Shown here: piece after piece, positions 1-32,495 of the stretch | Numbering within the stretch: position 1 is the stretch's first letter | How the letters are laid out: each line of letters opens with the position of its first letter | Source of the DNA: Shackletoniella antarctica | GTDB lineage: Bacteria; Cyanobacteriota; Cyanobacteriia; Phormidesmidales; Phormidesmidaceae | Assembly (NCBI GenBank): GCA_003241845.1 | Contig: QBMN01000033.1 | Coordinates: 1 to 32,495 of the forward strand | Length of the DNA stretch: 32,495 nt | Reading direction: 5' to 3' | Translations under genes and position numbers: made by a program | The notes under the pieces: generated by a model | Database searches by the model: none | Told to the model about the DNA's origin: nothing | What the model saw: only the letters and a program-made list of their open reading frames with translations

Positions 1-534
1 GGGCAGGTCTTGGGCTAGGCACAGGTGGGCGATCGCCCGCCCAAACCCATGCCCATGGCCCTCACTGGGTTCTATTGAACTGGCTACCCCGTGGGCCAGC
101 TCGTGGGCCACCAGCCCCGGCCAGTCGGCGGGCACAATGCGACCTGGGTCAACCATCAGGGTAATCGGCGTGGTGCGGCGGGTGCAAAACCCGTCCACCC
201 CCGCCTGGGGAGCGATCGGGGCGGCAAAAATCTGCACCTGAGGCCGCTGGGCTGGCTCAAAGCAACCTAGCAGATCTTCTAGAATGCCGTTCAGCCGTTG
301 GTTGACCCGGTGAATGTGTTGCCCGATCCAGAGCAGGGCTACCCCCGGCGGGTCGGCCACCTCGGCTAGGCTAACCCACTGGGGCTGCACAGCCAGGTCT
401 CGGAGCACCCCCATATATTGCGCGCCTCGGAGGGCTAAATCGGTGGCTGGCTGGGGAGACTGTCGCCAAAAACCAGCCTGGGTGAGGGCGGTTAGGTCGC
501 GATTGTGGGAAGCGGAGGGGCGATCGCCATCCAT
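1..534 (-). CDS. Putative zinc metalloprotease, C-terminus beyond the left edge
   Basis: The minus-strand frame stays open from an ATG at 534 to the window edge (178 codons seen), so the C-terminus is missing. Near the edge it reads LVAHELAHGVASS followed by EGHGHGF. HELAH fits the HExxH zinc-binding and catalytic motif of gluzincin/metzincin-type peptidases, and the HGHGF histidines could supply a third ligand. Upstream is a helical-looking region (GVALLWIGQHIHRVNQRLNG) and a beta-rich part (QVQIFAAPIAP, TPITLMVDPGRIVP). No signal peptide is visible. Other ATGs just upstream are in another frame. Cyanobacterial proteins of this type are uncharacterised as far as I know. The substrate is unknown, and the peptidase call rests on one motif plus an intact frame. 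Confidence 0.65.
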   Translation of the reverse strand, partial: MDGDRPSASHNRDLTALTQAGFWRQSPQPATDLALRGAQYMGVLRDLAVQPQWVSLAEVADPPGVALLWIGQHIHRVNQRLNGILEDLLGCFEPAQRPQVQIFAAPIAPQAGVDGFCTRRTTPITLMVDPGRIVPADWPGLVAHELAHGVASSIEPSEGHGHGFGRAIAHLCLAQDLP

Positions 535-951
535 ACATCGGGCTGCCTGCCTGGGGCTGGTACAGTGACCAAAATTTTCCCATACTTTTTCCGCACTATC
601 TCTGCGATTGGTCACCGACGAACACTCTAATGGCAATATTTTCGCTAGGGTGGGCACAATTGATCAAACATCTACCCCAAGTCCAGCTCGAGATCTGTGG
701 TTTTCTACGGGCAAAACTCTACTTCTGGACTGGCATGAGGTTTACTGCTGGTGTCTGGCATGGTTAGCCCAGGTTCTAGCCGCTCTCATGCTGAGCGTTA
801 TCTTGTTCGTAGGGCTTCTTCGAGCCGGCTTAAACGATAAATCTTGTCAGTATTGACGGTTTGCAGCACATATTTTTCCTCAGTCAACGGGTCGAAGTTA
901 TATATTTAATAAAGAACCTTAGATAAAGCGCAGCATTCACTCCCCAGATTC
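535..951. other. Gene-poor intergenic stretch with a dispersed repeat copy
   Basis: This 417-nt gap separates the divergent metalloprotease and PHP genes. Its base composition is more AT-rich than the flanking genes, especially at 880-930 (TATATTTAATAAAGAA), where the promoter of the PHP gene probably lies. An 82-codon frame from a TTG at 608 crosses it, but it overlaps a dispersed repeat at 674-744 and has no ribosome-binding site or family resemblance, so I do not call it a gene. Confidence 0.5.
674..744 (+). repeat. Dispersed repeat family A, copy 1
   Basis: The block beginning CCCCAAGTCCAGCTCGAGAT and ending GGTTTA aligns over about 70 nt with 21093-21161, which begins ACCAAGTCCAGTTCGGGATC. 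Both share the order AAGTCCAG, TTTTCT, GGCAA.ACTCTA, TTCTG.ACTGG and GGTTTA. A shorter third copy (about 30 nt) lies at 3463-3493. No ORF or terminal transposase is linked, so it is a non-coding dispersed element. Identity between the long copies looks like roughly 80 percent by eye. Confidence 0.6.
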
Positions 952-1683
952 ATGGTTGTCACCCCTAGACTCAGCTCCATTGGCCAGCGCCCCCGCACCG
1001 GGGATGCCGAATCGCTGAGGAAAATTTTTACCGCCGTAGACGCAACCAGCTGCCCTTACACCTACAACTTTCACATGCACACCGCTTGCTCCGACGGCAA
1101 GCTTGCCCCCGCCGCCCTGATGGAGCAGGTGGTGGAGATCGGCCTACAGGCCTTTGCCATCACCGACCACCACACCGTCAGGGGCTATCGTCAAGCCAAA
1201 GCCTGGCTAGAAGACTGGCAGTGGCGCAATCCCACCTCCCTTCGCAGCCGCCGGCAGGGGGGGGCCGTTCCCCGGCTATTTACCGGCGTAGAGATCACGT
1301 CTATTTTGGCAGAGACCGAGGTGCACATCTTGGGCTACGGCTTTTCGCCTGGTCACAGTGCCATTGAGCCTTACCTCCAGGGCCATGCGCCCAGGGGCGA
1401 TGATAAACTGGCCGCCGCTGTGATTCCGGCGATTCAGGCGGCGGGGGGGATTGCGGTGCTGGCTCACCCCGCCCGCTACCGAGCCTCGGCCCAGGGTCTA
1501 GTGCCCGTTGCGGTCGGGTTAGGGATCGACGGAGTTGAAACCTACTACGCCTACGCTAACCCCGAAGATTGGACCCCCTGCCCCCGCCATACCCCCACGG
1601 TGGAGCAGCTGGCCAGAGACTATGGGCTATTGACCACCTGCGGTACCGACACCCACGGGCCTAGTCTGCTGCGGCGACTCTAG
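952..1683 (+). CDS. PHP-domain metal-dependent phosphoesterase (TrpH/RNase AM-like)
   Basis: A 243-aa protein with the full set of PHP metal ligands in order: HMH at 41-43 with SDG (D48), TDHH at 72-74, E114 in GVEIT, H125, H172 in AHPARYR, and GTDTHG (D233, H235). This is the layout of the single-domain PHP family that includes the nucleotide phosphatase/5'-3' exonuclease YciV (RNase AM, TrpH). Relatives hydrolyse 3',5'-bisphosphonucleotides or short RNA 5' ends; activity here is inferred. The usual DHD motif is DHH here. The N-terminal 35 residues look unstructured, so a later start is possible but no better one is visible. The gene is followed after 6 nt by an alpha/beta hydrolase, which suggests co-transcription. 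Confidence 0.88.
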   Translation: MVVTPRLSSIGQRPRTGDAESLRKIFTAVDATSCPYTYNFHMHTACSDGKLAPAALMEQVVEIGLQAFAITDHHTVRGYRQAKAWLEDWQWRNPTSLRSRRQGGAVPRLFTGVEITSILAETEVHILGYGFSPGHSAIEPYLQGHAPRGDDKLAAAVIPAIQAAGGIAVLAHPARYRASAQGLVPVAVGLGIDGVETYYAYANPEDWTPCPRHTPTVEQLARDYGLLTTCGTDTHGPSLLRRL

Positions 1684-1689
1684 GTTGCT

Positions 1690-2745
1690 ATGGTCGCCTA
1701 CTCCACTCTCAAGCGCGTGCTTGAGCACGATATCAGACAGCAAGAGGCCCGCTACGGCCTGATCAATGAGGCTTTTCACACCCGCGTCTGGCTTTACCCC
1801 CAGCCCACCGAGCGAGTGTGTCTGCTTTTCCATGGCTTTACCGCTGGCCCTCACCAGATGGCATCCCTTGGTCAGCACTTTTACCGCATTGGGTGCAACG
1901 TGGTGGCCCCGCTGATGCCCGGTCATGGCCGCGCCGGAACCTGGGATAAAGCCAACCCGCCGCCGCTGCCCACCGACCCTGAGACCTACCAAAAATTTGG
2001 CACCCAGTGGCTCAACCTGGCTAGCCGGTTAGGGCGGCGGGTGACCGTGGCGGGGCTATCGGGTGGCAGCACCCTGGCCGGGTGGCTGGCCCTAGAGAAA
2101 TCTGCCCAGGTAGATCGCGCCGTGCTCTGTGCCCCCTACCTAAGCGGCAGCAGCAAGGTGATTGACCTATTTGTCAAAAAAGTAGACACCTACTTTGCCT
2201 GGGCCGCCCCCGACGGTCAGGTCATGCCCGACCCGTCTCTGGCCTTGGGCTACAGCGGCTTTGCCACCCCGGCCCTGCGGGCGGTGCTAGAGCTAGGGCA
2301 GTATTGCCAGCAGCGGGTCAAGCAGGCTCCGATCGCACCGACTTTCACGATCTCCAGCGAGAGCGATCGCGCGGTGAGCAACGCCGATCACCGGCATTTC
2401 TTTGCGGCGGCCCTCCAGCACCAGCCAATCAGCTGGCACATCCTGTTCAACCGGGTGCTCGATATTCCCCACACGATGATGACCGAACGGGAGGGCAACC
2501 GTTACCAGCACCTGCTCAACGTGCTCATTCAGGCCTTTGTGGAGAGCGACCTGACCTGGGCTGAGGTCGAAGAAATCGCCTACCGCATGACCCAAAACCG
2601 TACCTTTAATGCTGTGGTGACAGATCTGGGCTGGCAGGCCAAGTGCTCACTCGCGATGCCTGCCATGATCACCATGGTGGATAAATGGGCGATCGCGGTG
2701 AAGCGCAGCGCAGGCGGCAGGTCAAGGCTGCCGCGCGATCGCTAG
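1690..2745 (+). CDS. Alpha/beta hydrolase (carboxylesterase/lysophospholipase-like)
   Basis: A 351-aa cytosolic alpha/beta hydrolase. The oxyanion region is HGFTAGPHQM (48-57), the nucleophile elbow is GLSGG (122-126, Ser124), the acid is probably Asp226 in SESDRAVS, and the base is His261 in IPHTMM. The order matches serine esterases and monoacylglycerol-lipase-like enzymes. The substrate cannot be read from sequence. About 70 residues follow the catalytic His, longer than the minimal fold and without a motif I recognise. It starts 6 nt after the PHP stop codon and ends one base before the convergent fibrillin gene's stop codon, so the two neighbours leave no room for a terminator between them. 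Confidence 0.88.
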   Translation: MVAYSTLKRVLEHDIRQQEARYGLINEAFHTRVWLYPQPTERVCLLFHGFTAGPHQMASLGQHFYRIGCNVVAPLMPGHGRAGTWDKANPPPLPTDPETYQKFGTQWLNLASRLGRRVTVAGLSGGSTLAGWLALEKSAQVDRAVLCAPYLSGSSKVIDLFVKKVDTYFAWAAPDGQVMPDPSLALGYSGFATPALRAVLELGQYCQQRVKQAPIAPTFTISSESDRAVSNADHRHFFAAALQHQPISWHILFNRVLDIPHTMMTEREGNRYQHLLNVLIQAFVESDLTWAEVEEIAYRMTQNRTFNAVVTDLGWQAKCSLAMPAMITMVDKWAIAVKRSAGGRSRLPRDR

Positions 2746-3357
2746 CTACCGCCGAAACACAAACAGGTTCCCCGTGGCCCCGCGCCCAAACCGCAGATCT
2801 TCATCCAGGTACGAGGTGATCCACAGAGCCTCTTGGCGAAGAAACTCCAGCACCGGTACGGTGATTTGGGGCAGGTGCAGCCCGGCGATGCCGAGCAAGC
2901 GGGTGGCCTGCACGCTGATGGCCCCAAAGCTGACCCGAGCGCTCTCACCTTCGTCGTAGGGCTGCCAGATGCCCTGCACGGTGGCGGTGAGTTCGCCAAA
3001 GAAAGGGATCGACAGCACCGCGCCATTTTCGGTGCCGATGGCCGCGCCGTTGCCCTCGGGGCCAGTCAGCCGCTGCCACACCCGCTGGATGCTGATGGGC
3101 AGCGGCCACTGGCGGTTGATGCGGCGGGTGACCACCGTGCCCCGCGAAGCGTAGACCATGGCCCAAGACCCCAGCAGCATCGGCCAGTGCTCGGGCCGCA
3201 GGGGCTGGTCGATGGGGGTGAGCGGCTCTAGCTCACAGATGATGCGATCAATATCCGGGTGCTCACCGGGCAAAATGGCGTCTTCTGTTTCTAAAGCATC
3301 GATCTGCTGGAGCAGCTGAATTTTGAGCTGGGTGCGGCGGGTATAAAGAGGCGTCAT
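2746..3357 (-). CDS. PAP/fibrillin family protein (plastid-lipid-associated type)
   Basis: From the ATG at 3357 this encodes 203 aa with the lipocalin-like PAP/fibrillin layout: an N-terminal helix (RTQLKIQLLQQIDAL), the LLGSWAMVYASRGTVV strand region that resembles the family's 'G.W.L.YT' block, and a C-terminal EDLRFGRGATGNLFVF segment matching the typical 'D..LRI.RG..G.LFV'. Fibrillins bind lipophilic molecules at thylakoids and in plastoglobules; cyanobacterial members are linked to photoprotection. An upstream in-frame ATG at 3462 would add 35 residues of low-complexity character, and it lies inside a dispersed repeat, so I prefer 3357. It is on the same strand as glcF, 170 nt downstream. 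Confidence 0.85.
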   Translation of the reverse strand: MTPLYTRRTQLKIQLLQQIDALETEDAILPGEHPDIDRIICELEPLTPIDQPLRPEHWPMLLGSWAMVYASRGTVVTRRINRQWPLPISIQRVWQRLTGPEGNGAAIGTENGAVLSIPFFGELTATVQGIWQPYDEGESARVSFGAISVQATRLLGIAGLHLPQITVPVLEFLRQEALWITSYLDEDLRFGRGATGNLFVFRR

Positions 3358-3462
3358 GGCAGCAGGAAAATGAAGGGCATGGCCTGATTTGCCTCTGTCC
3401 GTTGAGGTGAACCATTGAGGCGCATGGGGGCCTAAAGTTTTAGAGTACCCCCGCTCAGCCAT

Positions 3463-3493
3463 ACCAAGCCCAGTTCGGGAGCTAGAATTTTCC
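3463..3493 (+). repeat. Dispersed repeat family A, partial copy
   Basis: ACCAAGCCCAGTTCGGGAGC followed by TAGAATTTTC matches the first 30 nt of the copy at 21093-21161 (ACCAAGTCCAGTTCGGGATC). It lies between the fibrillin gene and glcF. The rest of the element is absent. Confidence 0.5.
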
Positions 3494-3528
3494 CCAGGCA
3501 GGATGTCACTGCTGGCCCTAGATGCAGT

Positions 3529-4902
3529 TTAGATCGGCTTTTCTAGGGGCAGGGGCACGCCGCGAATGGAGCAGTCGAGCAGTTCCATGGGGTGAAACAA
3601 AGGCATGGATTTCTCCTGCTTTTCCATGTGCTGCTGAATTTGCAGCGAGCAGCCGGGGTTGGGGGAGGCCACCAGGGCCGCGCCGGTATTCAGCAGAGTT
3701 CTCACCTTCATCTGGCCCAGTTCTGCCGCCACCTCGGGGTGCAGCATGTTGTAGACCCCGGCGCTGCCGCAGCAGAGGGCGGCGTCGAGGGGTTCCCGCA
3801 GGCTGACGCCGGGGATTTGCTTGAGCAGCTGCCGGGGCTGCAGGCTGATCTTTTGGCCGTGGAGCAGGTGGCAGGCGTCTTGGTAGACGATGGGCAGGTT
3901 GCCCTCGGCGATCGGGTGCAGAGGGGTGACTAAGCCCACCTGGGCGAGAAACTCTTGCACGTCGCGCACCTTGGCGACGAAGGCTTTGGCCCGCTCGCAG
4001 TATTCCGGGTCATCCTGCAAAATATGGTGGTATTCCTTCAGGGTGTGGCCGCAGCCCGCCGCGTTGATCACCACAAAATCGACCTCGGCGGCCTCAAAAC
4101 AGTCGATCATGCGGCGGGCTAGCCCCTGGGCCTGGGCCTCCTGACCCTGGTGGGCGGGCAGCGCCGAGCAGCACCCCTGCTCGTGGGGAATCACCACCTC
4201 GCAGCCGTTGGCAGCCAGCACCCGCGCCGTGGCGGCATTGACATCGGAGAAAAACACCCGCTGCACGCAGCCCAGCACCATGCCCACTCGGTAGCGCTGG
4301 GTGCCCACGGCGGGAACTAGCTCGGGCAGGTCGTCTTGAAAACTCTCGGCGGTGATCGGCGGCAGCAGGGCATCCATGGCCGCCAGGCTGGGGGAGAGCT
4401 TGGCCAGCAGCCCGGTTTTTTGCACCAGCTTAGAAATCCCCAGCTTTTGGTACAGGTAGAGCGGCCCGGCCACCGCCCGCAGCCGGGTGGGGTAGGGGAA
4501 CAGGCTGAAGATCAGCGATCGCACCAGCTTCTCCATCAAAGGTCGCTGGTGGTGGCGCTCCACCTGGGGCCGCACCGCCGCGATTAGCTGGTCGTACTGT
4601 ACCCCGGAGGGGCAGGAGGTGGTGCAGGCCAGACAGCCCAGGCAAGAGTCAAAATGCTTAGCCGAGGTGGCCGACAGGGGCGCTTCGCCGTTGTTGATCG
4701 CATCCATTAAATAAATGCGGCCCCGGGGAGAGTCCATTTCGGTGCCCAGCACTCGGTAGCTGGGGCAGGTGGTAAGACAAAACCCGCAGTGCACACAGGC
4801 GTCGATCAGCTTGGGGTCGGGGGGATGCTGGGCATCAAAGCCGTTGGCAAGACTGTCGGACGTGGGCCAAGCGGGGGACGCTGAAGACTCAGAGGTAGGC
4901 AT
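3529..4902 (-). CDS. glcF: Glycolate oxidase iron-sulfur subunit GlcF
   Basis: From the ATG at 4902 this is 457 aa, the usual GlcF length. Two [4Fe-4S] motifs lie near the N-terminus: CVHCGFCLTTCP (Cys36, 39, 42, 46) and CLGCLACTTSCP (Cys87, 90, 93, 97). Two cysteine-rich CCG-type domains follow, with CC at 244-245 and CCG at 377-379. GlcF carries electrons from the flavin subunit GlcD of glycolate dehydrogenase to the quinone pool, so it serves photorespiratory glycolate oxidation. glcD and glcE are not in the window, which is common in cyanobacteria. The frame stays open to 5046, but the extra 48 codons overlap the probable divergent promoter region and look non-coding. It is divergent from the M14-type gene. 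Confidence 0.92.
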   Translation of the reverse strand: MPTSESSASPAWPTSDSLANGFDAQHPPDPKLIDACVHCGFCLTTCPSYRVLGTEMDSPRGRIYLMDAINNGEAPLSATSAKHFDSCLGCLACTTSCPSGVQYDQLIAAVRPQVERHHQRPLMEKLVRSLIFSLFPYPTRLRAVAGPLYLYQKLGISKLVQKTGLLAKLSPSLAAMDALLPPITAESFQDDLPELVPAVGTQRYRVGMVLGCVQRVFFSDVNAATARVLAANGCEVVIPHEQGCCSALPAHQGQEAQAQGLARRMIDCFEAAEVDFVVINAAGCGHTLKEYHHILQDDPEYCERAKAFVAKVRDVQEFLAQVGLVTPLHPIAEGNLPIVYQDACHLLHGQKISLQPRQLLKQIPGVSLREPLDAALCCGSAGVYNMLHPEVAAELGQMKVRTLLNTGAALVASPNPGCSLQIQQHMEKQEKSMPLFHPMELLDCSIRGVPLPLEKPI

Positions 4903-4942
4903 GGAAACGCGGGTAAGGGCTATGTTTAGGCTAGCGCGATTC

Positions 4943-4962
4943 CGGAACGGATACTCGTTCCG
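4943..4962. promoter_or_regulatory. Inverted repeat between glcF and the M14-type gene
   Basis: CGGAACG (4943-4949) and CGTTCCG (4956-4962) form a perfect 7-bp inverted repeat with a 6-nt spacer. It lies 41 nt upstream of the glcF start in a divergent intergenic region, where an operator would be expected. No regulator gene is adjacent and I cannot name the binding protein. Confidence 0.35.
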
Positions 4963-5066
4963 AGTCAGTTTCCGAACGCTCTGCGAAACGCCCGCCTCTT
5001 TGCCTTCTCGCAGGCGCAAATCCCGCAATGGGCGCAAATTTCCCATGCTATCCCTCGGCTAATTGC

Positions 5067-5072
5067 TATAGT
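5067..5072 (+). promoter_or_regulatory. Candidate -10 box of the M14-type gene
   Basis: TATAGT preceded by TTGC lies about 37 nt upstream of the TTG start at 5109. If used, transcription would begin near 5079, which would exclude the in-frame ATG at 5028 as a translation start. No clear -35 box is visible. Confidence 0.35.
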
Positions 5073-5108
5073 GGCGAAAAATCAACCCTCCCCTGGGTGG
5101 AGGTTAAT

Positions 5109-6155
5109 TTGGTCAAACCAACCCTAGATTCTCTCCGGCGTGTCGGCGATGCCAGCACACTGCTTATGCAGCACGGCGAAAGCCAGATTGCCCAGCCGCT
5201 GGTGATCGGCGGCGAAACTATTCCCCGAGGCAAGCGGGTGCGGCTCGACCTGCCCGTAGCCCGCCTTACCACTGGCACCATGATGTCGCTGCCGGTGACC
5301 GTGATCAGCGGCAAAAAACCGGGGCCGCGTCTGTGGCTCAGCGCCGCCATCCACGGCGACGAGCTAAACGGCGTCGACATCATTCGTCGGGTGGCCAAGG
5401 CGCTCAAGCCCCACCGCCTCAACGGCACGGTGATCGCGGTGCCGGTGGTGAATATCTTTGGCCTGCTGGAGCAGTCGCGCTACCTGCCCGATCGCCGCGA
5501 TCTAAACCGCTCCTTCCCCGGTTCGGCGCGGGGGTCAATGGCCGGCCGCCTGGCCCATCTCTTTATGACAGAAGTGGTCAGCCAGTGCACCCACGGCATT
5601 GACCTGCACACGGCGGCGATTCATCGCATCAACCTGCCCCAGGTGCGGGCCGACCTGCAAGACCCGGCCACCTACGCCTTTGCCCAGGCCTTTGGCGCTC
5701 CGGTGATCATCCACGCTTCCCACCGCGACGGCTCCCTACGCCAGGCCGCCGCCAGGCGCAAAATTCCCACCCTGCTCTACGAAGCTGGAGAAGCCCTGAG
5801 GTTCGATGCCCAGGCCATTCAAACCGGGGTTGACGGCATCTACCGGGTGATGGCCTACCTGGGCATGTATGCCCCACCCGAAACCACCGCCCCCACCACC
5901 GTAGAAGCCCGCGAAACCCGCTGGGTGCGCGCCTCTCGCGGCGGCATTTGGCACCGCTCCATCGCCCTGGGGGACGAGGTGAAGCAGCGCCAGCCCCTGG
6001 GTTTCATCAGCGATACCTTTGGCGACAAGCCGGTGCAGGTGCGCAGCCCCATGGATGGCCTGGTGATTGGCCATGGCCAAAACCCGCTGGTGAATCAGGG
6101 CGATGCCCTGGTGCATATCGCGCGGGTGACGGCAGAGGTCGGGCCAGACTTGTAG
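5109..6155 (+). CDS. Succinylglutamate desuccinylase/aspartoacylase-family (M14-type) zinc deacylase
   Basis: A 348-aa protein with the AstE/ASPA zinc signature: AAIHGDELNG supplies His82 and Glu85, GIDLHTA supplies the third ligand His167, and LLYEAGE holds the likely catalytic Glu225. The RDLNRSFPG motif is also typical. The C-terminal half (VRASRGGIWHRSIALGDEVK, then VRSPMDGLVIG) is a barrel/biotinyl-like domain found in this family. Members remove acyl groups from amino acids or peptides; the substrate is unknown. I chose TTG 5109 because GGAGG sits 5 nt upstream. Alternatives are ATG 5166 (shorter) and ATG 5028 (longer, but probably upstream of the promoter). It precedes the DNA ligase by 44 nt. 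Confidence 0.88.
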   Translation: MVKPTLDSLRRVGDASTLLMQHGESQIAQPLVIGGETIPRGKRVRLDLPVARLTTGTMMSLPVTVISGKKPGPRLWLSAAIHGDELNGVDIIRRVAKALKPHRLNGTVIAVPVVNIFGLLEQSRYLPDRRDLNRSFPGSARGSMAGRLAHLFMTEVVSQCTHGIDLHTAAIHRINLPQVRADLQDPATYAFAQAFGAPVIIHASHRDGSLRQAAARRKIPTLLYEAGEALRFDAQAIQTGVDGIYRVMAYLGMYAPPETTAPTTVEARETRWVRASRGGIWHRSIALGDEVKQRQPLGFISDTFGDKPVQVRSPMDGLVIGHGQNPLVNQGDALVHIARVTAEVGPDL

Positions 6156-6199
6156 GATGAGCAAAGCGCTCCCCGCTTATTCCCCGCCTATCCTCGGCC

Positions 6200-7846
6200 A
6201 TGCAGCGATTTACCCAGCTCTTTTTAGATATTGACGCCACCACCTCGACCAATGAGAAGGTGCGATCGCTCCAGGCCTATTTTCAAACCGCTGACCCCGC
6301 CGACAAGGTTTGGGCGCTGTACCTGCTGCTGGGCAAGACCCGCCGCCGCACGGTGACCTCGCGGGTGCTGCGGGACGTGTTTTTGCAGATTTCTGACATT
6401 CCCGAATGGCTATTTAAAGACTGCTATGCCCAGGTGGGTGATTCTGCCGAAGTGATCGCCCTGCTGCTGCGGGATGTAGACCTGTCGGGACAGTCCCCAG
6501 TCAGTGGCGAGTCCCCCCGTAGGGGCGCACTGCTGTGCGCCCCCACCATCCCCCTACACCAGTGGATGGAGGCAATTATCCCTATGGCAAAGGCGGCAAC
6601 CGACGACGAGCGCAGAGATCTGGTCGTCTCCTGGTGGGCGGCGCTCGACAACACCGAGATCTTGGTGCTCAACAAAATTCTCACCGGGGCGTTTCGGGTG
6701 GGGGCCTCGGCCAAGCTGGTGATCAAAGGCCTCGCCGCCGCCACGGGGGTCACCGAACCGGTGCTGGCCCACCGCCTGATGGGCGACTTTACCCCCACCG
6801 TCGAGTTCTACGCCACCCTCACCAGTGAGGAAGCCACGCAAAATTCCCCCAGCCAGCCCTACCCGTTCTTTCTCGCCACTTCCCTAGACGAAGCAAAATT
6901 CCAGGGCGAAGACTTTTCCCGCTGGCAAGCCGAGTGGAAGTGGGACGGCATTCGCGCCCAGGTGATCAAGCGGGCCGACCAGGTGTTTATCTGGTCGCGG
7001 GGGGAAGATTTAGTCACGCCCCAGTTCCCTGAGATCGAGTCGATGATGGAGAACTTTCCCAACGGCGTGGTGATGGATGGGGAAATTCTCTGCTGGCAGG
7101 ACGGCAGGCCGCTGTCGTTTAACCATCTGCAAAAGCGCCTGGGCCGCAAAAAAGTCAGCAAAAAGGTGATGGCCGACAGCCCGGTGCACTTCATCGCCTA
7201 CGACCTGCTGGAGTCGGGCGGGGTAGATTTGCGGGAGAAACCCTGGGGCGATCGCACCCACCACCTCACCACCCTGCTGAATTTACACACCGCCCCCAAC
7301 CTGCACCAGTCCACCCTCCTCACCTTCAATACCTTTGAAGAACTGGCGGCGCTCAGGGCCAGCGCCCGCGACCACGGAGCCGAGGGGCTGGTGGTGAAGG
7401 CGATCGCCAGCCCCTACCTGGTGGGCCGCAAGCGGGGCCACTGGTGGAAGTACAAAGTTGACCCCATGAGCCTCGACGCCGTGCTGATCTACGCCCAGGC
7501 GGGCAGCGGCAAGCGGGCCAACCTGTTCACCGACTACACCTTTGCCCTCTGGCAGGGCGAGACCCTGGTGCCCTTTGCCAAGGCCTACAGCGGGTTGGAT
7601 AATGCGGAGATCGACGCGCTAGACAAATGGATTCGCCGCCACACCACCGAGCGCTTTGGGCCAGTGCGATCGGTCGAGCCGCTGCATGTGTTCGAAATTG
7701 GCTTTGAGGGCATTGCCGAGTCGACCCGCCACAAATCGGGCATTTCAGTGCGCTTTCCCCGCATTTTGCGCTGGCGAAAAGACAAACCCGCCGCCGAAGC
7801 CGATACGCTGACAGCGGCCCAAGAACTGCTGGCGACCCTGCGGTGA
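6200..7846 (+). CDS. ATP-dependent DNA ligase
   Basis: A 548-aa protein with ligase motifs in order: motif I EWKWDGIRAQV with the adenylated Lys247, motif III DGEILCW, motif IV EGLVVKAI, motif V HWWKYK, then an OB-fold with GIAESTRHKSGISVRFPRI. An N-terminal helical DNA-binding region (1-230) precedes the catalytic core. It resembles the bacterial LigB-type group often found with an MPE exonuclease/Lhr helicase repair cluster; those partners are absent here. It would act beside the essential NAD-dependent LigA, in repair. Residues 106-115 (PRRGALLCAP) are encoded by a palindromic repeat that is otherwise intergenic. This loop lies between helices, so the enzyme may tolerate it. Likely co-transcribed with the upstream deacylase gene. 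Confidence 0.93.
   Translation: MQRFTQLFLDIDATTSTNEKVRSLQAYFQTADPADKVWALYLLLGKTRRRTVTSRVLRDVFLQISDIPEWLFKDCYAQVGDSAEVIALLLRDVDLSGQSPVSGESPRRGALLCAPTIPLHQWMEAIIPMAKAATDDERRDLVVSWWAALDNTEILVLNKILTGAFRVGASAKLVIKGLAAATGVTEPVLAHRLMGDFTPTVEFYATLTSEEATQNSPSQPYPFFLATSLDEAKFQGEDFSRWQAEWKWDGIRAQVIKRADQVFIWSRGEDLVTPQFPEIESMMENFPNGVVMDGEILCWQDGRPLSFNHLQKRLGRKKVSKKVMADSPVHFIAYDLLESGGVDLREKPWGDRTHHLTTLLNLHTAPNLHQSTLLTFNTFEELAALRASARDHGAEGLVVKAIASPYLVGRKRGHWWKYKVDPMSLDAVLIYAQAGSGKRANLFTDYTFALWQGETLVPFAKAYSGLDNAEIDALDKWIRRHTTERFGPVRSVEPLHVFEIGFEGIAESTRHKSGISVRFPRILRWRKDKPAAEADTLTAAQELLATLR
6515..6543 (+). repeat. Palindromic repeat family B inside the DNA ligase gene
   Basis: GGGGCGCAC (6522-6530), TGCT, GTGCGCCCC (6535-6543) is a perfect 9-bp inverted repeat preceded by CCCGTA, the same unit as the tandem copies at 8996-9076. 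It is read in frame as residues 106-115 of the ligase. The sequence match to intergenic copies makes coincidental codon use unlikely. Confidence 0.8.
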
Positions 7847-7961
7847 CGGGCAATATTTCTCAGCTCAGCCTCTGCGGCTGCCGCTCTGCCATGGCTCTGG
7901 TGAGATCTTGGGATAAGGGACGTGAGCCTAAATAAAGTACCGGAGGCATTGATCACTGTAG

Positions 7962-7985
7962 GGTGCATTCGCGCAGCAATGCACC
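7962..7985. repeat. Palindromic repeat GGTGCATT..AATGCACC
   Basis: GGTGCATT (7962-7969) and AATGCACC (7978-7985) form an 8-bp inverted repeat around CGCGCAGC, preceded by GTAG. It is similar in design (GTAGGG + palindrome) to family B. It lies between the convergent ligase and DUF1361 genes, where it could also act as a weak 3'-end hairpin. The rest of the 200-nt gap shows nothing I recognise. Confidence 0.55.
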
Positions 7986-8047
7986 GATAGGCAAGATGGC
8001 AGTTGGTACCTTATTTTCTTGTGAGTCCCTAATGCTCCTGGGCCGCG

Positions 8048-8899
8048 TCAATCTAGGGCGTCTAACCCCTGGCGGGCGTAGCGCAGGCGCAGTTTTAGCC
8101 CTAGGGTAATCTGCTTAAATATCCAATAAAGGCTGGCCAAAATCACAAAGGTCACCACCATCACCGCCGCCGGACGTCGGGAGGTGAGCAGGTTGAGGGT
8201 GTCGGCCACCACACCCGTGGGGTCAACCACCAGATCCCAGCTGTTAAACCGCAGGAAGCGCCCCAGGTAGATGCCCACAGCGCACAGCGCGTGGATGGTC
8301 AGCTCCGTCGGCAAAATTAGCGCCCTAGCCCCCTGGTGATTGAGATAAATTGCCAAATTGAGAATAGAGACCACGTAGGCCTGAAACCCCAGCAAAATGG
8401 CCGTAGCGTGAATTGGAATAAACACCAGCGCCACCACCCCCACCGGAATCTGCCCCGAACTGGTGCCCCTAATCAGATGAATGATATCGGTGAGGACATA
8501 GGGGGCATTGGGCAAAAAGGCTAAAAACACCGCTACCCCCACCCACCACAGCCAGCCCGGCGTTGCCCGCTGCTGTTTGAGAACCAGCCAGCTCAGACCA
8601 GCGGTCACCGCCAGCAGCGTCGCCAGCCACAGCAGCCGCAGCTGGGTGACAGTGCCCCCATCGCCCATAATGTTTAACCAGCCCTGTACTACGCGGGGCA
8701 TTCTCGGCCAGAGGCCCACGATGCCAATGGCCGTCACCAGCCCCCAGGCGGGCCGTAACCACCGCCGGGAAATAACCGCCGGACGAAACAAACTAAAGCT
8801 CAGCAATAGCGGCACAAAGGCTAGGAAAAGGTTCCACCAGATCCAGCCGCTGTAGACGTTGTTAAAGGCACGGGCAATGTCGAGCAGGAGCGATCGCAT
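8048..8899 (-). CDS. DUF1361 multi-pass membrane protein
   Basis: A 283-aa integral membrane protein with about seven hydrophobic segments, starting MRSLLLDIARAFNNVYSGWI. The FLAFLPNAPYVLTDIIHLI block at about residues 121-139 is the recognisable DUF1361 signature. A second conserved-looking region is ICLGRF-like (AVGIYLGRFLRFNSWDLV). DUF1361 has no established function; its members are plasma-membrane proteins of Gram-positive bacteria and cyanobacteria. The ATG at 8899 is the only good start. It is divergent from the S10 carboxypeptidase, and the 225-nt gap between them holds the tandem family B repeats. Confidence 0.85.
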   Translation of the reverse strand: MRSLLLDIARAFNNVYSGWIWWNLFLAFVPLLLSFSLFRPAVISRRWLRPAWGLVTAIGIVGLWPRMPRVVQGWLNIMGDGGTVTQLRLLWLATLLAVTAGLSWLVLKQQRATPGWLWWVGVAVFLAFLPNAPYVLTDIIHLIRGTSSGQIPVGVVALVFIPIHATAILLGFQAYVVSILNLAIYLNHQGARALILPTELTIHALCAVGIYLGRFLRFNSWDLVVDPTGVVADTLNLLTSRRPAAVMVVTFVILASLYWIFKQITLGLKLRLRYARQGLDALD

Positions 8900-8995
8900 G
8901 GGGGTAATTTCAAAGGTGGCCCTAACTTAATCTAAATCCTGCCAGCGCGATCGCCCTCCTCCCCCCATCCCTAATCTTCCGGTGTCTTCCTCATC

Positions 8996-9076
8996 CCGTA
9001 CGGGCGCACTGCTGTGCGCCCCAACCCGATCTCACCCACCGTACGGGCGCACTGCTGTGCGCCCCAACCCGATCTC
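8996..9076 (+). repeat. Two tandem copies of palindromic repeat family B
   Basis: A 38-nt unit beginning CCGTACGGGCGCACTGCTGT occurs at 8996-9033 and again, identical, at 9039-9076 (period 43). Each contains GGGCGCAC-TGCT-GTGCGCCC, able to form a hairpin on either strand, followed by CCAACCCGATCTC. Other members are at 6515-6543 and 14856-14879. The pair ends 14 nt before the -10 box of the S10 gene. Confidence 0.85.
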
Positions 9077-9090
9077 TCCCCCATCCACGC

Positions 9091-9096
9091 TATAAA
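9091..9096 (+). promoter_or_regulatory. -10 box of the S10 carboxypeptidase gene
   Basis: TATAAA followed by AGAAAAG lies 29 nt before the ATG at 9125. It predicts a start of transcription near 9103, which supports 9125 rather than the in-frame upstream ATG at 9014, which sits inside the repeats. Confidence 0.5.
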
Positions 9097-9124
9097 AGAA
9101 AAGCCTCAATCACCCCCCATCGCC

Positions 9125-10624
9125 ATGCCAGACACCCCCAAACGCCAGGGCAACACCACCGAGCACCTGCTCGCCACCCCCAACGGCGGCCAGGCCTACA
9201 CCGCCTCGGCCCAGTGGCAAACCCTCTACGAAAACGATCAGCCCGTGGCCGAGCTGTTCCACGTGGCTTACACCATTGGCGATCAAGACCCGGCCCAGCG
9301 ACCCATTACCTTTGTGTTTAACGGTGGCCCTGGGGCGGCCTCGGCCTACCTGCACATGGGTGCCCTGGGGCCGCGCCGGGTGGTGTTTAACCCCGACGGC
9401 AGCCTGCCCCGGCCCCCGGTGCAGGTGACCGACAACCCTGAGAGCTGGCTGAGCTTTAGCGACCTGGTCTTCATTGACCCCCTGGGCACGGGCTTTAGCC
9501 GTATCCTGCCCAAGGCGGGCGATCAAGCCGATGCCTCAGGGGAAAATGCCGCCAGTGCTGCAAAACCCGCTGATAAATCAGCCGACAAGCCCGACGATAA
9601 GTCAAAGAAATTCTGGACGGTTGAGCGCGACCTCAACGCCCTGGGCGAATTTATTCAGGGCTATCTGTCAGCCCACCACCGCTGGCTGTCGCCGGTCTTT
9701 ATCGCCGGAGAGAGCTACGGCGGTTTTCGGGTGGCCAAGCTGGCCCGCAAGCTCCAGCAAGACTACGGCGTGGGCCTGTGCGGCGCGATTCTGATTTCGC
9801 CCGTGATGGAGTTTATGCTGCTGGAGGGCACCGACTACAGCCTCAGCGGCTGGGCCACGGTGATTCCTTCCATGGCGGCGACGGCGGCGCACCACGGGCG
9901 AGTGGACACCAGCGACAGCCCCGCCGCCCACGGGGCCAAGGCCGCCGACTTTGCCCGCAAAACCCTGATCCCGCTGCTGGCCCTGGGCAGCACCGCCCCC
10001 GCCGCAGACCAGCAGCGGGTGTTTGGCGAACTGGCCGCGCTGATTGGCCTGCCCCCCGAGGTGGTGCAGCGCCACCGAGGCCGCATCGACATTGCAGTGT
10101 TTGCCCGCGAGCTGCTGCGAGCACAGCAGAGAATTTTGGGCCTCTACGATGGCTCGGTAACGGCGATCGACCCCTTTCCCGATCGCCTGGTTCACGAGGG
10201 CACCGACCCGACCCTAGAGGGCATCGATCGCCTGTTTACCGGGGCCATCAACAGCCACCTGCGCTCTACCCTGGGGGTCGAGACTACCCTCACCTACAAC
10301 CTGCTCAGCTTTGAGGTGTTTAAAGCCTGGGAGTTTTTGCCCGAGAGCGAATACCGCCAGGGCTTTGTGGGGTCTGTGGATGATCTGCGGGTGGGCATGG
10401 CCCTTAACCCCTACCTTCAGGTCTACATTACCCACGGCATCTATGACCTGGTGACGCCCTACTTTTCGTCAGAGCACCTCAAAGACCTGATGAACCTCAA
10501 CCCTGAGCTGCAGTCAAACCTCACTCTGCGCCACTTTCAGGGGGGCCATATGTTTTACACCTGGGAAGAGTCGCGGCGGCTGTGGTTCGAGGACATGCAA
10601 AGGTTTTACCAACAGGCCAGCTAA
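9125..10624 (+). CDS. S10-family serine carboxypeptidase
   Basis: From ATG 9125 the protein has 499 aa with the serine carboxypeptidase layout: FNGGPGAAS (65-73, oxyanion region), GESYGG with nucleophile Ser197, Asp441 in GIYDLVTPYF and His475 in GGHMFYTW. S10 enzymes remove C-terminal amino acids and in bacteria are usually secreted or periplasmic, but no signal peptide is visible here, so the location is uncertain. Residues 131-162 form a low-complexity Ala/Asp/Lys-rich insertion (DKSADKPDDKSKK) before the conserved core resumes; it is probably a surface loop. The frame continues upstream to 9014 through the repeat, but that part encodes no conserved sequence. A hairpin follows directly after the stop codon. 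Confidence 0.9.
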   Translation: MPDTPKRQGNTTEHLLATPNGGQAYTASAQWQTLYENDQPVAELFHVAYTIGDQDPAQRPITFVFNGGPGAASAYLHMGALGPRRVVFNPDGSLPRPPVQVTDNPESWLSFSDLVFIDPLGTGFSRILPKAGDQADASGENAASAAKPADKSADKPDDKSKKFWTVERDLNALGEFIQGYLSAHHRWLSPVFIAGESYGGFRVAKLARKLQQDYGVGLCGAILISPVMEFMLLEGTDYSLSGWATVIPSMAATAAHHGRVDTSDSPAAHGAKAADFARKTLIPLLALGSTAPAADQQRVFGELAALIGLPPEVVQRHRGRIDIAVFARELLRAQQRILGLYDGSVTAIDPFPDRLVHEGTDPTLEGIDRLFTGAINSHLRSTLGVETTLTYNLLSFEVFKAWEFLPESEYRQGFVGSVDDLRVGMALNPYLQVYITHGIYDLVTPYFSSEHLKDLMNLNPELQSNLTLRHFQGGHMFYTWEESRRLWFEDMQRFYQQAS

Positions 10625-10699
10625 AAAAAACCGACAGGCCCCAAAGGACTCGTCGGTTGGTTGTGTGTTCCCTGTAGATGACTCGGCTAAAGTTGAGTC
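10623..10699 (-). ncRNA. Candidate minus-strand small RNA ending at a Rho-independent terminator
   Basis: On the minus strand a GATACT -10-like box (10711-10706) is followed by about 75 nt and then a terminator hairpin (arms 10652-10658 and 10629-10635) with eight U residues. No ORF of note is present between. The transcript would contain GGGAACACACAACC before the hairpin. The alternative is that the hairpin simply ends the S10 mRNA from the other strand. I do not recognise a known cyanobacterial sRNA family such as Yfr1 or Yfr2. Confidence 0.3.
10629..10658 (-). terminator. Rho-independent terminator (strong on minus strand)
   Basis: AACCGAC (10629-10635) pairs with GTCGGTT (10652-10658). 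On the minus strand the stem is followed by a run of eight T (10630-10623), the classic form. On the plus strand it lies 5 nt after the S10 stop and is followed by the weaker TGGTTGTGTGTT, so it may work in both directions. Confidence 0.65.
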
Positions 10700-10925
10700 A
10701 ACCTTAGTATCACGGGAATGTTCCTGAGAACCTAGCCGATTGGTCACTCTCGCTGGTGAGATTGATCACAATTGGTCTTAAAGCTACGCCATTTGGCAGA
10801 TGACAGGGGTGGGGCGATCGCCCAAATGATCGCGTTTTAGGCGCCTTCACTCTGATTGCGCCGGGGCCACTTTGGGGCAAAATTAGGAGCATCAGAAGCG
10901 TGTATCCCTCTTTTGCAGGTGCCTA

Positions 10926-11001
10926 CGTCATTCCCACGCAGGTGGGAATCCATTCGGGAGCAAGATGTCCGTCGTGGATTCCCGTCTGCACGGGAATGAC
11001 G
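10926..11001. repeat. REP-like inverted pair (BIME-type element)
   Basis: The 27-nt arm at 10926-10952 (CGTCATTCCCACGCAGGTGG...) is inverted at 10975-11001 (...CACGGGAATGACG). By eye 23 of 27 positions agree, and each arm is itself an imperfect palindrome (TTCCCACGCAGGTGGGAA). This is the widespread CGTCATTCCCG-type repetitive extragenic palindrome in tail-to-tail arrangement, usually mobilised in trans by a REP-associated tyrosine transposase. No such gene is in the window. Confidence 0.8.
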
Positions 11002-11087
11002 GGCTAGCTAGCCGTCCGAATAATGCATTACAAATTCGGGATGCGCTGCATCAGAATCATTCCGCTCACGCTACAGGGACAATAGCC

Positions 11088-11498
11088 ATGACCGATTTAC
11101 CCATAGGCCCACCGGAAGCTCTGGCCAGCATTGCCATGGTGGCGATCGCCGCCGACGGCTACCTCGCCGACCAGGAGGGCCAAGACATGACTATGCTGCT
11201 GTCGCGCATGGCCCTGTTTAGCAGCTACTCAAGCGACGATCTAAATCGGTTGTTTAACGCCACGCTCAATCGGCTCAAACAACAGGGGCCAGGGGTGTTG
11301 GTTAACCAAGCTAAGACCGCTCTTCCCCCAGACCTGCGGGAGACCGCCTTTGCGATCGCCACCGACCTGGTGCTCTCCGACCGCACGGTCACGCCCCAAG
11401 AGCAGGCGTTTCTCGAAGACCTCTACCGCATTCTTGAGATCCCCAGCGCCCTGGCCCACCAAATTGTGCAGGTCATGACCATCAAAAACCGGGGGTAG
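11088..11498 (+). CDS. TerB-family tellurite-resistance-like protein
   Basis: From ATG 11088 the protein has 136 aa, the size of a single TerB domain. It is all-helical and acidic, with the typical internal duplication: AIAADGYLADQEGQDM near the N-terminus and ATDLVLSDRTVTPQEQAFLE in the second half, which match the 'ADG.v...E' metal-binding helices of TerB. TerB-like proteins bind divalent metal and are found in stress and phage-response operons, but a stand-alone copy is common in cyanobacteria and its role is unknown. The longer frame from 10965 begins in the REP element. No ter partners (TerC, TerD, TerE) are nearby. Confidence 0.82.
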   Translation: MTDLPIGPPEALASIAMVAIAADGYLADQEGQDMTMLLSRMALFSSYSSDDLNRLFNATLNRLKQQGPGVLVNQAKTALPPDLRETAFAIATDLVLSDRTVTPQEQAFLEDLYRILEIPSALAHQIVQVMTIKNRG

Positions 11499-11579
11499 AG
11501 GTTCAGGCGCTCTAGTTTTTGGCAAGCAGGCCAGATCGCTACAATTGAGCCAGAGCGATCGCCCCTGAGGCCAACACCG

Positions 11580-12143
11580 ATGATTGCCGTCCCCAACTAC
11601 ATCAGCACCGAAGAATATCTCACCCTCGAACACCAGAGCAAACTCCGCCACGAGTATCGGCGCGGGCTAGTGTACGCCATGGCGGGCGGCACCGACAACC
11701 ATGATCGGATCGCGTTTAATCTGCTTAAACTGATCGACAACCACCTCGGCAATGACTCCCGTTGCAGGTTTTACTCTGGCAATGTCAAGGTCAACTACCG
11801 AGATGACTTCTACTACTATGCCGACGCGTTTGTCACCTGTGACCCACGAGATCGCAGCGATCGCTATATCAAGCGCCACCCCAAACTGATCGCCGAAGTG
11901 CTCTCGGCCAGTACCCAAGACTTTGATCTAGATGAAAAATTTATCGACTATCAGCAGCTTGCCTCCCTAGAAGAATACGTCTTGATCTCCCAGGCGGCGC
12001 AGCGGGTAGAATGCCGTCGCCGCGTCCGGTCGCACCGCTGGGAGACCGTCGCCTATCAACCGGGCGATCGCGTTGTGCTCACCAGTATTGGTCTAGAGTT
12101 TGATTTGTCTGAGCTATACCGTGGCCTTGACCCCCAAAGCTAA
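11580..12143 (+). CDS. Uma2-family (DUF820) putative restriction-fold endonuclease
   Basis: A 187-aa protein of the Uma2/DUF820 family, very abundant in cyanobacteria. The N-terminal YISTEEYLTLEHQSKLRHEY and the GGT..H segment (37-41) are typical. The PD-(D/E)xK-like active site is Asp82 (YADAFVTC), Glu106 (IAEVLS) and Lys120 (DLDEKF.DY). The usual 'YPDV' is YADA here, keeping the acidic residue. The family adopts a restriction-endonuclease fold, but its DNA substrate and cellular role are not established; many copies behave like mobile or toxin-like orphan genes. It is 81 nt from the TerB gene and converges on ddl. Confidence 0.9.
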   Translation: MIAVPNYISTEEYLTLEHQSKLRHEYRRGLVYAMAGGTDNHDRIAFNLLKLIDNHLGNDSRCRFYSGNVKVNYRDDFYYYADAFVTCDPRDRSDRYIKRHPKLIAEVLSASTQDFDLDEKFIDYQQLASLEEYVLISQAAQRVECRRRVRSHRWETVAYQPGDRVVLTSIGLEFDLSELYRGLDPQS

Positions 12144-12156
12144 GTGGCCCACCCAT

Positions 12157-13242
12157 CTACTCCCCACTCCCCTCCTTCCCCGTCCGTTCAAACCCCAGCT
12201 CAATCAGCCTGTCCACCAGTTCCTCAAACGACACGCCGCTGGCCTCCCACATCATCGGGTACATGCTGGTGGCAGTGAAGCCGGGCAGGGTATTGATCTC
12301 GTTGATGAGAACTTCGCCCGTGGCCTCTACGTAAAAAAAGTCGACCCGCGAGATGCCAGCGGCATCCACCGCCTGAAAGGCCGTCACTGCCATCTCCTGG
12401 ATGCGGCGGCTGACATCCTCGGGCAGGTTGGCAGGGATAGTGTGCTGCGACTGGCCGCTGGTGTATTTGGTCTCGTAGTCGTAAAAGTCGCTCTGGAAGG
12501 CGATTTCGCCCAGCAGCGAGGCCCTGGGGTGATCGTTGCCCAGCACGGCGCACTCGACCTCACGGGCCACCACTCCGGTTTCGACGATAATGCGGCGGTC
12601 GTAGCTGGCGGCGCTGTCGAGGGCGGCTTCGAGTTCTTTGCGGCTGGTGGCCTTGGCAATGCCCACCGATGACCCCAGATTGGCGGGCTTGACGAAGCAG
12701 GGGTAGCCCAGCTCAGCCTCGATGCGATCGCCCAGTTTTGGAAACACGCAGGGGTTTGACCACACCTCGGCTCGGCTCACCGCCAGGTAATTCACCTGGG
12801 GCAGCCCCACCTGGGCAAAGGCGGTTTTCATGGCGATTTTATCCATGCCCACCGCTGAACCTAGCACCCCAGAGCCGACGTAGGGCTGCTGCATCAGGGT
12901 GAAAATTCCCTGCACGGTGCCGTCTTCGCCATTGGGGCCGTGGAGTACCGGAAACCAAATGTCGATCGCATCCACCCCCTCAAACTGGGGCAGGCGCAGA
13001 CGGGGCGTAGAGACTGAGGCGCTTGAGGCCTCCTGGGGGGGCAGGCCAGCGGCCAGCACCGCCTCGGCCTCTGGGCCAGCCAGCCACACCCCGTCTTTGC
13101 GAATGTAGACCGGCTGCACGGCATACTTAGTAGCGTTTGCACCGCTGGCCAGGGCACGGGCGATCGCCTGGGCTGATCGAATCGAAACCTCGTGCTCCCC
13201 TGAACTGCCGCCAAACACTAGCCCTACCGTTACCGTTGCCAT
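12157..13242 (-). CDS. ddl: D-alanine--D-alanine ligase
   Basis: A 361-aa ATP-grasp enzyme that joins two D-alanines for peptidoglycan precursors in the cytosol. Signatures are [15 protein letters not shown] at the N-terminus, [12 protein letters not shown] (ATP-grasp start), [30 protein letters not shown] (ATP binding), VARE.ECAVLGN, and [15 protein letters not shown] at the C-terminus, which carries the Mg2+ ligand and the D-Ala binding residues. Length and order are as expected for DdlA-type proteins. The ATG at 13242 is directly before the conserved N-terminus. It converges with the Uma2 gene with 13 nt between stop codons. Confidence 0.97.
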
Positions 13243-13316
13243 AATCTACCTTCGCGCCAATTGCGGTTAGGGTATCACAGCTGCGATCGCCCGCTGCACC
13301 TTCCCTGGGCCAAGGC

Positions 13317-13357
13317 AAAAAAAAAGCCTTGAGATCCCTCCAGGTATCTCAAGGCTT
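13317..13357 (-). terminator. Strong minus-strand Rho-independent terminator upstream of ddl
   Basis: AAGCCTTGAGAT (13324-13335) pairs perfectly with ATCTCAAGGCTT (13346-13357), a 12-bp stem with a 10-nt loop. On the minus strand it is followed by nine T (13325-13317). It therefore ends a transcript coming from the right, not ddl, which starts to the left of it. The only minus-strand candidate is the ORF with no clear start at 13374-13556. Confidence 0.85.
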
Positions 13358-13373
13358 AATAATCAGGGTGCAT

Positions 13374-13556
13374 CTACCTTTCTTTAATACGCCGGTCATC
13401 TTCCCCATCCGGATGGTTGGCTAAATATTTTTTCTCGCGTTGGATGAGCCATATTTTTTGGCCTGGTCGAGGGCAGGCAGTTGAATCATCGGCAATAACC
13501 AGGCTGATGGCAGGCCGCAGTGAAAAACGGTTCGCCAGAATTAATCCAGAATTAAT
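13374..13556 (-). pseudogene. Possible small ORF without canonical start, just before a terminator
   Basis: The minus-strand frame between stops at 13557 and 13374 codes for 60 residues ending QKIWLIQREKKYLANHPDGE followed by DDRRIKER, a hydrophilic, protein-like C-terminus. There is no ATG, GTG or TTG in the frame; only ATT, CTG and ATC codons precede. The stop codon is 17 nt before a perfect terminator, which suggests real transcription. It may be a decayed gene that lost its 5' end, a gene with a frameshift, or an RNA whose frame is open by chance. I do not recognise the family. Confidence 0.3.
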
Positions 13557-13645
13557 CTAGCCAGTATTTAAATTAGGGCGGGGCTGCGGTCAATTGTTCA
13601 TCACGGTGCATAATGCGATGGATACCTGGTGTGGCAGAGTGAGCG

Positions 13646-13939
13646 GTGAAATATTTTTTTCTTTCAGATGGTTGGACAACGGGCCGGGTATGGGAGTTTG
13701 GCGGTCTGTGGAATGAGCTGGGCTGGCAGCGCAAACCCCACATGCGTCGCCTTAACCTATCAATTCAAGAACAGGGCGAAACTCTGTGGCTATACCAGGT
13801 CGAAGAAACGGTGCTAATGGTCGAGGTCAAGCCCGAAAGCACCACCAGCACCCCCATTGGCCAGGTGGTGCTAAAGCGGCTGATTACCGCTGAGCAGGTG
13901 ATTGAGCGGCTGTGCGCTGTGCCTGAAGGCCTGGCCTAG
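13646..13939 (+). CDS. Conserved cyanobacterial hypothetical protein
   Basis: A 97-aa soluble protein starting at GTG 13646 with MKYFFLSDGWTTGRVWEFGG. Further blocks are RKPHMRRLNLSI, ETLWLYQVEE and LMVEV. I recall proteins of this shape as conserved and cyanobacteria-specific, but no function is known to me. There is no signal peptide, transmembrane segment or metal motif. The GTG has a modest GAGCG upstream. Residues 48-75 look like beta strands and the C-terminus a helix (ITAEQVIERLCAV). plsY follows 165 nt later on the same strand. Confidence 0.75.
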   Translation: MKYFFLSDGWTTGRVWEFGGLWNELGWQRKPHMRRLNLSIQEQGETLWLYQVEETVLMVEVKPESTTSTPIGQVVLKRLITAEQVIERLCAVPEGLA

Positions 13940-14021
13940 GCTAAACCAAACTTCCCTAAGGTTTGCTAAGCGCTGGCGTCTACTGGGGCACCAATCCCCC
14001 TAAGCTGGTATAAGTCGGTAC

Positions 14022-14048
14022 AAAAACCAGGGGCTCTGGCCCCCCTGG
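14022..14048 (-). terminator. Hairpin with minus-strand U run upstream of plsY
   Basis: CCAGGGG (14027-14033) pairs with CCCCTGG (14042-14048). On the minus strand the stem is followed by TTTTTG. No minus-strand gene lies to the right until after plsY, so it could end antisense transcription, or act instead as a stem in the plsY 5' leader. Confidence 0.35.
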
Positions 14049-14104
14049 GTCTATTTACCCGGTTTTTTCACACCTCGGATTTCGTATTTTAAGGACATAG
14101 AGCG

Positions 14105-14758
14105 TTGGCAGTTCTGGCAATTGTGCTGCTGCTGGTGGCAGCTTATCTATTGGGGTCTATCCCCACGGGCTACCTGGTCGCAAGGTGGGCCAAAGGCATC
14201 GACATTCGGCAGTGCGGCTCGGGCGGCACCGGTGCCACCAACGTGCTGAGAACCGTCGGCAAAGGGGCGGCGATCGCCGTGCTCCTCATCGATCTGCTCA
14301 AGGGGCTGCTGGCGGTGCTGCTGGCCATGGCGACCTGGCCCCAGGTACTGGCTTTGGCTCCAGATCTAGCCCCCGACTGGCGGCCCTGGATACTGATGCT
14401 GGCGGGGCTGCTGGCGATCGTGGGCCACAGCAAATCGGTGTGGATTGGGTTTGCCGGAGGCAAGTCTGCGGCCTCGGGGCTGGGGGTGCTGCTAGGGCTG
14501 GCCTGGCCCGTGGCACTGGGAGCGGTGGCGGCCTTTGGCCTTACCCTGGCCCTCAGCCGGATTGTATCGCTGGGGTCGATCGCAGCGGCGATCGCCACCA
14601 TGATTCTCATGGTGGCGACAGGTCAGCCGCTGCCCTACATTGTGTTGGGTGGTCTGGCGGCGCTCTACGTGATTTTGCGCCACCGCAGCAATATCGAGCG
14701 CCTGCGCCTGGGCACCGAACCCCGCCTAGGTCAGCAATCCACAAACCACGGCAGCTAG
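14105..14758 (+). CDS. plsY: Glycerol-3-phosphate acyltransferase PlsY
   Basis: A 217-aa polytopic inner-membrane enzyme that transfers the acyl group from acyl-phosphate to glycerol 3-phosphate, the first step of phospholipid and glycolipid synthesis. All three PlsY motifs are visible: LGSIPTGYLVAR (16-27), GSGGTGATNVLRTVGK (38-53), and GHSKSVWIGFAGGKSAASGLG (about 117-137). Five hydrophobic segments match the family's topology. The start is TTG at 14105; no ATG lies near the N-terminus and the family starts at this point. The C-terminal 20 residues are hydrophilic and variable. Confidence 0.95.
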   Translation: MAVLAIVLLLVAAYLLGSIPTGYLVARWAKGIDIRQCGSGGTGATNVLRTVGKGAAIAVLLIDLLKGLLAVLLAMATWPQVLALAPDLAPDWRPWILMLAGLLAIVGHSKSVWIGFAGGKSAASGLGVLLGLAWPVALGAVAAFGLTLALSRIVSLGSIAAAIATMILMVATGQPLPYIVLGGLAALYVILRHRSNIERLRLGTEPRLGQQSTNHGS

Positions 14759-14855
14759 TCGTCCCCAGCTCTCGGGTAGGGTTCTCGCCCCCACCTCCAG
14801 AGTCCTATCCCATCCCAAATCCCCATCCCATAACCCCGATTCCCAAAAGACAAAC

Positions 14856-14879
14856 CGTAGGGGCGCATTGCATGCGCCC
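14856..14879 (+). repeat. Palindromic repeat, diverged family B copy
   Basis: GGGCGCAT (14861-14868), TGC, ATGCGCCC (14872-14879) is a perfect 8-bp inverted repeat preceded by CCGTAG, the same leader as the family B copies, with T/A in place of C/G at the inner stem position. Further GCGCCC half-sites follow. Confidence 0.65.
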
Positions 14880-14970
14880 AATCATGCGCCCGGTCACGCA
14901 CCCAGTTAAATCGGGGGTAAACAAACAAGATTTAGTCTCAGAGATCAGCAATCGAACCACAAGCCCCGCC

Positions 14971-15006
14971 AAAAAAATCCCAGGGCCGCTGCCCTGGGAT
15001 TTTGTC
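14971..15006. terminator. Bidirectional Rho-independent terminator for plsY and the fasciclin gene
   Basis: AAAATCCCAGGGC (14974-14986) and GCCCTGGGATTTT (14991-15003) form a 13-bp perfect stem around the tetraloop CGCT. A-runs on the left and T-runs on the right give U tails for both strands. It is well placed between two convergent genes. Confidence 0.85.
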
Positions 15007-15071
15007 AGTATTCAGGAAGGCTGAAAACCTCGGGGAATCCCCAATAGAAATTCCCCTGCGCTACGCCTGAT

Positions 15072-15677
15072 CTACATAGCCAGATCGGGGGGTAGAAGCA
15101 CCTGATCGATGGCGTGGATAATGCCATTGCTAGCTTGGATATCAGCTCCAGTCACCATGGCCTGGTTGATCATGACTTCGCCAGTGGCATCGTCAACCTG
15201 TACCGAGATTGGAGAACCAGCGGCACTGGCTACTTCACCCGTCATCACGTCAGCAGCGGGCACTGCGCCCTCAATCACGTGGTAGGTCAAAATCTGACGC
15301 AGCGCGTCCTGATTCTCAGGCAGCAGTAGCTCTTCTAGGGTGCCAGCGGGCAGCGCCTCAAAAGCCGCGTTGGTAGGGGCAAACAAAGTCAGAGGCCCAT
15401 CGGCAGAGAGAGTATCAGCCAGATCAGCGGCTTGCACAGCTTCAACCAAAATGCTGAAGTCATCGTTGCCAGCAGCCACGTCAACAATACTGCCGCCTTC
15501 GCCGGCAGAGTCAGGTGCTTCGGTAGCCATGGGATCTTGAGACATGGGGTCTTGACCGGGAGCGGTGTCTGCGACGGGCTCGTTGGGCGCGCCACAGGCC
15601 GCCATCAGAGCGGCTGCGCCAACGCTGGCGAAACCAACCATCCATCGCTTGGTTGTTGAGGAACGCTTGGTAATCAT
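15072..15677 (-). CDS. Fasciclin-domain lipoprotein
   Basis: A 201-aa secreted lipoprotein. A basic N-terminus (KRSSTTKRW), a hydrophobic stretch and the lipobox ALMAAC (Cys28) show export and lipid anchoring. A short acidic, Pro/Met-rich linker follows, with a direct repeat DPMSQDPM. The C-terminal 130 residues are one FAS1 domain: GPLTLFAPTNAAFEALP (H1 region), LRQILTYHVIEGAV, and SNGIIHAIDQVLLPP (H2 region). FAS1 domains mediate adhesion or bind small ligands in the cell envelope. The ATG at 15677 has a nearby AAGGA (about 8 nt upstream on the minus strand). Confidence 0.93.
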   Translation of the reverse strand: MITKRSSTTKRWMVGFASVGAAALMAACGAPNEPVADTAPGQDPMSQDPMATEAPDSAGEGGSIVDVAAGNDDFSILVEAVQAADLADTLSADGPLTLFAPTNAAFEALPAGTLEELLLPENQDALRQILTYHVIEGAVPAADVMTGEVASAAGSPISVQVDDATGEVMINQAMVTGADIQASNGIIHAIDQVLLPPDLAM

Positions 15678-15710
15678 GGTGAAAAGTCCTTACACTCGAA
15701 AAAGTATGCG

Positions 15711-15746
15711 CAGATGAACAAAATTTCTTCGAAATCAGCTCATCTG
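15711..15746. promoter_or_regulatory. Nested inverted repeat upstream of the fasciclin gene
   Basis: CAGATGA (15711-15717) pairs with TCATCTG (15740-15746), and inside it ATTTC (15723-15727) pairs with GAAAT (15731-15735). The element is 34 nt upstream of the ATG and could be an operator or a leader hairpin. A second small hairpin with a GAAA loop (TCTGTC-GAAA-GACAGA) lies at 15788-15803. Confidence 0.35.
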
Positions 15747-15882
15747 AAGCACTCGACCTACCCTAACGAAGACAATAGTGGCTCCCCTCTGTCGAAAGAC
15801 AGAACCCAAATGTTTCCTAAATTCCTAGTTTTTTGCCCGGAAACCGTAGTCTCACCTCCAGGCAAAGGTCTCGCAATTGCCC

Positions 15883-17310
15883 CTAAATCTCTGAGGGCGG
15901 AGCCTTTGGACCAGCGCCAGCGGCGTCATCTAAGCGCTCTTGGCGGCGGCTTTGCAGGGCCAGCAGAATCTGCTGGTGACGTTCTCGATTGATCGGGTAG
16001 CGGTAGCAAAACCACAGCCCTCCCGCCAGCAGGAGGGCAGGCAGCGGCCCAATCAGCAGGCGAATCGCCCAGAGGGCGGCCTCGGGCTGGCTCTCGGCAC
16101 TGGCCACGTAGCCCGTCCAGCCCAGCACCTGACCTGAGATAAATAGCGCCATCGCCAGGCCCAGCTTTTGCAAAAACACCAGGGCGCTAAAGTACAGCCC
16201 TTCTCGCCGCAGGCCGGTTTCGAGTTCGTCGAGGTCAACGACATCGGGCAGCATGGCAAAGGGCACCATGTACAGTGTGGCCACCCCAATGCCCGCAATC
16301 ACCCCCAGGGTATACATCCAGGCCACTTGCCCCGGCTGCACCGTGGCCAAGCCGCCCAGGGCAAAGGCCGCCAGGGGTGCCCCCATGAGAAACACCGTGC
16401 GCTTGCCGGTGCGTTTGGCCACCCAGTCCCAGCCCCAGAGCATAGTAATCGCCGTGCCCTGCACCGCCAGGGCCATCTGGGCAAAGTGGGTGGCGGGCAG
16501 CTGCATGTAGGCCCCCACAAAGTAGGGCAGCATGGCGGCGGTCACCTGCACACTCATCCAGCCGCAGAGGTAGAGGCCCAAAATTTGGCGAAAGGCCCGG
16601 TTCTTAAACACGCTGCGCAACTGGGGCAGCAGCGCTGGGGACTCGGCGCTGCCGACCAGGGGGGGCCGGCCCCGCTGCACCTGCCAATAGCGGCGGTAAG
16701 TGCCCGCCACGCACAGACCAATGATTACCACCGCTAGGCTGGCCGACAGCGCCCCCAAAATCACGTACTGGCGGGCGGGGTCGGCCACGCGGGCAAACAC
16801 CACCTGGGCCATCAGCAGCGCCACAATGCTGCCGCCGATGCTAAAGGCCGACTTCATGCCGATCAGGTCGGTGCGCTCGTCGTAGTCGTCGGCCAGCTCA
16901 GCCGCCAGGGCCGTATAGGGCAGCTGCACGGTGGTAAAGGCCGCAAAAGCAAAGATCGACAGCGCAATATAGTAGGCAAAAATAGCCCACTGGCTGGCAA
17001 AGGGCGGCACCGTCCACAGCAGCACCGACGAGATCGCCAGCGGAATCACGCCGCCGATCATCCAGGGGTAGCGGCGACCCCAGGGCGACACCGTGCGATC
17101 GCTCAGCCAGCCAATCAGCGGATCGTTGATCGCATCCCAAAAGCGACCAAACAGCAGCACCGCCCCCGCTAGCGCCGGGCTTAGCCCCGCCACTGTGGTA
17201 AAAAAGTACAGCACAAAAAACGCCGACAGACTGGCGGGCACTGCCGCTGCTAGCTCGCCAACGCCGTAGGATACTTTGACCGATAACGGCAGGGGCGGCA
17301 GCTTAGGCAA
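15883..17310 (-). CDS. GPH/MelB-family cation-coupled transporter (MFS)
   Basis: A 475-aa polytopic membrane protein with about 12 hydrophobic segments. The GPH (glycoside-pentoside-hexuronide:cation) signature RFWDAINDPLIGWLSDRT at about residues 56-73 and RYPWMIGG following it resemble MelB and related sodium/proton symporters. The central loop (NKAFRQILGLYL) begins the second half-domain, and the DLDELETGLRREGLYF segment is also typical of the family. The substrate may be a sugar or another organic solute; it cannot be read from sequence. No sugar-catabolic genes are adjacent. The C-terminus is hydrophilic and charged (LQSRRQERLDD). It lies upstream of the fasciclin gene on the same strand, 205 nt away. 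Confidence 0.9.
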   Translation of the reverse strand: MPKLPPLPLSVKVSYGVGELAAAVPASLSAFFVLYFFTTVAGLSPALAGAVLLFGRFWDAINDPLIGWLSDRTVSPWGRRYPWMIGGVIPLAISSVLLWTVPPFASQWAIFAYYIALSIFAFAAFTTVQLPYTALAAELADDYDERTDLIGMKSAFSIGGSIVALLMAQVVFARVADPARQYVILGALSASLAVVIIGLCVAGTYRRYWQVQRGRPPLVGSAESPALLPQLRSVFKNRAFRQILGLYLCGWMSVQVTAAMLPYFVGAYMQLPATHFAQMALAVQGTAITMLWGWDWVAKRTGKRTVFLMGAPLAAFALGGLATVQPGQVAWMYTLGVIAGIGVATLYMVPFAMLPDVVDLDELETGLRREGLYFSALVFLQKLGLAMALFISGQVLGWTGYVASAESQPEAALWAIRLLIGPLPALLLAGGLWFCYRYPINRERHQQILLALQSRRQERLDDAAGAGPKAPPSEI

Positions 17311-17388
17311 CGGGGTTAACTCCAGGGCGACAGGGCATCATCATGCCACAGGTTTAACGTCTCTTCAGGTTGTCTTCAGGACATTGGC

Positions 17389-17436
17389 CCATGGCGGCGG
17401 CTCGCTCGGCAGTTATCGCCAGAGCCGCCGCCATGG
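17389..17436. repeat. 15-bp perfect inverted repeat in a divergent promoter region
   Basis: CCATGGCGGCGGCTC (17389-17403) and GAGCCGCCGCCATGG (17422-17436) are perfect inverted repeats with an 18-nt spacer. TTTTAG follows on the plus strand, so it resembles a terminator, although no plus-strand gene precedes it. It lies 79 nt upstream of the transporter start on the other strand. Confidence 0.6.
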
Positions 17437-17517
17437 TTTTAGCCTCATTCTGCGCGATCAATGCACGGTAAAATAGCGGCTGTACCGTATGGGGGAGTAG
17501 CGTTCGTGACCAGGGTA

Positions 17518-18206
17518 ATGACAATGGGCACCCAACTCTGGGCGGCAATGCTGGTGGTGGGGCTAGTCGCCTGCGATCGCGCTGACACCACCTCTATGCC
17601 CCTCAATGAAGCCCCAGCCGCTCCTACCGCTGAAGGGAAGGCCCGCCGCCGCCGCCCGAGGGCGCTTTTTTGGGCCAAATGGCCCCCGCCCAAACTAGCC
17701 AGCTCACCAGTTTGGGGGTCGAGGTCGTGGTGCCCGGCCAGGTGCCGCCGTCGTTTTCTATCGTAGAACTGCGGGTTGAACAGGGCGACCCTGGCCCCAG
17801 CTATCTGGTGGTCTACCAAAATAATCTCAACCAGTGCTTTGCCGTCGAGTTTGCCGCCGAGGGCATTGGCGACCCCCCACCCACCGAGAACCGTGTGCCG
17901 ATTCAACCGCCCTTGTTTGGCGATCCGGCTGGTGATTCGGCTGGCGATCGGGGCTACGGTCTCAACTACGGCCCCTTTGCCGAGGCCGACATGCAGGCTC
18001 AGTTTCCCGAATCCAACCTCTTCACCGACTGGATGATTGGCCCCTCCGGCGCTTATCGGTTGATCGGGGCGACCTATATCGGCGAGCTTTTTGAGACCCT
18101 GCGCGGCTGCGAAGATATCGCCCCCGAGGAGGCGGTGGCCCTGGCCGAGTCGCTAACGGTGCTGACCGCAGACCCCATGGGAGAGCCGCTAAACCGCAAT
18201 CCCTAG
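17518..18206 (+). pseudogene. Frameshifted lipoprotein gene of unknown function
   Basis: The N-terminal part from ATG 17518 is a lipoprotein signal (MTMGTQLWAAMLVVGLVACD, lipobox LVAC) with a Thr/Pro/Ala linker. At about 17641-17660 a GCC CGC CGC run leads into an Arg-rich frame that soon loses protein character. The downstream frame, one base earlier, reads PPPPPEGAFLGQMAPAQT and continues intact to the stop at 18204-18206. One extra C in the run CCC at 17642-17644 would join both parts into a single protein of about 229 aa. The C-terminal domain is acidic and secreted, with two cysteines (NQCFAVEF and LRGCEDIAP). I do not recognise it. The break is either a sequencing error in a GC-rich run or a real recent mutation. 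A GTG at 17506 is an alternative start. Confidence 0.7.
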
Positions 18207-18349
18207 CGGCTGCAAATTCACCGGCAGCAACGGTTTTAGGCCAAATTGCTGAGCAGGCTGCATCAGTTCACGGGCAACTTAAAACAGTAAGAATGTCTCT
18301 CCATGCGCTGCATCGGAGAATGCGCTTTTGTTGTATTTGGGTTGTTGCG

Positions 18350-19141
18350 ATGAAATCTTGGACCGGTGCTGCTCTCATTACTGTGCTGTCGATGGCGGCG
18401 ATCGCGCCCTCCCCTGCCCAAACCTCATCACCAGTGCGCATCGGCAACGGCAACGTTGGCAACGGCTCAGCCTACGAACTTTGGCGCATGAACCGAGGTA
18501 GCAGCTTTCAGCTCAAGGTGTGGCGAGGCGCTAGCCCTACTTCTGCCTCCCCGACCTGTACCTATAACTTTGCGTCGAACCGAGACGCCATGGCCTTCTG
18601 GCGAGAGATCTCTAGACTACAGGGCTGCCCAGGGCAGGGAGCACAGGTTCAATCGGCCAACCCAGGATCAACCACGCGGTCATCTACAAGGTCTAGCCAA
18701 CAAGTTACCCGCATTGAAACAGTGCCCGGTACACCGACTGCGACGCAGCCCGCAGCTCTAGGTAATGTAGAACGAGAGATTTTGGCGCTGGTCAATGCTG
18801 AACGTCAAAGAGCTGGTGTTAGACCTTTGAGCCTTAACTCTCGGCTTACCACTGCCGCCCAGCGCCATGCAGAAGATATGGCTAGAACCCGTCAATTTAG
18901 CCACACTGGCTCAAACGGCTCCTCTGTACGAGATCGTGCAACTGCCAGCGGGTACCGCAGCTCCTACGTGGGTGAAAATATCGGCATGGGCTACATCAAT
19001 GCGACGGCCGTTATGAACGGCTGGATGAACAGCCCCGGCCACCGCCAAAATATTCTTAACTCTAACTACACCGAGCTAGGGGTAGGCCTAGTCCAGGGGC
19101 AGGGAGGTCTTTACTGGGTACAGGTATTTGGCAAACCGTAG
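18350..19141 (+). CDS. Secreted CAP-domain (SCP/PR1-like) protein
   Basis: From ATG 18350 the protein has 263 aa: a Sec signal peptide (MKSWTGAALITVLSMAAIAP, cleavage probably near SPAQT), an N-terminal domain of about 90 residues with two cysteines (SPTCTYNF, LQGCPG), a Ser/Thr/Gln-rich linker, and a C-terminal CAP domain. CAP motifs are ILALVNAERQRAGVRPL, AAQRHAEDMARTRQFSH, SYVGENIGMG and WMNSPGHRQNILN, which contain the conserved His and Glu of the CAP cavity (AEDM, FSH, ENI, GHR). Bacterial CAP proteins are extracytoplasmic with unclear activity. An in-frame ATG at 18293 would place 19 extra residues before the signal peptide and is less likely. Confidence 0.9.
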   Translation: MKSWTGAALITVLSMAAIAPSPAQTSSPVRIGNGNVGNGSAYELWRMNRGSSFQLKVWRGASPTSASPTCTYNFASNRDAMAFWREISRLQGCPGQGAQVQSANPGSTTRSSTRSSQQVTRIETVPGTPTATQPAALGNVEREILALVNAERQRAGVRPLSLNSRLTTAAQRHAEDMARTRQFSHTGSNGSSVRDRATASGYRSSYVGENIGMGYINATAVMNGWMNSPGHRQNILNSNYTELGVGLVQGQGGLYWVQVFGKP

Positions 19142-19269
19142 CCGCAAAGCCGCTAACCTTTTCATCGGTGCTCCTTGCGGTTGGGGCAAGCTTAAGCTCC
19201 TGCGCTGATCCCGGTATCGTGAGAGAATGGGTGCTAACAAATTGCACCTTCTAGATTAGGACCCTTGGC

Positions 19270-19605
19270 ATGGCCGAAATTCAGTTTGCCCGTGGCGTTG
19301 CAGAACCCGTAATCCCTGATGTGCGCCTTACCCGAGGCAAAGATGTTACGGATGGCACGGCTACCTTTTACTTCGACCATCCCCAGGCGCTTTCGCAGCA
19401 GGAAGGGGTTGAGATCACCGGCATGTACCTGGTTGACGAAGAGGGAGAGTTAAGCAGCCGCGATGTCAACGGCAAGTTTGTCAACGGTGAGCCGGCAGGC
19501 ATTGAGGCCGTCTACGTGATGAAAAGCGAAGCCGAGTGGGATCGCTTCATGCGGTTTATGAACCGCTACGCCGAGCAAAACGGCCTAGGCTTTACCAAGA
19601 GCTAA
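19270..19605 (+). CDS. psb28: Photosystem II assembly factor Psb28
   Basis: A 111-aa protein that matches Psb28 (Psb13/PsbW of older cyanobacterial naming) over its full length: [20 protein letters not shown] at the start, then [32 protein letters not shown] and a C-terminal [19 protein letters not shown]. It is a cytosolic-face thylakoid factor that associates with CP47 and the RC47 assembly intermediate and also influences chlorophyll supply. No transmembrane segment is expected. moaB follows 24 nt downstream, so the two may be co-transcribed. The ATG is clear. Confidence 0.97.
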
Positions 19606-19629
19606 CCCTTTCTGCTCATTCTTGCGGCC

Positions 19630-20124
19630 ATGGCCCATCCCCAGTCAGTATCTAGATCGGTGTGCTGTGCGGTAGTGACCGTCAGCGATACCCGCACCGT
19701 AGAGAGCGATCGCAGCGGGCAGATCATTCAAGCCCTGCTCACCGAGGCGGGCCACAGGGTGGCCGACTACCGCATCGTGCCCGACGAGCCAGATCGCATC
19801 GCTGACCTCTGCCAAACTTTGGCCCAGCGGGCCGACGTAGACGCCATTGTGCTCACGGGTGGCACCGGCATTGCCCCCCGCGACACCACCTACGATGCCA
19901 TCGCGGCGCTGCTGGAGAAAACCCTGCCGGGGTTTGGCGAACTCTTCCGTCAGCTCAGCTTTCAGGAGATCGGCTCCCGCGCCATGGCCTCCCGCGCCGT
20001 GGCTGGAGTGGTGCAGTCAACGCTGGTTTTCTCGATACCCGGCTCTAGCAAGGCCGTTACCCTGGCCATGGAGGCGCTGATTTTGCCCGAGCTGCCCCAC
20101 CTGGTCAGCCTGCTGCAAGACTAA
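19630..20124 (+). CDS. moaB: Molybdenum cofactor biosynthesis protein MoaB
   Basis: A 164-aa MoaB/MogA-family protein. The N-terminal VVTVSDTRTVESDRSG, the LTGGTGIAPRDTTYDAI loop (which binds molybdopterin in MogA) and the PGSSKAVTLAMEALILPELPH C-terminus are diagnostic. The family adenylylates or otherwise helps load molybdenum onto molybdopterin in the cytosol; MoaB-type proteins in bacteria are less well defined than MogA. No other mo genes are nearby. It starts 24 nt after psb28, with which it has no obvious functional link. Confidence 0.95.
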   Translation: MAHPQSVSRSVCCAVVTVSDTRTVESDRSGQIIQALLTEAGHRVADYRIVPDEPDRIADLCQTLAQRADVDAIVLTGGTGIAPRDTTYDAIAALLEKTLPGFGELFRQLSFQEIGSRAMASRAVAGVVQSTLVFSIPGSSKAVTLAMEALILPELPHLVSLLQD

Positions 20125-20232
20125 GGGGGAAGGGTTGCGGTTCAGGGTTTCAGGCGCGCGGTCAGGCCCTAAACCTGGCACCGTAAACCCCGGCTAGCTC
20201 TGACCTCTAGTCATTTAAGTGGATTTGGCTCT

Positions 20233-21063
20233 ATGACCTCCGCCCCTTTGACCCAATGGGCACGCCTGCTCAAAAACCAGGGCATCTGGGTGGGGTTGTT
20301 TACCCAGCTTACGCCCAGCGGAGCAGTCCTGCAAGACACGCCCTCGGAGGTGGCGCTACTGCCCCTCAACCAGGGCAACACCATGCGCCAGACCATTCGC
20401 AAACTGCCCCCCGGTCAGCCAATTAGCGAAACGGTGTTTGAATATAGCTCCCTCGGGCGGGGGGTGTTGTTTTGTCAGACGGGTGCCTTTTCCCAGGGGT
20501 CGATTCAGCGCAGCCCCGTAGGCGAATTTGGGGCCGAGCTGGGCCTGATCCACGGGGCCGAGCGGCTGCGAATTGCCCAGATCTTCCCGAAGCAGCCCAC
20601 CCTGGGCAGCCTGACGCTCATTCGTGAGCACTTAGCAGGCGCAGAACCTGCTGACCGCCCAGATCTATCGACGGCTCAGCTAATCGGCACCTGGCTCGGC
20701 GAGGCCGAAACGGTTTACCCCGACCTCCAGCCGCCGCAGACTGTGGCAACCCGGCTAGAGATTCAGCAGGTGGGGGCTGACATCACCCAGAGCCTGTTTT
20801 TTGGCAACAGCCCGACTATTCAATCACGGGGCCAGCGGGCTGGCTCGGTGCTGCACTTTGACCAGGGCAGCCAGCCGGTTACGGTGCTGCTGCTGCCCAG
20901 CGGGGCGTCGGCCAGTTTCCCCACTGAGATTCAGTCGGGGCAGGGGTTGTTTCTCGAAGCGGGCTGGCTGATCACCCCTACCCTGCGGCAGCGGCTAATT
21001 CGCACCTACAATGCCCAGGGCACCTGGGCCAGCCTGACGCTGGTGACTGAGCAAAAACAATAA
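20233..21063 (+). CDS. DUF3598 family protein (lipocalin-like, cyanobacterial)
   Basis: A 276-aa soluble protein made of two related beta-barrel halves. The N-half has QGIWVGLFTQLTPSG and the C-half has LIGTWLGEAETVYPD, each beginning with the G.W.G block typical of DUF3598 and related calycin-like proteins. GRGVLFCQTGAFS and LGLIHGAERLRI are further family-like blocks. DUF3598 resembles the lipocalin-type chromophore lyases (CpcS/CpeS fold) but no ligand or activity is established. It follows moaB after 108 nt on the same strand. The end of the gene is 29 nt before a dispersed repeat. Confidence 0.82.
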   Translation: MTSAPLTQWARLLKNQGIWVGLFTQLTPSGAVLQDTPSEVALLPLNQGNTMRQTIRKLPPGQPISETVFEYSSLGRGVLFCQTGAFSQGSIQRSPVGEFGAELGLIHGAERLRIAQIFPKQPTLGSLTLIREHLAGAEPADRPDLSTAQLIGTWLGEAETVYPDLQPPQTVATRLEIQQVGADITQSLFFGNSPTIQSRGQRAGSVLHFDQGSQPVTVLLLPSGASASFPTEIQSGQGLFLEAGWLITPTLRQRLIRTYNAQGTWASLTLVTEQKQ

Positions 21064-21092
21064 AGCAACCGTTCTGGCGATGGCTACACCAA

Positions 21093-21161
21093 ACCAAGTC
21101 CAGTTCGGGATCGATAGTTTTCTTCTGGCAACACTCTATTTCTGCACTGGGCTTTGGTTTA
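21093..21161 (+). repeat. Dispersed repeat family A, copy 2
   Basis: ACCAAGTCCAGTTCGGGATC through CTTTGGTTTA matches 674-744 almost end to end, and its first 30 nt match 3463-3493. The element reaches exactly to the stop codon (TAA) of the DUF790 gene on the opposite strand. Confidence 0.6.
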
Positions 21162-22382
21162 TTCTCCCAGTACCTCCAGCACCACCTTGGGCTGTAGCTT
21201 GGTCTTAAACCACACCACCTGGGCCGGGACGTTGGCGATATCCACTCCGGCTTTCTCCAGGTTGAGCCGCTCTGACACCGCCAAGATCAGGTTGTCGCGC
21301 CCTGACTTGCGCACCTGGGCAAATTTTTTGCGCAGATACTCGGGCCGCCAGTAGCCGACAATTTCTAATAAATACTCGCGCCCGTCAGGATGCACCAGGC
21401 GGAAGTCTGGAATCATCACGCTGCCCGGCAGCGGCACCAGATCGACCTCTCGCTCCAGCCGCCAGGGGGTTTTGGCGGGCCACCGGGCCACGAAAGATTC
21501 TTCAATCATGCTGTCGTAGGGCTTGCCGGGGGGGTAGTGGGTGACCAGGCCGCAGCCGCTGTCGAGGGTAAACTGGCGCGGCTTTACCTGCTGGGTGTAG
21601 CTGTCTTTCATCTGCAAGGTCGCCGTCAGCCGCCACTTGCTGACGTGCAAAACGGCGGGGATCAGCTTGGCGATATCGACCCCGTAGCGGGTGCTGGGTT
21701 TAAACAGGCTGGAGGGGCCGTCGATGGTGATGGTAAACCCCTGATCGGCGTCGCCCTCGATGTAGGTCATCAGCCGAAACAGCTTCAGGTAGCGAAACAT
21801 TAGCTTGTACTCACCGGGGTCGTTGCGGTAGAGGTGCATGACCAGGTCGCTGGCCTTATAAAACACTCCCTGGGTTTGCGACAGGTTGTAGCGGTGGATC
21901 AGGGCGTCGGGGGTCGGGGCCTCAAACTCGATCAGAATATGGTTGTCGGGGCGATCGGCGTATAGCCCCTGGCGTAGGTCAGCCACCGAGACTTCGCGAT
22001 CTAGCTCCTCAGAGAGCTGTTGCCCTAGCGCCTTGAGGTGATCGCCAGCCGCAGCCGGGGATGGTATTGCCTGAGCGGCCAGGGCAAACACCCGCTGCCG
22101 CAGTTCGATGGGTTCTAGCGGGCTAACCGCGTCAAAGGTGGCAAAGCTGTTGCGCAGAATGTGGGCCAGCCCCCGCTTGATGCGGTAGTTGGTGTCTTCG
22201 CCCTCTAGGTCTTGCAGCTGGCGGTTGAGGTCGCCCTGGGTGCGGCCCACCTGCTGCTGAAACAGCTGGATTAGGTCGGCGGCGATCGCCCGATTCGCCT
22301 CATCCAGCGCCAGCCGCTTGGGCTGCAACCCCTCCCCCTGATACCGATAGATTAGTAGCTCGCTGGGTAACGTGGCGCTCAC
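21159..22382 (-). CDS. DUF790/Bax1-like nuclease
   Basis: A 407-aa protein of the DUF790 family, whose archaeal member Bax1 is an endonuclease that works with the XPB helicase. The N-terminal domain (residues 1-200) is helical. The C-terminal region carries the PD-(D/E)xK-like core: EESFVARWPAKTPWRLERE, PDFRLVHPDGREYLLEIVGYW, then RKKFAQVRKSGRDNLILAVSE. Asp of PDF, Glu of LEIVGYW and the downstream Lys are candidate catalytic residues. Archaeal and some bacterial copies neighbour a helicase, but none is visible within the window. It is divergent from an alpha/beta hydrolase with a 116-nt gap. Confidence 0.88.
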   Translation of the reverse strand: MSATLPSELLIYRYQGEGLQPKRLALDEANRAIAADLIQLFQQQVGRTQGDLNRQLQDLEGEDTNYRIKRGLAHILRNSFATFDAVSPLEPIELRQRVFALAAQAIPSPAAAGDHLKALGQQLSEELDREVSVADLRQGLYADRPDNHILIEFEAPTPDALIHRYNLSQTQGVFYKASDLVMHLYRNDPGEYKLMFRYLKLFRLMTYIEGDADQGFTITIDGPSSLFKPSTRYGVDIAKLIPAVLHVSKWRLTATLQMKDSYTQQVKPRQFTLDSGCGLVTHYPPGKPYDSMIEESFVARWPAKTPWRLEREVDLVPLPGSVMIPDFRLVHPDGREYLLEIVGYWRPEYLRKKFAQVRKSGRDNLILAVSERLNLEKAGVDIANVPAQVVWFKTKLQPKVVLEVLGE

Positions 22383-22498
22383 CTCCTAGAATCGTTCGAG
22401 CGGGCTGCCAAGCCCCTAGGTCTGCGGCCTGAATTAGCCCTAAGATGAACCACAGTACAGGACTGCATCCGTGCCCACGAATCTTAGCGGATCTCACC

Positions 22499-23413
22499 AT
22501 GCTTAACTTCCAGCCCCTGGGGTTTATTCAGCAGGCCCTCGCCACCGACCTGGGGGTGATGGCCTACTACACCCCCGGCGGCTGGCCCTGGCAGAGTGAG
22601 GCGGCGGCAAGCCCGCCCCTGGTGTTTCTCCATAGTCTTGGGGGCGGCTCCTCCGCCTATGAGTGGTCGCAGGTCTACGCGGCCTTTGGTACCACCCACC
22701 GGGTGATCGCCCCCGACCTGATCGGCTGGGGCCAGTCAACCCATCCTGTCCGCGCCTACTCCACAGAAGACTACTTCTACATGATTACCCACTTGCTTGA
22801 GTCAGTGGCCGAGCCTCCAGTTTTGGTGGCAGCCACCTCGCTCACCGCTGGTGTGGTCATCCGCTTGGCAGGGATGCGTCCCGATTTATTCAAGGGGCTA
22901 TTTCTGGTGTCACCCTCCGGCAACAGCGATTTTGGCCGCGACTACAAAGCCAGCCTGCCCGCCCTGCTGGCCGGCATCCCCGGTGTAGACAAACTGCTCT
23001 ACCAGGTGGGGGCAGCTAATGAACTGGCGGTGCGATCGTTCCTCTCCACCTTTCTCTTCGCTGACCCTCGCCGCATCAGATCAGAGACTGTACAAGCCTA
23101 CCTCACCTGCACCCAGCAGCCCAACGCCGAGTACGCGGCCCTGGCCTCGTTGAACGGGGCGGTCAGCTTCGACCTATCGCGCTACATTGCTCAACTGCAA
23201 ACCCCGACCACCGTGGTGCTGGGGTCTGGGTCGCGGTTTAGCGCCCCGGCAATGGTTAAGCGGCTGGCCAGCCTCAACCCCAGAGCGATTCAGCAGGTGG
23301 TCGAAATCCCCAACTCTGGGGTGCTGCCCCACGTGGAGCACCCCGCCGTCGTCACAGGGCTGCTCCGCCAGTTCCTCGCCACCCACAGCGATGACCATCG
23401 CCAGAACGATTAG
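22499..23413 (+). CDS. Alpha/beta fold hydrolase
   Basis: From ATG 22499 a 304-aa alpha/beta hydrolase. The oxyanion region is FLHSLGGGSSAYEW (43-56), the strand-5 elbow is ATSLTAG with Ser114 as probable nucleophile, and the catalytic His is probably His278 in SGVLPHVEHP. The elbow has Ala and Thr where most enzymes have Gly (G-x-S-x-G), which is allowed by the small-x-Nu-x-small rule but is less common. VIAPDLIGWGQS is a typical strand-4/helix motif. Substrate unknown. The in-frame ATG at 22445 adds 18 residues with no conserved character, so I prefer 22499. Confidence 0.87.
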   Translation: MLNFQPLGFIQQALATDLGVMAYYTPGGWPWQSEAAASPPLVFLHSLGGGSSAYEWSQVYAAFGTTHRVIAPDLIGWGQSTHPVRAYSTEDYFYMITHLLESVAEPPVLVAATSLTAGVVIRLAGMRPDLFKGLFLVSPSGNSDFGRDYKASLPALLAGIPGVDKLLYQVGAANELAVRSFLSTFLFADPRRIRSETVQAYLTCTQQPNAEYAALASLNGAVSFDLSRYIAQLQTPTTVVLGSGSRFSAPAMVKRLASLNPRAIQQVVEIPNSGVLPHVEHPAVVTGLLRQFLATHSDDHRQND

Positions 23414-23525
23414 GACATTCTATACACGCTGGAAGCGATAGCTACGCGCCGCCGCCCTGCCCCAGCTCTCAACCGTGGCAAGGTTTGTGTCCCCGGCGAG
23501 TCCTCGCACTCACCCACCCACCAAC

Positions 23526-24029
23526 TCAGTTCCGCGTCAGCCATTTCTGGCCATTCAGCCGCTGCAGAGTGTAAAGCACCATTAGATCTAGCGTGATTTT
23601 GCGCTCATCGCCCATAAACTGCTCAATGGTGCTGGGCTGAGCGCCCCTGTCGGCAAGGTAAAAAACCTTAGGACTTTTAATATCGTCCTCGACAAACGCA
23701 ATATTGAACTGGCGATCGCCCTGCTGCCACTTACCTTTGACATGCCAGTAATGCTCGCCGTCGCTGACCCCAAATACACCCAATGGCTGTTGGTCGAGGT
23801 CGAGTTGAATATCATCAATGCCCTTTTCCTTGAGCGCAGTTTCCAGCGAGGGAATAAAGTGCTGCTCAATAAACTCAGTAAAGGGCTTGTCTTCTAGGGC
23901 CGGGGGCTTTTCTTTTTTAGCCGCTGCCTTGGGGGCCGCTTTTGGAGCTGCCGCTGGCGCTTCGGCTTTTGGCGCGGCTGCGTCGGCAGCGGCAGCAGAA
24001 TCTACCGAGGGGGTCTTTTCGTCAGCCAT
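23526..24029 (-). CDS. DUF2996 family protein
   Basis: From ATG 24029 the protein has 167 aa. The first 45 residues are a low-complexity Ala/Pro/Lys linker (PKAEAPAAAPKAAPKAAAKK), followed by the compact DUF2996 domain: FTEFIEQHFIPSLETALKEK, HYWHVKGKWQQGDRQFNIAF and the C-terminal FMGDERKITLDLMVLYTLQR. DUF2996 is restricted to cyanobacteria and plastids as far as I know, and its function is not established. An upstream frame to 24254 overlaps the gmd terminator and is not coding. It is followed by a long minus-strand series but its own promoter lies after the gmd terminator. Confidence 0.85.
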   Translation of the reverse strand: MADEKTPSVDSAAAADAAAPKAEAPAAAPKAAPKAAAKKEKPPALEDKPFTEFIEQHFIPSLETALKEKGIDDIQLDLDQQPLGVFGVSDGEHYWHVKGKWQQGDRQFNIAFVEDDIKSPKVFYLADRGAQPSTIEQFMGDERKITLDLMVLYTLQRLNGQKWLTRN

Positions 24030-24138
24030 ACCTAAAAAACCTACAACAGCAATCGGGGCAACTTCAGCGGGTCTGGTGTTTACCCAGTTGTTCTCTCCCA
24101 TACTAGGGGAAAGGCTTCCAAAACGCATGGTTCGCCCA

Positions 24139-24180
24139 TAAAAAAGGCAGTGCCTACCCCAGGGTAAGCCTGCCTTTTTC
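24139..24180. terminator. Rho-independent terminator downstream of gmd
   Basis: AAAAAGGCAG (24141-24150) pairs with CTGCCTTTTT (24170-24179), with an inner stem TACCC (24155-24159) and GGGTA (24162-24166). The minus strand gives a U tail, 23 nt after the gmd stop codon. It is nearly symmetrical and could work on the plus strand too. Confidence 0.8.
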
Positions 24181-24201
24181 TTAGCCCATGAACAGCAGCC
24201 C

Positions 24202-25275
24202 TTAGCCTTGGGGGGCCAGGTGTAGGAGGTCTTTGCGGACGGTGGCGACGTCACTGCCGTTACCGTTGCCGTGACGAATTCCCACAGCTTCTAGGTCGCT
24301 TTCGACCATCAGGTGCACCAGTTCTTCAAAGGTGACGCTAGGTGCCCAGCCCAGCTGCTGATTGGCCTTGGTGGCATCGCCAATCAGCAGATCGACCTCG
24401 GCAGGGCGCAGGTAGCGGGGGTCAAACTCTACGTAATCGTGCCAGTCAAGGTTGACATGGTTAAAGGCAATATCTAGAAACTCGCTAATGGCGTGGGTTT
24501 CATTGGTGGCCACCACATAGTCGTTGGGGCGGTCTTGCTGCACCATCAGCCACATGGCCCGCACGTAGTCTTTGGCGTAACCCCAGTCGCGCTTAGAGTC
24601 GAGGTTGCCCAGGAAGATCTTTTTCTGCTGGCCAGCCACAATGCGGGCGATCGCCCGGGTAATTTTGCGAGTGACAAAGGTTTCGCCGCGCCGGGGCGAC
24701 TCATGGTTAAACAAAATGCCGTTGCAGGCAAACAGGTTGTACGACTCGCGATAGTTGATCGTTTGCCAGTGGGCAAACACCTTGGCGCAGGCGTAGGGGC
24801 TGCGGGGGTAAAAGGGCGTAGTTTCCTTTTGGGGAATTTCTTGCACCTTGCCAAACATCTCAGAAGACCCAGCCTGGTAGAAGCGCACCTCTAGTCCTGT
24901 GCGCTGCTGATAGTCGCGGATCGCTTCCAGCAGCCGCAGGGTGCCCATGCCAACGGTATCGGCGGTGTATTCAGGGGAGTCAAAGCTCACCCGCACGTGG
25001 GACTGAGCACCCAGGTTATAGACTTCCTGGGGCTGCACCTGCTCTAGAATGCGCCGCAGCATGGTGCCATCGGTCAGATCGCCGTAGTGCAAAAATAGCT
25101 TAGCGTCAGCGCTGTGGGGGTCTTCGTAGATGTGGTCGATGCGGTCAGTATTAAACGTCGAAGTGCGGCGAATAATGCCGTGAACTTCGTAGCCTTTGTC
25201 TAGGAGTAACTCTGCCAGGTAAGAACCATCCTGGCCGGTAATGCCAGTGATAAATGCTCGTTTAGGTTGGCTCAT
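24202..25275 (-). CDS. gmd: GDP-mannose 4,6-dehydratase
   Basis: A 357-aa cytosolic SDR enzyme that converts GDP-D-mannose to GDP-4-keto-6-deoxymannose, the first step to GDP-fucose, GDP-rhamnose or GDP-perosamine for surface polysaccharides. The Rossmann motif is [15 protein letters not shown] (8-22), the catalytic centre includes [10 protein letters not shown] and YACAK (YxxxK), and [14 protein letters not shown] is the typical GMD loop. The length matches the family. A fucose synthase (fcl) usually follows gmd; none is adjacent here. It has its own terminator and a 92-nt gap from the upstream YgfZ-like gene. Confidence 0.97.
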
Positions 25276-25363
25276 AGAGGTTCAGTTTTATAGGGCAATG
25301 CTCGGTTCACCAAGCTCGATGGGGCTTGTTGGCCTATCTAAATTACCCACTCTACCCCCTAAA

Positions 25364-25437
25364 AGGGTCATCCAGCGGCGTTTAGGTAGCCCCGGCTTAA
25401 AAAAGGGACATCGACGGTTACGCCGCTGGATGACCCT
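25364..25437. repeat. 18-bp perfect inverted repeat at the 3' end of the YgfZ-like gene
   Basis: AGGGTCATCCAGCGGCGT (25364-25381) and ACGCCGCTGGATGACCCT (25420-25437) are perfect inverted repeats with a 38-nt spacer. The right arm codes for GSSSGV and the left arm covers the stop codon (25368-25370). On the minus strand TTTTAGG follows, so it could terminate transcription even with its long loop. Confidence 0.75.
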
Positions 25438-26438
25438 ACGGTGACGGCCAGGCCGGCTCCACCAGCTTTAGTGCGAATATAGCCTAGCCCCCTGGCCCCT
25501 GTTGCCGTGGCGACTACGCTAGTCAGCAGCCCCACTTTATCGTCACCTACGGTAATCGGGGTGCCCACGGCGACGGGGGCAGTCAGCTCAATGCCCCAGA
25601 GCTGCTGTTTGACACCCTGGTAGGTATTCAGTCGGGCGATGGTTTCTTGGCCAATGTAGCAGCCCTTATCAAAGGAAATCGTTTGCCAAAGCCCCGCTTC
25701 TAGGGGGTTATAGTCATCGGTTAGCTCAGCTCCCGGAGCCGGGTAACCCTGCATGATGCGCAACTGCTGCCACAGGGCTTCTCCAGCCAGAGTTGCGCCA
25801 GCGGCGGCTAGGGCTTGCCACACCTGAACCGCAGCTACAGCTGGCACCAGGAGGGTGTAGCCTGGCAGGTTTAAACCGCTGCCTAGGGCAACCCGCAGGG
25901 TCGTGCCGTTGAGGTCAATGACGTTGTGGTGAGCAACGGGCAAGTCAGGCTCTAAATCTATGCCCAGCTGTGTTAAAACCGCCGAGCTACCAGGCCCCAT
26001 CAGCGAAAATATCGCAGTTTCTCCGGTCAAGTTTTTTAAGGCCACCTGGTCTGCCGGAAAGATATAGCGATCCATCCAGTCCAGCAGACGCTGGTCTTGA
26101 CCGGGGGAGGTGAGAATGATCAGGCTGTCATCGGTAACGTAGACCGTCGTTAGGTCAATGGTTCTGGCGGTGGAGGTGACAAAAACAGTATGGCAACCCT
26201 CCCCAGGCTGGCGCTGGGTGAAGGTGTTGGTGGTCTGGTTGTGGAGAAAACGGAGGCGATCGCCCCCGGTCAGCTCAATCAATCCCCAGTGGCTGCGATC
26301 GCACAGCACGGCCCCAGTAGACGCAGCGGCTAGGGCTTCGGTGTCGTGATTATCGGTGTCGCGTTCAAAGGACAGCGGCACACCCTGATCGTTAAATAGA
26401 CCGCCCTGAGACTGCTGAACCTCTTTTAGTGCTTGCAT
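25368..26438 (-). CDS. ygfZ: YgfZ/GcvT-like folate-binding protein
   Basis: A 356-aa protein of the tetrahydrofolate-binding YgfZ family, which supports repair or assembly of Fe-S clusters. The diagnostic motif is FDKGCYIGQETIARL, with the conserved Cys, at about residues 257-271. The N-terminal half has the GcvT fold (LTGGDRLRFLHNQTTN), and PGYTLLVP and DVPFLSRGYL are further typical blocks. The ATG at 26438 is preferred. A TTG two codons earlier (26444) is also open and has AGGG 7 nt upstream, within the tandem repeats. The last codons overlap a perfect inverted repeat. Confidence 0.88.
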   Translation of the reverse strand: MQALKEVQQSQGGLFNDQGVPLSFERDTDNHDTEALAAASTGAVLCDRSHWGLIELTGGDRLRFLHNQTTNTFTQRQPGEGCHTVFVTSTARTIDLTTVYVTDDSLIILTSPGQDQRLLDWMDRYIFPADQVALKNLTGETAIFSLMGPGSSAVLTQLGIDLEPDLPVAHHNVIDLNGTTLRVALGSGLNLPGYTLLVPAVAAVQVWQALAAAGATLAGEALWQQLRIMQGYPAPGAELTDDYNPLEAGLWQTISFDKGCYIGQETIARLNTYQGVKQQLWGIELTAPVAVGTPITVGDDKVGLLTSVVATATGARGLGYIRTKAGGAGLAVTVGSSSGVTVDVPFLSRGYLNAAG

Positions 26439-26442
26439 GCTC

Positions 26443-26481
26443 AATGTGTTGCCCTAATGTGTTGCCCTAATGTGTTGCCCA
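26443..26481 (+). repeat. 13-bp tandem repeat, three copies
   Basis: AATGTGTTGCCCT occurs at 26443-26455, 26456-26468 and 26469-26481 (last base A). The array ends 4 nt before the ATG of the YgfZ-like gene on the minus strand, so it lies in its 5' leader. Each unit read on the minus strand is AGGGCAACACATT, which carries an AGGG that could act as a ribosome-binding site. Confidence 0.9.
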
Positions 26482-26521
26482 ATCTCATTCTAGAGCGGTC
26501 TGCCCTCCTCGACGCCCCAAT

Positions 26522-26546
26522 AAAAACCCCCGACCGAAGCCGGGGG
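26522..26546 (-). terminator. Rho-independent terminator with UUCG tetraloop
   Basis: CCCCCG (26527-26532) pairs with CGGGGG (26541-26546). Read on the minus strand the stem is CCCCCGGC-TTCG-GTCGGGGG (one G-U pair) followed by TTTTTATT, an especially stable hairpin. No protein gene ends just before it on the minus strand; the nearest is the tiny ORF 370 nt away. Confidence 0.8.
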
Positions 26547-26671
26547 AAACCCCATCAGGAGACGCCTATGTGACGTTTAAGTAAAAACTAAACTGCCCTT
26601 TAGCGCTTGTAACAGATTAACGAACCTTGAGATATATGGGGAAGGGCACCACCGCAAATTTACTGAAACAA

Positions 26672-26903
26672 TACGACAGCCTTTAAGAATTGCTTACAAA
26701 CTCCGGGCGCAGGAACCCGTGGGTTTAGTGATGCGGTTTTGGGAGACACCATTTTGCTGCGGGCCACCTTTGACGACACCAATATTGCGGGGGCAGATTT
26801 CTTGTGGCCCATTCTAGACGGTGCCCAGGCCCGGCAGCTGTGCTCGGGGGCGACGGGGATAAATTCTAAAACCGGGGTGGCAACGCGAGCGTCTTTGGGC
26901 TGA
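26672..26903 (+). pseudogene. C-terminal remnant of a pentapeptide-repeat protein
   Basis: The plus frame ending at TGA 26901-26903 reads FSDAVLGDTILLRATFDDTN, then IAGADFLWPILDGAQARQLC and SGATGINSKTGVATRASLG. The A(D/N)LxX rhythm and the 'QLC.GATG.N.KTGV.TR.SLG' tail are characteristic of cyanobacterial pentapeptide-repeat proteins, normally over 100 residues. There is no start codon with a ribosome site and the frame upstream of about 26675 is closed or unlike the family, so only the last part of the gene remains. It is a decayed gene left between minus-strand genes. Confidence 0.7.
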
Positions 26904-26913
26904 CGGTAGGCGG

Positions 26914-27015
26914 CTACGGCTCTGGGCGAGAGGTGAGCACTAGGGCGGCGATCGCCACTAAAAACCCCACATAGCCCGCCACAAACACCCACTCCTGCCA
27001 GCTGCCTGCCGCCAT
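26914..27015 (-). CDS. Possible 33-aa single-helix membrane protein
   Basis: ATG 27015 opens a 33-residue frame: MAAGSWQEWVFVAGYVGFLV followed by AIAALVLTSRPEP, with one hydrophobic helix of about 20 residues and a short polar end. It begins 3 nt after the TAG of the DHNA-CoA hydrolase, and a GTG directly after that stop is also in frame. The GAGGAG at the end of the upstream gene would serve as its ribosome-binding site, the arrangement of coupled genes. Size and shape are like small subunits of photosynthetic or respiratory complexes, but it is not a family I recognise. Confidence 0.45.
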   Translation of the reverse strand: MAAGSWQEWVFVAGYVGFLVAIAALVLTSRPEP

Positions 27016-27018
27016 CAC

Positions 27019-27447
27019 CTAACTCTCCTCTGCCTGCGCTGAGGTATCGCCCCAGCGGTCTAGCCACTGCTCGATTGGAGTAGACAGGGGAGAACGGCGG
27101 CGACTGTCCACCTCAATGCAAACATGGCGAGTCAGCGCCTGGGCGGCAGGCACATCTTTTAGCTTTAATTGGTACTGAATTTCGAAGCTGCTCTCGTCTA
27201 CTCGGGTAGGGGTAAGGTGAACGGTGAGGCGATCGCCGCACTGCAGCGGCCGCCGATAGTCGATGCTGGCATGCACAATCGGGTAGGCCACCCCATCGGC
27301 CCTAAAGAATAGTCCAATATTTAACCCGGCGGCTTCGAGGGATGCCTCGTAGGCCGCGTGGCAGATCACCAGTTCGTTGGTGAAATACACCACACCCGCG
27401 CCATCGGTTTCATGGAAGCGCACCTGATGGTCAAAGACGTAGCCCAT
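27019..27447 (-). CDS. Hotdog acyl-CoA thioesterase, likely 1,4-dihydroxy-2-naphthoyl-CoA hydrolase
   Basis: A 142-aa single hotdog domain of the 4HBT type. HETDGAGVVYFTNELVICHA (12-31) carries the catalytic Asp15 and the GVVYF.N signature, and VHASIDYRRPLQCGDRLTVH is the second conserved block. This matches the cyanobacterial DHNA-CoA hydrolase group (Synechocystis slr0204 type), which releases DHNA for phylloquinone synthesis in photosystem I. A general YbgC-like thioesterase is the alternative. No other men genes are nearby. A tiny membrane ORF follows immediately, and an M23 peptidase lies 47 nt upstream on the same strand. Confidence 0.85.
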   Translation of the reverse strand: MGYVFDHQVRFHETDGAGVVYFTNELVICHAAYEASLEAAGLNIGLFFRADGVAYPIVHASIDYRRPLQCGDRLTVHLTPTRVDESSFEIQYQLKLKDVPAAQALTRHVCIEVDSRRRSPLSTPIEQWLDRWGDTSAQAEES

Positions 27448-27494
27448 AGCCGCTATCCTAGGTTCGGCAACGGTGACGGCTAAACCCCGCTGCC

Positions 27495-28919
27495 CTAGCT
27501 AGCATTGGGCTGGGCCGGGCGGAAGGGGTAGTCAACCGGTAGGCCATCTTCGGTTTCGGCGGCTTCAGCCGCGCCACGCCCCAGGGCCAGCAGCGGGTTG
27601 CCCACCAGCTCTAGAAGGTTGGCCAGGCCATATTCCAGCACCTCAATCGGATCTTTTGCGACCCAACCCTCACCCGTGAGCTGGCGCAGCTCAAAGTGCA
27701 GGTGAGGCCCGGTAGAGTTGCCGGTGCTGCCTACCAAGCCAATTACCTCGCCCTGCTCGACCCATTCGCCAGCCTTGACGGCCAGCTGAGATAGGTGAGC
27801 ATAGCGAGACTCTAAGCTACCGTCGTCGTGGCGCATAATCACCGTCAGGCCATAGCCACCCAAAAAGTCTGATACCGATACCCGACCGGCCCGAGTAGCC
27901 AGCACCGGAGTGCCCGTGGGCGCTGCCAGGTCAGTCCCTGAATGGAACCGCCAGCTCTGCTGAATCGGGTGCATCCGCCAGCCAAACAGCGACGAAATCG
28001 ATGACGGAATCGACAGCGGGAAGATGTATTCTTCGTTGCCTCGCCGCAGAATGTTGAGCGGGCGCAATCTTTCGTTGAGGGCTTCGCGGCTAATGATAGT
28101 GGTGTTGCCCAAGGTCACACCCCGGGAGCCAACGGTGATAGGCCCCACCTTGATTTCGCCCTGGTCGCCGCTGGCCGCGCCTGCGCTTTGGGATGCGGTA
28201 GCTGTGGGCGCACAGGAGGATGAAGGGTTGGTTTGACCAGAGGCCACGGTAATCTCACAGCCGCTAGAGCGCTCTGAAAACACGACGCTAGGGGCCTGGG
28301 TCGCGCCCAGGCTATAGTCGGTGGAATCTATAAAAACGCTGTTGTAGCCTGCGGGCACCGACTCATCGGCAGCAATGACAGAGGGCACCGCCCGGGCAGG
28401 CTCAGCGGGTGGGGTTGTCTCAGCCATGGTCTCAGGGGCCGGGGATGCTGGCGCAGCCCCTTCACTAGCCATAGAAGTAACGGCTGGCTTGAGCAAGCTC
28501 TCAGCCATGGTGGGGGCGGCGCTGGTGGCCGGGATAGTGATTGTAACTGCCGCGGTCGGAGGCGGGGGAACCGGAGAGAACATCGGCTGGCTCGCTGGAG
28601 GGGGAGACGTCACAACGGCTGATGTAGTCGGGCGCGGGGATGAAAAAACAGGCCGCGCCACGGAAGTTGCAGGAAGGCTTAGAGTCGCTTCAGGGCTAGG
28701 GCTGTGGGCGTTGCTATTGCCCGGTGCCAGATAATCTGCCGAAGTTTTAACCGAGTCGCCTTGGTCGAGCGGCTCTGGGGCTTCTGCAAAGGCCCGACCG
28801 CTGTAGGTGAAGCCTGTACCCCCGACTATCATCAGCACCTGTAGCCAGGCCACCGAAGTGTAGATTCGACAAGGCTTAGTACCTTGAGTTGATTCTAAGT
28901 TTTGAGTGTTTTCTGCCAT
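27495..28919 (-). CDS. M23-family peptidoglycan endopeptidase
   Basis: A 474-aa secreted protein. A hydrophobic segment at residues 22-45 (AWLQVLMIVGGTGF) is an export signal or membrane anchor. Residues 50-250 form a Pro/Ser/Thr/Ala-rich spacer with a PPP stretch. The C-terminal LytM domain has WRFHSGTDLAAP (zinc ligands His326 and Asp330), RYAHLSQ (His375) and GPHLHFELR (His406 catalytic, His408 ligand). These are complete, so it should cleave peptide cross-links in the wall; related proteins help cell separation. It is 9 nt downstream of the biotin ligase stop, so the two are likely co-transcribed, and is followed by the thioesterase. Confidence 0.93.
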   Translation of the reverse strand: MAENTQNLESTQGTKPCRIYTSVAWLQVLMIVGGTGFTYSGRAFAEAPEPLDQGDSVKTSADYLAPGNSNAHSPSPEATLSLPATSVARPVFSSPRPTTSAVVTSPPPASQPMFSPVPPPPTAAVTITIPATSAAPTMAESLLKPAVTSMASEGAAPASPAPETMAETTPPAEPARAVPSVIAADESVPAGYNSVFIDSTDYSLGATQAPSVVFSERSSGCEITVASGQTNPSSSCAPTATASQSAGAASGDQGEIKVGPITVGSRGVTLGNTTIISREALNERLRPLNILRRGNEEYIFPLSIPSSISSLFGWRMHPIQQSWRFHSGTDLAAPTGTPVLATRAGRVSVSDFLGGYGLTVIMRHDDGSLESRYAHLSQLAVKAGEWVEQGEVIGLVGSTGNSTGPHLHFELRQLTGEGWVAKDPIEVLEYGLANLLELVGNPLLALGRGAAEAAETEDGLPVDYPFRPAQPNAS

Positions 28920-28928
28920 AATCAGCCG

Positions 28929-29768
28929 CTAAGCATTGTAGCCCAAAGTTACTTTACCTGGTTCAATCTCCAGCGTCTTGACCGCTGGTGTATCTGTATG
29001 TATGTGAGCATGTGTGGGAGTCAGCTGCACCCGCAGGTTGCCCGAGGGGGCCACCCCAACCACCTCGGCGGGCTGGCCCTCTACGGCCACAGCCTGGCCC
29101 AAATTGGCCATGCGATCCTGGTAGGCATCAAGAAATGCGTCATCTCCCTGGTTTTGCCAGTGGAGATAGCCCTGCATGAGACCGTAGAGGGCGATCGCAG
29201 CCAAACCCTCCAAGGTATTCAGAGGGGTTGGGGCCAATTCCGGTCGAATTAGCTGCTGAATGGAAACTCCAGTGGCGGGCACGGGGTTAAACCCATTTAG
29301 CCCTAGACCGATGACCACATCTCGCACTTTGCCAGCCTCAAGGCGGGTTTCGGCCAGCACCCCGCCGAGCTTTTTGCCCTGGGCTACCAGGTCATTGGGC
29401 CACTTGACCTGCACAGGCAGGCCCAGATTGGACAGACTGGTGGCCACCCCCCAGGCGCTGGCCAGGGTGAGGTAGGGGCTGCGATGGGCGGGTAGCTCAG
29501 GCTTGAGCCCTAGCGATAGGTATAGGCCCCCAAGGGGAGACTGCCACTGTCGCCCCCACTGCCCTCGGCCTGACTGCTGGGTAGCCGCAATTAGCACCGT
29601 ACCCGCTGGAGCACCGGTAGCCATGGTGGCGGCTAGCGCCCGGTTGGTAGAGTCAATTTGGTCGACCCAGTGGAGCTGAAATCGAGGCCGCAATGCCCGA
29701 TAGGCGGGCATGATGCCAAGGGTTTCGGGTGGCTGTAGTAACGCCTGGTGGAGTCGTTCTAGGTTCAC
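28929..29768 (-). CDS. birA: Biotin--[acetyl-CoA-carboxylase] ligase
   Basis: A 279-aa class I (no N-terminal DNA-binding domain) biotin protein ligase that attaches biotin to the carrier protein of acetyl-CoA carboxylase. The biotin/ATP loop is QQSGRGQWGRQW (64-75), followed by VQVKWPNDLVAQGKKLGGVL and a C-terminal SH3-like domain (GQPAEVVGVAPSGNLRVQL). DSTNRALAA (39-47) is the other typical motif. The start is GTG 29768; no upstream ATG is in frame. Because it lacks the HTH domain it cannot act as a repressor. A TATATA box with three TAAGACGT repeats lies upstream. Confidence 0.93.
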   Translation of the reverse strand: MNLERLHQALLQPPETLGIMPAYRALRPRFQLHWVDQIDSTNRALAATMATGAPAGTVLIAATQQSGRGQWGRQWQSPLGGLYLSLGLKPELPAHRSPYLTLASAWGVATSLSNLGLPVQVKWPNDLVAQGKKLGGVLAETRLEAGKVRDVVIGLGLNGFNPVPATGVSIQQLIRPELAPTPLNTLEGLAAIALYGLMQGYLHWQNQGDDAFLDAYQDRMANLGQAVAVEGQPAEVVGVAPSGNLRVQLTPTHAHIHTDTPAVKTLEIEPGKVTLGYNA

Positions 29769-29785
29769 CGAGGGATTGCCTAAGG

Positions 29786-29832
29786 GTTTATATAAGACGT
29801 GAAGCTCTTAAGACGTAAATTTAAGACGTGAA
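29786..29832. promoter_or_regulatory. birA promoter region with three TAAGACGT direct repeats
   Basis: On the minus strand TATATA (29789-29794) fits a -10 box upstream of the birA GTG. Plus-strand repeats TAAGACGTGAA (29793-29803), TAAGACGTAAA (29809-29819) and TAAGACGTGAA (29822-29832) cover the region where a -35 box and an activator or repressor would bind. Centre-to-centre spacing is 16 and 13 nt, not an exact helical turn, and no regulator is known for it. Confidence 0.45.
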
Positions 29833-30031
29833 ACTATGACTGGACAAATATGACTTGGTTTATACCAACCAACGGTATCACCCCAGGTCGTGGCTGTAGA
29901 GATTAGAGGCATTGTCAACTAGAACTTGATAAAACTGCCGGGTAGCTTAACAGCTTCCCTACATGGCCCTAGGGCTGGCTGGGGAAGAGGCTGTAGCATC
30001 GTAGAGGTGTTAACAAGGGGGGTGGATCGCT

Positions 30032-30805
30032 ATGGCAGACTGGCGCTGGCAAACCTGGCAGGAGCAAGATTTTCTCACCTGTGACCTGCTGCAACCTTGG
30101 CCCCACGGCTTTTTTACCCGTCAGTTTTGGCCCCAGTCGCCCGCTGATTTGGTGGCGGCCCTGGCGGCAGAGGCCTCGGTGCAGCGAGTGCAGCAGGTTC
30201 ACGGCAACCGGGTGCTGCGTGCGGCTGACCTGCCTGGGGGTGGCCCTGAGGTGCCGATGGCCGAGGCCGATGGTCTGATCAGCGATCGCCCCCACCAAGC
30301 CCTCTGGGTCTGCTCGGCAGACTGTAGCCCGGTACTAATGGGCGATCGCACCACTGGCCAAGTCTCAGCCATCCACGCGGGCTGGCGAGGCACCGCCCAG
30401 GCGATCGTCCCGGTGGCAGTGGGTAAGCTGCTGGCCCAGGGCAGTCGTCTAGACGATTTAGTGGTGGCCATTGGCCCCGCGATCGCTGGGGAGGTATACC
30501 AGGTTGACCTTGACGTGGCGGCAGCGGTGGGGCGCACGATCCTGCCCGATCCGCCTGCCGACGATGAGGCGCTGGTGACTATGCTGCAACATCGCGAACA
30601 TTCTCCCGTGCTCAAAGACGAGGCCCTGGGCAAAGCTCGGCTCGATGTGCGGTTGGCCAATGTGTGGCAGCTAGAGCAGCTGGGACTGAGCCGCGCCCAG
30701 ATTGCGGTGGCCCCCCACTGCACTTTTCAATCGCCTGATCGGTTCTTTTCTTACCGCCGCACGGGCGAGAAACAGGTGCAGTGGTCGGGCATTGTCAGCC
30801 GCTAG
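30032..30805 (+). CDS. pgeF: Peptidoglycan editing factor PgeF (multicopper-polyphenol-oxidase-like fold)
   Basis: A 257-aa protein of the YfiH/laccase-domain family. The zinc site residues His57 (QQVHGNRV), Cys98 (CSADCSPVLM) and His115 (HAGWRGTAQ) are conserved, as are the LGLSRAQIAV and C-terminal APHCTFQSPDRFFSYRRTGE blocks. In E. coli PgeF (YfiH) is a cytosolic amidase that removes wrong amino acids, such as L-serine, from UDP-MurNAc precursors, so it is a quality-control enzyme for peptidoglycan. The length is normal. The upstream gap from 29833 holds no other gene. Confidence 0.93.
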   Translation: MADWRWQTWQEQDFLTCDLLQPWPHGFFTRQFWPQSPADLVAALAAEASVQRVQQVHGNRVLRAADLPGGGPEVPMAEADGLISDRPHQALWVCSADCSPVLMGDRTTGQVSAIHAGWRGTAQAIVPVAVGKLLAQGSRLDDLVVAIGPAIAGEVYQVDLDVAAAVGRTILPDPPADDEALVTMLQHREHSPVLKDEALGKARLDVRLANVWQLEQLGLSRAQIAVAPHCTFQSPDRFFSYRRTGEKQVQWSGIVSR

Positions 30806-30826
30806 CGGCAAGGAAACGGAAAATTC

Positions 30827-32495
30827 CTAGGGCATCCAGGTGGCCTGGACGCCGCTGAAGGGGAACGCCTCTGGGTCTGCCACGGCGGGAATGGTGGCTA
30901 GGGTGTTGGCGGCTGCACCTGAGTCGGCGGCGGCTTCAGCGGTCTCTAGATCGTCTAGCTCAGCCATGTCGCCGCCGCCGGCATCAGAAGTGGCATCAGA
31001 AGTGGCATCAGAAGTGGCGTCAGAAGTGGCGTCAGGGGCATCGCCGTCAAGCGGTTGGTTCACCAGGGGCAGCTGCCAGATTTTTGGCCCCTCTGCGGCG
31101 TTGACCGAGGCCAGGTCGAGCAGCAGCGATCGCCCCTCGGGGGCCACGCTCATGTGGATGCGCTGCTGCTGGGGCAGGCGCAGCAGGGGGCTGACCACTC
31201 CATCGAGGGTGACGGCCAGCAGCAGGGGCTGCTCAACGTAGGCATCGGTGGTTGGCAGCAGGTCTGGGTTGAGGTCACTACTCTCGGCGGCATTTACCAG
31301 TTCGGTGACCAGCACGTAGAGCACGGGCTGGGTGGGGTCAAAGTGGGCTTCGAGAATAGACCCACTGACCTGAAGCAGTTCCTCCTCACGCCCCTGGTTG
31401 GTAACCAAAAATAGCGATTCGGTAAACCGCTTCTCGGGGTCGTCTTGGTTGAAGTTGACCATGGCGGCGGCGGTGCCATCGGCGGCTAGATCGAGCACGC
31501 GGCCGTAGTTGGGCAAAAAATCTAGGGGCGGGCGGGGGCCGCTAGACGGCTCTCCACCCAGGTCAATAATGGCGGTGCCCTGGCCCTGGAGCAGCAGCAG
31601 CGACTGACTGTCGGGGGCGATCATAAAGTCGCCCCCAGGCTCGGTCTCAATCGGCTCGGCTGGTTGGCCAGGTCGCACCAGCCAGGGGCCGAAGTCGGCG
31701 GGGTTTTGCTGGCTGACTCGCTGCACCACGATGGCCTGCCCATCGGCAGATAGATCAAATTTGAGGTTTTGATAGTCGCGGTTGTCGAGCACCAGGTCGA
31801 GTTGGCCGGAGGATGGCGCTGCCCTCTGAGGTAGGAGTCGTCGCCACAGGGGCGGGTGATCGCCCATAAAGTCGACCGGTGGGCGTGGGGTAATCCCGGT
31901 GGTAACGGTGTAAATCTGCTGATCGAGCAACCCTCGTTCTTGGCCGACGTCGCTGGCCGAGAACAGTACCTTATCCCCCAGGGAGTAGGGCTTAAAGGCG
32001 ATCACCGACAGATTTTTTGGGGTGAGAATGGTGCGCTCCTGGAGCGCCAGATCGGCCAGCACCAGACGGTTGGCTTCGTCGCCCTCGGCCCCGATGTACA
32101 GAAAGGCACGGCGACGGGTCTCAAACTGGCTCTGGAAGGGTTCAAAGCGGCTGGTGCCAACGGTGAGGGCGGCGTAGCGATCGCGCGCCCCATCCAGACT
32201 AATAGTAAATGACTGGCCGTAGGGCAGCGGCTCGGTAAGGGTATAGGCCATCCGTCGCCCGGCCCAGCTCACTTTCCCCGGCAGCGGCGGATCTAGCGTG
32301 AGGTTTTGCTCGACGCTAGCCACATCCATGGGGCGGCTAAAGGTGATTAAAAAAGCCCGGTCTTCGGCCCCCACCTGGCGATCTTGCCAGGTGAAGTCGC
32401 GCACCCGCGCCGTGGCGTGGTCGCCCGAGAGAATTAGCAACCCCAACGCCAGGGCCAGTCCGGCAATTACTACCGTAGCCAGGCGGTCGAGGGGT
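30827..32495 (-). CDS. Ig-like (SbsA/Big_5-type) membrane-anchored protein, truncated at the right edge
   Basis: The minus frame is open to the window edge, so the N-terminus is missing. Its first visible residues (RLATVVIAGLALALGLLI) are one transmembrane helix, so most of the protein is outside the cytoplasmic membrane. Next is an Ig-like domain with FLITFSRPMDVASVEQNLTL, the beginning of the SbsA Ig-like fold (Big_5). A long beta-propeller-like region follows, with repeated 'DLVLDNRDYQNLKF' and 'LDLAADGTAAAMV' type strands. The C-terminal part has five Ser-Asp-Ala-Thr tandem units before an acidic, Ala-rich tail. A TTG at 32446 is an internal start candidate, but the helix begins before it. 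Function is unknown. Confidence 0.85.
   Translation of the reverse strand, partial: PLDRLATVVIAGLALALGLLILSGDHATARVRDFTWQDRQVGAEDRAFLITFSRPMDVASVEQNLTLDPPLPGKVSWAGRRMAYTLTEPLPYGQSFTISLDGARDRYAALTVGTSRFEPFQSQFETRRRAFLYIGAEGDEANRLVLADLALQERTILTPKNLSVIAFKPYSLGDKVLFSASDVGQERGLLDQQIYTVTTGITPRPPVDFMGDHPPLWRRLLPQRAAPSSGQLDLVLDNRDYQNLKFDLSADGQAIVVQRVSQQNPADFGPWLVRPGQPAEPIETEPGGDFMIAPDSQSLLLLQGQGTAIIDLGGEPSSGPRPPLDFLPNYGRVLDLAADGTAAAMVNFNQDDPEKRFTESLFLVTNQGREEELLQVSGSILEAHFDPTQPVLYVLVTELVNAAESSDLNPDLLPTTDAYVEQPLLLAVTLDGVVSPLLRLPQQQRIHMSVAPEGRSLLLDLASVNAAEGPKIWQLPLVNQPLDGDAPDATSDATSDATSDATSDAGGGDMAELDDLETAEAAADSGAAANTLATIPAVADPEAFPFSGVQATWMP
30981..31040 (+). repeat. 12-bp tandem repeat in the Ig-like protein gene
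   Basis: GCATCAGAAGTG occurs three times (30981-31016), then GCGTCAGAAGTG (31017-31028) and GCGTCAGGGGCA (31029-31040). Read on the minus strand the units code for a repeated Ser-Asp-Ala-Thr tetrapeptide. Confidence 0.9.

Follow-up and report, generated by a model that had tools for sequence, protein, structure and literature searches.

How does a dispersed, mostly intergenic palindrome come to be translated inside a DNA ligase, and what becomes of it there? The question is raised by a gene on the forward strand (6200..7846) of the window, the whole 32,495-nucleotide stretch analysed here. This stretch is contig C214 in an assembly of 287 contigs and 4,711,992 bases (genome G000). The gene encodes an ATP-dependent DNA ligase of 548 amino acids. 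Its open frame matches the profiles TIGR04120 (cisplatin damage response ATP-dependent DNA ligase; 592.2 bits against a cut-off of 400, residues 3-544) and NF006701 (701 bits against 543), and the solved-structure chains that it matches by sequence are DNA ligases, including DNA ligases 1, 3 and 4. Having passed the cut-off, it is assigned by profile to the cisplatin damage response ATP-dependent ligases. As the preliminary description had stated, an exact palindrome, GGGGCGCAC-TGCT-GTGCGCCCC at 6522-6543, is read in frame in this open ligase and encodes residues 106-115, PRRGALLCAP. The palindrome has 9-bp arms (6522-6530 and 6535-6543) around a 4-nt loop (6531-6534) and a GTAG tag at 6519-6522; in a 28-nt register this GTAG-tagged REP spans 6519..6546 on the forward strand and codes for most of residues 107-116.

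A chance palindrome is ruled out by shuffles: the window holds three matches to the palindrome with at most three mismatches, 0.05 are expected, and 0/100 shuffles reach three. A misread frame or a pseudogene is ruled out by the 548-residue open frame, the TIGR04120 match and the codon-usage score, which is positive on both sides of the element. The REP lies wholly within a real ligase gene, which has domains on either side of it and whose frame it leaves open.

In the parts of Di Nocera et al. 2013 (PMC3733652) used here, GTAG REPs have GTAG at one end of a short stem-loop, occur singly or in groups, are mostly intergenic and are sometimes in frame, with carriers that include the O. terrae DNA ligase, tRNA synthetases and pseudouridine synthases. 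The repeats of G000 share with them the tag, the stem-loop, the single and grouped copies and the partly in-frame placement; the ligase element has GTAG itself, of which degenerate forms also count, at one end, and its stem falls within the 5-13 bp of the class. In-frame GTAG REPs, including one in a DNA ligase, have already been published in those parts of PMC3733652. The tag is unpaired in the REPs described there, whereas here it can pair with a CTAC end in several relatives. Among the same excerpts we found two Xanthomonas species with different REPs at about the same recB site, and neither a cyanobacterial ligase or LeuS case nor a genus-wide tracing of a coding REP with paired arm changes. 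Rickettsia palindromic elements (RPE), as introduced in the portions used of PMC3733652, resemble the ligase REP in being palindromic repeats in frame within genes, but have other sequences and hosts, and the intragenic elements of R. conorii are of the CGTC class.

The repeat family across the genome

The 20-mer GGGCGCACTGCTGTGCGCCC has 23 exact copies genome-wide; with at most two mismatches it gives 62 forward and 61 reverse matches (control none), counts that overlap, since a near-palindrome matches on both strands. The arm pattern GGGCGCACNNNNGTGCGCCC has 58 copies and its reversed-pattern control 0, and the exact 22-mer of the ligase, type A, is found in 1/26 genus genomes, namely G000, with 6 copies. 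The four bases before the arm pattern are most commonly GTAG (35/116 strand-wise matches), with 24 GTTG and 23 GTAC. Elhai and colleagues reportedly described, in 2008, small dispersed repeats in cyanobacterial genomes; our literature search, which reached few subscription journals, found no publication on REP turnover inside cyanobacterial genes.

The preliminary description had also placed the same unit in tandem near 9000 and a diverged copy near 14856. The tandem palindromes are present in intergenic DNA on the forward strand, each with one mismatch, at 8998..9021 (palindrome at 9001) and, 43 bp downstream, at 9041..9064 (palindrome at 9044); their tag is GTAC in place of GTAG. The diverged intergenic copy (14857..14879, forward strand) does carry GTAG, at 14857-14860, with the palindrome GGGCGCAT-TGC-ATGCGCCC.

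A somewhat broader pattern matches 58 sites in the window and in 40 stretches around listed repeat sites. By judgement 10/58 lie in frame in recognisable genes and the rest are apparently intergenic. In addition to the single ligase copy, there are two in LeuS, three in a glutamate synthase and one each in a phosphorothioation-associated methyltransferase, a methionine synthase, an RluA-type pseudouridine synthase and the C-terminal tail of an S-adenosylmethionine hydrolase-like protein. Ligase, LeuS and the methyltransferase score above their profile cut-offs; the other four proteins score below, some being cut by the fetched stretch, and the S-adenosylmethionine hydrolase-like tail is the weakest case. 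The glutamate synthase (L143:1-3099) holds its three REPs and NPNPNPNPNP in frame within about 45 residues.

On contig C45 an IS200-like transposase frame (L130:996-1805) is flanked by two identical REPs. It scores 30.2 bits against PF01797 (Y1_Tnp; cut-off 23) over half of the profile (58-121 of 121), and has a REP-like PVGAHRHAP in its own middle. In another genome of the genus, type B REPs stand at 1382, 2696, 4010 and 5324 of contig C1 (G025), a spacing of exactly 1314 bp that suggests a long tandem repeat.

The ligase loop inside and outside the genus

The REP sits in a genus-specific loop, residues 96-116 (6485..6547, forward strand), between helices 82-90 and 119-126. In an AlphaFold2 model of the ligase (35 sequences, mean pLDDT 87.9, pTM 0.65), residues 100-114 in the N-terminal domain are the only ones with a pLDDT below 50, and the loop is predicted to be disordered.

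The nearest named relatives of the ligase are from filamentous cyanobacterium CCT1, Nodosilinea strains and Phormidium tenue FACHB-1052, judging by which the genus is Nodosilinea. In other cyanobacteria, 23/23 loci (L015-L037) have no REP in the ligase loop; in all 23 the LLL motif and the conserved Trp bound a stretch of 25-35 residues, and the one perfect inverted repeat with arms of at least 7 in these stretches, in L027, is unrelated. These loci rule out that the loop is an ancient one found in every species, the circumstance that the preliminary description had set against an insertion.

Within the genus, 23 distinct ligase loops were read from 21/26 genomes and two named strains; G002, G005, G006, G015 and G022 have no readable ligase loop, and the named loci L009, L011, L012 and L013 duplicate the loops of G007, G018, G004 and G009. 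Ten loops carry a REP, four an eroded REP (G004, G018, G020 and WJT8), five Ser/Pro repeats (G003, L090; G013, L095; G009, L097; G017, L098; G010, L099) and four are short (G001, G014, G019 and G024). The G024 ligase (L119) is split into two frames near residue 268, through a frameshift or an assembly error. The arms of the REPs are GCAC/GTGC in G000, AAAC/GTTT in G012, G023, LEGE 06152 and, with broken pairs, G025, GAAC/GTTC in G007, GAAC/GTTT in G016, and GCAG/CTGC in G021, G011 and G008.

We placed these states on a codon tree built from the ligase itself without the loop (24 rows, being 22 genus loops, G024 omitted, and two outgroups; 5/21 inner branches below 80). The distinction between short and long loops takes one change on this tree, and all loop states together take ten. 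With groups chosen after inspection of the tree, a clade of GAAC/AAAC carriers was rejected (p-AU 7.5e-8), as was a clade of Ser/Pro carriers (p-AU 3.4e-5), and the GCAG carriers may form a clade (p-AU 0.112). The GAAC/AAAC type looks old, because its carriers are not a clade and one of them, G016, branches off first within the long-loop clade.

Close homologues with unrelated codons in this loop, the other circumstance that the preliminary description had held against its view, do exist among the genus ligases (5/23), but on the tree these Ser/Pro loops look like later replacements and not like a loop predating the repeat. They are coded by TCCCCATC-like repeats. The Ser/Pro codons TCCCCAYCYTCCCCAYCYTCC occur in 8/26 genomes, with a maximum of 12 strand-wise matches in G009 (4 in the ligase) and with single matches in G003 and G017, both of them in the ligase; the reversed control has 2 matches, in G022. 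Given these counts, there is little support for a high-copy intergenic repeat as the source of the Ser/Pro codons.

One site, changing arms

The loop of G000 exceeds the short loop by 14 codons. This gain of 42 nt is divisible by three, as had been proposed for an insertion; the flanks are inexact, however, and the net gain does not equal one 28-nt REP unit set against an empty site. A 34-nt spacer (6485..6518, forward strand) separates the RDVDL codons from the tag in G000 and in 6/6 relatives with GAAC/AAAC-type REPs. The G000 spacer is identical to those of the six relatives at 17-21 of 34 bases, and the joint score was reached in 0/20000 shuffles. Without the first 12 nt, which are short-loop-like, the match was reached in 48/50000 shuffles and scored 66, little above the 62 obtained after a shift of -1, which indicates that the C-rich end contributes part of the match. 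The right flank of the relatives' REPs is absent from G000.

The REPs of the ligases are on one strand and in one frame in 10/10 cases, and 9/9 of the further coding copies detected in G000 are read in a different frame (VGAH..AP and similar), a contrast that points to a single entry into the ligase. Given the agreement of spacer, strand and frame, we therefore read the G000 element as sitting at an inherited site. An insertion private to this strain with exact flanks is rejected, both by the six relatives with a REP after a spacer of equal length and by the 42-nt gain. Of the earlier proposal that a mobile repeat became coding in this loop, much stands, as the family is thought to be mobile, the element is in frame, the loop is predicted to be disordered and the 23 loci from other cyanobacteria have no REP in it; the insertion, though, is older than the strain.

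Several independent insertions into a permissive loop, with the present element entering afresh after the loss of an older one, strike us as improbable. The shared strand, frame and spacer length and the similar spacer sequence of G000 and its six relatives speak against this course of events, as does the different frame of the remaining coding copies detected in that genome. It would account for the ten changes required by all loop states, for the sister genome G003, whose ligase has no REP, and for the different 7-nt left flank of the GCAG-type REPs; the REP in LeuS of G002, with flanks that differ from most, also fits it.

A single ancestral insertion into a disordered linker, followed by rewriting of the palindrome, here to the abundant subtype of this genome, is the reading that we favour, with somewhat better than even confidence. 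A GTAG-class REP, a kind of short palindrome whose movement is attributed to IS200-like RAYT transposases, would have entered the loop between two helices in the N-terminal part of the ligase once, in the ancestor of most of the genus. Since the loop is disordered and the reading frame was not broken, the ligase would have tolerated the element, which would have been translated ever since, most probably with neutral effect. Thereafter, depending on the lineage, the palindrome would have been rewritten, have decayed or have been replaced by tandem repeats coding for Ser/Pro. In G000 older GAAC/GTTC or AAAC/GTTT arms would have become GCAC/GTGC, most likely through ectopic gene conversion with other copies as the template.

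After the first insertion, the palindrome has been altered in place or the element replaced, and it is this turnover of the arms that is worth following; its mechanism we infer. Across the eight distinct ligase REP rows, the share of paired cells is 91.7%; in slid controls it is 35-51%. Ten cells are altered on both sides, which 0/500 shuffles matched, and the pairs changed on both sides (58/500) and the further pair types (235/500) were within the range of shuffles; as the rows are related, these shuffle counts are not a probability. Type A and type C, the latter being the 22-mer of the G007 ligase, differ at 4/12 inner bases, so that mutation in place could also yield type A. The type C 22-mer was found in the G007 ligase alone (1/26 genomes), and thus has no exact donor among the sampled genomes.

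Might the palindrome be kept by selection, with an mRNA or DNA hairpin or the peptide itself serving the ligase or its expression? The RNA of 6505-6555 folds stably (-22.4 kcal/mol, z -2.76; 3/200 shuffles equally good) and the arms remain paired between species. The ligase frame nevertheless stays open where the REP is eroded (4/23) or replaced by Ser/Pro codons (5/23), and identical arms occur in several unrelated genes. We consider such selection very unlikely, and the eroded and Ser/Pro loops rule out that the palindrome itself is indispensable.

LeuS and the source of the arm changes

LeuS provides a second carrier in which arms can be compared. In G000 the gene (L137:938-3001; TIGR00396, 805 bits against a cut-off of 548) has two tandem in-frame REPs in the loop after NRVWRLV. 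The search matched 26/26 genus genomes, with weak matches in G005 (best E 2.2e-9), and 25 loops were read (L170-L194), of which 17 carry a REP, six have none (G006, G014, G015, G019, G022 and G024) and two have a long in-frame insert. Among 14 distinct LeuS rows, 99.1% of cells pair and eight are changed on both sides, as high as in 0/500 shuffles; pairs changed on both sides (45/500) and further pair types (253/500) again lay within the shuffle range. GCAC arms are found in LeuS of G000, G002, G012, G017 and G025. These five genomes hold more GCAC copies than the 12 other REP carriers (p 0.012, uncorrected for kinship), also when the LeuS and ligase copies are left out (p 0.018, likewise uncorrected). 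G003 is an exception, with 24 GCAC-type copies but GAAC arms in LeuS and Ser/Pro codons in the ligase.

The same data bear on a way of changing the arms that needs no donor. After one ancestral insertion, arms could mutate in place and then be matched by quasipalindrome correction, that is, by template switching between the arms during replication; the match to the genomic subtype would then be partly chance or shared bias. We regard this as unlikely on balance, though it deserves serious weight. Arms change pairwise in both ligase and LeuS, the type C 22-mer occurs at the G007 ligase alone, and G009 and G004 each have just one GAAC-type copy in the genome, the one in LeuS. Judging by these few-donor cases, the arms can stay or become paired even where donors are scarce. 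In the parts of the two papers drawn on here, template switching homogenises the arms of inverted repeats in yeast coding DNA (PMC8604942) and is proposed for coding palindromes of Nematomorpha mitochondria (PMC6649704); like the ligase REP, these repeats keep complementary arms, but unlike it they are not insertions of a dispersed family. Against template switching, the 20-mer of the G000 ligase, loop included, is identical to 22 other genomic copies, and GCAC-type REPs are found in LeuS of the GCAC-richer genomes. The few-donor cases and G003 tell, in turn, against copying from the genomic pool.

In ligase and LeuS, two housekeeping enzymes that are unrelated, coding REPs may even be rewritten in place repeatedly toward the current REP subfamily of the genome, a generalisation that we put forward tentatively, as possible rather than probable. 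If it holds, short stretches of conserved proteins evolve in concert, driven by a repeat family. Since like arm changes occur in two unrelated genes, rewriting from the genomic pool and template switching can be set against each other directly, a choice that intergenic copies alone cannot settle. One genus displays the series of states as an intergenic palindrome becomes protein, from short loop and insertion through arm turnover to decay and replacement. As for the long LeuS inserts, the one in G001 matches no Pfam family at E 0.1; G001 and G016 (L192, L194) have 186 and 193 amino acids between the conserved motifs.
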